In this document: in pieces, positions 1 through 64,000 of the stretch
Layout: each line of letters opens with the position of its first letter
Numbering within the stretch: position 1 is the first letter of the stretch
Source of the DNA: Nannochloropsis salina CCMP1776
Lineage: Eukaryota > Sar > Eustigmatophyceae > Eustigmatales > Monodopsidaceae
Assembly (NCBI GenBank): GCA_004565275.1
Contig: SDOX01000011.1
Span: forward strand, 643,881-707,880
Reading direction: 5' to 3'
DNA: 64,000 nucleotides
Position numbers and translations under genes: made by a program
The notes under the pieces: generated by a model
Databases searched by the model: none
Told to the model about the DNA's origin: nothing
Seen by the model: only the letters and a program-made list of their open reading frames with translations

Positions 1-1825
1 ACCGTAAAAGTTGCTCACCGGTTATAGTTGACAGACGGACTACCATGGCCGAGGCCTTGAGGTGTGGGGAAGCCCATTAGATATTCCCGTCCTGCTGGGC
101 CCCGTGGCGTGAGGCAGGAGGACCCTTTCTTCGCAAGTCCTGGAGAATTGGTTATTTCCCACAGCGCCTTGGCTGAGGTCAGCCAGAAGTGTGAGGGATA
201 GTGAGAGGTTGTTATGGACAGTAAATTATGCCATGAGGTATGCGAGCAGCTCCTGCAAGTTTTCAAATTGTGACAGATCGACTTCCGTCCACACTGTCGC
301 ACTTACCTGCTTCGGATTCATCCTCTAAAGAGGGAGACTGACGTGCAGCCGCCATGATGGCCGCTTGAAGGACAACTGTGTTTGCCTAATTGCTAATTAC
401 AGAGAGAAATATAGACATGAAAAGAACGCGGATGTGGGCCTACTAGGGCCATCGGAGGAAGAATCAAACGAGATAGTTGTCAGCAGAGAAGCTTGCACGC
501 GGGACAGTAACCCTGACAGTGCAAACCGCGGTTGCTGAGAATCTCATTACTCCACCATGCCACCAAGTGTAACTTTGCATAGTTTATTTTCCCTTGAAAA
601 ATTTGCAATAAAAACGAAATCTGCTCTTGCAATTTTTTTCTCATTGCCTTGGGCTTGGAACGAGAGAGGCACAGACGAGATGATGAGGGAAGAAGAGGAG
701 CTCGCGGGGCCCCCAGACTGATCGTTGCTTTTCCGTAATTTTCGCGTGCTTCTTAACGGAGCGTTAGCTACCCATTTATGACAATTATAAAATATGTTGA
801 TTGTCAAATTGGTGACTGGTCGCATTCAACTGACTTGCTGTCATCGGTAACAAGTGTTGCAGACCAATCATGACTCGCAGCACTTTTTTTCCCGCGCGAT
901 TTCTGCACGGCGATGCTTTGGAGAAAGTCGAAAGTGTTGAATGGCTTCTGCAAGCAGGACTCGCGAGTCATTGAGAAAAACTTAGCGCACATTCAGCACT
1001 TTACAATGTAGAGATAATTCAACGCATCTATATATTTTTTGAAGAAATTAGATCGTGATTCATGGCTCAGAAGTGTATACCGAAAAGGTACGAATACCGG
1101 AAAGGGCGGGAAAATCAAAAGAACAACGTGACTCACATCCAGTAACGGACAAATTGCTCCTCGCCGCACACTGGTTCCGAGCCGCTCAATTTCTATCGCA
1201 CGTCGGATCGCATACTCTTCCTGTTCCCGTTATGCAGGCACATTAATTCTGTTCAAATTCTCAAAAGGGTAGCACGACGATGGTATGAGGAGATCTAATG
1301 ACAAAGATCAGGTACCTCCGTATTATGTGACTCAAAAGGAATAATGGAAACAAGCGGCCCTGCAAACGATAATCCAAGACGCTTAAACAATTTTCTGAAG
1401 AAATGCTACATAGTGTAAGCAAAGGTAGTGGTCGTAAGATTAAAACAACAATTAAACATGACATAAATCTTAATGTTATCGATAGAGATGAAATGCTGTT
1501 TTTGTAGCATGGGTCGCAACAGAATGAGAATGACGGAAAAAGGGCGCGAACCGGGCATGAGAGATTTTCGGTAGATTTTGCGTTCTTCACGCAAAACGGT
1601 GGTATCGAACACTTCTCATGTCACTTCTGGAAGTCAGTGAAAGTGGTGATCCCTCATTGACAGCACTTCGTGCATTCTCTGTTAGCTGCCGAGTCTTGAC
1701 AATCTGTGGAGGTGCGCGCCCGCCCGATCGCCCACTCGCCAACAACTTTTTGCCGTTCTTCATTTCCCACTCTCGTATTTCTTTCTTTGTGTACAACTAA
1801 GAAACTTGAAATCCTGTACAGGTCG
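1..1825. other. Gene-free left flank and upstream region of POLE
   Basis: No coding region with recognisable family motifs was found on either strand. Short open frames exist but are low-quality and overlap each other. The last several hundred bases must hold the promoter and 5' leader of the polymerase gene that starts at 1826. The frame stays open upstream of that ATG back to about 1706 but offers no earlier ATG. The base composition is more AT-rich than in the adjoining coding region. Confidence 0.5.
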
Positions 1826-4800
1826 ATGTCCAAAAAAGGGGACGGTGGCAACATTGAAGCGAACAATAGTAGGGGCCCGACGAATGGTGCATCGAGCAGT
1901 ACCAGCCGGCGACCGGGGCGGAATTATGCCAATGCCAGTCAAGCCGCGCGGCTGCAGAAGTCCCAAAAAGCATCGGCGTCCCGATATCGCGCCCGACAAG
2001 CGGGTGACGAATTCGACATTCGCTTTGGTTATTCACGCTTCGAAGAAGGCTCGCCGCGTTTGGGTTGGTTGCTGGACATGAACGCATCCACGGTGCCCGA
2101 CGAGGAAGGCCGAGAGCGCTCAGGCATGGACCTGTACTTTTTGCAACAGGATGGTGATACATTCAAGGTTACCACATTTTATGAGCCTTACTTCTATATA
2201 GGCTTGCGAGATGATCGTTATATAGCAGAGGTGATGCAGCTTTTGCAGCGAAAATTCGATCAGGTCGGAATGACCATCCTGGCTTGCGACAAGGAGGACC
2301 TGGACCTGCCCAACCACCTGTCGGGGAAGCTACACCGCTTCCTTCGCTTGTCCTTTTTCAACGTCTCTGAACTTATGGACGTTCGTTCTGTCCTCTTGCC
2401 ACTGGTGGAGCGCAATAAGCAGCGGATGGCAGTAGGGTTGGCCGGCGACGCGCGAGAGGGAGGAATGGAGGGCCTTGGGCCCGGCTCTGGCGCCCGGCCA
2501 CCCGACGACTTCTTCGAGACCTTGGTGGACATTCGGGAGTATGATGTGCCCTATGTAGTACGCGTGGCTATTGACTTAGACCTTCGCGTCGGGGCGTGGT
2601 ACACGGTCACGGCGCGCGGGGAGCACGTGGCGCTCAAGTGGGAGAAAGACATCATCGAGAAGGCCGAGCCCCGAGTGCTCGCCTTCGACATCGAATGTAC
2701 CAAAGCTCCCCTCAAATTTCCAGACGCGAACGTTGACCAGATCTTCATGATATCTTACATGGTGGACGGGCAGGGCTACCTTCTCATCAACCGGGAGGTG
2801 GTGGGGGAGGACATCCAGGACTTCGAGTACACGCCTAAACCCGCCTACGCCGGGCCCTTCACGGTCGTGAATGTGCCGGACGAGGAAGCGGTCCTTCGAG
2901 AATTTATCCGACACGTGCAAGAGCTGCGGCCGCAGATCTTCGTCACCTACAACGGAGACTACTTCGACTGGCCCTTCATGGAAACGCGCATGGAGGCGCA
3001 CGGGATCGAGATGTCGACGGAAATCGGGGTGGCGGAGTCCCAGGGAGAGTATCGGGGCCGGGCTGCGGTGCATTTGGATGCCTTCCACTGGGTGAAGCGG
3101 GACTCCTACCTCCCGCAAGGGGCCCAGGGACTCAAGGCCGTGACCAAGTACAAGCTGGGCTACGACCCCGTGGAGGTCGATCCCGAGGACATGGTCCGCT
3201 TCGCCCACGAACGCGCCACCGAGATGGCTTCCTACTCGGTCTCGGACGCCGTGGCTACGTACTACCTCTACACCACCTACGTGCACAACTTCATCTTCTC
3301 CCTCAGCACCATCATCCCCATGAAGGCGGAGGATGTGCTACGCAAGGGCTCGGGCACGCTCTGCGAGACCCTCCTGATGGTGGAAGCCTTCAGGGGCAAC
3401 ATCGTCTGCCCGAACAAGCAGGTGGAGGCGCCCATGCGCTTCCACAAGGGACACCTTTTGGAGAGCGAGACGTATGTGGGTGGCCACGTGGAGTGCCTGG
3501 AGACAGGCGTCTACCGGTCTGACATCGACTACAAGTTCCGGCTGGTGCCCAGCGCCCTCCAAGCTCTCATTGACAACGTGGACCGGGACCTGCGGTTCGC
3601 CGTGGAAGTGGAGGGCCATGCCAGGGTGGAGAACGTGGTCAACTACGCCGAGGTCAAGGCGGAGATCATCGAGCGGCTGGCGGAACTCCGAGACACGCCG
3701 CTGCGGGACGAACCCCCCTTGATCTACCATCTCGACGTCGGAGCCATGTACCCAAACATCATCTTGACGAACCGGCTCCAGCCTTGCTCGATCGTGGACC
3801 AGTCCGACTGCGCGGCCTGCGACTTCAACCAGGAGAAGAACCAATGCAAACGGCCCATGAAATGGGTGTGGCGCGGCGACCACCTGCCAGCCACGCGGTC
3901 GGACTTCGAGCAGGTACAGGTCCAGCTGGCTTATGAGAGGACGAGCACAGGGGAGGCCTATCATGCCTTGGACCGCGCAGAACAGACCCGAAAGCTGCGG
4001 GAGCGCCTGAAGCTGTACTCGCACAAAGTATACAAGAAAACAAAAGTGACCGCCCAGGAAGAAAGAGAAGACACTGTCTGCATGCGGGAAAATCCCTTTT
4101 ACGTGAACACTGTGCGGGCGTTCAGGGACCGACGCTATGAGTACAAAGTTCTGACGAAAAAATGGAAGAGCGTGAAGCTCAAGGCCGAAGCCTCCGACGA
4201 TGCCTTGGGCCGGAAGGCGGCGGAGGACAAAGAAACGGTCTTCGATTCCTTGCAGCTTGCTCACAAGTGCATTCTGAACTCTTTCTACGGATATGTCATG
4301 CGGAAAGGCGCGCGATGGCGCTCTATGGAAATGGCGGGGATCGTGACGGACACGGGGGCCCGCCTGATCACGCAAGCGCGAGAGCTGATGGAGCAGATCG
4401 GGCGCCCCTTGGAGCTCGACACGGACGGGATCTGGTGCATTCTCCCGGTTTCTTTTCCCGAGAACTTCACCCTTCTGACTGCGGCCGGCAAGAAGATCCC
4501 TTTGTCCTACCCCTGCGTCATGCTGAACGCGGATGTGCACGAGAGGTACACCAACCACCAGTACCAAGACCTTGTCGATCCTGCCACGCACCGCTACGCC
4601 ACCCATTCGGAATGCTCCATTTTCTTCGAGGTCGACGGCCCCTACCGTTGCATGGTCCTCCCGTCCTCCACTGAGGAGGGCAAACTTCTGAAAAAGCGGT
4701 ACGCCGTCTTTAACAAAGACGGGTCCCTGGCCGAGTTGAAAGGCTTTGAGCTGAAGCGTCGTGGAGAGCTGGAACTGATCAAGGCCTTTCAAGGCCAGGT

Positions 4801-7800
4801 TTTCGAATGCTTCTTGAAAGGGAGCACGTTGGAGGAGTGCTACAATGCGGTGGGCGATATCGCTAATTTCTGGCTGGATGTGCTGGACTCGCGGGGAGAG
4901 GAACTGGATGACGAGGAGGTGGTGGGCTTGATCTCGGAGAACAAGACCATCTCCAAGACGCTGGACCAATACGGCGACCAAAAGGGGGCGTCTTTGACCA
5001 CGGCCAGTCGCCTGGCGGATTTCCTCGGACCGGACATGGTGAAGGACAAGGGCTTGAACTGCCGTCTCGTCATCGCCAATCGACCCCACGGCGCACCTGT
5101 CACGGAGCGTGCCATTCCCACCGCCATTTTCTCCACGGAGCCGGGCGTTCGCAAGCATTTTCTTCGAAAGTGGTTGAAGGACAGCGCCATGTCCGATTTC
5201 GACATCCGCTCTCTGATCGACTGGGACTATTACAAGGAGCGGTTGGGGAAGTCGATACAAAAGATCATCACCATCCCAGCTGCCATGCAAAAGGTGCCTA
5301 ATCCTGTTCCTCGTGTCCTGCACCCTGACTGGCTCGATAAGAAGATCCGAGAGCTCACAGATGGGTACCGTCAGCTCAAGATCAGTAACCTTTTTGCTGC
5401 GGAAGAAAATGCAGAGGGGGGTGTTGGAACCCCCGGTAAGCACGCATTGATGGATATTGAGGACACGATGGGAGGCTTGAGTCGGGGCAAAGGATCAGCG
5501 TTGAAACCTTACACTGCTGTGGTACGTCGGGTAGGCCGGAAACTGGACGAGGAGGGTCACGACGAGAATGACAGCACGGAGGCCAATGGGAAGATCGGTC
5601 AGGACGCCGCTGTTGAGGATAAGCCGAGGCCGATCCAGGAGGCGAAAGCGGTGGGAGAATCCGCGGGGATGCCTGCCTCCCGGAAACATTGCCCGGCCAT
5701 TAGGGAGGATTTCCAAGGGTGGCTGGCCTACCGTAAGGCCCAGTGGCGGGAAGGGCGCATGGAGCGGCGGCTGGAGGCTCGGGGTCGACGGGGGGCGGTG
5801 GGCAACCGTCGTCCCCGACATGGTGAGGGTGTCGAGCCGGGCACGCGGGGCGTGACAAAACGGCAAAATGTGGCGTCTTTTCTGAAGGGCGCGGCGTTGG
5901 CCGTAACACAGGGTTGCTGGCAGGTGATAGAAATCCGAGAATCGGAGCTACCCGGTGAATTTGTGGTCTGGGCGATGACAGGGCAAAAATCGATGCAGCG
6001 CTTGCACCTGAAGGTTCATCGCACCATGTACATCACCAGCAACATGGAAGACGAGGTCGGCTTCCAGAAGATCAAGGGTCGGAGAGTGACGCGCTTCCTT
6101 CCCCACGGGTACCGCAGCCCCTACACGTACGAGGTGACCATGGACGAGCGGCGTTTCTTGAGCAACGAAAACAACCTGGCGCGGTGGCTCTCCACCGCCG
6201 GCGTCACGGGGGTCTACGAGCTGCAGACTCCCCTGTGGTTCCGAGCCATCGCCAAGGTAGGCTGTCTGGCCCAAGTGAGCAGCCGGTACCAGGGTGGCGC
6301 GGGCGGGGGGAAAAGCGGAAGCCGGGCGTTCAGACTGGAGGATCTGGAAAGCCTGTCCACCGCCTCCATGCCCTACCTGCACCCGAGCACAGCCGTCTTC
6401 CGCAATTTGTACGTGTACATCTCGCAATCGGCACGACGTGCGGTGGTGGCTCTCTTCGTCCTGGGGGGCGACAACCGGGACTTGGAGCTCGAGAGTGCCG
6501 ATGCCGCGAACTCTGTGCACTCGATGCAAGCCACGGCGCAGGTCTGGCTGGCGAACCCCTTTTCCACCGCCGAGGCACGCCCGCCCCTGAAGCGATTCTT
6601 TGCCAGGTATGCGCCCCCGGGAATGGCCTGCACGTTCTCCTCTACATACGTGGCGAGTTTGAAAAGTGCGTTGGCGCAACTGAACGCGGCACTGACGGGT
6701 TACATTCAAGAGCGACATGGGCCGACGGTCGTGCTCTCCCAATCAGTGCTCGACCTCTCCATTCTCCGACGCTCCGTCCCAGCCTTGAACGATCTGCCTG
6801 TTGTGAGCATGCCGAGTAACGCCGACGACAATCGGTACCCAGCTCTCAGTTGGCAGTCCTACTCGACCCAGCGCATGATCCAACGCTTTTTGTGCATGCC
6901 CGGGTGGCTACAAGACCGTCTTCAGGCGGCGCGTTATTCCCACCTGCCCCTGGGGAATCTAGGCCTGGACCCGCAGCGGACCATGGCAGATGTGCTCCTG
7001 GGCCGGCTTTTGCACGGGAACCGGCACGTCTTGTGGGCGTCCGAGGGCACTCGCCCCGATCTGGGCGGGGCGGAGGACGACCAGAACGACGCCTGGGCCG
7101 ACGAAGCCTCCAACCCCGTCATCCGAGTCCCGGGCGCCTACCGAAAGGTATGTATCGAACTGGAGATAGAAGGCCTGGCCGTGCTCAGCATGCTGAGTGC
7201 CGCAGAGCTTGAAGAGATGGATGGAGCACAGGGGCTCGCCACATCAGACGTGGCACAGGGGAATGGCGGTGTGGCTGGCCCCGGGATGGAGAGCGCGGGT
7301 GCAGGTGGGGGCGACGACCGTGCCTGCGCCAGTGCATTCCGGCTCCTGCGCGTCTTGGTCGAGACCTGGATGGGGGAAGTGGAGAGGGTGGGAAGCCTGC
7401 AAGCAGACGCGCTGGCCACGAACTTCTGGCGGTGGATGTGCGACGCGGACTCCCTCTTCTACGACCCGGCCTTGCGCCGGCTCTGCCTGATGCTCATCAA
7501 CAAGTACTTCCACCGGCTGGTCGCAGAAATGCGGCGCTTGGGGGCGCAGGTCATCTTTGCCAACGCCCAACGCATCATGATCGCCACGAACAAGGAGGAC
7601 ATGGCTTCGGCCCACGAATACGCCAGCTTCGTCCTTCGCACCGTCCTCTCCCGCCGGATCTTCTCCCGCCTGCAGATCACGCCCGTGCGCTACTGGTGGC
7701 AGCTCTTCTTCTTCGACGAGCATAATTTCGGCGGCCTCGGGTACAAAGACCCGGAGGCAGCAGCTGCTCACCGCGCTGCCCTCAAGGCGGCCGCCGCCGC

Positions 7801-9334
7801 GGAGGCTCGAGAGGCGGCGGAGAGGGCGGCAGCCATCGCGGCCGCCGAGGAGGCCGTGGCTCTGGCGGCAGTTGAGGAGGCGGAGGCGAGGCGCAAGATG
7901 CGACGGGAAGGGCGGGGAGGGGGGGGGAAGGGCAGGAGAGGAGACAGGGATGGGGTGGAGGAGGACGTGGAGGAGGAGGAGGAGGAGGAGGAGGACGACG
8001 ACGAGAGCGAAGGGGAAGAATGGGACGGTGGGGGTATGTTGGGCAAGAAACGGGCGTCTGTCGGGGGAGGAGCGGACGAGCAGAGCAAGGAGGAGTCCGC
8101 TGCCCTGTCTCAGTCCGATGCACGCCGTCGCCGTGTTGTGGAGGAGGAGGAGGAGGAGGAGGGAGAGGAGGTGGTAGGGAGTCAAAGCTCGACGGAGGGT
8201 ACTGGATCTGCTCTGGTACAAGGTCGAGCAAAGAGTCGCCTGGAAGAGGTGGGAGAAGAAATCAGCGACGACGGGGCAGGCTCACTTCGCGGGGAAGAGG
8301 AAGGAGAGGCGGACGTCGATGAGGAGGACTACGACCTGCAGAGCCACTGGGACATGCTCAACTATTTGCCTGCCGCGCTCAGGCACCCTTTCGACTACGT
8401 CGTGGCCACCATGCTGGCCGACCATTTGCGCGAAGAGCGCGACCGTAAGGAGCATCGGAGGGAGCGACTGTCAGCATTGGGAAACCGGCTGCTGGGAACA
8501 AGTCAGGGCCAGGAGGCGGAGGCGGAGGAAGAAGTCGAAATGCTGCAGAAGGAGGAGGAGAATCACGAAAGGAGCATGGTTAGGTTCCTGCAGAAGATGG
8601 TGGAGGGCCGGCTGACACGCACCCTCCTCCGGACGGTGCAAGACATCGACAACGAGTTCCGGGGGCCCGAGTGCTTCCCGGCGACGGTGGGCGTCCACCG
8701 GCAGTCGACTACGCCGGCCTTGGAGTTCGTCAAGGTCGTGTGCGGTCTTCTCAAGCTGGACTCGGCCGTGGAGGAACAAGTGGTGGTCCTTCGCCGCCAG
8801 CTCCTGGCCCAGCTTGGCGCGAAAGAGTTCTCGGAGCAGGGTCTCTCCGAGGACTACTGTCGTTCTTTCGTGGTGCCCGACCTTATCTGCGCGTTCTGCA
8901 GCCATTGCCGGGACTTGGACTTGTGCCGCGACGAACAGCTCTTGAGCGAGGACCCGGACCAGTGGTGGCGCTGTCCCCATTGCGCGAACCGTTACGACGT
9001 GGACCGCGTGGAGCAGCTTCTCATCACAGCGGTCGAGCGACAGGTCACTCGGTACGCCCTCCAAGATCTTCGGTGCGTGAACTGCCGACGCGTAAGCACT
9101 TTATCCATGAGCGAGGTTTGTAAATGCTCAGGCCGGTTGGTCGGCGACGAGAAGCCGTCCGAATTCCAGGACCTCATGGCGACACTTCGTCGCATAGCTC
9201 TCCAGTACTCGCTCGCGGGGCTGAAGGAAGCCGTAGATTTCGCGTTGCGCATTGCCCCAGATACCGAGATAAAGCATGATCTTGATGATTTACAACATCA
9301 ATTTCAGCAGCAACAGTCTTTCGTCTCCAACTGA
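1826..9334 (+). CDS. POLE: DNA polymerase epsilon catalytic subunit A
   Basis: This is the leading-strand replicative polymerase of family B, 2502 aa in a single exon; human POLE is about 2290 aa. The N-terminal domain is followed by a proofreading exonuclease with the Exo I DIE triad (FDIECT, about residue 287), Exo II (YNGDYFDWPF, about 375) and Exo III (YSVSDAVATYYLY, about 470). Polymerase motif A reads DVGAMYPNI (about 635), motif B KCILNSFYGY (about 815) and motif C ELDTDGIWC (about 864). The cysteines typical of the epsilon Fe-S site follow motif A (CAACDF...C). The C-terminus has the inactive second polymerase half and two Cys modules (CAFCSHC...CPHC and CVNC...CKC, about 2355-2435) that bind POLE2. 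The extra length is an Ala-rich then Glu/Asp-rich stretch at about residues 1975-2170. The ATG at 1826 is the first in-frame one and is followed by a normal POLE N-terminus. Confidence 0.97.
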   Translation: MSKKGDGGNIEANNSRGPTNGASSSTSRRPGRNYANASQAARLQKSQKASASRYRARQAGDEFDIRFGYSRFEEGSPRLGWLLDMNASTVPDEEGRERSGMDLYFLQQDGDTFKVTTFYEPYFYIGLRDDRYIAEVMQLLQRKFDQVGMTILACDKEDLDLPNHLSGKLHRFLRLSFFNVSELMDVRSVLLPLVERNKQRMAVGLAGDAREGGMEGLGPGSGARPPDDFFETLVDIREYDVPYVVRVAIDLDLRVGAWYTVTARGEHVALKWEKDIIEKAEPRVLAFDIECTKAPLKFPDANVDQIFMISYMVDGQGYLLINREVVGEDIQDFEYTPKPAYAGPFTVVNVPDEEAVLREFIRHVQELRPQIFVTYNGDYFDWPFMETRMEAHGIEMSTEIGVAESQGEYRGRAAVHLDAFHWVKRDSYLPQGAQGLKAVTKYKLGYDPVEVDPEDMVRFAHERATEMASYSVSDAVATYYLYTTYVHNFIFSLSTIIPMKAEDVLRKGSGTLCETLLMVEAFRGNIVCPNKQVEAPMRFHKGHLLESETYVGGHVECLETGVYRSDIDYKFRLVPSALQALIDNVDRDLRFAVEVEGHARVENVVNYAEVKAEIIERLAELRDTPLRDEPPLIYHLDVGAMYPNIILTNRLQPCSIVDQSDCAACDFNQEKNQCKRPMKWVWRGDHLPATRSDFEQVQVQLAYERTSTGEAYHALDRAEQTRKLRERLKLYSHKVYKKTKVTAQEEREDTVCMRENPFYVNTVRAFRDRRYEYKVLTKKWKSVKLKAEASDDALGRKAAEDKETVFDSLQLAHKCILNSFYGYVMRKGARWRSMEMAGIVTDTGARLITQARELMEQIGRPLELDTDGIWCILPVSFPENFTLLTAAGKKIPLSYPCVMLNADVHERYTNHQYQDLVDPATHRYATHSECSIFFEVDGPYRCMVLPSSTEEGKLLKKRYAVFNKDGSLAELKGFELKRRGELELIKAFQGQVFECFLKGSTLEECYNAVGDIANFWLDVLDSRGEELDDEEVVGLISENKTISKTLDQYGDQKGASLTTASRLADFLGPDMVKDKGLNCRLVIANRPHGAPVTERAIPTAIFSTEPGVRKHFLRKWLKDSAMSDFDIRSLIDWDYYKERLGKSIQKIITIPAAMQKVPNPVPRVLHPDWLDKKIRELTDGYRQLKISNLFAAEENAEGGVGTPGKHALMDIEDTMGGLSRGKGSALKPYTAVVRRVGRKLDEEGHDENDSTEANGKIGQDAAVEDKPRPIQEAKAVGESAGMPASRKHCPAIREDFQGWLAYRKAQWREGRMERRLEARGRRGAVGNRRPRHGEGVEPGTRGVTKRQNVASFLKGAALAVTQGCWQVIEIRESELPGEFVVWAMTGQKSMQRLHLKVHRTMYITSNMEDEVGFQKIKGRRVTRFLPHGYRSPYTYEVTMDERRFLSNENNLARWLSTAGVTGVYELQTPLWFRAIAKVGCLAQVSSRYQGGAGGGKSGSRAFRLEDLESLSTASMPYLHPSTAVFRNLYVYISQSARRAVVALFVLGGDNRDLELESADAANSVHSMQATAQVWLANPFSTAEARPPLKRFFARYAPPGMACTFSSTYVASLKSALAQLNAALTGYIQERHGPTVVLSQSVLDLSILRRSVPALNDLPVVSMPSNADDNRYPALSWQSYSTQRMIQRFLCMPGWLQDRLQAARYSHLPLGNLGLDPQRTMADVLLGRLLHGNRHVLWASEGTRPDLGGAEDDQNDAWADEASNPVIRVPGAYRKVCIELEIEGLAVLSMLSAAELEEMDGAQGLATSDVAQGNGGVAGPGMESAGAGGGDDRACASAFRLLRVLVETWMGEVERVGSLQADALATNFWRWMCDADSLFYDPALRRLCLMLINKYFHRLVAEMRRLGAQVIFANAQRIMIATNKEDMASAHEYASFVLRTVLSRRIFSRLQITPVRYWWQLFFFDEHNFGGLGYKDPEAAAAHRAALKAAAAAEAREAAERAAAIAAAEEAVALAAVEEAEARRKMRREGRGGGGKGRRGDRDGVEEDVEEEEEEEEDDDESEGEEWDGGGMLGKKRASVGGGADEQSKEESAALSQSDARRRRVVEEEEEEEGEEVVGSQSSTEGTGSALVQGRAKSRLEEVGEEISDDGAGSLRGEEEGEADVDEEDYDLQSHWDMLNYLPAALRHPFDYVVATMLADHLREERDRKEHRRERLSALGNRLLGTSQGQEAEAEEEVEMLQKEEENHERSMVRFLQKMVEGRLTRTLLRTVQDIDNEFRGPECFPATVGVHRQSTTPALEFVKVVCGLLKLDSAVEEQVVVLRRQLLAQLGAKEFSEQGLSEDYCRSFVVPDLICAFCSHCRDLDLCRDEQLLSEDPDQWWRCPHCANRYDVDRVEQLLITAVERQVTRYALQDLRCVNCRRVSTLSMSEVCKCSGRLVGDEKPSEFQDLMATLRRIALQYSLAGLKEAVDFALRIAPDTEIKHDLDDLQHQFQQQQSFVSN
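7750..8330 (+). repeat. Low-complexity Ala/Glu-coding tract inside POLE
   Basis: GCG/GCC-rich sequence encoding alanine runs passes into GAG/GAC repeats encoding several Glu/Asp blocks. This part of the C-terminal half is not conserved in POLE and is probably a disordered linker. It generates long spurious open frames on the other strand. Confidence 0.8.
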
Positions 9335-9910
9335 AAAAGTCGACCCGGAGGCACGATCGACTGTTGGCACGATCTTAAATGAGCAGCTATTCGATAGGAT
9401 CACGAGTCAAAAATAGTATGAAACAGTGCGATACAAGGCATGAAAGTAATAATCTAGAAAAACGTTGAGAACGCGACACAACTACGAATTTTCATGGCCC
9501 ATATTATGGGAAGGAAAATCCCAGGGATCGAGTCTGATGCATCCCCGGCTGCTACCACCACAAGGCTCTTCGATCCATCATCTCCTCCTTGACGAACGGC
9601 AGACGTTGTTTCTCATGCTTTTACACACTACCCTCAAGAAAAGTGTTCCTTAAAGAGTAAGATGGAACATACTGAAGAAGAATAAGTCCACGGTAACGCT
9701 CTGCGACGAAGTGCAGCGGCGATCGGAGGGACGTTGGATTAGGAGAGGGGGGGGGGGGGAGGTTGGGTTTCCGTCATAGTCGTTGACTCTTCTATACTCA
9801 AAGGTTATGTGTGTGTGGCACTCTTGCTCGTCTACGGATGTGATTTTATGTATATCCTTTGATCATTATTATGCTACATTTCCAAAATCACGTATCGGTG
9901 GTGAGGAGCG
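9335..9910. other. Intergenic, POLE 3' flank
   Basis: No gene is visible. A guanine homopolymer run of about 14 bases lies near 9745-9759. The region must hold the POLE 3' end and the promoter of the downstream methyltransferase-like gene. Confidence 0.5.
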
Positions 9911-11089
9911 ATGATGAGTCCTCAGGAATCATTCCAGAAAGCAACTTCAGAGTCGAAACAGCCCCGAGGCATGAGAGTGTTCATCATTGGCAGCGAAGCT
10001 GCTGGATATTTGCGGTTTCGAATTGAATGCTGCGAATCCTTTCGCGGCGAACTGCTCAATGGGGGGGAGGGAGACTCTCATGTGGATCGGACAGGGCTGC
10101 TGCTCTGGCCCGGGTCTTTCCTTCTATGCGCATACCTCCTGTCCAGACGCAAGGTCTTGGTGGAAGCCTCTGTCATACAGCATGTCGTAGAGCTAGGAGC
10201 AGGCTCCACGGGTCTAGCGGGACTGTTGTTGTCCCATTTGTCGCTTCCTTCAAACCCCTTTGGACCGAAGAGCCCCGCAAGGCGACGCATCACGTTGACA
10301 GACGGGGACCTGGAGAGTGTGACACTCCTGCAGTGTAATGCCAGGAACCACCACCGGGAAGGAGACATCACTCTTCGTTCCTCAAGGTTCGTCGACTTGT
10401 CCGCTGCCCTTACAGCGGAACTGGCCGTCATGCGGCTCCGTTGGGGTAACACGGAGGAGGCAAGTACCTTGGTGCGAGGTGAGGAGCCTCCTGTATCGCT
10501 TATAATTGGCAGCGACATCCTCTACCCTTCAATTTCTCAAGACAATATCCGCCAACTATTGCAGTGTGTTCGAGTGTTGTTGCTTTCAAGGGATGGGGAG
10601 GAAAAGACGACGGTTGGGGCTGCGAAAGTCAGGCCAAGTAAGGAACCTCAGCGGCGTGGGCGGTTTGTATTGAGCTTTATCGACAGAGACAACAAAGCAA
10701 CTCTTCGTAACTTTGTCAACGCGCTGAGGATAGAAAATTATGAGGTCGAAGATGTAATTGATGGGTCAAGTTTACTCGTAGAAGGGGATGAAAAAATTTC
10801 GGTCGAGGAAGAGGAAGAAGTGGAGGAGCGACACAGTGAGGCAATTCAGAGGGATATGGGATCAAATGAACACACGCGTCGTCGCACGGTTCCGATGATG
10901 ATGGGGGGCGTGGTGATGGTGCTAAGGCCTTTGACAGGTGATGTGATAGGGGGAGAAGGGGTGGGAACTGCCGAGCACGGGCCGTCCTGGGCAGATCGCT
11001 GGTTTAGGGACCTGTGGGAGGAGGCTCCTCCTTGCGAGGTAGAGGAATGGGAGCCACCTTTGTTGACTGACGAGACGCATGGTGACTGA
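9911..11089 (+). CDS. Lysine methyltransferase-like protein (METTL21/FAM86 type)
   Basis: This 392-aa single-exon protein carries a seven-beta-strand SAM-dependent methyltransferase fold of the Methyltransf_16 family. Motif I is VVELGAGSTG at about residues 92-101. It is preceded by the TGLLLWPGSFLLCAYLL segment that corresponds to the G-x-VWPA/LA-yl region of METTL21/FAM86 proteins. An acidic strand-2 motif follows (LTDGDLESVTLLQCNARNH), and the post-II motif is IIGSDILYPS at about 198-207. This family methylates lysines on chaperones, elongation factors and similar proteins; the substrate cannot be told from sequence. An acidic insert (EEEEEVEERH) and a long C-terminal tail are extra. The start is the first of two adjacent ATGs. 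The family call is secure, the subfamily is not. Confidence 0.75.
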   Translation: MMSPQESFQKATSESKQPRGMRVFIIGSEAAGYLRFRIECCESFRGELLNGGEGDSHVDRTGLLLWPGSFLLCAYLLSRRKVLVEASVIQHVVELGAGSTGLAGLLLSHLSLPSNPFGPKSPARRRITLTDGDLESVTLLQCNARNHHREGDITLRSSRFVDLSAALTAELAVMRLRWGNTEEASTLVRGEEPPVSLIIGSDILYPSISQDNIRQLLQCVRVLLLSRDGEEKTTVGAAKVRPSKEPQRRGRFVLSFIDRDNKATLRNFVNALRIENYEVEDVIDGSSLLVEGDEKISVEEEEEVEERHSEAIQRDMGSNEHTRRRTVPMMMGGVVMVLRPLTGDVIGGEGVGTAEHGPSWADRWFRDLWEEAPPCEVEEWEPPLLTDETHGD

Positions 11090-11520
11090 CAACAATACTC
11101 AAAATGTGAAATAACGAGAGGCTAAAAGGCACAAGGGACGGCGCCTATTCTCCGGGCTGGGGTATGTCCTTTGTGTGAGGGAGGGCAATCCATCCATCTG
11201 CCGAGCGACGTGTCCGACGGCCGCAACGAGTCAGCACGTCTTTTGGCTACACGCTTCATTTTGCCACCTTTACCGAAACCCTCGAGGACACATTGGCTTT
11301 TTGCTTAATCTTCTTTTGTGGCTGTCGAGACGGTGTCTTACACACTCTGTTCCACGCTGTCCGGCATCTCCTGGAGCGCGTTGGCCGTTGCTTGCGGCTT
11401 CGGCTCTGTCGTCCTAGACGTGCGTGTTCTTGGTCTCTTCCCGCTTCCCCTTGCTAATCCCTTACACTTCGTTTTTGCTTCGACAGAGTAGATTTTTGAT
11501 ACTCCACGCAGCTACCCAAC
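11090..11520. other. Intergenic between methyltransferase and START-domain genes
   Basis: No coding or RNA gene is supported. The two flanking genes run in the same direction, so this segment holds one 3' end and one promoter. No clear TATA box is seen. Confidence 0.4.
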
Positions 11521-12876
11521 ATGTTTAGAGCAGCGACAAGCACCAATGACAGCGGCAGCACGGGTGGAGACGAAGCGTCTTGTTCTTGGCTGTCCGCCTC
11601 GTCAGACCCCTCTGTTCCAGCTGCTGCTCTGACGCGGACTGGGGGAGACGGCACGACATTATTTGGGACCAGGCGGGTCATGGCATTGTGCCTTTTGTCG
11701 CTGGTCAGTCTAGCTGCGGGGGCACCTTGCCTGACTGATGGTGGTGGATGGTCAACATCCACATCGAAAACGTTGACCGGCTTCCTTCGGCCGTCCACCT
11801 CGGCGCCTGTCACCCCGCTCTGTGGTGGGTTCCGCCCCGGACAACGGCGGGAGCTTTTGTCACCGAGAGGTGTGAGCTATACGGGAACTAGCACAGGGTC
11901 GAGCCATATGTCCAGCCCGGTGGTTGTCCAGCTAAATCATTCCTCGGTTGCCATCACGGTGAGCCACGCGCCCTCGTCTCCCGTCCGGGAATCTGGGGGA
12001 TTCGATGATGTTTGTCCAGCGATCGCTTTTTATTTACACGTGTGTCCACACTCTCGGCCCTTAACACTGTCTTCCCCCCCCCTTTTTTCCTGCTCTTTTC
12101 CGCAGGAGGAGTCCTCTGCCTACGCCTTGCCCCCCTCCCAAGCAGCGGCACGTCGACGGGCGTTGCCGAAGCCGGCAAACCTCCCAGGACTGAGCAAAGA
12201 GGATCTCATATTGCTGCGAGCTGGCCAACGTGTGCAGCATCAGATCCGCAATGGCTGCGTGGGTAGCGGGTATGTCGTTGTGGACGTGCTGGCGGACAGC
12301 GCCACGGTCTGGAACACGCTCCTGGGCTTCGAGCGCTACGCGGACATGATCCCCACCATTCGCAAGGTCAAGATTACCTCCCGGTGGCCGGCGTTGACCA
12401 AGGGACTCTTCACACTCTCCAAGTTCCGCTTTCGCCTCTCGGTCGTCCACAAGCACGCGCCTGAGGAGGTGCGTCCTGGTGGAGGATGCAGAGAAAGGAG
12501 CCCGAAGGGATTCCTGATCTTGGTCGAGCCCGGACGAATTCCCGGATATTGTCTGACTCTGTCATCTGCTCATTGTGTTGTGTTTCATATTCTTCTTTCC
12601 TCACAGAATCGCCTGAACTTCTACCTCGACCCCGACTGCCAGCAGTACCGCAGCATCTTGGAGATGGCGGAGGGATTCTGGTACATCGAGGATCAACCTG
12701 CGGATCGACCGGAGGGTTGGACGCGGGTCTACATGTCGGCGACTGTCAAGGTCAACAGCCTGGTGCCTATGTGGTTGGTGGACTACGCGGCCGAGCGGGC
12801 GCTGAAACGGGCGACCTCGTGGTTGAAGCCCTATGTAGAACAGAACAGGGGGGAGACGGACAGGAGCGGAAGGTGA
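11521..12876 (+). CDS. START-like polyketide cyclase/COQ10-family protein, probably organellar
   Basis: The C-terminal half matches the coenzyme-Q-binding/polyketide cyclase START-like family. It begins with a strand reading GYVVVDVLADSATVWNTL, followed by LGFERYADMIPTIRKVKI, and ends with a long amphipathic helix (DYAAERALKRATSWLKPY). Such proteins bind lipids or quinones; plants have plastid forms. Two introns are inferred, 11959-12105 (gtgagc...cag) and 12469-12606 (gtgcgt...cag). Splicing removes unconserved sequence and gives a protein of about 356 aa. Both introns are multiples of three with no stop, so the unspliced frame is also open. An internal ATG at 11680 starts a good signal peptide (MALCLLSLVSLAAG), so either start could be used. 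The ligand is unknown. Confidence 0.75.
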   Translation: MFRAATSTNDSGSTGGDEASCSWLSASSDPSVPAAALTRTGGDGTTLFGTRRVMALCLLSLVSLAAGAPCLTDGGGWSTSTSKTLTGFLRPSTSAPVTPLCGGFRPGQRRELLSPRGVSYTGTSTGSSHMSSPVVVQLNHSSVAITVSHAPSSPVRESGGFDDVCPAIAFYLHVCPHSRPLTLSSPPLFSCSFPQEESSAYALPPSQAAARRRALPKPANLPGLSKEDLILLRAGQRVQHQIRNGCVGSGYVVVDVLADSATVWNTLLGFERYADMIPTIRKVKITSRWPALTKGLFTLSKFRFRLSVVHKHAPEEVRPGGGCRERSPKGFLILVEPGRIPGYCLTLSSAHCVVFHILLSSQNRLNFYLDPDCQQYRSILEMAEGFWYIEDQPADRPEGWTRVYMSATVKVNSLVPMWLVDYAAERALKRATSWLKPYVEQNRGETDRSGR

Positions 12877-14020
12877 AGGACTTTCAACTCAAAGGAAAAG
12901 AATGTACAGTCAACTAGCTTAGGATTGCATTAGAGCGTTCTTGTACTGGTGAGGATGAGTCGGCAGGAGGAGGCAAATGTGGGAAATCGGAGGCTTCTTT
13001 TGGATTATGGTTGAAAGGCTGTAAGTTTTGAAAGTAATCGCAGCGTTGAGTGCGCTGCTATTCAGGTTGATTTTGTTTTGTATTTATGGCACGATGTTTT
13101 GGCTGGTGTAACATTCGCTGCTAGAACGTAGTACAGTTCCCTTAAGGCACTGTGGCTCAGTGTTTCTTGATCGGAAAATATCCTTTTTGACGAGGATGCT
13201 CAGGTTTTGAAAAAAAGTTAAACGAACACGAAATCTTCTATTTTAAGGCAACATCGTCCTCGTCATATCGTTTGGGATGATACATCATTTAATTTTATAT
13301 CGTGCCAGAGTTATCAGTGGTGTTTGATGTTCGTTGTTTCCCCACCCCTTGCAATTCAAGCTTCGACAAAAGCATCATGAGGAACTGGTGGACATAACTT
13401 TATAATTTCGAGGAGATACCGACTCTATTTTCCTGAAAGCGAAACCTGTAAGCTGCACTTTTTCCAAGTCACCGCTCGAAAAGCATTTTTTTGTCTGTCC
13501 CTCTCGCTCTCTCCCCAGAGCGCCGCCTTTTCGAAGTTCCTTGGTGCCGTGATACTCAAGGCGACGTTGAAGATGAGCCATCCGCACCCTTTTCACACCT
13601 CCACTTTGACTTGAAAGCACTTCGGTGTGAAGCAGGTTGAGCACGACCTGCGCAACGGGTACGAAAATAAATTCATTTTTGCGTCCCCGTTAATCGCCTA
13701 GCCTCACCATAATGGATACGAGCTCAAGTGTCGAACTGCGAGGCCGATCCGGCATGACTTTCCCAGTCAATATAACATCGAATGTCCTCGCTTGCGCGGT
13801 GGGCAGACCCATAAGGGTACAATCTGTACTTTCAGTTCAATGTCGAAGGGTGTGCGTTGGGGAGTATTTGGCCTTAAAAGTGGCTCGCTGGTCCCCAACC
13901 CCATGATAATATGTCCCTGCCAGCACGACACCGCCCTCATGCTCGTCCTGTTTTCGCCTATACGTCAAAATGCCACAGACAGGGAGAAGCAAACCAAATC
14001 AGTACACAGACGACAAAGAG
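12877..14020. other. Intergenic, 1.1 kb
   Basis: No convincing gene on either strand. Open frames here lack family motifs, and base composition is AT-richer than in the neighbours. The right end contains the promoter of the small plastid-protein gene that begins at 14021. Confidence 0.45.
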
Positions 14021-14722
14021 ATGAAGACTTTCGGAGCGTTATTGGTCCTCATGGCTCTTTTCGGCCTCTCGAGTGCCTTCATGCCCAAGGCGCCGGTGCA
14101 TAAAGTCGCTGCCGCACCTGTCGTCGCCCGCGGTAAGCCAGTACTCTTTTGTTCTCAGGAAACTCGTATCAATCTATTGAGCTGATAATATCGCGTCTTA
14201 CATGCACTCCGGTCGTCATCAGGCCGCGCTATGAAGATGATGGAGGACAGCACGTACTGGGAGGGCAAGGCTCCCTCTTCGGCCGTGCTGGGCCCTTTCC
14301 TGGCCAAGGTTCCCTCCGGCGTCCTTGGCCCCGCCTCCTTGGTCGCCCTGATGGTGGTGCGTCATTGGGTGAAAGCTTGCAAAGGGAGGGCGTGGTTAAA
14401 GGTTTGATACATTCAGGGAATTTCATGCAAGGAAGGAGCAGACACAGCCATGCACTCGCTCATACTCTGACTACCTACAACAGGGTGCGTACTGCGTACA
14501 CGAATCCAATATTTTCAACATCCTCACCGTCGACTCGTAAGTGTTGTGATGAGATTTTTCTGTTTGTCGCGCCTGAGCTTACTTCTTCATACCTACCACT
14601 ATCCCCCCTCTCTTCCCTTGTCTACCAGCATCAACCCTGCCTACGTGCTCGGATCTTTCTTGACGCCCATCTCCTGGGGCATGCACGTCGCGGCGTGGAT
14701 CCAGAAGCAGAACGGGAAGTAA
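14021..14722 (+). CDS. Small plastid-targeted membrane protein, possibly photosystem-associated
   Basis: Four exons are inferred: 14021-14132, 14223-14356, 14484-14536 and 14629-14722. Donors are gtaagc, gtgcgt and gtaagt; all acceptors end in AG. Phases close to give 130 aa and a TAA stop. Residues 1-20 form a signal peptide ([20 protein letters not shown]), cleaved before Phe-20 as in the ASAFAP motif of secondary red plastids. The mature part has two hydrophobic segments ([16 protein letters not shown] and [19 protein letters not shown]) and a basic end (IQKQNGK). Size, two helices and targeting suggest a small thylakoid subunit of a photosystem or antenna complex. I could not match it to a named subunit. 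The second donor could also lie three bases upstream, removing one valine. Confidence 0.75.
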
Positions 14723-15246
14723 AAGACAGGACCGGGTTTCGTGGCCTTGGAAGGAGAGGAGCGGGCTCCGTGGGACGGATCGCAGCCTGTGCTAGCGGAG
14801 ATGGAGGGGCCTGTGGGCTGTCTGTGGAGGGAGACGTACTCCTTCGAGACGGAAATGGAGTGTCCGAGGTTTTGCTGGGAGGAGGGGCGGAAGCCATGAG
14901 CAGTAAGGGAGAGGGAGGGTAGAGGAGGCCTGACAAGGGTGAGGATGACCATGGAAGAAGCAAATTGAGAAGAGTGGAGTAAAGCTCTCAGGAGTACAGC
15001 GCGAATGCTGCCAGACGTCCGCATTAGCGAGGTGGTGGGAGGAACTTCGAGGCAAAACCATGACTGCGATTCAAAAGACTGGCAATTGTTTCCCCTTCCT
15101 TGCCCAGTGCGATCCTTTGCTTCTTTACTCGGTGCTGTCGCGCAAGCTGGTCCCTTCTACCCACACGTCACCCTTCCTACCAGCCCTAGACCCCGAGGCA
15201 TGACTGTCTCACTCCAAAGCACCTATCTCTGGCGTCCTCCCTCTAT
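14723..15246. other. Convergent 3' flanks of two genes
   Basis: This segment lies tail to tail between the small plastid-protein gene and RPL27A. No additional gene is supported; open frames here are not conserved in appearance. Confidence 0.45.
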
Positions 15247-15940
15247 TTACGCGGTTAGGAGCGTGGCTCCCCCGGCCTCCCTGATCTTCTTCTCCGCGTC
15301 CTTCGAGAAGTACTTGGCCTTCACGACCAGAGGCACGGAGGGCAGCTTCCCTTTTCCGAGCACCTTGAAAAACCCCATCTGTGTCACGTCCAGCACCGGG
15401 GCCTTGTCCCCTCCGCCCGCCTTCGCCGCCTCGTACACCTCGGCCCCCAACAGCGACCAGAGCTTGTCCACGTTGACGGCCTTGGTGTAGGTCCGGTTCT
15501 TCAGGATGTGGAAGTGCCGCATCCCAACCTTACCGAAGTACCCAGGGTGATATTTATCCATCAGGATGCGATGATGATGTTGACCACCGGCGTTACCCCG
15601 CCCACCTGGAATTGCAGACAAAAGGGAAGTCGTGAGGTGGTGAGGGACAACCATTGAGTGCAGCAGCGCTCACATGCACGCCCCTCCCCCCCTCCCGGAA
15701 AAATAAATGACCCTCCATGCATGCATTATGACACGTACCCGGATGCTTGCGATGCTTGCCAATGCGGCCGTGGCCTGCGCTGACATGTCCTCGCTTTTTT
15801 CGGTTCTTGGAGAGCCTCGAAGGCTAAATTGGGGAGAGGAGGAGGCAAGAGATATGAGATCCAGACAATTACTGCGAAAAGCAAACCTTCGCAATGACGT
15901 GTCTGTCCACTCCTTTTCCCCAGTCTACTGCACTTACCAT
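15247..15940 (-). CDS. RPL27A: 60S ribosomal protein L27a (uL15)
   Basis: This is a large-subunit ribosomal protein of 148 aa, the same length as the human protein. Exons on the minus strand are 15938-15940 (the ATG alone), 15739-15823 and 15247-15605. The first intron begins directly after the start codon (ATG|gtaagt); the second has donor gtacgt. The spliced N-terminus is [18 protein letters not shown], followed by [19 protein letters not shown]. The conserved core [20 protein letters not shown] and the C-terminal [19 protein letters not shown] are all present. An intron at or near the start codon is common in ribosomal protein genes and often boosts expression. Identification is secure. 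Confidence 0.96.
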
Positions 15941-16697
15941 TTTCAAAACAAAGAAGAAGTAAACTCTCCTGCATGATTGTCATGTGTGGTAGGGAAACGG
16001 AGTGTCGGTCAGCCTTTGTCTTCCCGTCTTTTTCCAGTGCTGCGGGTAAAAGCACAGCACGAAGGCGGCGCCCATTGGCACAGACGAAAGCATGTCAGCA
16101 CCAGTGTACACAGCCAAAGCTTCCATAGAGTGGACGCCAAGGCAAGACAGCCTGGCAGCAGGCCAGCCATTCCTGAGGCCTGGCTCTCCTCCACTTAGGA
16201 GGGAGGCCTCAGCGAAGGTCGTTCATCTACATTGCCCTGCATCTTGCCCCGCCATCCATCTTACTAATTTCGCTTCCTTCCACGAAATCCAACCCACCCG
16301 TCCCACATGACATTTGACCCGGTGCTTCGGGAGGGGGGGCACGATTGTCCGGGGAGTGTGAGTGCAGAAAGAGGGGAGGCCCTGGGACGGTGTCTTCAGA
16401 GCCGTTCATCGCGGTGGGCCTTCCGCCCCGGGCGCTCTCTCAAGAATGAGGCTTAAAGCCCGGGTGGCATCTGGGCCGATATCAAGTCGCGATATTGGTG
16501 GCCAGGCCAAGGGAGTCGCTCGTGTATGTGGCAAGCAACTGAGGTCCTTATCCATGCATGCCCATGAAGCATGATTGCTTGATCGATCTAGAATAAAATA
16601 ACTTTACTCCCCGTTGCGCTTTTAACGATGTAGCTAGTAGCTAATCTCTGTTCGACTGACGACCTCCCCACTGGTCATGTGGCAACACTAGACAGGC
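15941..16697. promoter_or_regulatory. Divergent promoter region of RPL27A and DDX56
   Basis: About 757 bases separate the divergent start codons of a ribosomal protein gene and a ribosome-biogenesis helicase. Both products serve the large ribosomal subunit, so shared regulation is plausible. No specific promoter element is visible to me, and no gene lies between. Confidence 0.4.
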
Positions 16698-19319
16698 ATG
16701 TTGCTCGATAAGGAAGCGGGCACATTCAGTGCATTCGATTTCGGTCTTGATCGGCGGCTGATCAAGGCGGTGTCGCGCATGGGTTTTATTTACCCAACCC
16801 TGGTACAAAGTAAGGCAATCCCGTTGGCCATGGAGGGGAAGGATTTACTCGTGCGGGCCCGCACCGGGTCCGGGAAAACCGCCGCCTTCGCCCTTCCTAC
16901 TCTCCACAAAATTCTGCTCCAGAAGGCAGAAGAGAGCACACTCGGCATGTCCCATTCTATTTCGACGACACCTGCCACACGGTCGAGTCGCAAGAAGCCA
17001 AAGGCGGGGGCGCAATCATCACCCAGCGGGGTATTGGCCTTAATTCTTGTCCCCACAAAAGAATTGTGCGACCAAACCTACCGCACCTTCGTAGATCTAA
17101 CCTACTACTGTCGAGACGTGGTGAGTGTGCAGGCCTTGCTCGGGGGGGGGGACGCGGCGGCCATGAGCGCGCAACAAGCCCTTCTGAGGGATCAGCCCGA
17201 CCTGCTCGTGGCCACGCCCTCTCGCCTCGTCTCCCACTTGCAGGCTGGGAACATATCCTTGAAGGCCTCGTTGCAAACCCTGGTCATGGACGAGGCCGAC
17301 CTGATCCTCTCCTTCGGTTACGAGGAGGACGTGAAGCGAGTCGTGGCGGCGCTGCCCCGCATCTACCAGGGCATCCTCATGTCCGCCACCCTCAGCCCCG
17401 AACTCGACGACTTAAAGCGTGTAGTCCTGCACAGCCCGGCCGTACTCAAGCTGGAGGAGGGTCGGACGGATGGCGAGCTTCTCCAGTTCTACGTGAGCCT
17501 CCCCGAGGCTGACAAGCTCCTGCTCGTCTTCGTCTTCCTGAAGCTGGGGGTGCTGGAGGGAAAGGGGCTCTTTTTCGTGAACGGCCTGGACGCCTGCTAC
17601 CGGCTCAAGCTCTTTTTGGAGCAGTTCTCCATTCGATCCGCTGTCTTGAATGCCGAGCTGCCGCTGAACTCCCGGCTGCACACGCTGCAGGAGTTCAATA
17701 GAGGCATCTTCGACTTCCTGATAGCTACGGACGAGAGCCTGGACACGGCGTGCGGGCCAGAGAGCGAGGAGGAAGGAGAGGAGGAGGAGGGGGAGGAGGA
17801 GGAGGAGGAGGGGGAGGAAGAGGGAGTTGAAAAGGAGGAGGGGGGAAAGGCAGCATGCGAAAAGGGAAGGGGGAGATGAGGCGTCGGCGGGGAGGAGGGG
17901 AAGGCGCCAGTCGAGAGGTGGAGGACAGGCCGCGGGGAAAGAGGAGGGCCGGCCGGGGGAGGAGGAGGAAGAGGAGGATGAGAAAGGTGAGTGCATGATG
18001 CATGGCGTGTCGGGAAGCGGACTTGCGGGGGAGGTCTTTGTCGGGGAGGTCGATAGGGAGCGGGGGCGCGGGAGGGTCGGGAGCCCTGTTGGGAGGGCGA
18101 CGCATGTGTGAAGCGAGGGCGGCTCGTCCCCATGAGCGGCCCTGGAAGAGAACCGTGCTAGATAGTTAGCGCCGGAGGGCGGGCTTGGAATAGGGCTAGA
18201 TCCTATGAGGCCCGTGCTCCCGGCGTGGGAAGGAGCGGCCAGGGGCGGGTCCGGGTCTCATATCCTCCCCGTGCTGTCCAGGGCCCGAGCCGGGGGCCTC
18301 GCTCGCGTCTCGCGCCCTGTCCGATATTCTTTTCCCACATGGCAGACCGCCTCCCCTCCCCCCCTTCCTCCCCCTCCCCAGAGTACGGCGTGCACCGGGG
18401 TATCGACTTCCGGGCCGTCAATTTCGTCGTGAACGTGGACTTCCCGCGTTCCGCCCGCGCCTACACGCATCGGATCGGCCGCACCGCCCGCGGAGGGGCC
18501 AACGGAACGGCCCTCTCCCTCCTGAACAAGGAGGACGCGAGGGAGCAGGAGGTGCTGGCGGCGGTGCAGGCCTCTCAGCCCGCCCTGCCGCCCTCGGAGG
18601 GGGACACCCTGGCCGACAGCCTCGGTCCCGGGGGCGAGGTGGGGGCGACAGGTGCGCTGCGCACCCAGCCCACGCCCCTGGCCTTTGATCTCAAGGAGCT
18701 GGAGGGATTTCGGTACCGGGTGGAGGATGTGCGGCGGGCGGTGACGCGGATGGCGGTCAAGGAGGCTCGCTTGGCGGAGATCAAGCAGGAGCTCTTGAAC
18801 TCCCAGGCCCTGAAGACGCACTTTCAGGAGAACCCGCACGAGTTCCAGATCCTGCGGCACGACAAGGGCCTTCTGCCCTCGCACCGGGTGCAAGAGCACT
18901 TGAAGCACGTGCCTGACTACCTCCTGCCCGACGGGATGCGGGTGGGCGCGGACCCCGCGGCCAAGAAGCGGAAGCGGCGTCGGAGGGCGGGCAGAAAGAG
19001 GGCGGTGGGACAGGGGGCGGACCCACAGCGGAGGAAGGGCAACGACCCGTTGCAGCATTTTGCGACGGAGGAGGACGAGGAGGAGGGCAGCGGGGGGGAG
19101 GACGGTGGGGAGGGGGACGACCGAGAGGAGGTTTTCGAGGAGGAGGAGGAGGAAGAGAACGGAGGGGTACCGATGGAACAGCGTATTTATAGCAAGGGCG
19201 ACGATCTGGGCGAAAGCTCGGCTGGGCGTGTGCGGTGGAAGAAGCTCCACAAGAAGGGGAAGTTCTCGGACAAGAAACGGATGACTCCCAAAGAGTACAA
19301 ACTCTACCACCGGCACTAA
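16698..19319 (+). CDS. DDX56: DEAD-box RNA helicase DDX56/Dbp9 (60S biogenesis)
   Basis: This nucleolar ATP-dependent RNA helicase acts in large-subunit rRNA processing. In order: Q motif region (FSAFDFGLDRRL...PTLVQSKAIP), motif I (ARTGSGKT), Ia (LVPTKEL), Ib (VATPSR), II (DEAD), III (SAT), then V (RGIDF) and VI (HRIGRTARGG). The C-terminal LKHVPDYLLPDGM and the basic tail are typical of DDX56/Dbp9. The first exon starts at 16698. An intron at 17987-18381 (gtgagt...cag) joins phase 1 to EYGVHRGIDF. Within the purine-rich Glu tract, about 17760-17866, the frame carrying motifs Q-III is not the one that reaches the 17987 donor; a one-base frame change is needed there. No credible intron explains it, so either a length variant or sequencing error in the repeat, or a real disruption, is likely. 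Confidence 0.9.
17760..17985 (+). repeat. Purine (GAG/GGA) tract in DDX56
   Basis: An almost uninterrupted run of G and A encodes Glu-rich sequence in one frame and Arg-rich sequence in the next. It sits in the spacer between helicase motifs IV and V, where other DDX56 proteins also have a charged insertion. The reading frame of the gene changes inside this tract. Confidence 0.8.
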
Positions 19320-19628
19320 GTCGGCCAGGGCCTGTCACGATTCGACGTCAAGGCAGCGCTGTTAGCACACACGGAAGTGGGTGGGGATCTGCGTGCATCC
19401 CGTGTATATAGGGGGGAGGAGTCAAGCAATCATGGAGAAAGAACCGAGGCATCTTTTCAGATTTCGTCGGTTACAATTTTGGTACACTGATTATATAATA
19501 GTTTTACCGACTACAATCGTACATACTTCTTAAATAAATTTCTAAGAATGGTTCGATTGAAGAAGAGGCGGGTCGACGCAGTCTGAGTTCCTCCAAAAGA
19601 GGGCCGTTTCCACCTCTCTTATTCTTGT
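19320..19628. other. Convergent 3' flank, DDX56 and orphan plastid gene
   Basis: AT-rich sequence of about 300 bases between two stop codons. No gene is seen; it probably holds both polyadenylation regions. Confidence 0.4.
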
Positions 19629-20243
19629 TCAAAATTCAATTCTAGCAGTACCCAATTGAACTTGACGTAACTTCTCGACCACGCCCTCGTTCTGTGTAAC
19701 AGACACCGGCACCTCAAAATAGGCAGGCTTCACTACCATGGGCCCGTTCTGCTTGCATCCAGTCGCCTCGCAGAAGCGGTTCGTGTACTCCACGCAGGAG
19801 GAGCCCGTGACGCCCATGACCTCCAGAGTAAAACCTTGGGTCTCCCAGTTCTCATTCCATTTGATCTCAAGGACCACTTGCCCCTCCTCGCGAAGACGAG
19901 CTTCGTTCACGGGAGGAAATCCATTTGTGTAGGTGCGGTACACAAGCCCTCCGATTATCTCAACCTCCTCCCCTGGAAGCACGTCGAGAACGCGTCCATC
20001 CGGAACCTTCACTTGCGCAGGGCCTCGCACCACATTTTTCCCTTTGTTATCAATAAATTCATGTACGAATTTTAGTTTGTCGTCCGAAATAAGTGATTCT
20101 CCGCTGCTGTCAGTAAACCAGTTATTACTCATTTGCAACGGCAGTACAGTCGAGAAGCGGCAAAGAGAAGACGTGCGACACCCAAACATAAATGCACAAG
20201 TTGGAGACATAGCTAGCAGTATAACGAGAGATGGCAGCAGCAT
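19629..20243 (-). CDS. Plastid-targeted protein of unknown function
   Basis: This is a 204-aa single-exon protein. Residues 1-18 form a hydrophobic signal peptide (MLLPSLVILLAMSPTCAF), with Phe at the predicted cleavage site and a following Arg/Ser-rich transit region, as in plastid proteins of stramenopiles. The mature part has a compact beta-rich look: VKVPDGRVLDVLPGEEVEI, then VYRTYTNGFPP. Two paired cysteines follow in CVEYTNRFCEATGC. No known family was recognised. It ends with LRQVQLGTARIEF. It is divergent from the 7TM-kinase gene, 486 bases away, which need not mean shared function. Confidence 0.7.
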   Translation of the reverse strand: MLLPSLVILLAMSPTCAFMFGCRTSSLCRFSTVLPLQMSNNWFTDSSGESLISDDKLKFVHEFIDNKGKNVVRGPAQVKVPDGRVLDVLPGEEVEIIGGLVYRTYTNGFPPVNEARLREEGQVVLEIKWNENWETQGFTLEVMGVTGSSCVEYTNRFCEATGCKQNGPMVVKPAYFEVPVSVTQNEGVVEKLRQVQLGTARIEF

Positions 20244-20729
20244 GATGAGATGGGATTGCGAGGACCTGTCAAGGAAGGCTGGGTCTGAGCGCGACGGAAC
20301 AAAGAAGCCCTGTGCATGAAAGTGAAGGCAACCGGAAAAAAGTTGGCAGTCGTGCCAAAAAAGAGCCGAACGATATCACTCACACATAATGTCTAAAAAA
20401 TGTTCAAGCCAAGTACTTCATTATCTTGAAGGCCTCCCGTCGAAGTGTAAAACTTTAATTTGCATTCTGAAAATGCGCGTGCCTGAGCTTTCTCCCCCAG
20501 GGGTCGGGATACGCCCCGTCAAGCCGCAAGCTGCCGTCCCGTTCCCCAGCTATGTGTTAGTGATTCCAGGCAACAAAACTCACACCCTTTGTCACCATTC
20601 ATATGAACAGACATAAAAGGTGCCATGGCACCATTTCATTCGTGACTTCTGACCCTAGCAGTTCGCAGAACTTCATCCTCCTTCTGTCAGTCGCTGTTCC
20701 ATGACCTCTTGACCCCTTTTGGAGGAGGA
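20244..20729. promoter_or_regulatory. Divergent upstream region, orphan plastid gene and 7TM kinase
   Basis: This stretch lies between two start codons pointing away from each other and must contain both promoters. No defined element is recognised, and no gene is supported. Confidence 0.35.
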
Positions 20730-23042
20730 ATGCACCGATTATTGCGTAGTCCAGCTGCAGACAGGGCGTCGTCAACCGGCACAACACAATTGTCCAACCT
20801 TGACACTTTCAAAAGTCTTGCATACCCACCCATATGCGGGAACCTAAGCAGCGAAGTATCGGGGGGTAGCTACGTGGTCGTCGAGGCTTGCGTCAAGACG
20901 GGGGCAGTCGTGCTCGTTCTTCTTTACATGTACCATCGCAGACGCTCTGTCGAATCTCCCTCTTCCTCGTCTACGTTATCAGCATTGAACTGGTCCGCGG
21001 GGCAGGGTGGTGCCAGCACATCGTTGATCTTCCCTTTTTATTACTCTCTCTTCTACGCCACGGCCTGCGTGGACGTGCTCACGGTTGCGCTCTCCCTCAC
21101 GTTTGGCGGGCACCTGCCCCCGGCAATAGCGGCGCTATGCTGGGCACTGAACCGACTGATCACGGAGGGACTCACGATCTTCCTCTTGCACCACGGGGTG
21201 GGCCTGGCGACTCTTCAGTACAGCTTTACGTATGCCGTCATGTGGGCGCTTGTCTCCTTTTTGGCGTGGTACTGCGTGCCCCTGCTCAGGGCCGATGGGA
21301 ATGCCAACGTAGTCGGGGACGTATTGGCCCTCCTCTACCTGACGCCCCCCCTCATCGGCTACCTGCTCCTCTCCTTCGCCCCCATGAAGGTCCTCCCGCG
21401 TCGTCCGGCCGTCCTCCCCGTCGCCCTCTTCATGTCCGCCGTCTTCGCCGCCCTGGTACTCCGGGAGGCGCTTTTGGCCGCCCACTCTTTCCTTCCGGGC
21501 CCCTGCCTCCTGTGGAGCGCCTGGTCCCTCCTCCTGTGGGCCTGCTTCCCCTGGGTGGTGTACCATGCCCTGGTCGCGGACACGCGCTGGTGGCAAGGCC
21601 TCTACCAGAACCCGCGCGGGTGGGCGGGGAACCTGAACACCCCCCTCCTCGACGTCTGGAGCGACGGGCTGCTGGACGTGCCTGCCTCGGAGCTAGCCAC
21701 CCTCATGCACCAGCTGGAGACGGAGCCCGGGGCCGGCCTTCCCGCCCCCGTCCACAACCCCTCCAGCCCTGCTTCCTCTCCCTCGCCCAGGCCCTCCCCA
21801 CCCGCCGACGCCGGCCCCGCCCTTGTCGCCTCTGGGCGCGTCCCCATCGTTCCCTTCGGCCAGCTTCGACTGCGGACGGACTTGCGCTACCGGTCGGGCA
21901 GCAACTCGCGCGTCTACGTCGGGGAGTGGAACGGGCGGCGGGTGGCTGTGAAGATGCTTTTCTCGATGGAACTCGATAGGGCCATCCTCCAGGCCTTCGT
22001 GCAGGAGGCCCGCCTTTTGTACGGCCTGCGGAGGCACCCCAACATCCTACGGTGTCTGGGCGTGGCCATCATGCCTCCCGCTGCCTGCTTGGTCACCGAG
22101 TTCTGCGAGCACGGGTCGCTCTTCGACTTCCTCCGCCGGTTCCGGCAGCAAGAGCTGAGGCGGGAGCGGCAGCGAAGGTGTCGAGGGCAAGCGCAACGAA
22201 GACCCCAGGTTCTGACAAAAACAGGCAGGAACGGGGAAGCGGAGGCTCCTGTGAACGACTGTGCCAAGGGGGAGATAGCGAAGGAGGAGGAGGGAGAGGA
22301 GGAAGAGAAGGAAGAGGTGGAGGACGGGGGGGAGGAAGAGGAGGAAGAGGGGGCTGACACCGAGTTGCTGCTAGAGAAGGCGCAGCGCGCACGGACGAGG
22401 AGCTCTTTGGAGCCCAACGGGCTGGAGCCCCCCCTGCCCTCCCAGCTGCCCCTCTCCCGCCGGTTGGAGCTGATGGTGGAGTGCGCGGCCGGGGTCCGCC
22501 ACCTGCACGCACGGGGCCTGGTCCACGGGGATATCAAGTCCCTGAACTTTCTGGTCGACCGGGCGCTGGCGGTCAAGCTGGGCGACGTGGGGGAGTGCAG
22601 GCAGGCGGGATGCGTGCCGGAGGGCGGCTTGCCGATCTTCCCTAGCACCATCAATTGGGCGCCACCGGAGGTCTTGGCGGGAAGCGCCAGGCGGTATCAC
22701 CCCTCCATGGACGTGTATTCCCTGGGTCTGGTCCTGCACGAGCTCATGACCCTAGAGGCGCCTTTCCACCATGAGCCTTTCACTAGGCGCCGGTCTCAGG
22801 ACCTTGTACAACACATCATCCAAGGCGGGCGGCCTTCTTTCCACCGAGGGAGGCTCGCGAACGCGGACGGAGATGGAGGGAATGGAGAAGACAACCGTCT
22901 GTCCCTTCCCGTCCCACCCTCTCTCCAAAAACTCCTCCATCAGTGCTGGCGGGCCGATCCAGCACAGCGGCCCTCGGCGTCTCAGGTTCACGACCATCTT
23001 GTTGAACTTCTGAGGGGTACCGAGGAGGTGAAAGGGGTCTAG
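20730..23042 (+). CDS. Seven-transmembrane protein fused to a TKL-like protein kinase
   Basis: This 770-aa single-exon protein starts at the first in-frame ATG. Seven hydrophobic segments occupy about residues 45-295: VVVEACVKTGAVVLVLLYMY, then YYSLFYATACVDVLTVAL, AAIAALCWALNRLITEG, YAVMWALVSFLAWYCVPLL, VLALLYLTPPLIGYLLLSF, LPVALFMSAVFAALVLREA and LWSAWSLLLWACFPWVVYH. The first helix is followed by HRRR, which places the short N-terminus (with an NLSS glycosylation site) outside and the kinase inside. The kinase domain spans about 376-760: a degenerate glycine loop (SGSNSRVYVGEW), the ATP lysine in VAVKML, HGDIKSLNFLVD as catalytic loop, GDVGE in place of DFG, and PPE for APE. The key Lys and both Asp residues are kept, so activity is plausible. 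A Glu-rich insert of about 100 aa lies before the catalytic loop. The architecture resembles receptor-kinase fusions of protists; the ligand is unknown. Confidence 0.85.
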   Translation: MHRLLRSPAADRASSTGTTQLSNLDTFKSLAYPPICGNLSSEVSGGSYVVVEACVKTGAVVLVLLYMYHRRRSVESPSSSSTLSALNWSAGQGGASTSLIFPFYYSLFYATACVDVLTVALSLTFGGHLPPAIAALCWALNRLITEGLTIFLLHHGVGLATLQYSFTYAVMWALVSFLAWYCVPLLRADGNANVVGDVLALLYLTPPLIGYLLLSFAPMKVLPRRPAVLPVALFMSAVFAALVLREALLAAHSFLPGPCLLWSAWSLLLWACFPWVVYHALVADTRWWQGLYQNPRGWAGNLNTPLLDVWSDGLLDVPASELATLMHQLETEPGAGLPAPVHNPSSPASSPSPRPSPPADAGPALVASGRVPIVPFGQLRLRTDLRYRSGSNSRVYVGEWNGRRVAVKMLFSMELDRAILQAFVQEARLLYGLRRHPNILRCLGVAIMPPAACLVTEFCEHGSLFDFLRRFRQQELRRERQRRCRGQAQRRPQVLTKTGRNGEAEAPVNDCAKGEIAKEEEGEEEEKEEVEDGGEEEEEEGADTELLLEKAQRARTRSSLEPNGLEPPLPSQLPLSRRLELMVECAAGVRHLHARGLVHGDIKSLNFLVDRALAVKLGDVGECRQAGCVPEGGLPIFPSTINWAPPEVLAGSARRYHPSMDVYSLGLVLHELMTLEAPFHHEPFTRRRSQDLVQHIIQGGRPSFHRGRLANADGDGGNGEDNRLSLPVPPSLQKLLHQCWRADPAQRPSASQVHDHLVELLRGTEEVKGV

Positions 23043-23581
23043 GGACGGGAGCTGAGGATAAACCGAGGGGCTAAAGCCTTGTGCGTCACTGCTTATACGT
23101 TGTGAATATTTGAAGACATTTCATATAAAACGATGTACAGAAATTAAATAACCTCGATACATTCCAATGGACATGCTTTTGCGAGGCATTTCAATACGAC
23201 CGTTCTGATAATTCGACGCAGCGGGTTCAGCAGATAGAGCCTTAGTTTTCACTTCATTGAAAATACCTTTTACAAGGCAATTTTAGTCTGTGTACCTACC
23301 ATGCCAAGCGTTACTTAGGTTTTTGCGTACCTGAAAGAAACCGCGCAAGGCTAGGGCGGTCGGGGCAGTAACCTCCTTCGCCGGACTCCCCGCTGGCCGT
23401 CCGCTCCGTCCTGACCCTTTCTGCATTCTCTCCGGCTCATGTTGGTTATTTTTTGGGGTACTTACGTCTTCTACAACGTTTGTTAACAAATAAGCAGTGG
23501 AACGTGGGCCATTTGCGCGGGCAGCATAGCAATAAGGGTTGTCACAACGTCAAACTTCTGCAACGGGCAGCCCTCCCCCTC
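23043..23581. other. Intergenic between 7TM kinase and zinc-knuckle gene
   Basis: No gene is supported. The frame of the next gene is open upstream of its ATG but has no earlier ATG. Sequence just right of the kinase stop is AT-rich, as in other 3' flanks of this window. Confidence 0.4.
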
Positions 23582-23933
23582 ATGTCCTCCCTCCTCATTG
23601 GCAGTGGCAATACGAGAACGACCGCCTTGCGTCGAGGTCCCTACAACCGCACGCGTGAAGATAACAAAGCAGTTTACTGCCAGAAATGCAATGCACCCGG
23701 CCATTGGACCTACGAGTGTAAGAGTGCCCGGCACTACCAGAAACGAGTAAGCAAGAGCGCCATTCTCGAGCATCCTGAGCTCCAACCTTCTTTTTCGCTG
23801 GAGGTACCTCCAGGATATATGACCAAGGAAGATAAAACAGCCAAAATGTTGGGAAAGGTGGGGGATGAGCGAGAGAAAGCCAAAGGCGCAAAGGCGTCCG
23901 ATAAGAAACAAACCGGGAAGCGCCGTCGGTCTC

Positions 23934-23979
<46 letters not shown>

Positions 23980-24295
23980 CTCTTCTTCTTCGTCCTCCTC
24001 ATCATCTTCTTCCTCTTCATCTTCATCTTCATCTTCATCTTCATCTTCATCTTCATCTTCATCTTCTTCCTCATCATCATCTTCTTCTTCTTCTTCTTCT
24101 TCCTCCTCCTCTTCTGTTTCCTCATCTTCTTCCTCCTCCTCTTCTCATTCATCTTCCTCCTCTTCAGTTTCCAGTAGCGGTGAAGAGTCTGATAGTAACA
24201 CTTCAAGCAGCAGCAGTAGGAGAAGTCGGAGGAGTAGTAATAGTAGCAGTAGTCGAGGCACCGTCCTCTACTCTGAGAATTACGAGCGAGGTTGA
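23582..24295 (+). CDS. ZCCHC10-like zinc-knuckle protein with poly-serine tail
   Basis: The 237-aa product has a single CCHC zinc knuckle, CQKCNAPGHWTYEC, at about residues 32-45, followed by KSARHYQKRVSKSAILEHPE. This matches the ZCCHC10 family, whose members pair one knuckle with a serine-rich tail and are thought to be RNA-associated nuclear proteins. Here the tail is extreme: roughly 75 almost uninterrupted serines, then a mixed Ser/Arg/Asp end with SRRSRRSS, resembling RS domains of splicing factors. The ATG at 23582 is the first in frame. A link to splicing is inference. Confidence 0.8.
23935..24170 (+). repeat. TCN trinucleotide and CTTCAT hexanucleotide repeat encoding poly-Ser
   Basis: Runs of TCC, TCT and TCA codons encode the serine tract of the zinc-knuckle protein. 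The segment at about 24014-24066 is a regular CTTCAT hexamer array. Such arrays change length by replication slippage; multiples of three keep the frame. Confidence 0.9.
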
Positions 24296-24394
24296 ACGAA
24301 GGGCTTCTAAAGAAAACACTTGAGGTCTTGAAATTTTTCAAAAGAGTCATGCACTTTTTTGTTTGCTTTGGTATTTAGCGGGATACGACGGCAT

Positions 24395-26379
24395 TCATAC
24401 CCGTTTCACAGACTTTCCCATCACAAACTCAGGCCAAAACGGTCTCCCCACCCTCGTGCCCCCACGGCCCCTCTCGCGCCTGTAGGCCGCCAGCAGGCTC
24501 GCCACCGCGGCGATAATCAGGATGCTCAAAGCCCACAAAAAGTGTGCCCGGCTGACACGGGGGATCGCCAGCTGCTCGCTCAAGCCGTGGACCCCGCCTC
24601 CCGCCCACGCCCTCGCTTGTCGGCTACCCTCTCCCCCCCTGCCACTCCCCTGTTCTCCTTCCCCCCTGGCCCCCTCTCCGAAAAGCCTACTGGCCACTTT
24701 CGCGCTCTCTGCCTTGGCGCTCCTCCTTCTCCTCGCTGCGCTGGTGATTTCCGAGTACCAATCGTCGTCGTCGCCCTCGTCGAAGGGGACCCATTGCAGC
24801 TTTCCACAGCTATTGAAATCGACCTTGGTCTCCCTGGTGTCCGCCCCCGTGAAGGCAATCAGCTGGTTCAAGCTCCGCTTCTTCCCCAGGTCCCATCTTC
24901 CGAGCATCTCGGCCGCCGCGGGTGTTTCTCTGCCCACCACCGCGCCGGAGTACCCTAGGAGCGTCCGGAGGCGCTCGTGGGAGTGCTTGAGCTCACGGTA
25001 CTTGCGCGACCAGGCGTTGGCGTCCTTCTCCGTGGCTCCGTGGGTGTAGTCATGGTAGACGACGCTTCGGTGCGGCGTGTACGTGTCGTAGCCCCTGCGT
25101 GCGTGGTGGAAAGGAGGAAACGGTGCGGTCGGTGAGTCGGGGACCCGAGAGAGGTCTGCAGCGGAAAAGGAACCCCCGCCTCGAGACCGACGACCTACCG
25201 GGTCCACAGGCGCGCATACTTGGAGTACTCTTCCCCGTCGAAGAGGGAGGGCAAGTGCGGGTCGTAGGGCGTCTTCAAGTCCGCGTGGCACTTGCTGAAC
25301 GCGAATCCGGCCGCCCAGGTCGAGGTCAGCTTCGGCTTGCGCAACCAGATGCAGTTGGTGGCTTGCTCGTTCCGCACCATCTTCTCCCCGGGGGTGTAGG
25401 TGACCCGGCAGACCTGCGGCACCTCGAAGCGCCCGTTCAGGTTCACGTGGAGCTGGTCCAGGTTGGGCACGTAGGTGGTGAGCACGCCGTACTCGTTGTT
25501 CGCCAGTCCTGTGCGCGGAGAGAAAACAAGATCGGTTCAGAAAGGGTGGAGCAAGACCTATCAAACGTGCGGAAGAGGGGGGGGCACGTACCCCACATGT
25601 CCAAGAGCTGCTTGTCCCAGTGGTCCTCAAAGTCCATGTGCGCGTCTATCTGCATGCAGAATTCCTCGTCCCCCACCAAATAGCTTCCCAGATACCGGCC
25701 GTAGGTTGGTCCCTTCGCGTCTTCGGCCTGTACTCGTAGCATTTTGACCTGGTCGGCGTGCGGACAGTTTTGGGTGATGCGAAGGTTGGGGTCCGCGGCG
25801 GAGGCGTCGGGTCCGATGCCTCGCTCCTCCTTGATCTTCTCGCAGTAATCGTTCAGGCAATCAACATCTCCCGCATTGTTCTGCTGCACTACACCCGCGT
25901 ACACACGATCAGGATTGGCGGCCTTGCTATGAGGTACAGAGGGGGAACGGGGAAGGTCCGTCATTCTCGATAAACCTAGGTCGCAAAACATAACAAGAGG
26001 TCTCACAGGAAAGTGTTGAAGGCAAAATGATTTGTATCACGGGACCAGTGCTGATCAAGAACACTTTTCAGTGCTTTTGAACCCGAAATGTGTCTCCCGG
26101 ATCTCTGTCCCAAACGTACGTAAAAAGGTTGTAGAGAGTCTTGGGGCAGCGATAGTCCCGAAACGAAGAGATGGAGACCATGATGCTCGTGTCATTGAGT
26201 GTCCACGAGTCAGTCTTGGGTGGATACGGTTGCGGCACGCCAGCGTCATCGTTTTCATCGAATTGCGTCCATCTCCCATTCATAAAGACGGCCGCCTTGC
26301 CAAAGGAGTTCTCGTTCTGCGCCTCACCGGAGGCTGAGGCCAGGAGCAGAAGCAGCAGCAGCAGCCCTCTTATGCTCAT
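24395..26379 (-). CDS. Skp1-type hydroxyproline GlcNAc-transferase-like glycosyltransferase (GT60)
   Basis: Four exons on the minus strand: 26120-26379, 25592-25926, 25199-25508 and 24395-25094. Donors are gtacgt, gtacgt and gtaggt; phases close to 534 aa. The catalytic domain matches Pfam GlcNAc, the family of Dictyostelium Skp1 GlcNAc-transferase. It opens with SIMVSISSFRDYRCPKTL, then ANPDRVYAGVVQQN. A DxH-type metal site lies in FCMQIDAHMDFEDHWD (about 178), followed by LLDMWGLANNEYGVLTTY and STWAAGFAFSKCH. The family adds GlcNAc, commonly to hydroxyproline. Unlike the cytosolic Skp1 enzyme this protein begins with a signal peptide (LLLLLLLLASASGEA) and ends with a membrane helix (FLWALSILIIAAVASLLAAY, about 487-506). 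That places it in the secretory pathway, so the acceptor is probably not Skp1. It is divergent from the channel gene. Confidence 0.85.
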
Positions 26380-26998
26380 ACCAGCGACTCTCAATTCTAC
26401 CATCACCGCAGAATGTCCCCACCTGTGTATCATGGGATCAAAGGGATGACTCGAGGAAATGTATCGTAATTCTAAATGTTTGCTAGCAAGGCCCATGACT
26501 TCTTTCTCTGTTCCAATTGGCGATGACGAAATGCATTCGGGCGACGCAGGACAACTGCATGTAAAAGACACTTAAAACCCAGCGCTTTATGGATGCAATG
26601 TGTCAATATGAGCATGCAGAAATCAGAAGCCAACTCGGTCGCTACATGTCTTGTGAAAACATGCAGAAATATGGTCGGGCTGCTCCGCCCTACGGCCGTG
26701 GCTTAGGCGTGTCCGCTAGGATTATGTAACTCGCGCCGTATCCTCGATTGACTTGAACGCCCCTAACAACTTCATTTCCTTATGACATTTCCAGTTTTTG
26801 GAAAACTCAGCCCGTTTAAATGCGGAGCCTGTGGTATCTGACACATGTCTGCAATGATCACCATGATATGATCCAGGTGGAGTTTCCGGCGCACTGCTAG
26901 TATCTGCTGCGGACACATTTTACATGAAGTTTTTTATTCGCCGGCTCTCCAAGTTATGACCGATAAACACCTTCCAAACAAACAGACGTCTGAAGATC
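26380..26998. promoter_or_regulatory. Divergent upstream region, GlcNAc-transferase and two-pore channel
   Basis: Both flanking genes start here and point away from each other. No gene is supported inside; open frames are short and without motifs. No defined promoter element was recognised. Confidence 0.35.
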
Positions 26999-29900
26999 AT
27001 GGTAAGTATGGGCTGTGAATGGTCACTTGCGGAAGGATCTATTATGGTGCGTAAGATGATAGTCTTGAGTCGAGCTGGATGATTGTACAACTTGGCAGGA
27101 AAAGTATCTGGAGAGTGGAAAGTTCGAAGCGTTGAACCATCCACTTGCTAGTCCGCATGTCATACCATATCACACAGATTCAGCAGGGGGCAATAGCTCT
27201 TTTCAAAAAGGCGCCGACCGCCACGAAAAGCTTACAATAATATCGCAGAACAGCGTTGAGGACGATGAGGTCCGGCGTGAGAGCCAGCTTAAAAAAAACG
27301 ACAAGAGCGTTTTGTCTCTGCGAAGTAATGACTCACCACCTATTGCAAAGCATGAGATAGCTACGCCTAGCTGGGGTCCCGTTTCTGCTGAGCGCGATGG
27401 AGAGGTTTTCAAGGCTGTTTTATTTTTGATGGATGCCAAAAAGAAAAAACAACCAAACTTTTTAGATAACTACAAATCTATGCGGTGGTACCATGCAAGA
27501 ACGAAATTCATGTGGAAAATGGGTTTATTCGTCGCATGTGTGATCTATCTGTTGGTGTCCGCTACGGACACTGTGTCTTTCAATAGTAGTGAAGACCCGA
27601 TGCACTGGTTTTGGTATCAGGTAAGCATGCAGCTCCTCTGCGACTGTGTCTTCATCGGAGACATATGTGCGCAGATACAAGCTAAAGGCTACCGTACGAC
27701 CTTAAGTAATCGCTGGACTCAATTCTTCTGCTTGACTTTGGGCTTTCACTCAGTGGGAATTTTCTGGTAAGTAAATGGAGTGTCTACGGCGGTCGTGTCG
27801 GGTCGATGTACAAACGTAGAAACCCTGCCGCTTGATGTGCTTTGACGCATTCCTCATGGATTTCTCTCCGCGTGGTTTTGATGAATGGAACCTGAACAGG
27901 CCCGGCCTTCAAGCGCTCAAGGTGACAGGTATCGTGCGAGCCTATCCTATCATCTATTACAATCAACACGCGCGCAATGCCATGATTAGTTACATGAAGA
28001 CATTACCATCGGTCACGCTTTGGATTGGTAAGATTATGAAGAATTGTGATGGGGCATAATTATTGGCACTGGCCATTCATAGTGCTGCTGTCGTATGCTT
28101 GCTTGTTTCTGACATAAGTCTTGTGGAAAAATACGCGCAGGATTAGAGTTTTTTGTGATAATAATATATGCCTGCTTTTGTGTCGTGCTTTACGCACATC
28201 TGGACCGGTACGGGGAGAGCGGACAAAAAGCCTTTCAAAACTTCTCCGCGGCCTTCGTCAGCCTGTACTCCCTCTCCCTCACCGTCAACAACCCGGACGT
28301 TTACCTCCCTTACTACAAACGCGGGTTCCTGCACATTATCGTCTTTGCCTCCTTTTTGGTCATTACGTACTTCCTGATTCATAACATCATCCTGGTGCGC
28401 ATTTATCAAATCTACTGCGTCAAGCTCAAAAGCAACGCAGTCCAGCGGCGCCAAAAACGACGAAGGGCCCTTTGCCTGGCGTTTGAAGCATTAGACGAGA
28501 CGAAAGACGGACGTCTGCCGAGGGCGCTCGTGATTCATGTCCTTCGGCGCTTGTGGCCTCGATACGACAGGGCCAAAATTGAGGCGATCATGCGGCACAC
28601 CCATCAGGTACGCCCGTTTTTGCGTCCTCGCAAGGTAGTCGTGAATCGTGTCAGCTACAACCAGGCAACCGACCAAGTATTCAAACCCTCTGACTTACAG
28701 CTATGGAATCGGTGTGTCCCATGTAGGAATTGGACTAAATCATGGAAATGAAGAGAAAGAAAATGCTAATTTTCAATTCTTTTCTCCTCTTAAAATGCCC
28801 AGTACGCCCCGCGTGAATACACGTTCGACCAGTTCGAGATGCTGATGATGGCTTTGAACGATCGTGTTTCCAAGCATCGGAGAGTACGCTGCTACAGTCC
28901 CTGTGCCAAGCGCTTGATGGCCTTTGCCGTGTCAGCCCATCTCCTTGTGGTCGTCGTCTCCATTATCGAATTCTGGAGATTTTTCTATTCAGTACGCTTT
29001 TGGGTCCTGATATCATTCTTTCGCGCGATTTTTACCGCCGATGTCATTTATCGAATCAAGCGCATGGGAGGCATCAAATATTTTATCAAAGACCGTTTCA
29101 ATGTTTTGAACATTGTTGCTATCCTTCTTTCCCTCGTGGCAATTGTTGCGTGGTGCGTGGGTCTTTATCAAGATGGCGGCGTTTCGAGGTTGTATCCAAC
29201 TTCTCACATGAAGAAGCTCGCCCAGCTCTCCGTCCTCTTCGCATCCTGCTGTGATATTGCCAGGATTTTCGAAACCATTCCCGAGTACAATGCTCTGCTG
29301 GTGGTTTTTGGAAATTTGCTGCCTGCCTTCCTTGGCCAGGCGGCGGTGATATTGACATTAATGCACGTCTTCTGCTACATCGGAATGAACATATACGGTG
29401 GCAAGGTGGAGCCCACGAATCCGTTGTGGACAGAGGAGCCTTTCCCAGGCAACTTGTATTATACTCTTAATTTTAATAGCTATGTGGAGGGAATGTGTAC
29501 GTAGAGAAGACGGAGGCAGTCGACAAATCGAGCGCAGGAGTGTATTGCTTATAACGCCACGTACCTATCCCACAAACAGACACTCTCTTTTGTCTGCTGG
29601 TCGTCAACAACTGGAATGTCATTTCCGGCAATTTCGTAGCCCTCACAAGCAGGGCAAGCTACCTCTATTTCGTGGTCTTCGAAATAGCCGTCGTCACGGT
29701 GGGTTTGAGCTGCGTTACCTCTTTCTTCATTGGGAATCTCGGTGATCAATTGGCGGACCAGCTTCAGGTACGTGGAGCCACAGGACGACAGAACATGGCG
29801 TAATCTATGTAGACCCTCTCGAGCTTTACCACGCCTCGGTTGGTAAGCCTTTGAATAATATACTCTCCCGTCCTGCAATCCGAGCAGCACCAAGAGGAAG

Positions 29901-30562
29901 AAAGACGTCGGAAGGAGACGGAACCGGCGTCACCGCCCCGCATCCAGGGGGCGTACGGCACGTCGACTTTTGCAGTGGACCGGCTCGTTTCTCTGGACGA
30001 CTGCATGCTCTCAAACGTAAGTCCTTCTGAAATGGAAAAGCTGACGATGGCCTGTTAAAGGGAGTCCCGCTTACATTCGCAGGAAGCACCGGTCCAGGCG
30101 TCCCAGTACAGGGCCTTCTTAGAGGCCATGGTCTTGGAGGCACCGGAGCGTACTGGATTTGTCTTCGTCAAAGAGCGTGCCGGAGCCGGCTCTCTCTCTT
30201 TGGTGGAACGCAGTCCATTTTTCAACGAGGTCGTGCAGGGGTACGGAGGGGAATTCACTATCCTCCACTTGGCGAAAGAAAGCTTTGAGAATAGCTCGAG
30301 AGAGCAGGTGCCTGGAGAGGCGCTCGAAATTGAAAAGGAAGTCGCTGCTACTATGCCGTCAAAGCCTTATTCTGTGGCGGAACATAGAATCCTGGGGGGG
30401 GGAGCGGCTACGGGAGGTGTTCTGCGGGTGCAGGTCTTTATCCTGAGGGAGAGTGAGGACAAGCTGGCCTACTGTCAGGTCACTGAGGTGCGAAACGCCA
30501 CATCTAAATCCGGTTCTCAAAGAGCTGCCGCTGCACGCCGTGCAAGTAACTCGTTGAAATAA
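26999..30562 (+). CDS. TPC1: Two-pore cation channel (TPC1-like)
   Basis: Eight exons: 26999-27001 (ATG alone), 27099-27766, 27900-28027, 28141-28607, 28803-29496, 29580-29767, 29888-30016 and 30083-30562. All phases close to 918 aa. Two Shaker-like repeats are visible. The first filter region reads FVSLYSLSLTVNNPDVYLPY and the second YVEGMYTLFCLLVVNNWNV; both follow the plant TPC1 pattern with NNPDV and NNW. Between them lies an EF-hand-like loop (DETKDGRLPRAL) with a weak position 12, and a second degenerate one, as in plant TPC1, which is Ca2+-regulated in the vacuolar membrane. The S4 of repeat II (HMKKLAQLSVLFASCCDIAR) carries very few arginines. The cytosolic tail of about 200 aa is rich in Arg and Glu. 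The exon 7 acceptor could be three bases upstream. Confidence 0.92.
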
Positions 30563-30820
30563 ATTAAGATCTGTGTGGATACACCAGTCGCATGCCTGGG
30601 ACTTAGGAAGGGGAGGTTGTGAAAAAAATCCTTATTGAAACAAAGTATAGCACTTCACTGAAAAAAAGTGTAACTTTTCACTGAGGAAAAGTATGATTCG
30701 TATGTAAGCAAATCAAGTATTGACACGTTTTTGCTTTAAGCTTTTAAGTTTCAACACATTCCTTTGACTTATGTGTACCGCCAAAAGGTATTCCATCCTA
30801 CAGCCATCCGGGGTATCGAC
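30563..30820. other. Tail-to-tail gap between TPC and CWC15
   Basis: AT-rich sequence of 258 bases with repeated CACTGA-AAAAAAGT-like short units near 30650-30690. It must hold the 3' ends of both convergent genes. Confidence 0.4.
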
Positions 30821-31594
30821 TTACTTCATGTATCGCTGCAGAAACGCCTTGTGAAAAGGATTGCGAATTGTGTCGTTCACAAATTTTTTCTTCTTCTCGC
30901 CTTCTCCTCGCGACTGGTTTTTGAAAACCACGTCATCGTTCCACTTGCGCTTCACTTGTGCGCTGCCCCCACCGAGGAGGGGGTTGCCCTTGAGCGCTGC
31001 AGCGTTAATCTCTTCCTCCTTTCGGTGCGCGGCCTCTGCCTTTTCTTCTTCCTCTTGCTTTCGACGTGCTTGTTCCCGCTCCTGCTTTATTTTCTCCAGT
31101 TCCAACCGCAGTAGCTCTTCTTCGTCCTCATCCTCGTCGTCACTATCATCGCTGCTGTCCAAGTCGCTCTCTTCCCCCACGTTTCTGTCCCCAGCGTGAT
31201 CGTCATCATCATCCACCTCATCGTCTCGATCATCAAATCGTTGTATTGCTTGCCGCAATTCCTCTTTGTCCTTTAGTAGCAAGGGCGTGGCCGCTGCCTC
31301 TCCTGCCTCCAAATGCCGTAACTCTTCTCGAGCCTGCAGGTCCCCTCCTTTCCCACGCTCCTGCAGTTTTATCAAGTGAGCTTCCCGCTCCTTCTCGTCT
31401 AAAACTCTCCGCAGGTCTTTTTTTTGAAGCTCGGAAACGGTATCTTGCCCGGGCTTACGGTATTTTAGAGTCGTGTGCGCAGGCATGTCGAGAACAGAAA
31501 ATTGACGAGATGTTTGCCCGCCGAGGCTCCAGCTGCCCAGGTCCGCCGCTTCGCCCTGCTTGGAGTGCCATGTAGATTTGGCTGCTGTCGTCAT
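30821..31594 (-). CDS. CWC15: Spliceosome-associated protein CWC15
   Basis: This 257-aa single-exon protein of the Cwf15/Cwc15 family is a component of the Prp19/NTC complex in active spliceosomes. The N-terminus MTTAAKSTWHSKQG and the segment SRQFSVLDMPAHTTLKYR match the family, and the C-terminus is diagnostic: KRKWNDDVVFKNQSRGE, then KKKFVNDTIRNPFHKAFLQ and RYMK. Between them lie an acidic stretch (DDSDDEDEDEEE) and a coiled coil (EKIKQEREQARRKQEEEEK). The start is fixed by the conserved MTTAA. Confidence 0.95.
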   Translation of the reverse strand: MTTAAKSTWHSKQGEAADLGSWSLGGQTSRQFSVLDMPAHTTLKYRKPGQDTVSELQKKDLRRVLDEKEREAHLIKLQERGKGGDLQAREELRHLEAGEAAATPLLLKDKEELRQAIQRFDDRDDEVDDDDDHAGDRNVGEESDLDSSDDSDDEDEDEEELLRLELEKIKQEREQARRKQEEEEKAEAAHRKEEEINAAALKGNPLLGGGSAQVKRKWNDDVVFKNQSRGEGEKKKKFVNDTIRNPFHKAFLQRYMK

Positions 31595-32134
31595 GCTTCG
31601 GCAAAGCAATTCACTGTATTAGACGAGGGTAGCGACAAGTGAGTGATGCGCGGCTCTGTTTTTGGTTCTAATCTGGACATGCTACAGGAGTATTCTGGGA
31701 GCGTGACCAGCCGTCGCCATCGCCACGATGCATCCACAAGGATGACGCTCGCAATTACTGCCAATCATCGATGAAAGACGGGGGATAACCATGACAAGCA
31801 TAGACACATTATAACTTGAATGAAGCACGGCACCATGCCCCGTACCAAGAAATGTAAGAGGTGTATATTCCCGAAAGCCTCCACAGGCGAAGGGAACGGA
31901 ACAAGAATGCGCGAAAATGCTACACCGACACAACTACAGGTCGCATCCGTAGGGAATGATCGCGCTTGAAAAATCAAAGTGGAGTCAAACGTGTGAGCGG
32001 GGACGTCGCAGTGCGAAAAGTGCTAATAAAGTGCGATTGAAATGCATACATTTCTAGGGTGTGTAAGAGCCACAGGAGGCTCCTAATGTGTTCCTAAAGG
32101 CCAAATGGGCAAGGACTTGTCCCTGGTGCTGTCA

Positions 32135-32151
32135 GGCATGCGACGCATGCC
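32135..32151. repeat. Perfect short palindrome
   Basis: GGCATGCG and CGCATGCC flank a single central base, giving 8-bp arms. It lies in the gene-poor region, far from any start codon, and may be chance or a protein-binding site. Confidence 0.5.
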
Positions 32152-32457
32152 ATGCATCTGCGCGCCTACGCGCCTTCGTCCTTCGTTCTTTGCGAAGACT
32201 GTTTTCTTGAAAGCTTAATTTTCGATCAGCGTTTGCTACGAAATTGGTTTTGTGTGCACATCTTTCCTTTTCAATGTGAACAAGCACAGTATTGTATTTT
32301 AATTACTCGTCTTCCCTGTTAACCTCCTGTCGCCTTCATATACCTCTCACTTCCTTCATGAAAAGTACAAACGTATCTTGTTCTTGACTCAATGTATATA
32401 CCGTCCTAATCTTTGACCAGTATGAATTTCACACGACCATTGTAATTCTCCTCAACT

Positions 32458-32880
32458 CCCGAAGATCTCCGCGAGGAAATCCTTCGCCTTGGCCGGGTAC
32501 ATCTTTAGCCCGCGATCCTCGGATATGGGGTACTCTAGGAACCTATGGGTGGCGATGCTGCCGGACTCCTGAGAGTAAATGACCTGCCTGCGTGTGCGTG
32601 TTTTATAAGGAGGTGAGGAGGGACGTGGCGGGCGATTGAAGGACGGAAAGGCCCCTCTCTCTCACCACCACACTAGCCAAAAACACGGACAAGCACCTTG
32701 TGTGTGTTGGTGTAGAGGAGGCCCGCCACGAGCTCGGATCAAGGCATCTTCACCGCGTTAGAGAGGGAAATTGCCACCGTAGATTCTTCCTCATCGCGCG
32801 CCATTCCCTTCGCGGCCACGACTGTGTACTTTCTTGAGGTGGGTGATGACCGGCTGCGACTTGATTTCACATTTCTCTCC
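32458..32880 (-). pseudogene. Remnant of the 3' end of an unidentified gene
   Basis: Read on the minus strand, the fragment STVAISLSNAVKMP is followed, after an in-frame stop, by SELVAGLLYTNTHK. A plausible intron then leads to VIYSQESGSIATHRF and LEYPISEDRGLKMYP, ending AKDFLAEIFGS and a stop near 32458. Upstream, a differently framed piece reads IKSQPVITHLKKV. The codon usage and the intron with matching phase look like a former host gene. The reading frame is interrupted, so it is probably not functional. I do not recognise the family. It could also be a real gene with unusual exons. Confidence 0.45.
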
Positions 32881-33319
32881 ATTGTGTCACTGTGAGAGTA
32901 TATCATGATGAATATGATAACAGTCCTTTTTGTATGACACAGATGCCCAAAGCGCCGTGCCAACTACTGACATTGAAGGGAGTCGATGACACCGGTAACA
33001 CCGATGCGCCACCCGCTTTGTTAGAAAAAGCAGGAGAAGAGGGGTTCGGCTTGCGAGCTGCCGCACTCATGCGGTGCACTTCCATTCATAAAAGCACGGA
33101 TAGACTCATTATACTTGTCCAACACAAGCTCGCTACGTGTGGTTAGCATTTGGATTTTGGTAGTCTCTGTATAACTCCATGGTTTAAATGCTGAGGTGTT
33201 ACCCGCTACACAGATTGATAGTGGCCTTTCCATACTGGCGCGGCTTGTCGGTACAAAAATACTCAAAGATTACTCGTCTTCTGCACGGGAACAGAGACTA
33301 AGCTGCTACCGCAAACGTT

Positions 33320-33897
33320 TTAAATCCTGATACCACTACGTAGGATGCCCGCCCGAGTAAAGTCATATATATGACATCCGATGCTATCACATGGCGTCGA
33401 CACTAAAGTTGACTCTGGAATCTTGCTCCGAACTACGTCAATACATGGATTAAACTTTTCCTCTGGGTCAAAGACGAGCATATATCTTGTGGCATTTACA
33501 AAGTTGAAGGCCTCAAAAGAGAGAGAGCAGGGTGCCTGGCTGTAAAGCTCATGAGCGTTCTCCCGCAAAATATCGCCACAGCGAAAGTACATTATCACGA
33601 TGTCTTCAAAATTTGCCTTCCAGCTCCTTTTGTCTGGAAATAGGTTTAGGGCTAAACTGCTGGCTAAATCAGATCATAGTTTTTAATATCTGAATGAACG
33701 CGGTAAATCGGAGCTCTGGAACATATATGGAGAAGTGTCCCCATTTGAAGAATTTGATAGTTGACTTCGCGGCACGACTTTATAGCATATTTCATTAACG
33801 ACTCTACTTTCGAGTTGACCTCGCCTCGCGCTGCAATCAATACAGGAGGTAAATTTACACAAGGGTCCCTGTTCGAGTTAAAAGAGCTTATCGCCAC
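33320..33897 (-). pseudogene. Remnant resembling a glycosyltransferase-like protein
   Basis: On the minus strand one piece (to about 33664) reads LMKYAIKSCREVNYQILQ and ends near SDIKNYD. A second piece in another frame reads LALNLFPDKRSWKANFED, then IVIMYFRCGDILRENAHELY and MLVFDPEEKFNPCIDVV, ending DFTRAGILRSGIRI. The FRCGD motif recalls the HxRxGD-type element of some fucosyltransferase-like glycosyltransferases. The pieces look protein-coding but do not form one open frame, and no complete domain is present. Decay, or an unrecognised exon structure, are both possible. The identity is tentative. Confidence 0.4.
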
Positions 33898-34012
33898 CCC
33901 AGAGCAATGAGATAAGACTTTTTGGACTTGTGCAAGCTAAATTTGACGGTTTCCTAAGCGGCCATAATCCATGAAATTAATCCATAAGCATGAAGACTTG
34001 TTCATTGCCGCG

Positions 34013-34144
34013 TCGGCAAACGTTGTTTGCAATATTTGATCGCTTCCTATTCGTTTCAACCGCTAATGTTATTGTCGGAAAACGTTATTTGCAATATTTG
34101 ATCGCTTTCAATTCATGCCAACCGCTGATGTTCCATGTCGGAAA
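34013..34144. repeat. Two-copy direct tandem repeat, about 62 bp unit
   Basis: Unit one starts at 34013 with TCGGCAAACGTT, unit two at 34075 with TCGGAAAACGTT, and a third begins at 34138 but stops after a few bases. Both units share TTTGCAATATTTGATCGCTT and an AACCGCTAATG/AACCGCTGATG segment. Function is unknown. Confidence 0.85.
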
Positions 34145-35720
34145 AAAGTCCGTAGAAACGAACGAAAATCAGAGAAAAACTAAGTACTGAAATGACAAGG
34201 ACTGCACGATCTCCCATGCTCGACTAGGGAGTTCTTTCGAGGCCCCATGTAAAGTGTCACAAGATGATAATCAAGATGAATATAAGACTCAAATAGATCC
34301 GACTTGACTTACGACCTGCTACACAACTGGTAATAATGGCATGTGCCCATGCAGGAATTATGCTAAGTTACCATTTCGAGTAGCTACTTATTTCAACTTT
34401 GACTAAGGTCATGGTGCATTGCGGCACCAAGGTGTGTGGGAACGACACATCAGAAACATGAAAGCATATAAGTGCCCTCTCATATTGTTGGAGAATTCGC
34501 TTCGGCATGTTTTCAAAAGATAAGATATCTACTATATATACTACTAGTTTATAGTATATGATATCGCCAAACCATCAGCAGCCGAAGAGGCTCAGCCTGC
34601 ATATCGGGCACAGACCAGGTAATGTTCAGAACTGAGTCCAGCCCTGGATTCGAGTTTTACACTTAGGCTTTGTAGAAAACATGAATCACAAGTCAAGCTT
34701 CAAGGAAAAATATCGTCGCAAAAGACGAAAAACGAAGGCACTGGAGCGCTCGCATGCTTTGAGTGACGGTTGCCCTGAGCTCTCTCGAATCGAATAGATG
34801 GGATTAATCGCACTTGGAAATTCAAGGTGAAAATGAAAGTGCTAAATGCGTGTCTATATTATAGGCACGAATTTTCTCTTATTGACGCCGTAAACCCCTG
34901 TAGAATGGCCGTACAATAGGAAAGTGCGTTCAAAGTGTGCCCTTGGCCATCCGAGTGGAGGACTCACCTGCGCATTCGCACTTTCCAAGACTTTTGCACA
35001 TTGAGGGAAGTGCGGCCGTTCCCTGATTCCTAAGATGTCTAAGCGAGACTCGCAATGGGTCACTATGGAAAATGGGCTTGGGTAATCTAGATGGTCTCGA
35101 GATTACAGACTAAGTATTTGAGTCATCATTGTTTCGCCTTATTATCCTCCCGTACAAGAAAGTTTTCCGATCAGCGTAGCGGTGAGCACATCGCCCTAGC
35201 TACATATCGTAGTCACGGAGCATAACCAATAGTGGATTTATAATGTCTGGTTGGAGGAGGTAGACCATTTGATAGCCGTGGTAGTATAAATCATTATCTT
35301 ATCGTTCGGCCGGGTGTGAAAGCGAAAAGCTATGGTATTCATACCTTCGTATAGAACCTTGTGAGACAGAATTTTCCTACCCGAATGCGGCCAACACAGA
35401 AAATTACGTGTCGATGACTTGAAATTTTAGAGCCTTTAGCGGTTTCGGAAGGGGAGTGACCCCAACTGCAAGATTAACCGTGCACATGTGCGCCTATGCA
35501 GAGGCATGGGCCGATCGGTTGTGAAAGGAAGTCAAGGTGGCCATATTTGTCTGTCAAGAGCCGACTTCCGGTCTTATTAGCATATTTCGCCACGCAACAA
35601 AGGGATATCTATTGAATGTTATCTGTTGTTTTGACTCGTTGCAAGGAGTAGGCCTGCATGTTTTGTTGCATAGTTCAACCGAGCGACAGGGAATGAATTA
35701 CAGCTTCGTTTACTGGATGT

Positions 35721-36533
35721 ATGCCCCTTCTCATCGCACTTTCAGAGGTTATAGGGATGCTAAAATCAATCCTACGGCTACCCAAAAGTCGCTGTTTAAG
35801 CCTCAGAGTTTGGATTTCCTTCGTCTTCTGTGCAGGGGTGTGTCAAGGTTGGTTCCTTCGTTGCCGCGCACTCCCACCGTATTTAACGTTACCACGCACC
35901 CGTGGAAACGTGCACTGTCTGCAGGGTGGGGGAGGGCCTGGGGGTGTCGGACGGGTTGCCGATAAGTATTCGTGGACGGAGAACGAGTGGGAGGTGGAGG
36001 TCACCGTGCCCGTGCCGGCTTGGACGCGAAAAGAAGACGTGCTTTTCAAAGCCGCCGCCACGAGTGTTAAACTTGGGCTAGTGAATAGCACCGAGCTCTT
36101 ACTGGGCGGTAAATTGATGGGAAGGATTGCTCTGGACGGTACATACTGGAGCCTGGAAGGCGAGGGGAACGCCCGCGCGGTCAAGCTCCTTCTGGAAAAG
36201 AAGCTGGGGGCTCTGGAGAACAACATGGATTGGCGGCGCGTGCTGTCCGAAGAGGCTGCAACCGAGGTTGAGTACCAGGAGGCCGAAAAATTCGACACAC
36301 AAGCCTACATCCACCAAATGCTGGGGCCGGGGGGTGTAAACATGAGCTTGGTGGACCGAGAGATGTTCGGGGGCCTCGCGGGGGGCGTGATGGCGAATGT
36401 CAGCCAAGAGGCGCTGAGGGAATACGTGGAGGGTAAGGTTCTTGACGACGCGACCGGCATGGCGTCTCAAGGAGGTCGGTCTGGAGGGGGAGGCGAGCAA
36501 CAGGAAGAACCCAAAAGAAGCAATGGAAGTTAA
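35721..36533 (+). CDS. CS-domain (NudC/p23-like) protein with N-terminal leader
   Basis: The 270-aa protein has a CS domain at about residues 83-150. YSWTENEWEVEVTVPVP opens it, LLLGGKLMGRIALDGTYWSL follows, and the order matches NudC (Y-x-W-x-Q...V-T-I-P-V-P...D-x-x-F/YW-S-I/L). CS domains are HSP90 co-chaperone or protein-stabilising modules. An unusual N-terminal extension of about 80 aa contains a hydrophobic stretch (VWISFVFCAGVCQGWF) that could be a signal peptide, so the protein may enter the plastid or secretory pathway. An alternative ATG at 35757 would still keep that stretch. The C-terminus is Gly/Gln/Glu-rich and disordered. Confidence 0.75.
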   Translation: MPLLIALSEVIGMLKSILRLPKSRCLSLRVWISFVFCAGVCQGWFLRCRALPPYLTLPRTRGNVHCLQGGGGPGGVGRVADKYSWTENEWEVEVTVPVPAWTRKEDVLFKAAATSVKLGLVNSTELLLGGKLMGRIALDGTYWSLEGEGNARAVKLLLEKKLGALENNMDWRRVLSEEAATEVEYQEAEKFDTQAYIHQMLGPGGVNMSLVDREMFGGLAGGVMANVSQEALREYVEGKVLDDATGMASQGGRSGGGGEQQEEPKRSNGS

Positions 36534-37585
36534 TGTAAAGCAAGGGTTTGGACATCTCATTTTAAATTTTCGTTTCTGTTTATAGATTATTTATGTATGT
36601 CTAGATAATCATAAGGGTCCGCCATGATAATCATCATATCAAATCCAGGTGCTCATAGACTTGCGTGTTCTGCATGCGGCTCTCGCCACAACATGGCAGA
36701 TATTTGTTACTAAGCATGGCCCTCCAGATTTGATGTTCGAAATCTTTCTACGACCCGCTAGCTCGGTAGGAGCAAGGCTGATGTTTGACGGTACGTGCTC
36801 GCACCCCACATTGACTTATCCTCGCGCTTTCAACGTGGGAGACGCGCGAGTACTTGAACTAAGCCTCATCCTCAGAGCACTCATGAGTACATTTCAACGT
36901 GAGCGACGGATACGGGCGCACAGTCCTATCTTCCTCAAGGCTACAAGACGCACGGTCGTTTGGTAACACTTGCACAGGACGCATTCCCTCTATACTTATG
37001 TTCAATTCAATCAATCTTCAAGGACTTTCCTCGCAGTTCCAACAGGGCGGACATAAACCCAGATTGTGTCATATCAAGTAAAATTCACAAATACGGTTCG
37101 CGGTGCCACAGCAAGGCAGCTGGGCATTATTCTCCTGCTACGAGTAGGTGGCCCTTCCTCCCTCACTCCTTTCCGTCCCTTCACTTATCTCCTCAGAGAA
37201 TTCCTTCCACCGGCAACTACCTCGTTGTGCCTCTTCCGACGCCTTCCGCCCTCGTATGCACATGTCCTCCTTCCACTAACTCCTTTTATGTTGCTGCTGT
37301 AAATATCCTGGGTCTGTAGACCGTCCACTTACTTGCTTGCTTACCATGTTTCTTCATGTAATTGGCTCTTATGTGTCTTAAATAATGTCTTACCTTTAGA
37401 ATGATTGAGCACATCAGGAGGAGGAATTGTTCCTTCCCCGCCTCATTCATGCCCGTGACGCAACCAGTCTGAATACGGCTAGCGCAATGTCAACCCCCTT
37501 CGTGTATGATTGGCTTACATGGCCATTCAAAATTGATTCCAATGTTTCCTTCACGACCCTTCTCAGTATAAGAACCGGCTGTTCA
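36534..37585. other. Convergent 3' flanks, about 1 kb
   Basis: No gene with recognisable features. Open frames on the plus strand (36649-37319) are short, overlap in several frames and have no domain-like pattern. Confidence 0.4.
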
Positions 37586-40500
37586 TCATAAAGAGCGGGC
37601 AAGAAAGCCTGGTTCCGCCTCTTCATCCTTCGCGCCCGCGATCGCTGCGCTCCCCGCGGTATTATCGCCACCATTGTTGGCAGTAACGGTCCGCGACCCC
37701 GCGCGGCTCGTCCGACGCTTCTGGTGGGCAGGCCCCTGATTGGCGTGAACCGACGAGATCGCGTGATCGTCCACCCCGTTCCCCGCCTCTAGCAGGCCCT
37801 TGGCCCCCAGCAGAGACGCCAGTGGAGCCGGCGTCCACTGCAACCCACCGTAACCGTTGGGATCGGCGGGTCCGTGGCACGATATGTCCAGGTCGTTGTT
37901 GCTCTTACTATGGCTCAGGGATCCCCTTGAGCCTTCCACTTTCCCAGCAGGTCCGCCTAGGATGCTCAAGCCCGCGTAACTCGCTCGTCGATCACTGGAT
38001 AGCTCCCCCGCCTGGGCGAAACTTACAGAGGGTGGAGCCATCGGCAGTCGCTGCACCTCCTCTCGGTTATGCTTTTCCATGTGCTCGTGTTGTCCAAAGT
38101 ACGTTTGGGGTCCCCCCTGGCTTGAGGCCTGCATCTGCAACCTTGCCGAGCCTCGTGAGGAAGTATTAAGCGACTGGCCAGGCTCCGGACTGGGACTGGA
38201 GCCGTAAATCTCAAAGTCTGTAACCACGCTTCCAATATCCTCCTCGTCCATCGTCAATCCACTTGCAGGGAGGGTGTGTCCATCCCGCGGGTCAGAGTGC
38301 TTCCGCGACTCTTGTTCCTTTCGCTGATGACGGCGACCCCCTTGGCCCTCTCTGCCGTTGGCTAAATCGCCGTATGATGAATTATCGCCGGCAGCGGGGA
38401 GGTCTCGACCAGAAACACCACCCTCTTCTTGCAGAAGGAAAATTTGGGCCTTGGTAAGTTGTGCAATAGGCAGAACCCCGTCCGTCATGCCCCCCCCACG
38501 ACCATCATCCGAGGCAGGGTAACCACCACTGCTTTTGCCATCTTGCGGGAGACAGGAAGATGATTGTCCACCTTGAGTCTGAGCATGGGAGGAGAATTGC
38601 GACGATGGAAAAGATTCCCCACTGCGGTCCCTCCCCTCCCCCCCCCACGACAAGCCCACCGTGCTCCGAAGGGCGCTCGACAGCTGGGATATGTGTATGG
38701 TAGGCTGGCTATAGCAGGCGTGATCCTGGTGCTGTACGCCGGGGTCTGAAACCTGCTTTGCGACAGGCACAGCCTGCGGCCCGCTCGTCTCATCGGAGAG
38801 CACGGTCATGCCCCTCCGAAGGGGCCGGAATAAGGCGTCGTCGCTCTCAGGGTCCTGGCCCTCCCCGGCCCGGGGCCCCACGCCCTCCATGCGATCCACC
38901 GACGGTCGCCGCCCGACCAAATCGTCGCCAAGGTCCTCGTCGTCTTGCTCTGGCAGGGCTGTGGGCAAGGCTCCGAAGGTGTCCCTCATCTGCAAGCGCG
39001 ACGACACCCCAGACCTGACAGTCTCCTTGGTGTCCGGGTCCGCGAGGTACTTGCTCGGTTTTAAGGGCAGGATGGAGAGCATGGCCGCCCCGGGGTAGCC
39101 CTCCGCAGGTGCGACGAAAGAGCGGAAGCGCACGAAGGCCGTCACTTCCGTGTTCGCCTTGTCGATGCATTTGCAGATCCAGGACGCCTCCGGTGTTCCT
39201 GTGGCCGAGGCCGCCGACTCCCGACTCCCCGCACTGCTGACACTGCTGCTTGTGCTGCTGCTGCTGCTCCCGCTGTCTGACATGGTAGAGGAGCGGCGAG
39301 AAAACCAGTAAGCACCGATGGCCGCGTAGATGTCAGGGAGGTCGTCGGGGTGGAAGATCTCCGCGAGCAGGAGGATGGGCAGCACCGCGAGGGAGCCGAC
39401 CTTGGACTCCACCTCTTCCCGCGTCATGAAGGTGGCCGCGAAACGCTCGTCCGTGTAGACGAAAAGCTCGTCCTGCAAGAACATGAAGCCGCACAGCATG
39501 GAGACGCCGTCCTCCATTCTTCGCAAGTCCAGGGGCAGGCAGTGAGGGCCCATGGCCTCTTTCGACCCGGGGTGCGTGAGGAGTTGCGCCTGCTGCGCCG
39601 CGTGGCTCTTGGAGCGCGTGGCGGGGCTCCCGGCCATGGGACCAGAGCCCGTGGGGGCGGGCCCCACCACCTCTTGCAGCTGGTCGCAGATCCCAAAGGT
39701 CATATCCGTGCCAGAGGCCAGTTGCGACGAGACTTTCGTCCACAAATTCCTGGTGGTGGGGGCGTATAAAATTAGCGATTGGTGCCGGCGCAGGAATCGA
39801 AAGAGTACGGTCATCTATCTTAATGCAAGGAATCAGGACGTTCTTGAGAGGGAGAGCGGGTGGTCACCTCACGGCTGAAATCATCTCCCTGCCCCTCAAT
39901 GCCGTACAAAGGCCCCCGGACATGACCCTATTCCGACACCGAGTCTGAGACAAGGCGGTAGGCGGGGAGCGCGTAACTGTCGCTACACTCCTAGCCAACG
40001 AGATGCGTACCTGAGCATGATGCACTTGGCGGTGTCCAGCTCGTTATCGTGCCACGTCCGCAGAAAGGCCTCTTTGCAGTGGCGGGCGGCCTCGAAGAAA
40101 AAGCGACAGTGCCAGGGGTCGCGGGGGGGAGAGTGCCGCCGGGCGCCGACGGCCAACTCCTGGCCCTGTTGGAGTAGGCCGTTCCCGGAGAGGGAGCGGG
40201 ACAAGGAGGAGGAGGTGGAGGAGGCGGCCGATGTCGTGGCACTGCTGATGTGGCTCTGCCCGCTTCCGTTCGCGGCGCGTATGTCACCCCTGGAGCTTCC
40301 ATGCCGTGAGCTGCTCAGCGACAAGGAGGAGCAGCCCCGACTACTTTTACTGCCCGGGGGGCGCCCAGGACCCCGGATTTGCGGCACACACTTGATGCCC
40401 CTGGAGGTGCAGATCTGGCAGGGGTTGCGGCGGTTGCATCGTTTCTATGAAGGAATATGGAAGTAGAGTGAGGAGTGCGGGGCGGTGGGACAAGCAACGA

Positions 40501-41212
40501 TATTACGAAGCACGCAAAATTTAGGGTTCAAAAGAACGAAGTGTGACTGGTGAGGCAGGGCGTGAAAGTAGCGTCGAGGCTGAGCCCTCCAGAGGGAAGT
40601 AGCGACACGCCTCACCTTCGAGCGCTTGCAGGCTTCACAACTGTGCTCCATGTAGCGGGCGTCCCCCTTGTGCGCCAGATAGTCGTCGTAATGGCCGCTT
40701 GAGTCGATGAGGGAGTCGTGGCCCGAGGCGTCTATTGTGCTGTGACCCGAGGCGTCGACCATGGAGTGGCCTGAGGCATCAACATGGTGGTAGCTACTGT
40801 CGATGTGGCAGCTGGCGTCCACGGCGGTGTGGTACGAGCAGTCCTCATCCTTCGCGCGCCAATCCATGCCATCGTTGTGCATGCGAGAGCCGTCGTGGCT
40901 GGTCGCGCCATGGCTGTTGTGTGGGTGGGGCATCAAGAGACCGGCGCCCCCGAGCTGCGTCTGGGGCGGATGCCCATACCCAGTGCCCTGACTCTGCGCG
41001 TGCCCGCTGCCCGAGCCAAAAGGGTCCTGTTCCGCGCTGTACGACAAGTCGAAGATGTGGTCTAGCTCGTTGAAATGGTCCGTGTCCATCTCGTCCTGGC
41101 TCCCAACTCCCCCGCCTGACTCGTGCCCGACGAGCCCGATGCTGTCTTCGAAAAAGACGCCACTGCCCACGAGTTTCTCCCTCGCCGGGCCTGGATTCAA
41201 GAAGGTGGTCAT
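37586..41212 (-). CDS. Zn2Cys6 transcription regulator with PAS-like domain
   Basis: Three exons on the minus strand: 40616-41212, 40011-40444 and 37586-39749, closing to 1064 aa. Splicing between the first two (gtgagg...tag) joins the halves of a fungal-type binuclear zinc cluster: CEACKRSK followed by KRCNRRNPCQICTSRGIKC, with exact C-x2-C-x6-C-x5-C-x2-C-x6-C spacing at about residues 192-218. An Arg/Gly/Pro segment follows. Near residues 410-560 a PAS-like region is visible (FVYTDERFAATFMTREEVES, IFHPDDLPDIYAAI, then VTAFVRFRSF), as in fungal ERT1/AcuK-type gluconeogenesis regulators. Before the zinc cluster lies a His-rich repeat with the unit DASGH. The remainder is Ser/Gln/Gly-rich and probably an activation region. 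A Zn2Cys6 regulator (ZnCys) controlling lipid accumulation is known in Nannochloropsis; whether this is that gene cannot be decided here. Confidence 0.85.
40680..40820 (-). repeat. DASGH-type pentapeptide/15-bp repeat in the zinc-cluster regulator
   Basis: The coding sequence repeats units of the form VDASGHS, IDASGHD and IDSSGHY, with related VDASCH and IDSSYHH before them. It produces a histidine every few residues between about residues 132 and 177, just ahead of the zinc cluster. Confidence 0.85.
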
Positions 41213-42218
41213 ACCGTCTGCCGTGTGCGGGTTAAGACAGGCACCTTCTTAGTTTGTTAGAGGCGCTAATGTCCGGCACAATGGGACAGTCCCTTTGAGT
41301 GTGAGAAAGAGGTCACGTCGCCGCCCGCGCCCACCACTGGAAGATATCTGAGCTAGGGTAGGACGGCCAGCTTTTGAAACCAACCCGGTTTTGTTGATTT
41401 GACAGGAGTGACCTGAGAACGATGCATCAAGTGTGTAGAGCGTGCAAAAGAGTGAGCATACATCACTAATACACACTGACGTGCGCGTGTGTCGACGACG
41501 GACAAGTCGAGGCGTGATGAGCCTACTCTGCTAGCGCGAGGAGTTTCAACAGTGGTTCCCTCCCGAGTCAGCATCCTCCACCCATTCACACCCCGGACAA
41601 AGTTATGCCATCCGTAAATCCCAGCAGAAGTTCGCTTTCCAACCTTGGACACGGCGATTCACCTCTTACACCCCAAGGCGAGAATTGGATGAAATTCGGG
41701 TCTCACTTGACGGCAGCGACCCCGAAACATCGACCCCAAAAGGCCCACTTTACGGGTCACTGGACTATCCGCCGGTCCCCCCCGCTTAAACCCGGCGTGC
41801 GAGCGGTCATCCCCGCAGCTTCACGCGCAGTGGCCCCACCCGTTTGAATTTAGGGAGACAGGACCCCGCTTAATTCTCCGTGGCGTGTTCGGTGCTGTGG
41901 CCCCCTCGTCTTGTGGCTTGTGTCGCGGCTACCCATGCCACCTTTCTCTCACGACTCTTCTATTGCTCACGGCGCCGACGGGGAGGCTCCCTGAGTCCCG
42001 GCCATCACTCGCACGTTTTTTCTACGGAAAGGTCACTTCGTCGCGCACGTTTTTATCAATGCCCTCCTCATTCGTATTTCTACGTGATTTTACATGCGCG
42101 TGCAATACTGTCACCGCTGTTCAGGTGGAATGTTTCCGAGGTGACATCGTCCAACTACGCTTTTTTGGTGACCGCCGCTTCAGGGCTGCTTTCCGGCGCT
42201 TTTCGATTCAAAAGGAAT
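41213..42218. promoter_or_regulatory. Divergent upstream region, zinc-cluster regulator and sugar transporter
   Basis: About 1 kb separates the two start codons. The frame of the transporter is open upstream of its ATG to about 41880 but contains no in-frame ATG there; an upstream non-coding exon is possible. No other gene is seen. Confidence 0.4.
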
Positions 42219-43766
42219 ATGTTGCCCAAAACAATGCCCATGAAATGGGTGGCGCTTTTCCTGCTAGTGGTGCAAAATACGTCCTTAGTTTTGCTCATGC
42301 GTTCCTCTTTGACAAACCGGGGCGACCACTATATTGTCTCGACCGCGGTAGCATGCATGGAGGTGAGTCGGCAAAAGTCGGGGAGAAGAAAATTTGGGAA
42401 CAGGAACTCGATGCATGGGACAGACTGCTCCGAAGGGTGCCGCAGCCTTTCACCCTCAAGCTTAGCCAAATTCTTGTGTATCCCCTCGACCTTGACACAG
42501 TGCCTGAAAATGGTCACCTGCCTCCTTGTGGAGGCCCAGGGATTTAAGCACCTTTCTCACTTCCTCGCCCACCTTCGGTACGAAGTCTTGAAGCCCCGCG
42601 AGCTGCTTCTTCTCTCCGTGCCCTCCCTCCTCTACACGGTCCAGAACAATCTCCTGTACACCGCCCTCGCCAACCTGGACGCCGCCATCTATCAAGTCTG
42701 TTACCAGCTAAAGATCCTCACCACGGCCCTCTTCTCTGTCCTCCTCCTCAAGCGCTCCCTCAGCCGGACCAAGTGGACCGCCCTCATCATCCTGACTGTT
42801 GGGGTCTCCTTTGCTGAGCTTGACGCTCACAAACCCAAGGCCTCCCTCCCTTCCTCCTTCCCCTCCGCGGGCGACGAGCAAAATCCTACCCTCGGCTTCT
42901 TATGCGTGCTCATGGCCTGCATGACCTCCGGTTTCGCAGGGGTCTGGTTTGAGAAGATTTTAAAGGGTGTGGGGACGCGAAGCAAAGCAAATGAGCTCAA
43001 GACTTCTCCCAGCTCCTCGCAAGTCTCGGCCCCCCCAGGCGGACCTCGTGGGGCTACCCCTCAACCCTCCTCCACGGCCGCTGCCGCCAGCAGCATGTGG
43101 GTCCGCAACATCCAAATGGGCATCTCCTCGGTGCTGGTGGCGTTCATGACCGTGTACAGCAAAGACGGCGCCCGGGTGGCGGAGAAGGGTTTCTTCCACG
43201 GCTACAACGCGGCCGTGGTCGGCGTGGTCCTCCTTCAGGCCCTGGGGGGCTTGGTGGTGGCGCTGGTGGTTGTGCACGCCGACAACATCATGAAGGGCTT
43301 CGGATCCTCCCTCTCCATTATCCTCTCCTGCTCCCTCGAGTGGCTCTTCTTCGACTTCTACCCCTCCCTCCTCTTCCTCGCAGGGGCCGCACTAGTCAAC
43401 CTCGCGCTCTACGTTTACCAAACGGAGCGGCTGCCCTTTTGGCCTGGGGCCGACGGTAGTGATGCAGGAAGACAGGGGAATGGCAAAGAGCCGGATCGCA
43501 TTGCATCGGGAGCCTCCCTCCCCTTGACGCACAAATCGCACAGCCCGGACATGAAAGGGTGGTTCACGTCCAGCGCCAGGAGGGCCGCCCTGTCTCCACC
43601 TGGCCCCACCGCCCCCAGGGCCTCCTTCATGTATAAGTCTCTGAACGAGGCCTCTGGCAGCACGCTCGCCCACCCCGTGAAGGGTGCAGCATGGCGCCAA
43701 CCGCACTCTCACCAAGGAGATGGCCTGGGCATGGGCCGAGAATCGGTGGGGAAGAGCCTCGCGTAG
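42219..43766 (+). CDS. Nucleotide-sugar transporter, SLC35A family
   Basis: Exons 42219-42362 and 42501-43766 give 469 aa. The intron of 138 bases (gtgagt...cag) is a multiple of three with no in-frame stop. The protein starts like SLC35A transporters (MPMKWVALFLLVVQNTSLVL). It then shows the family signatures STAVACMECLKMVTCLL and LLSVPSLLYTVQNNLLYTAL, followed by ANLDAAIYQVCYQLKILTTA and FSVLLLKRSLSRTKW. About ten hydrophobic helices are present, including FVGVWFEKILK-like GFAGVWFEKILK and the C-terminal FGSSLSIILSCSLEW. These Golgi antiporters exchange UDP-galactose, UDP-GlcNAc or CMP-sialic acid for UMP/CMP; the sugar is not decidable. A Ser/Pro-rich loop and a long C-terminal tail are extra. 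Confidence 0.92.
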   Translation: MLPKTMPMKWVALFLLVVQNTSLVLLMRSSLTNRGDHYIVSTAVACMEVSRQKSGRRKFGNRNSMHGTDCSEGCRSLSPSSLAKFLCIPSTLTQCLKMVTCLLVEAQGFKHLSHFLAHLRYEVLKPRELLLLSVPSLLYTVQNNLLYTALANLDAAIYQVCYQLKILTTALFSVLLLKRSLSRTKWTALIILTVGVSFAELDAHKPKASLPSSFPSAGDEQNPTLGFLCVLMACMTSGFAGVWFEKILKGVGTRSKANELKTSPSSSQVSAPPGGPRGATPQPSSTAAAASSMWVRNIQMGISSVLVAFMTVYSKDGARVAEKGFFHGYNAAVVGVVLLQALGGLVVALVVVHADNIMKGFGSSLSIILSCSLEWLFFDFYPSLLFLAGAALVNLALYVYQTERLPFWPGADGSDAGRQGNGKEPDRIASGASLPLTHKSHSPDMKGWFTSSARRAALSPPGPTAPRASFMYKSLNEASGSTLAHPVKGAAWRQPHSHQGDGLGMGRESVGKSLA

Positions 43767-44144
43767 CGGCGATCGACGGAAACGATGGGATGTAGGTCGG
43801 CGCGGATTAAGGGAGATCAAGATTGGTGATATGAGCTCGAGAAGGCGGCTGTCTTCGTCTTGTCTTCATTTGCCGTCAAACAGTTGTAAGAAAGACAGGT
43901 AGAGACTTTAGACAACAGGGAATATTTCTAAATAAAGCCGAAGTCGCAAAGATAGCACGGTAAAAGAAATTAAAGTCTACACATGCGCGCGAAGGCAGCA
44001 CGAACACGACATGAAAGACGGTGACAAGATAATTCCCATAAAATCTGTTGTCACAACAAAAAACGGCCTCTGAGTAAGCCGCAGGAATACTGGCTTAATG
44101 TGTTATCACAAATATTCTTTCTTCAATGTTAGCCAATCAACTTC
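43767..44144. other. Tail-to-tail gap between transporter and SRP9
   Basis: AT-rich 3' flanks of two convergent genes; no gene seen. Confidence 0.4.
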
Positions 44145-44483
44145 TTATCCCTTCTTCGCCTTCTGTTTCCCCTTACCTTTACGAGCACGCGTTGGTGATG
44201 CGCTCGGCCTTAAGGAGCCCTCCGCTGTGTCTGTAGCCTTCCCTGTGACGGCCAGTCCTAATAGCCGCGTAATCTTACTCACATCAGTCTGTCTGTTTGT
44301 AGTGTATTTTGCGGTTTTCCAGTCGTCCGTCACCCGCAATGAGGCCTTGGAGTCGCAGTGTCGGTACTTGAGCACCACTCGCGTCCGTTCCCCGCCGCGC
44401 GCCAGCAAGTCTGCCGCGTGCTCTCGCATAGCATCCACGGAGGTTGCTTTGGTCGTATTGACCTTTTTGCCCGTGCCAGTCAT
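44145..44483 (-). CDS. SRP9: Signal recognition particle 9 kDa protein
   Basis: This 112-aa protein has the SRP9 core: RVVLKYRHCDSKASLRVTDD, followed by WKTAKYTTNRQTDVSKITRL. This aligns with the human segment containing VVLKYRHSDG, VTDD and YKTDQAQDVKKIEK. SRP9 pairs with SRP14 on the Alu domain of SRP RNA to slow translation elongation during ER targeting. The protein is longer than the 86-aa human form because of a Lys/Arg-rich tail (TRARKGKGKQKAKKG), common in algal and fungal SRP21-type proteins. The start is the first ATG before the conserved helix. Confidence 0.85.
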   Translation of the reverse strand: MTGTGKKVNTTKATSVDAMREHAADLLARGGERTRVVLKYRHCDSKASLRVTDDWKTAKYTTNRQTDVSKITRLLGLAVTGKATDTAEGSLRPSASPTRARKGKGKQKAKKG

Positions 44484-44976
44484 GGCACAAGTGCTGTCCG
44501 ATTGTGTGGGGGTTGTGAGTCGCACAGGGCCAACTTGGAAATCGTCGTGCGGGCGGCGACACGGAGATCTCTGCGGGGCCGGTGTCTCCTGTCTTCTTTT
44601 ATATTAGCGCTCTATGCAACCACATAACAACCACGTCCGGTGCAAAAATCGGCCTGTACTTCTGCAACTCCATTTTAATCACTCGCTCCCCACCAGTGTT
44701 TCTGACTCTCCCTTTTCCACCTTTCTAGTCGCCTCTTCTGCCTTCAGCCCTCCTTCCTCTCGCCCAAACCTCGCCGCCCCCACCGCTTCTCTTTCGGTCA
44801 CGCACTGCGAACTTATTGCGCTAATCTTACCTCTCGTGGTCAACTGTACAGAGCAAATAGCTATCGTCGAAAATTCATCAAAGCAGTGAGGAGAGAGCAA
44901 CGGTGAAAATGGCACAAGGAAGGGGAGGCTAAACGCGCCCGACACGGGAATCGACCCCATCTCGGTGGGAGGGAGG
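44484..44976. promoter_or_regulatory. Divergent upstream region, SRP9 and COX18-like gene
   Basis: Two genes start outward from this 493-base gap. A stem-loop near 44935-44995 superficially resembles a tRNA T-arm but a complete tRNA could not be folded. No gene is called. Confidence 0.35.
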
Positions 44977-46242
44977 ATGACTACGCCATTGCGCTTGTGC
45001 AGATCCCTGGCCAGGAGGACTATGTCATGGCGGTACAACGCCGAAGAGATTTGTCTGCGAGGTGCAGCACTGCGTGCTGGAGCTGGTGCGTACTCAGGCC
45101 GCGGACTGGGCCCTATCCTCCCCAAGTCACTCGACTCGGCGCGAAGAGGGTTCAGTGCCTCCCCCTCGCCGCCGCCCACGGGCACACCGTCCGACCTCGC
45201 GCCGGTGTCCCAAATCTCACAAATAGACCCCACGACGTGGCATGCCTGGGTATTCGACTCCATCCCAGTCCGATCCATGCAAACGCTCCTGGAGGTGACG
45301 CACGAGGCCACGGGATTGCCGTGGTGGGCCTCCATCGTCCTCTCCACGCTGGCCTTCCGGCTGGCCCTGCTCCCTGTCGTCCGCTACCAAGCCCACGCCC
45401 TTGCTCGCCTGGCCAGGGCCGCGCCCCTCGTCCTCGCTTTGAACAGAGCTCTCTCTAAGCGCCTCGACGGGGTCCGCGCGGGGGATTGGGCGGGCACCAC
45501 AGCAGGGTGCCAAGACTACGCCGCCGGCGTGCGGGCCGCGCTCAAGCTACACCAAGTGAGTCTTCTCGCCGCCATCGCCTCTCCGATCGTCCAGCTCCCT
45601 GTGTTCGTAACCTTTGCTCTTGCCAATAGGCGCATGATCGACCAGCAGGTCCCGGGCATGGAGGAGGGGGGGGTTGCCTGGTTCGAGGACTTGACCGAGG
45701 CGGACCCCCTTCTGATCTTGCCTGTGCTGTGCTTAGGCTCAACTTACCTGAATCTGGAGCTCGGGTTCGCTCGTTTGCATGAGTCTCAGATAATTCTTCG
45801 GTTTTTGAAGGATAATTTGCAACTCCTCCTCATTCTGGGGGCCCCGGTCTCGTCCACCCTGCCCGCAGGGGTCTTCATCTATTGGTTCACTTCCAGTGTC
45901 TACGGACATGCCCAACATTTCGCCTTGCGAAATCCTGATGTCCGCCTTCTCTTAGGCTTTCCCACTGTACCCAAAGAGCGGCTTGAGAGTGGAGGAGCTG
46001 CAAAGGAGGGCCCGGCTTCAGGGCACACGGTCTCTACTCCTGCAAGGTCCGAGGCTGATGTTTTTGTAGAAAAGCGGATCTTTCTGAAGGCGCTGCAGGC
46101 TTTGGATGCTTACGAATCTCGCCGCGAAGCTCGTCTAAATCAAACAAAAAGCGGCGGCGAGGAGCTGAAGAAGCAAGAAGGGAGTAGGAAGGAAACGAGC
46201 CCGGAGCTTTCGATCCGTCCTGTCTCGAAATCGAGAAATTGA
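44977..46242 (+). CDS. OXA1/YidC-family insertase, COX18-like (mitochondrial)
   Basis: This 421-aa single-exon membrane protein has an Arg-rich leader without acids (RLCRSLARRTMSWRYNAEE) suited to a mitochondrial presequence. The YidC/OXA1 core follows: LLEVTHEATGLPWWASIVLS, FRLALLPVVRYQAHALAR, IASPIVQLPVFVTFALANRR and a C-terminal pair of helices (LQLLLILGAPVSSTLPAGVF, YWFTSSVYGHAQ). The STGLPWW-like motif and gaps favour COX18, which exports the C-terminus of COX2, over OXA1 itself. The in-frame ATG at 44977 is chosen. A charged Lys/Glu tail follows. Family secure, COX18 versus OXA1L moderately sure. Confidence 0.85.
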   Translation: MTTPLRLCRSLARRTMSWRYNAEEICLRGAALRAGAGAYSGRGLGPILPKSLDSARRGFSASPSPPPTGTPSDLAPVSQISQIDPTTWHAWVFDSIPVRSMQTLLEVTHEATGLPWWASIVLSTLAFRLALLPVVRYQAHALARLARAAPLVLALNRALSKRLDGVRAGDWAGTTAGCQDYAAGVRAALKLHQVSLLAAIASPIVQLPVFVTFALANRRMIDQQVPGMEEGGVAWFEDLTEADPLLILPVLCLGSTYLNLELGFARLHESQIILRFLKDNLQLLLILGAPVSSTLPAGVFIYWFTSSVYGHAQHFALRNPDVRLLLGFPTVPKERLESGGAAKEGPASGHTVSTPARSEADVFVEKRIFLKALQALDAYESRREARLNQTKSGGEELKKQEGSRKETSPELSIRPVSKSRN

Positions 46243-46533
46243 GCTCAAGGAGGACGCAGCTCTTGAGAAAGGAAAGGCGACGAGGAAAAGAAAAAAGTGG
46301 ATTTCTGTAACGCAGCTCCTTGTTCCTTAGCTGGATGAGAATTTCCTTATTTCTTGTCCGCCGCATTACCATGCCCACCAACCTCCCCCCTTCTGAAGAA
46401 CGTCAAGAGCTCGATGGGCCCAGCGGGTCCAGCCCAGGCCATGGGCCAAGGCGCTGTCTTGTTGGCTTAACACAAGATTTACCACGTCAGCTAATGCGCG
46501 CTTTTTTCATGACAATTCGACGCTACAGGCACT

Positions 46534-49500
46534 ATGCTGCCTCAGTTGCCACCACCAGCGCTCGACGAAGAGCCACTACTGCGGCGACCTTTGTTGCTTC
46601 TCGATACATCAGATGAAGATGAAGCTCCGAAGGTAAGAAGCACGGCCGAAAGTGAAAAACACACATTACGACGGCACCGACAAGACGTACACTACAGTAG
46701 CTCGTCCCGATCTATTTTTATTCGTTTGTCAAGCGACCGCCTGGTCAAAGTGACGCAGCAAAACGAGGATGACGAGTGGGACAGCGACAGTGACGAGCAA
46801 AAAGAAAGGCGTTTGCAGGCCCGTGTACTGCAGTTTGGGGCCTGTGGTCTACGCGTATGCGGGCATAATGTATGTTGGGGTGGAATAAGTGCAGCGCTCA
46901 AAATTGTCTGGGCGTATTACTTTTTCAACTGGGCCATCATATTTCTGGCATTAGCTGTTTGCACTTTAATAAGTATCGTGTATGAGGCCCTTGAGACAGG
47001 AGATTCACTCGGACAAGCTGCAATCGTGGTTGGACTGTCGCCAGTGATCTCACTGTTGTGGCTTTTCTTCAGTTTCGTCTATAATGTCCTCTTTTGGGGC
47101 GTTTGGGAGGATTTTTTTGACATGGAGGCGTCGCTGGCGGCCTTGAGGAGGAACTTGCGAAGTACCTTTTCTAAAAACTGCTTGACGACAATGGTGACAT
47201 TCTGCATCAATGTTCCAGTGCTCTTCAGTCTTGTTGTCTTCGGCATGCAGTTGAAGAAAACCGCGAGCGGTTGGCTTTGGCGGACCCAGTTCTTCTTGTC
47301 TTTCGCCTCCAACGTGCTTCTGGCCTTCCTTTTTTTCGCGGGCGCCCTGATCGGTCAGGACCACTCAATCCTTAAGCCTTGCCCCCGAATAGCCTCGACT
47401 GGTGGGGAAAAGCGTAAAGGGTTTTCGCACTCTTCGGGCATTGTCTGGGGTTGCTTAGGGTGGTGTCGTCGGGCAGGCAGGCTGGTGGCCCATGGGTTGC
47501 TCCACACGGAGGCCAGCCGAGCCGTTCGCATCTATGTGCGCTCGACCATTGACGGTGGTGGTGCGCTTAGCAACAAGGTTTCAACGTGGGGCCGGTATGC
47601 CGCGCAGTCCTTTTTGCCGGAGCCGGTCGATTTGGAGGGAGGGAGTTCAGACCCCTATCAGGAATGGAGGGAAGAGGCCTTGGAGCCTTTAAGCGCAGAG
47701 GAACCTAAAAACAGCGAGAATAAGGTCGAAGACGAGGAGGACATAGAAGAGCGGCGATCGTATCAGCGACGACGCCGGCTTTTGTCGGGTCACGGGGTGA
47801 AGCCTTGGCCCACCCCGTGGCACCTCGGCTGGTACTGCGTTCAGTGGTGCGGCGGGGGGAGATCCGGGGCCCGCTTGGATGAGCGACGCTGCTTCCCAAC
47901 GATCGTCAGCTTGCCGTGGACCCTTCTCCTCCTTTCCGCCCTGCTTCTTCTCGCATACACGGCGGTCTCAGTGCGGGCCTACGTCCTTTTCGCTTTCATT
48001 ATCTCCTATTTCATGGCGGTGCCCCTCCTGCTTGCCGTTGTTGCACGCCTCATCGCTTTGTATTGTAGCCCAGCGGGACTTCTGGCTTTGGACGTGGCGC
48101 TCACACTTTGTTTGGTCACAGGCTTCCTGCTCTGTCTCTCTCTGGCCTCGTATTACTTGGGAGCGGCCGTGATTGTGGTCATCCTCCTTTCCAACTGTCT
48201 TGTCTTACTGGCCCATATCCCCGCCATTCGCGACCGGAAGCTTCCTCCGCCCCGTACGCACGAAGAAGGCCTCGCGTTTCACACGAAGGCGCGGACGCAC
48301 GCCATCGTCACGACCGCTCGCAAGTGGACCTTCGCCTCGATCATATTCCTTCTCCTGCTGGTCTTGACCTTGCGGACTGTGCCGGAGAACTACCAAGCTG
48401 CCCACGCAGCCTACCGCGCGGCACGAGGCTCTTGGAAACGACCTCCATCGCCTGCTTATCACCGTAGCAACGACACCGCTCCACGCTCGGATGCTGTGCA
48501 AGCTCCACAGCCGTACGCGTTCTGTGAGCAGACCTTCTCTCGGGACCGCCTCAGCGTCTTGGATTTGGCGCACGTCTCGAACGCCGCCTACATGGAGCAA
48601 GCGGAACTACAAAGCTACTTGGCCGAGCACGTGCCACGGCACCATTTTTCTAACGTTTCGCTCGTGGACCTGGGGCAGTACGGCCCCGTCACGTACATGT
48701 TCGACTTGCCGCACAGTCGGGTTTTACTCTGGGGAATTCGAGGGACGAACGCGCTCTTCGATCTCTTTCAAGATCTGGACGCATACTCGGAGGCGATCCT
48801 CATCCAGCTTTGTACGTCTCTCTTCCCCTTGTATGCCAGCCCAATGTTCCAACCCCTCTTGAACAAGTTCGTGGGCACGCCCTCGCACTTGGTGGAAACG
48901 CTGGCCACGCTGAAGGGCGTCCTCCTGAACCACCACCTGGGCGGTCAACGCTTCTCGGACAGTCGGAGTACCGGCTCTTCTCATGGGACTGAGGCGGTTG
49001 GAAACGCTGTGAGGTACTACTACGATGCACTCAGTAAGTTTGAAAGGGTCGAAAGGGCAGGACATCACAGAACGGCGCGCTAGACATCAATTCAATCACG
49101 TCGTTTCTTGTCCATGCCACTCCTTTCCGTTCGGTCCCTTATAAACGTTGCATCTCACGTCTTCATGGCATTCTGCATTCCTTCCCCCGTTTCAGGTGAC
49201 TACATCAAGAGCACCATTCTCTCGAATCCCTACTACCAGGGTTACGAACTCCTCTTCACCGGCCACAGCCTCGGGGGTGGGGTAGCTCAAATTGTCGCTG
49301 CACGCTTGGAGGGTGTGGCCGTTGTTTTTTCCGCGCCCGGCGTGGTCCTTTCCCGGAAAAAGTTTAAGATCTCACTAGATAATATTGACGCGTACGCGAT
49401 CAATGTCTGGGCTGTCGGAGATTTGGTGCCCCTGATCGACGAACAGAGTGTGAAGTCCCAACAGGTGCGGTGTTCCCACGAGCGCTTCAGCTACCACTGT

Positions 49501-49563
49501 CATTCAATTTTGCACACCATCGACGAGATTGAAGGCAGCTGTAAAGATGAGGAAGGGCCATGA
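46534..49563 (+). CDS. Multi-pass membrane class-3 lipase
   Basis: Exons 46534-49033 and 49196-49563 (donor gtaagt, acceptor ttcag) close to 955 aa. The N-terminal 600 residues contain about nine hydrophobic helices, for example WAIIFLALAVCTLISIVY, ISLLWLFFSFVYNVLFW, LLLLSALLLLAYTAVSV, YFMAVPLLLAVVARLIAL and ASIIFLLLLVLTLRTV. The lipase domain follows: LSVLDLAHVSNAAYM, the oxyanion strand VLLWGIRGTNALFD, the nucleophile elbow LLFTGHSLGGGVAQIVAA (Ser about 858), the acid in AVGDLVPLID, and a His-containing segment (FSYHCHSILHTIDEI). Class-3 lipases cleave acylglycerols; membrane-anchored members include diacylglycerol lipases. The spliced exon 2 supplies the catalytic Ser. The substrate and membrane are unknown. 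Confidence 0.85.
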
Positions 49564-49968
49564 GCGACGCGGAGCCAGCGAGGGGAGTGGGGCGGAGCTC
49601 AACGGCAAGAGGCCTAAGGAGCCGCGGGCGAATTACCCCATATTACTCTAGAAGCTTGCTGATGTAAGGATGAAGTGAGTGCGCATGCATGTGTTATGTC
49701 TTTATTTGCGCGTATGCAATGCCTGTACATGTGCCATAATGTGTGATTGTACACACAGCGGGCGCCCGCCCAACAAAGATGGTTTCCAAAGTAAACAACA
49801 GCCGTCGCCATCCGCCTAGTCTCCCCTCCTCGCCTCTTTGCACGTGTCTTCTTTTTTGCTCGCCTTTATTTGCCCTTCCTACGTTGGGCTCTTCGTGAGC
49901 TGCTTCATACACTCCTTGTGCTGGCCGCGCCCCCCCCCCACCGGCCAATGCCCTCCCCCTCCTCCCTC
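49564..49968. other. Tail-to-tail gap between lipase and RPT2
   Basis: The 3' flanks of two convergent genes with pyrimidine-rich and C-homopolymer stretches near 49930. No gene is supported. Confidence 0.4.
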
Positions 49969-51312
49969 TTACAGGTACATGGATACGGGGATGTTGCCCT
50001 TCTTCCGGTACAACGCCTTTTCTTTGGCCTTGACAAAGTCGTCCTGTGTCACCTTCATCCTTCTCTCCCGGAGCGCCAGCAGTCCAGCCTCCGTGCACAC
50101 CGCCTTGATGTCAGCGCCGGAAAGCTCGTCCTTGGCCATGACGAACACCTCCAGGTCCACGTCCTCCGAGAGGGTCATGCGCCCCGTGTGGATCCCGAAG
50201 ATGCGCCGCTTTGTCTTGATGTCCGGCAAGGGAAATTCGATCTTCCGGTCGATGCGCCCAGGCCGAATGAGCGCGGGGTCCAAGGATTCGATCTTGTTGG
50301 TGGCCATGATCACCTTGACGTCTCCTCGCTCGTCGAAGCCGTCAAGCTGGTTCAAGAGCTCCAGCATCGTCCGCTGGATCTCTCGCGTGCCCCCCGAGTT
50401 CGAATCGTAGCGCTTGGAGCCGACGGCGTCGATCTCGTCGATGAAGACGATGGAGGGCGACAGGTCGTCAGCCACCCGGAAGAGTTCACGTACCAGTTTG
50501 GGTCCGTCCCCGAGGTACTTCTGAATCAGCTCCGAGCCCACCACTCGCAAGAAGGTCGCCGACGTCTGGTTGGCGACGGCCTTGGCCAGGAGAGTCTTGC
50601 CGGTGCCGGGCTCCCCGTAGAGGATGACTCCCTTGGGCGGGCGGATGCCGATGTCCTCGTAGAGCTCGGGGTGGGTCAAGGGCAGCTCCACTGACTCCTT
50701 GATCTCCTGAATCTGCGACTCCAGCCCACCAATGTCCGCGTAAGACTCCAAGGGCGCCTTTTCTACCTTCATGACAGACACCATCGGGTCCGTGTCGTCC
50801 GAGAGGATGCCGACCACCGCCATCACCTTGTTGTGCAAGAGGACTGTGGACCCCGGTTCCAGCAAGTCCTGGTTGACAAATGACAGCACGCCCACGTAAT
50901 ACTCGGGCCCGACCGACGAGGAAACGATGGCGTGATTGTCATCGATCATCTCCTCCAGATTGCCCACCGCCAGCGGACTCCCTCGAAGCTCCTCCACTTT
51001 CGCCCGCTCCTCCTGGTCCTTTTCCTCATGAGGGCGGAACACCTCTTGATTGCGGATGAATTCCCCCTCCAGCAGCAGAAAGTCTTTGATCCGATCCAAT
51101 TTCAACAGTCTGAGCTTGCATTTCGAGGTCGGAAAGACCTGGGGGATCCGAACGGCAGCCGAGGGGCCCTTACGACGGCGACGACGGCCACTCCGCACGG
51201 CGGGCCGAGGTTCGAACTTCTTCTTCTTTGCCTTGTCCTCCTTCTTCTGATCACCCTGGCCTGGCAGTTGACCGCCTGGTGGAGGCATGCCTCCTGGAGT
51301 CCCTTGCCCCAT
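49969..51312 (-). CDS. RPT2: 26S proteasome regulatory ATPase subunit 4 (RPT2)
   Basis: This 447-aa single-exon AAA ATPase of the 19S base ring unfolds substrates and opens the 20S gate. It starts MGQG, the N-myristoylation signal conserved in RPT2. A basic region and an OB-like domain follow ([19 protein letters not shown]). The AAA module has Walker A GEPGTGKT, Walker [12 protein letters not shown], the second region of homology [18 protein letters not shown], and the sensor 2/lid helix [15 protein letters not shown]. The C-terminus SMYL fits the HbYX gate-opening motif. All family hallmarks are intact. Confidence 0.97.
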
Positions 51313-51783
51313 TGCTCTGGCAGTACAATTCCATGTGTGTTGCGAAAAGGGGAAGAGGTGAGGGGCGTTCAAGGCGTAAAGTGAGCTCAAAGACAGTGAA
51401 AACCCACAAACCAGGGCCACGACTGCTTCAACGATCAAATTTCAGTGAGATGTTGCTTCTCTCCTCCACCATTTCCCTGCGGCTGGGTGCGTAAAGCACT
51501 TTGAGCGCGCGTTGGGAGAGAGCACAAGGGAAAGTCTCCGAAGTCCTCCCTCGACTCGCTCACGCCCGCGGGCGAAGGCCCAAAGCTCCCCGCATCAGAG
51601 ACCCGAACACCCAGACTCACGGTCCTAGGTCAGCTTGCCCGTGCTCCATTCGACAGTGTGAGCCCACATACGAATCAAATGAACACAGCTGCATCATCGA
51701 AGTGCTCGTCTCTGGTCAGCAGGTATGTCATCATCAAGCAGCCGCTCTGCTGCCACTCGCGCAGGGGATCAAGCCTGGACCAA
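51313..51783. promoter_or_regulatory. Bidirectional promoter region, RPT2 and TRAPPC3
   Basis: A head-to-head spacing of 471 bases. The two genes encode unrelated housekeeping proteins. No proteasome-type control element was recognised. Confidence 0.4.
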
Positions 51784-52549
51784 GATGAGCAAAATGGTAC
51801 GTTTTGTCTTTCTTAATGAAGTTGCATTCTCTAGATCTGACACGTGAACTCGACTCCCCGCCAGAACGCCGAATTATTTAATCTCACATACGGAGCCATG
51901 GTCATGCAGCTGATCCGAGACTACGAGGACGTGCAAGACGTAAATCAACAACTTGAGACGATGTAGGTGTGAAGGGGATAGAACAAAGCTCGGGAAGATT
52001 TCCGAGCCCCTTCTTACTCCCCTTTATTTATATGAAGGTCTACTTAGCTGTACTCGGTTGCATGTCATGTATAGCGTTATTCTAAACGACCATCTACTCA
52101 TTGACACTTTTGTTCTCACGCCTGCGCTTCCTTTCAGGGGATATAGCATCGGCCAGAAACTCGTCGACGAGTTCCTGGCCAAGTCTGGTGTTGGCAACTG
52201 TGCCAATTTCCGTGAAGTTGCTGAGACGCTGGCGAAAGTAGGGTTCAAAATGTTTTTGGGGGTAGTGGTGGAGGTGACGGCTTGGAATGCCGAAGGCACC
52301 GCCTTCAGTTTGCAGGTGTATGACAATCCGCTGGCGGACTTTGTGGAACTCCCACCTCAATACTCTGGTTTGGTCTATTCAAACATACTGTGTGGCGTGA
52401 TACGGGGGGCACTGGAGATGATCAAATACCAGGTCGAATGCCGGTTTGTGAAGGACGGATTGAAAGGTGACGAGGTGAATGAGATCAGGGTGGAGTTGAG
52501 GCAGATGGTGGACGAGAGTTTCGGAGAGGAGTACAATGAGGGCGCCTGA
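51784..52549 (+). CDS. TRAPPC3: TRAPP complex subunit 3 (BET3)
   Basis: Exons 51784-51795, 51865-51962 and 52138-52549 close to 173 aa; donors are gtacgt and gtaggt. The sequence runs MSKM, then NAELFNLTYGAMVMQLIRDY, GYSIGQKLVDEFLAKSGVG, FREVAETLAKVGFKMFLGV, NPLADFVELPPQYSGLVYSN and LCGVIRGALEMIKYQVECRF, which follows human TRAPPC3 block by block. BET3 is the central, palmitate-binding subunit of TRAPP, the exchange factor and tether for ER-to-Golgi vesicles. The first exon contributes only four codons; its short length makes the exact start slightly uncertain. Confidence 0.95.
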
Positions 52550-52822
52550 GGGGGTAGCAAAGGAAAGGCAAAGGGGCTGTATGCATGCGGACTGTAACAA
52601 TAAAATGCGTTGACGATTTGAGTTGGCGGGAACCTCCGCTCAGGCCCGGACCTCGCCCGCGCCCGGGCAAGGTCCCCGAGGGAGACAGAGGGGCTCGGCA
52701 GAGTCCTCTCTCTATCGCAATGCGCTCTCTTGTCCAGACGAGCCAGGAAATGTTGGGTCGTTGCTTTCGTATTAAACTCCAAGACCTTGCGGACCGAAGC
52801 TCTTCCGCCCCCTGTCCTCTCC

Positions 52823-53884
52823 CTACTCCCCTCCCAGCTTGATAGCACGCAGCTCCTCCATCACCAGCTCCCCCGCCATGAGCGGCGGATAACTTTTTTC
52901 TCCAGTTGCAGTCCCCTCCCTGCCCCCCCCTTTCCCCAGCAAAGGCCGCAAGACCTGGTCGGAGGCGATATGACTGAAGAGCGTCGAGGACACTCGCCAC
53001 AGGGACCCCCCCTCCGCCTTTCTCCGCGCTATTGCCTCCACTGTCTCCGACCCCACGGCCACCTCGTGGAAGCCCGCCAGCACCCTACCCCCCGTCAGGT
53101 GCTCCATTTGCCTCCCTGCCTGCACCAGCAGGCACCCCGCCGGCACCCTCACCGGGATCTTCCTCCCATCGCGCAGCCACACGCTTAGACCCGGGAACCG
53201 GGCCCGTCCGTGAATGGTTAGGAAATTCAGGTCGTAGTGGTACCCCGCCAAGACCGTCCCCAGCGCCCCGTGCCTCCCAAAGTCCGAGCCTGTCGGCGCC
53301 AACAGGTGGGGCCCATACTCCATGCGACGCGTGAAGGAGTCCGGGGGCAGCCCAAAGCCCTCCGCCACGGCCTCTGCCACGCCCCAGACCGCCTGCAGCA
53401 TTTTTCCTCCCCACATGTCCATCACCTTCGACCAGTTGGGGTAATCCGGAGGGACGACGGGCGGGGCGTTAAGAGGCTGGAACTTGGAGGGGGTGGGAGG
53501 GAGCGGGCCCACGCGCCAGAAGAAGCGCCATTTGGGATCTGCGTGCGGAGGGCAAAGGGTGAGTGGACGATGGAGTAGAGGAAGGCTGGAGGCACGGGTG
53601 CAGTGGTTGCGAGGCGTCTCGATCATGGCGGGGGTGACTCCCACTTGATAGTACAGGTCAGGGCGGGCGTCACGCTTGCCGTCGGATGCGGCAAAGTAGC
53701 TTTCAAGCATATCTAAGAAAGCGTTACTGTCTGCCTCACGTACTCGAGAGTCTCGCACATATAAGCAGCCCGTAGTCTCGAGGCTGAGGGCTGCTTTTCG
53801 ACACTCTGCCTCGTGACACGACAGGGAGGTGGATTGGTCGCGGTACGCGTCCATGTCCAGGGTCTGTATGGGGGAGGGGAGCAT
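52823..53884 (-). CDS. 2-oxoglutarate/Fe(II) dioxygenase, isopenicillin-N-synthase-like
   Basis: The unspliced frame encodes 353 aa. A possible 57-base intron (53539-53595, donor gtgcct, acceptor cgcag) would give 334 aa and joins HCT to HPKWRFFWRVGP; both forms are open. The 2OG oxygenase core has HxD in GYHYDLNFLTIHG (His216, Asp218 in the unspliced count) and the distal His in LTGGRVLAGFHEV (His273). The 2-oxoglutarate-binding Arg is in LWRVSSTLF (Arg297). The N-terminal DIOX_N part includes ALSLETTGCLYVRDSRV and FLDMLESYFAASDGKR. The substrate is unknown; relatives oxidise small molecules, hormones or peptides. Confidence 0.85.
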   Translation of the reverse strand: MLPSPIQTLDMDAYRDQSTSLSCHEAECRKAALSLETTGCLYVRDSRVREADSNAFLDMLESYFAASDGKRDARPDLYYQVGVTPAMIETPRNHCTRASSLPLLHRPLTLCPPHADPKWRFFWRVGPLPPTPSKFQPLNAPPVVPPDYPNWSKVMDMWGGKMLQAVWGVAEAVAEGFGLPPDSFTRRMEYGPHLLAPTGSDFGRHGALGTVLAGYHYDLNFLTIHGRARFPGLSVWLRDGRKIPVRVPAGCLLVQAGRQMEHLTGGRVLAGFHEVAVGSETVEAIARRKAEGGSLWRVSSTLFSHIASDQVLRPLLGKGGGREGTATGEKSYPPLMAGELVMEELRAIKLGGE

Positions 53885-55000
53885 TTCGTGCTGTAACTAG
53901 CACGAGAAGGAAAGAGTCGGGGAGAATGAGACTCTGCTAGTGAAGAAGTCGCCTATACAGGGGAATGGCCAGGCTTCACGCTAAAAAGACCAGGCCTGAG
54001 GGTAACCGCGGTCATTCATCATGAGAGAGTAAAGGCGCCAAGTGCGGACTCAGCGACTAGAAATCAAACAATTTTTGCGAAGGACAGTCTCACGCAGAGA
54101 GGTTGTCCGGACTCAATTGACTACGTGGTCTTCAAGTCACTTGGGCACTTACATTGTGGGGGTCTGAGTCTGCGGGCGGTGGCATCTTGGACTTGCGCCT
54201 ACTACTTGACAGGTATTATGGTGATGTGAGCCAACAAGCGAATACATTTATCATGTCCCGGTCTTAGGCATTTGTGGCACCGTGGTGGGGTAGAAACCTG
54301 TTTAACAAGTTTTGTTCCCGGCTGCCACGGCGAGGAGACATATGCGCCCAAGCGATTTCCCCGACGGAAGCACGAAAAATCAGGCCTTCAGGTGCAACAT
54401 CTCTCCCACACTATGGTTTGACGTGGCCATTTCACCGATTTTACGCAGGACGGTCGATTCAAAGCATCCGAAACAAATATGCCGCTGCGTCTAGTCCTAG
54501 GCGCGACATGGCTGGGCCTGACAGGTACGTCTGTGTCCCTCAAGCCTTCGATCTTACTCCGGCACAGCGCGCTGCAAATACCCTTAGGTCGCGCTCCTGC
54601 CACATGTAATCCGCGTCACACGCAAAAAAATCCGTAATGGATACGCTGTTTTGATCAATGTAATTGTTTTTTTAAAGCAATTCTTGATGCGCCCCGTCAA
54701 CAATTAATTCAGGCAACATTTCCACAACGCCTAGTGTTTAGGACCCCCCCTCTGGCTATCGGCTGTTTCCTGTGCGATAATTTTTCGTTCCTATTCTCAA
54801 TGTTGGATATCGAAATCATTGAACAGATTTCCCCTTATTAAATCTATGGATCCTGTTCACTTCTGCTGTGCCTTTCCCCGTGTTCTTCGCGTTCTATAGC
54901 ACAAGCTCAACATAAAACGCTTTGTGATCTTTGTTCTGGGGGATGTCCTTGCTAAGGGTCAGCGTTGCGTATTCGAAACAAACAGGCATGATCCCTTGTA
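53885..55000. other. Intergenic, 1.1 kb, upstream of SOD and of the dioxygenase
   Basis: It lies between two outward-pointing genes. An open frame at 54274-54609 (111 codons) has no family resemblance and is not called. Sequence near 54650-54900 is AT-rich. No RNA gene was recognised. Confidence 0.45.
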
Positions 55001-56240
55001 ATGTTAAGTCGATATAAGCTTTTTAAAAGCCTCAACAGACGTCTTTTATCCTGTCCCGTTTTTTTAATCGCACAAACAGCAGCTGCCGTGAATCAGGCGA
55101 GCCCGGGTTCTGATCCGGGACTGCAACCCAAAGAGGCTGTCGTTGTATTTAATAATGGTGTGACTGGAGATATCCACCTAAGCCAGGCAAACTTTAAAAG
55201 CCCCCTAGAAATGAAGTTGGACTTGACGACGCTAAGGGACTCTGTTGGGCCCTGGCACATCCATCGTCTCCCTGTTCAGGACGGCTGCTCCGCCAATTCC
55301 ACGTCGGGGCACTACAACCCCTTCAACGTAACTGCCACCTACAAAACTTGCAAGGATGCGACAGAGTGCGAGGCTGGTGACCTCTCTACCAAGTTCGGGG
55401 TAAGTCCGGGACACGCGCCTCCTGCACGCGCCCGCAGAGGGGTCTCGGGAGGGTCTCTTTCGACCTCAGGGGACTCCCTCTCCTGAATCTGTGCGAGCGT
55501 AATGCTTTACATTCGTTTCCTTATATCCCAGCCGTTGATAGGTGGTGACGTCCAAAGGTCCATCACAGACCCCCACTTGACCCTCTTCGGATTCAACAGG
55601 TGAGTCGTGGCAGCGGGATCTTCGTGCTTGTTTCCTTGCCAGTCCCCGGTGATTTAATGCTCTTTCTTTTTTTCAAATAAACTCCAGCATTATGGGACGA
55701 TCGATCGTCATTCATGAGAAAGATGGTACTCGCTTCGCTTGCGGCACCATCATGTACAAGGATCAAGCCCTTGTGACCGCTGCGGCAGAATTCACGGAGG
55801 GCCCTTATGTGGGCAAGGCCATATTTACCCAGCCGCAGGACAGCAACATCGCCGACACCACCATCTTTATGGATGTCAAGATAGCTGATGGAACTGCTGC
55901 ACCCCGTGACCCCGTGTCTTTCGCTGTATATGATGCACCTTGTGGGTCGTCAGGGGCCAAGCTCTTGAACCCCGGCGGCCTCCCCGCATGCTCTCATCTT
56001 AATACCTCTCCTTTCAACTCATGCGCGTTGGGGGACCTTTCCGGGCGACATGGTACCCTAGCGGTACCTGCTACAGACGCACAGGCTCTCTTTATCACAG
56101 ACTTTCTGCCTTTATCTGGGGACCAAAGCGTGATAGGGAAATCCTTGGTGATTGAGGAAACTGGCACAACGCCCGCGGCGTGCGCAAATATTATCAAGAG
56201 CGCGTCTTCATCTAGAAAGCTGCGGTCTTCGTATCACTAA
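55001..56240 (+). CDS. Secreted Cu-only-type superoxide dismutase with a second degenerate domain
   Basis: Exons 55001-55399, 55532-55599 and 55688-56240 (donors gtaagt and gtgagt) close to 339 aa. A signal peptide is predicted (LLSCPVFLIAQTAAA). Domain 1 has the SOD_Cu copper ligands: WHIH (two His), GHYNPF, and VIHE near the domain end. It retains GDLS but lacks the histidines that bind zinc and has cysteines at the usual disulfide positions. This pattern resembles the extracellular Cu-only SODs of fungi and oomycetes. Domain 2, from about residue 205, repeats the layout (AVYDAP, CSHLNTSPFNSC, GDLSGRHGTLAV, GKSLVIEETG). It has lost the copper histidines: the VIHE position reads VIEE. Domain 1 should dismutate superoxide at the cell surface; domain 2 is probably structural. 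Confidence 0.8.
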
Positions 56241-56875
56241 AGAAATATAGCAAATGTCTTTGTGTGAAGGGCCACATGTCATAAGAAAAGTGGCCTTTGG
56301 GGGCCGCGTACTCGCGCCGGGGAGCTAGAAATACGCCGAAAGGGGTCTAGTTGAATGCTTCTTTTCCAGAGCTCCGGACGGGAATGATGAAGAAATAATC
56401 CACCGCTCACTTAACCACCATCTGTATCAGTGGCAGGACATGTCTTAGCTCGACTCTTCCCTGCGCGGTTTCTTCTCGGCGTCGGCTCATGGGCCCGTAT
56501 ATGGGCCACTCGCAAACTATTGGCTGACTCGCCGGAGCGGAGGAACGTAAGCGTCGGCCCGGGCCCAGAATTTGAATTCAATGGGCGCACGCCTGAACAT
56601 GCTTTTGGTAATGTGTTTTTGTACCCTCCAGCATCACGTATGGTGGCCAAGCCCCACATGAAGCTATATGTGTGCTGGCACCTTTTTCTCGCCTTTTTTG
56701 CTTTGCTTGGTGCCCAGTTTTCTGGCACTCCCTACATGCTCGCTCCGAGAGGAACATGCACTTCCTTGTACAGTCTTCTCCTTGTTTGACAAATTCCTCT
56801 CTCTGCCTTTCTCTTTTTCATGACAAACCCATGTAGACAAATTTCATCTTTTCTTCTTCAAACTTCTTCGTTGCT
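56241..56875. other. Intergenic between two secreted-protein genes
   Basis: An open frame of 119 codons at 56430-56789 lacks any family pattern and is not called. The pyrimidine-rich stretch just before 56876 probably belongs to the promoter or leader of the next gene. Confidence 0.4.
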
Positions 56876-57742
56876 ATGTTGCGATTCCAGTCCGCAGCCG
56901 TTTTACTTCTGGTCTCGTTGACCTGCCTCACGAAAGAAGTGGCCGTCGCGGCACAGAATAACAAAGCTGGCAGCAATGGCACTTACGATGCTATGAGCGG
57001 CCAAGGCAGTGGGTATGGAGAGGATGCAGGGGCTTACTCTACACCTGCTCCCACGCCCGCGCCTACTTCCATGTACGGGAGTGGGGGCAACAGTCCCACT
57101 CCGAGCCCGACACCCGGCCTTAAGCCTACTTCCAGCCCCGCCCCCGCGCCCACGGCCCCCCCTACGTCTACCCCTGGGGGTACTCCTACCGCACCACCCA
57201 CCACTACGGCATCCCCCACAGCTGTCCCTACGGGCGCACCCACCGGCGCACCCACCGGCGCACCCACCGGCGCACCCACCGGCGCACCTACGCCGGCTCC
57301 CACGCCGAACATGGCCATTATGGCGCTGGATGTGATCCTCATCAACAACAACACCTGGACCAACCCCATCACTGGTGGCCACTACGAGCAAAACAACTAT
57401 CTGCTCGTGAACAACGGTACTAGGAACGTCTGCGATGTGGTCATGATCGCCCCAGTCAGCCGCGAGGAATTTCCTGCGGGCAACACCTCCTCGCCCCCCT
57501 TCCTCAGCTCGTATGTGGTTGAAAGCAGCGGCATTACCGACGGGGAGATGGAGTTGACTCTACCCTCCTTAGCCGCCACGGTGTTTGGATATGGACATGT
57601 GATCGCTTTTGGATATATTCTTGAAGGTGATTGGGATGGAAGCATTACTCGCGGTCCCGTGTTTGTGGCCGATGCGCGTTTTTGTGAGGACAAGGAGACT
57701 CGTCTCCGAGGCAGGAGTCTGGTCGGTGGTCGTTCAGTCTAA
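56876..57742 (+). CDS. Secreted Pro/Thr-rich (mucin-like) protein
   Basis: This 288-aa single-exon protein begins with a signal peptide (AAVLLLVSLTCLTKEVAVAA). A Gly/Ser/Tyr-rich stretch leads to a Pro/Thr/Ala-rich stalk with repeats PTPAPTP, APAPTAPP and five tandem GAPT units. That stalk is a likely site of dense O-glycosylation or hydroxyproline glycosylation. The C-terminal part of about 130 aa looks folded: LDVILINNNTWTNPITGGHY, VNNGTRNVCDVVMIAPVS, then GYGHVIAFGYILEGDW, ending in a basic tail. It has several N-glycosylation sequons and two cysteines. No named family was recognised; carbohydrate-binding or cell-wall roles are guesses. Confidence 0.75.
   Translation: MLRFQSAAVLLLVSLTCLTKEVAVAAQNNKAGSNGTYDAMSGQGSGYGEDAGAYSTPAPTPAPTSMYGSGGNSPTPSPTPGLKPTSSPAPAPTAPPTSTPGGTPTAPPTTTASPTAVPTGAPTGAPTGAPTGAPTGAPTPAPTPNMAIMALDVILINNNTWTNPITGGHYEQNNYLLVNNGTRNVCDVVMIAPVSREEFPAGNTSSPPFLSSYVVESSGITDGEMELTLPSLAATVFGYGHVIAFGYILEGDWDGSITRGPVFVADARFCEDKETRLRGRSLVGGRSV
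57229..57290 (+). repeat. 12-bp minisatellite encoding GAPT
   Basis: About five near-identical copies of GGCGCACCCACC encode Gly-Ala-Pro-Thr in the stalk of the secreted protein. Copies are identical except at the ends, suggesting recent slippage expansion. Confidence 0.9.
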
Positions 57743-58403
57743 TGGCTGATAATTTCGAGGAAAGGGCGTAAAACAAATTATCAACGCGTGGAGTTGCACG
57801 CATTCCACTAAGTATTATGTCGAGAAAGGCGCCCAAGCCAGATACCAGGATGCTTTTAGGGTTCAGCGTTCAGTGGCACACGGGCAGCAGTGGTAGTTTA
57901 AGCGTCGTAGAAAGAAGGCGCTAGAAATGGTGATGAAAAACGCGTGTAGAACTTGTGGGAAAGCGAGTAAGGTGTTCGATTGTAGAGCAAAACGTGAGGT
58001 GAGGGATTGCGAATTGAGATAGTTAGATTCACAGAACACGAGAGGAGGTCAGGTCGAAAGTCTTTGCCATCTGTACGTATGAACGGATGCCACCCACGCG
58101 ACATCGAAATGATGAGTCGTGTGCGACCACGAGAGAGTCGATTAGGTCAGATTGAAACGACAACAGGACCATCTACATAGGCCACGCTCGCTTGGATTAT
58201 GTAATTCTTTGCTTCAACGGCTTTCAAACTTAGAGTGTTTCTCAGACTCGTCGCGTATTACTCGCACATGCATTGGTAACGTTATGCTACATGACATCCG
58301 CTTACTCCTATTCCGTGCAGCTCCTTTCTCGATGCCTCACATTTTTACTGCCAAAAAATACATGTGCTCAATAGTGCTTCCCTGCCCTTCCGCACGACTG
58401 AGA
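57743..58403. other. Convergent 3' flanks
   Basis: Lies between the secreted Pro/Thr-rich protein and the LETM1-like gene. No gene supported; moderately AT-rich. Confidence 0.4.
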
Positions 58404-61170
58404 TCATTTGCCCCTAGCGGGGGGCGCAGGTCCTTCGACAAGGGGTTTCTTGTCGATCTCGTCATACATCTTGGAGAGATTTTGACGGCGCTCCGTAAAA
58501 GTGCTCGGGAAAAAATCGGGGAAGATGCGCTGGATGAGGGAGAATACGAGTACATGACCGATCGGCGTCAAGGGGAAAATCAGGATGATGGTAAAAGGAA
58601 TCAGCGTGAGCAAATCCTTGGCCGTGCGCTGTAACGTGCGGACCTCGCGAGGCTTAAGCGTGTAGCCTTGCGCCGCGCGAGAGATGAGCCACCACGCGTA
58701 TTGTAGGTCTGACGTGAGAAGCTTGGCGCCCGTTACGTAGAAAGAAACACCATTTTTGATTTTTCCAATGCTGTCCTGCACATATGTATTGACAAGCGAC
58801 CAGTCCAGCTTCGGTCCACCAGTGGCGTCTTCTATCAGGCCCAGTCGTGACTTCAAATCCTGAACCTCACTCGCAACTACTCGCAACTCATCCTCGTCTA
58901 AATCCATCAAGCAAGAAGAAGCGTCCAAGTTTGGCTGTGAAACCACGCACGTGTGATAGGCCATGTGGTAGGAGTGATACAATATTGAACTCGGTGAGAT
59001 AGAGATTGGAAAAGTCGAACGACTTGTAAAGGCCTGCAAAGAGCACTCGAGATAACAAGGCGTCACATCGCCCAAACCATGATCGATACCTTCGCCCGGG
59101 CGGAGCAGAGTACTAGCATGAGACTCTATCTGGAACCAGGGCATTCGGCAATAGTCTTCCCGCCCTGCTGTCCTCCAAAACATGGTTTGATTTAGCACCC
59201 TCAGCATTGAAACTAAAGCTCACTACGCCATCGAGTGACGTACCTCGGCCGCCTGCAGCATTGTCAGTAGCGTAGAGAGTTGGGCATCAAGGAGGCCAAA
59301 CTCAGCGACAAGCAACTTCTGCTCACGGATGGAAGTAGATTGCTCAATTTCCTGTTCTATGTAAGCACACGCACGCTCCATGTCCATGTCTAGCCGCTAT
59401 ATTTCAAGTGGGAGTAACAAGTGTGTGCAGCTTGGTCAATACTCTGTCACACACATTACTGGCATCGATGCGAGTTCACCGAAGACAGATCTCTAGAGTG
59501 TACAGGGTACTAGGCACGACGCATGCAAGAAAGCGTTGCTTTCCGACTGAACGCTTCCAGTGGCAGCCGCTGCTGGGTGCCAGCACAATACTGCAATCAT
59601 ACACAGACAAAAACTAGAGGGCCCCCATCCTTACCTGAAGCTCGACGCGTCTTTTCATCTCCACGGCCTGGTCCTCCGCGATCCGAAGCTCCCCTTTCTG
59701 GGCCTTACTCACGTCCAGGTTCTGCTTCCGCAGTGCTTTGTGCAGCTCCAAGATCCTGACGTGTGTGATGGAGTCAAGCCGAAGGGTGAGCCTCACGATG
59801 ATGAGCTGATAGGCGTGTCCCCAACACCACTTCGTCATCCACCTGCCCCCGCGCCCTCAGAAACATTAGTTGCGCCCCACTCGGAGCCCATGGACCACTC
59901 ACTTGTCGCGCTCATCCTCAGCCGCGCGCAGCTCTGATTCGAGCTCCTGCAAATACCGCTGGAGGAGCTGCATCCCCGGACTACTGTCTATGGTCGCCAG
60001 GCTCGTGCTGGCTTTGGCTGGCGGCGCCTCTTCCCCTGGGCTCTTGCCCTGCAGTCGCTCCAAGACTTCCCCGCTGTATTTGGCGAGTTCTTTTCCGCTT
60101 TGAAAAGCCCCGTCCCAGTCCACAGTCCCGTCCTCCCTCACGAAGACGGTCAAAGGGTTCAACGACCGCTCGCTCTCCTCTCCCGCCGGTACCCCACCCG
60201 CCGCGGCCGTCCCAGACGCAGCCCCGACAAAGGCACTGCTGCTGTTGCCCCCCTTGCTGCTGCTGCTGCTGCTGCCACCGCCTCCTCCGCTGGAAAGCTT
60301 ACCGCCTCCATCACTGGCAGCGCTTGCCATGGATGCTCGAACCCGGAACAAGACATTTTGAAGCTCGGTGCGGGTCTCGCTCAGGCGCCGAGTCACGCGA
60401 AGGGCAGCCTCATCTCCTACGAAATGAGTGCCTCTCGCGGGATCGCCCTCCGAGTTTCCAGACAAGCGCGAATCTCGGCTAACCGCCGCGGCAAGACGCT
60501 CTTGTCGCCGGTCGATCAGCTCCAGGCTCTTTTCGAGCTTTTCGGCGATCTTTTCGTAGTCAATGACTCCCCGCGGCTTTAGTTTGGGGGTGTACGGCGT
60601 TTTTCGGCCCTCCGCCACCCCGCTCTTCGAAACCTTCGCATCTACTGCTTCGCTATCCACACGAGGCACGTCGAGTCTTAGTGCGAACTCGGCGGTGGAG
60701 ATGTCGTTCCGCAGTTCCTTCTCCAGAAGCAGGTCCTTAAGCCGTTGCGCCCGGATGCCTTTACCAGGCGTCAATGCCGGATTAGAGCCCACACGCGTCC
60801 CGCGAGTCTCATCTTCCTGGACTGTCCTACTAAAAAGCGCAACAACCGGCGTCTCATCGTGCTTCCCAATCCCTTGAGGTGACAAATGATGTAAACGAAG
60901 GCCAGAAGGCAGTCGAAATCCTGTGGACTGAGAGAAGGGACGGCACAGGCAAAACCCGTCGGTTGAATCGCTTAAGATAAATTCCACAAAACGAACATCT
61001 GGCGTTTATACCTGTGAAGATCTCCTATCGTGTTTCGACACGAGGCCGCTCAAAATACCTCCCTGACCACACACGAAGGCCAACGCGGTAGAAGCCGTCT
61101 GAAAGCAATAGATCAGGCAAATCAACCATTCTAAGCGACCGCGGCCCCCGGCAAGAAGCCTCCTGCTCAT
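58404..61170 (-). CDS. LETM1-like protein, probably plastid-targeted
   Basis: Five exons on the minus strand: 61012-61170, 59903-60927, 59635-59842, 59244-59396 and 58404-58934. Donors are gtataa, gtgagt, gtaagg and gtacgt; phases close to 691 aa. The C-terminal exon holds the LETM1-type ribosome-binding-like domain: VSFYVTGAKLLTSDLQYAW, LKPREVRTLQRTAKDLLTL, then IPFTIILIFPLTPIGHVLV and FPDFFPSTFTERRQNLSKMY. LETM1 proteins act in K+/H+ exchange and organelle ribosome biogenesis, mostly in mitochondria; plants also have plastid-associated LETM1-like forms. Here the first exon encodes a signal peptide ending STALAFVCG, an ASAFAP-like cleavage context, suggesting plastid import. The middle has a Ser/Gly linker and coiled coils. 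The first intron rests on a weak donor, so the N-terminus is less certain than the rest. Confidence 0.8.
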
Positions 61171-61919
61171 AGACAACCTGAGACACTTCTAGCCTGTCCA
61201 GTATTGTCGTGGTAGTTGTATGTATGATGAGTTTTCAAAGTAGGGGCTGCCATGAAGCAGGTCTCTGACTGCTTGACTCAGAGAATACCGACGCCCTCTC
61301 CTCGGTGTGCACATGCCAAGATTGATGCCGATTGAGTGTCAATCTCTCACGCAAATCAGGACCATTACTGCGCCTCGATTGAGCTGTGGCACCTCCATGC
61401 ACACAAGCATCACCGCCTCTTTCCTCCTCTCGTCCGGCTTCTGCTTTGGATACGCCCCCTTGGCAGGAAGGAAAACGGCATCAAAGCGTTGCAAAACCCT
61501 AAGCACCGTCGTGGGTCCGACTCCGGTCGCACGAAGAGGCGTGACGAGGGAGATGGCAGGGCAGTGACCCCGCGGCGTGACGGTCTCGTCTCTGTCGTCA
61601 GGCGGGCATCGCTTGGCCGCCTCCTTGCTCGCTCGCTCGCCCACCGAAGCGTGCATCATCGGGGACAAGCATGACAGCGCCCGCGGCCCCTTGGGACGAG
61701 TCCTGCCCCTCCATTACTCCGACGTGTCATCGAGACATTTACTGGTGGCTGATATCACGGGTTGCATACGGCAGAAGTCATGTCCTGCGAGCCATTTTCT
61801 CGCTCATCCCCCTTACACCCACATCCCCTCTTCCCTCCGCTTCCGGCGCAGGTATAGCGGGCAACTTAGGGGCACAGGGACATTGGGATTAGATAGCCCT
61901 CACATCTGCTATTTTAAGT
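61171..61919. promoter_or_regulatory. Divergent upstream region, LETM1-like and DNAJ genes
   Basis: Both flanking genes start here. Open frames at 61307-61674 on both strands are unlikely to be real, with no domain signal. No promoter element is recognised. Confidence 0.35.
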
Positions 61920-63407
61920 ATGGAGATGAACAAAGACGAGGCAGAGCGCTGCCTGGAACTCGGACGCAAGTTTTTGCGGGATGGTTCATACGCCAAAGCC
62001 ATCAAATTTCTCGACAAATCCCTCAAGCTGTATCCCTTGGCGGGAGTGGAGGCACTTAAAGCACGGGCCGAGTCCGAGTGGGAGCGATCAACCGGCAGTA
62101 CCAGCCGGAATGGCGGCGGCAGCAATAATGCGAATGCGGATGGTGGTGCGGGGCAATTACCACGACGACGAGCGCCGGGGGGCGGAGGCGAGGGTGGTGG
62201 AGGAGGGTCAAAAGCCGGTCAAAATGGACGCTCGTACTCGGAGGAGCAGGTGGTGGCGTGTCGCACTATCATTCAGTCGAAGAAGAAGGGGCATTACGAG
62301 GTGTTGAGCGTCTCGCGTACAGCCACGGACGATCAAATAAAGAAGTCGTACCGGAAGCTGGCCCTGAAGTTCCATCCTGACAAGAACGCGGCGCCCCAGG
62401 CGGACGAGGCCTTCAAGGTAAGAAGTTGCGTCGATTAAAGTGTGCTTGTCTTAGACTTCATAATTCGGCTCTGCATTTGTGCCTGGTCGCCAAGATCACC
62501 GTGACTTTAGCTGCCCCCATTCCATGGCTTCAGGCTATCAGCACGGCCTTCCAGGTCCTCAGCGACCCGGACAAGCGGCGGTCCTACGACCAGTTCGGCG
62601 ACGACGACGGCACAGAGGGGATGGGCGGCCAAGCGCACCCCTTCCGACACGCAGATGTCTCGCCCGAGGAAATCTTCAATATGTTTTTCGGCGTGAACGG
62701 TGGCGGTCGGCCCGCAAACTTCCGTGTCTACAGGTCTCACCATGACCAGCGCAACCCTTTCTTCCGGTACCAGCAGCAGCAGCAGCAGCAGCGACAGGGG
62801 CAGGCTCAGCCTCCTCTCGGGTGCGTGGGAGGGGGGACGGGGGGGTTGGAGCATAGGGCAGAGGGACGTAGAAGGAGGGCGGGGGGGTTGCCGGAGGCCG
62901 ATGGTGACTCAATCCAGCCTGCGGGAGTACTAATGCGAGGACGCTCCTGACTTATGCCTTCAACCTTTTCAACCCTCCTCTCACAGCGCCCTGCCCCAAG
63001 TCCTGCAGCTCCTCCCCGTTCTCCTCCTGCTCTTCCTCTCCCTCTTCTCCTTCCCTCAGGAGAGCGAGCGGGCCTTCTCCCTGCATCGCACAGATCGGCA
63101 CCCCCTGCAGCGGTCCACCTCCATGGAGCACATCCTCCCCAACATCCCTTACTTCGTCGGCCAGTCCTTTGGACGCGACTACGCGCGAGACCGGCGCCGG
63201 CTCTTCCAAGTGGAGAGGGAGGTCCAGCAATCCTACTTGTACGACCTGCAGCGCCAGTGCGAGGGGCAGAAGCAGAACAAGGTCCGACGGGTGCAGGCGG
63301 CGCGAAGGCTGTTCAATGCGGAAGAGCGCGCCAAGCGGATGGCGGAAGCGGACGCGCTCCCTTTGGAGGCCTGCCGTCTCTTTCAAGAGGCCACCCGGCT
63401 GTTGTAA
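61920..63407 (+). CDS. DNAJB12/DNAJB14-like membrane co-chaperone
   Basis: Exons 61920-62417, 62534-62820 and 62987-63407 (donors gtaaga and gtgcgt) close to 401 aa. The N-terminus [17 protein letters not shown] is the conserved start of the DNAJB12/14/18 family. After a Gly/Asn-rich linker comes the J domain (about 122-185) with [20 protein letters not shown] and the HPD motif in [17 protein letters not shown] ends it, and a Gly/Phe-type region with poly-Gln follows. A membrane helix ([18 protein letters not shown]) precedes the C-terminal DUF1977-like segment ([27 protein letters not shown]). These ER-membrane J proteins recruit cytosolic HSP70 for membrane protein quality control. Confidence 0.93.
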
Positions 63408-63911
63408 GAGGTCAAGGGGTCGCAAAGCAGTCTGTACAGTGCTCAATGGAGGGAGGTCTGGCGGTATTTTTGCACGCTGAATAGGAGACTCTATGGGGGC
63501 GCGCGGCCGGGATGGGGGAGGGGGAGGTAGGAGGACGCTCATCAAGAGGCATGTGTATTGCTGGATGATCTGGGCTCGTTGGGCAACGCTCTGCGAAAGC
63601 CCATTAAAAGGAAAGAACGATTGCGCAGCGGATGACTCACGGGCAGACACGCCCCTCGCCTGAGCCAGGGGAGAGAAACGTGCCTTGTCGGAGGACCTGA
63701 CCGTGCAGAGGTCAATTCTAACTTCCCCATCTTTCTTCTTTGGGAAAACAAAAGCCGGTCGCACATACAGCCGAAACTGCGCACAGATCGCCGCGTGACC
63801 GCGTTGAGTCCACACCCCCCAAGCAACTAAACCCGTGAGGGCCTTACTGCCCGTTCGTCCCACCCTTCCCTCCACCCGTCCGCCTGTGCCGGCCTTCCCC
63901 TAGACCGGCCC
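63408..63911. other. Convergent 3' flanks at right end
   Basis: Lies between the DNAJ stop and the stop codon of a partial minus-strand gene. No additional gene is supported. Confidence 0.4.
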
Positions 63912-64000
63912 CTAATGGTGCCCATGAGCGCCACCCTCCTTCTTAGGGGCGAGGAAGTCTTGGTAGTAGGGGCTCTCTTCCCGGTCCTTGTCCGTGATGC
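63912..64000 (-). CDS. 3' end of an unidentified gene (partial)
   Basis: At the right edge the minus strand has an open frame that runs in from outside and ends with a TAG at 63912. The visible C-terminus includes ITDKDREESPYYQDFLAPKK and a Gly/His-rich end (EGGAHGHH). The composition and third-position GC look coding, but only about 28 codons are in view, and the family cannot be named. Confidence 0.45.
   Translation of the reverse strand, partial: ITDKDREESPYYQDFLAPKKEGGAHGHH

Follow-up and report, generated by a model that had tools for sequence, protein, structure and literature searches.

Proteins that join an N-terminal seven-transmembrane (7TM) domain to a C-terminal TKL kinase, termed GPCR-TKLs or GPCR-bigrams, have been described from oomycetes and amoebozoans (PMC5784254, PMC6033456), and models such as phosphorylation of the receptor for arrestin recruitment have been discussed (PMC6033456). 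The 2018 inventory of GPCRs was built mainly by topology, i.e., from proteins with 5-9 transmembrane (TM) segments after removal of known transporters and channels; it lists 17 GPCR-TKLs for Phytophthora infestans, with two proteins like them for Dictyostelium, and its passages on the family see 'no evidence' that other taxa have any (PMC5784254). Nannochloropsis gaditana was covered by that survey, which in the same passages reports GPCR-TKLs from oomycetes and amoebozoans only, so that the gene discussed here would extend them to an alga. The survey also places proteins of another kind, GPCR-INPP, in N. gaditana and oomycetes (PMC5784254). In acanthoecid choanoflagellates a cluster of 176 receptors has been reported, 92 of them with a kinase, in a paper whose relevant sections argue for repeated independent 7TM-kinase fusions and state that, to its authors' knowledge, no 7TM-kinase receptor has been functionally characterised (PMC12716839). 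These passages agree with a preliminary description of the present locus, according to which 7TM-kinases are rare outside protists (PMC5784254, PMC12716839). A search of open-access literature yielded no account of a 7TM-TKL from an ochrophyte alga.

The gene studied here lies in a window of 64,000 nucleotides (the whole stretch of DNA analysed, 55% G+C); its product is probably a receptor kinase of the membrane, built like a GPCR-TKL and encoded by this gene alone. The host is likely a Nannochloropsis/Microchloropsis-like eustigmatophyte. One of its light-harvesting proteins agrees at 205 of 223 residues with VCPI-2 (chain 8zo9_2), from an entry that we take to be of Nannochloropsis oceanica. 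A bacterial source of the window was rejected on the strength of light-harvesting genes and a G-alpha in the same genome. The gene is one open reading frame (ORF) of 770 amino acids on the plus strand (20730..23042, ATG to TAG), with seven hydrophobic segments, a linker and a kinase domain that retains its catalytic residues, all in one frame. The GPCR-TKL reading is drawn from this single frame of 770 codons, whose statistics stay coding-like through the linker, from seven segments with charges that place the kinase in the cytosol, from a kinase nearest, among the matches listed, to CTR1, MAP3K12 and Raf with the catalytic residues retained, from multi-helix inositol-phosphatase proteins at four loci of the same genome, and from the published occurrence of the architecture in three other lineages, as far as the cited passages go. 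Counted against it are a 7TM part without similarity to Pfam, PDB or the TM parts of the phosphatases, the 54 of 1000 shuffled sequences that yield as many segments, and the glycine loop, HGD and DVG of the kinase.

By its predicted topology the gene is a GPCR-TKL in the operational sense of 2018, having seven putative segments before the catalytic domain, i.e., within the 5-9 of that definition, though with predictors other than those used in PMC5784254. Like the oomycete and amoebozoan proteins, it combines an N-terminal 7TM domain and a C-terminal TKL kinase in one protein, whereas the host here is apparently a eustigmatophyte alga. It has no DEP domain recognised by Pfam, as in the Dictyostelium members and nine of the 17 of P. 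infestans (the other eight have DEP), as far as the survey's account of them goes. HGD, DVG and an acidic insert mark the present kinase, a comparison with oomycete GPCR-TKLs made by description only. The order of parts is identical to that of the acanthoecid proteins, whose 7TM domains, in the sections cited, likewise group apart from all other eukaryotic GPCRs; these proteins form a large family (176 receptors, 92 with kinase), as opposed to one genome place here (PMC12716839). GPCR-INPP likewise join TM segments to a catalytic domain, and similar proteins seem present in the same genome; however, the enzyme is a phosphatase there and a kinase here, and the TM parts show no detectable similarity.

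Around the gene, the window holds a DNA polymerase epsilon catalytic subunit in a single ORF of 2502 amino acids (1826-9334, plus strand), with acidic low-complexity runs resembling those of the kinase insert. A divergently oriented ORF of 204 residues (19629-20243, minus strand) lies about 490 bases upstream of the kinase gene; it has no Pfam match, and by eye its N-terminus resembles a signal or plastid-targeting peptide. Downstream come a zinc-knuckle protein that contains a very long run of serines (23582-24295, plus strand) and an ORF of 221 residues with a match to the ion transport domain PF00520 (28839-29504, plus strand), which may be a single exon of some larger cation channel.

A hydropathy scan of residues 1-374 finds seven non-overlapping 19-residue segments with a Kyte-Doolittle mean above 1.3, all within residues 49-277: TM1 (residues 49-67, 20874..20930, followed by YHRRRS), TM2 (107-125, 21048..21104), TM3 (135-153, 21132..21188), TM4 (168-186, 21231..21287), TM5 (198-216, 21321..21377), TM6 (226-244, 21405..21461) and TM7 (259-277, 21504..21560), all on the plus strand, as are the features below. 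An eighth segment above 1.3 (residues 438-456) lies inside the kinase domain. On a second scale, for membrane insertion, these seven take the first places among 15 listed segments (with means of 0.07-0.25, as opposed to at least 0.36 for the other eight), though no mean is negative. Two AlphaFold models made without an alignment, both of low confidence, place seven long helices at the segment positions, one for the whole protein (mean pLDDT 43) and one for residues 33-307 (mean pLDDT 48). When residues 1-374 are shuffled, 54 of 1000 trials still reach seven segments or more at threshold 1.3, which means that their composition is by itself strongly hydrophobic; at 1.6, six segments are observed and two of 1000 shuffles reach six. 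The count of exactly seven, already given in the preliminary description, is in this way well but not overwhelmingly supported. The loops predicted inside hold 3, 0, 3 and 2 lysines and arginines and the outer ones between helices 0, 1 and 1, whilst the N-terminal tail of 48 residues (20730..20873), predicted outside and with one N-x-S sequon at N38, holds 4. These loop charges favour an N-terminus outside, as had been proposed, and a kinase in the cytosol, reached through a putatively cytosolic linker of about 100 residues (278-379, 21561..21866) that has no Pfam match.

The identification of the C-terminal domain as a TKL-type kinase is supported by its sequence relatives. Both PF00069 (E 4.2e-37) and PF07714 (E 1.5e-36) match it, spanning residues 389-756 (21894..22997). 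Out of 1113 PDB matches, the 60 listed are all CTR1, MAP3K12, B-Raf (two as fusion proteins) or Raf-1, which we take to belong to the TKL group; the closest solved kinases among the matches listed are plant CTR1, MAP3K12 and Raf, none of which, to our knowledge, has a seven-helix part. Together, the ORF, the Pfam and PDB matches, the segments and the charges uphold the earlier proposal that a single ORF encodes seven helices and, after them, a cytosolic TKL kinase. Compared with CTR1, HGD replaces HRD (residues 599-601) in the catalytic loop HGDIKSLNFL (599-608, 22524..22553), DVG replaces DFG (619-621, 22584..22592) and PPE replaces APE (645-647), whilst K408 (the ATP lysine), E426, D601 (catalytic), K603, N606, D619 (metal-binding) and R747 are retained. 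The earlier account, which listed these three substitutions and the retention of the ATP lysine together with two catalytic aspartates, is borne out, and by K408, D601 and D619 the domain would count as a candidate active kinase. That account lacked two further features: the glycine loop retains one of the three glycines of CTR1, and an acidic low-complexity insert of about 100 residues (471-575, 22140..22454; aspartate or glutamate at 28 of 105 positions) divides the kinase. Inside the insert lies a candidate in-frame GT-AG intron of 237 bases (22209-22445), which would leave the main conclusion unchanged.

Across the genome (26.5 Mb searched), PF07714 matches 135 places, counted exon by exon and hence in fewer genes. 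The whole protein as query (E up to 1e-5) has 20 other matches, all within residues 531-753, i.e., the second half of the kinase; the 7TM part as query (E up to 1) returns the gene itself only, with a single candidate scored. No homologue was confirmed in a viral collection, with either the whole protein or the 7TM part, or in a prokaryotic one with the 7TM part. None of 22 other kinase genes has at least three TM segments in one frame of at least 150 residues (threshold 1.6), a search covering loci L001-L008 and L011-L029 (some overlapping, a minority of the 135 places) with about 1.5 kb of flank per side, beyond which helices escape it. A profile of inositol polyphosphate phosphatase was used to fetch 20 loci, with several loci per gene, and at six of these at least three TM segments fall in one frame; the phosphatase match is in the same frame at L040, L043, L044 and L047, and the helices of L049 are in a different frame from it. 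Counted on cut-short sequence at a lenient threshold, the TM segments of such loci number 3 to 6, or 8 in a case with a poly-alanine stretch, and never exactly seven. By eye, a late helix bears a recurring DA[VI]I motif at L040, L044, L046 and L047. We regard L040, L043, L044, L046, L047 and L049 as probable multi-helix inositol-phosphatase fusions; they fit, and do not prove, the GPCR-INPP published for N. gaditana in the passages of PMC5784254 cited above. When the TM parts of five proteins linked to a phosphatase are aligned with the 7TM part of the kinase protein, the hhalign probability is at most 0.2%; among these TM parts themselves, however, one of ten pairs is detected as related, so this failure says little. 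A G-alpha match is found at one place above the Pfam cut-off, among six matches, covering profile positions 2-333 of 333 with one internal TGA, probably in an intron; RGS matches occur at two places and arrestin-N at one. A G-protein toolkit thus seems present, and a bypass of G proteins is not forced.

Given these data, three other explanations deserve weighing. That the two halves are separate transcripts, or that introns alter the product, is very improbable. Coding potential, with eleven other long ORFs in the window as the training set, was scored in 24 overlapping blocks of 60 codons, and scores are weak over residues 1-90 and 331-390, whilst a reverse frame equals or exceeds frame 1 in four blocks (1-60, 211-270, 661-720 and 691-750); these observations and the plausible intron in the kinase insert would suit such a misreading. 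Against it, 798 codons are open in frame (28 of them 5′ of the ATG, without a further ATG), frame 1 is the highest-scoring forward frame in 22 of the 24 blocks, with one tie and one lower score (691-750), and the intron, if spliced, would keep both halves joined. Across the linker (residues 241-420), frame 1 is the best forward frame in all five blocks. A chance ORF is ruled out by the kinase match in the same frame together with the coding scores. Somewhat easier to entertain, albeit still unlikely, is that the seven helices form a membrane module of another sort, resembling a transporter or serving as an orphan anchor, and that this module localises the kinase. The receptor-like, GPCR-type character claimed in the preliminary description has the topology in its favour (seven segments and an outside N-terminus), as opposed to Pfam, PDB sequences and Foldseek, which lend it no support: no Pfam family matches residues 1-374 (E up to 5), no PDB sequence matches residues 1-323 (E up to 10), and the low-confidence model of pLDDT 48 has no Foldseek match at E 0.001; the 20 matches at E up to 10 are noise, none being described as a GPCR. 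Nor did we spot by eye any GPCR motif that we could recall. In a divergent protist, though, the lack of recognition by any Pfam GPCR profile is weak evidence, and the Dicty_CAR profile (PF05462), with no match in the genome, has none in any control either, which makes this negative uninformative. Transporter and channel families of Pfam are likewise without a match, no similarity to other non-GPCR membrane proteins was found in these Pfam and PDB searches, and seven segments with the N-terminus outside are what GPCRs have. The helices are best read, from what their sequence suggests, as an orphan 7TM domain, its designation as a GPCR resting on topology.

The remaining explanation, rather improbable in our view, concerns the kinase, which could be a pseudokinase, binding partners or ATP and working as an allosteric scaffold with scarcely any phosphorylation of its own. 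With a single glycine left of three in its glycine loop, and with HGD and DVG, its activity may be weak or absent. In a motif census of the kinase loci fetched, HRD occurs in 18 of 19 hits, the sole HGD being that of the present gene (five of the 22 other genes, L016, L018, L021, L023 and L029, were not matched by the pattern and stand outside the 19); PPE occurs in three of the 18 other hits and is not unusual, the pattern having taken a wrong upstream 'VPE' in the present gene instead of its true PPE. Furthermore, the P. infestans kinome has its largest share of catalytically inactive members among the TKLs, and most of those have TM domains, according to the part of that study concerned with them (PMC3019232). 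On the other hand, the residues usually required for catalysis (K408, D601, N606 and D619) are all retained, and we keep to a receptor with a probably working kinase.

If the GPCR-TKL reading is correct, a seven-helix bundle with its N-terminus outside, presumably in the plasma membrane, would most likely sense an extracellular or membrane cue; a conformational change of the bundle would pass through the cytosolic linker to the kinase which, being of a TKL, Ser/Thr type, may phosphorylate itself or nearby proteins. By such a fusion the signal could, as proposed earlier, bypass G proteins. The earlier view of the protein as an unusual one-protein sensor names the right kind, one that has, however, already been published, in the passages cited from oomycetes, amoebozoans and acanthoecid choanoflagellates (PMC5784254, PMC6033456, PMC12716839); what is new is apparently the lineage. 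A bolder reading, less likely than not, is that a photosynthetic stramenopile independently joined a TKL kinase to a lineage-specific 7TM receptor without kinship to known GPCR families; the resulting receptor kinase would be single-copy and independent of G proteins, and would mark a further convergent origin of 7TM-kinase receptors. A 7TM-kinase encoded at a single place, if indeed in a relative of Nannochloropsis, a lineage that serves as a laboratory alga, would be an easier test of G-protein-free signalling than the many-copy families of oomycetes.
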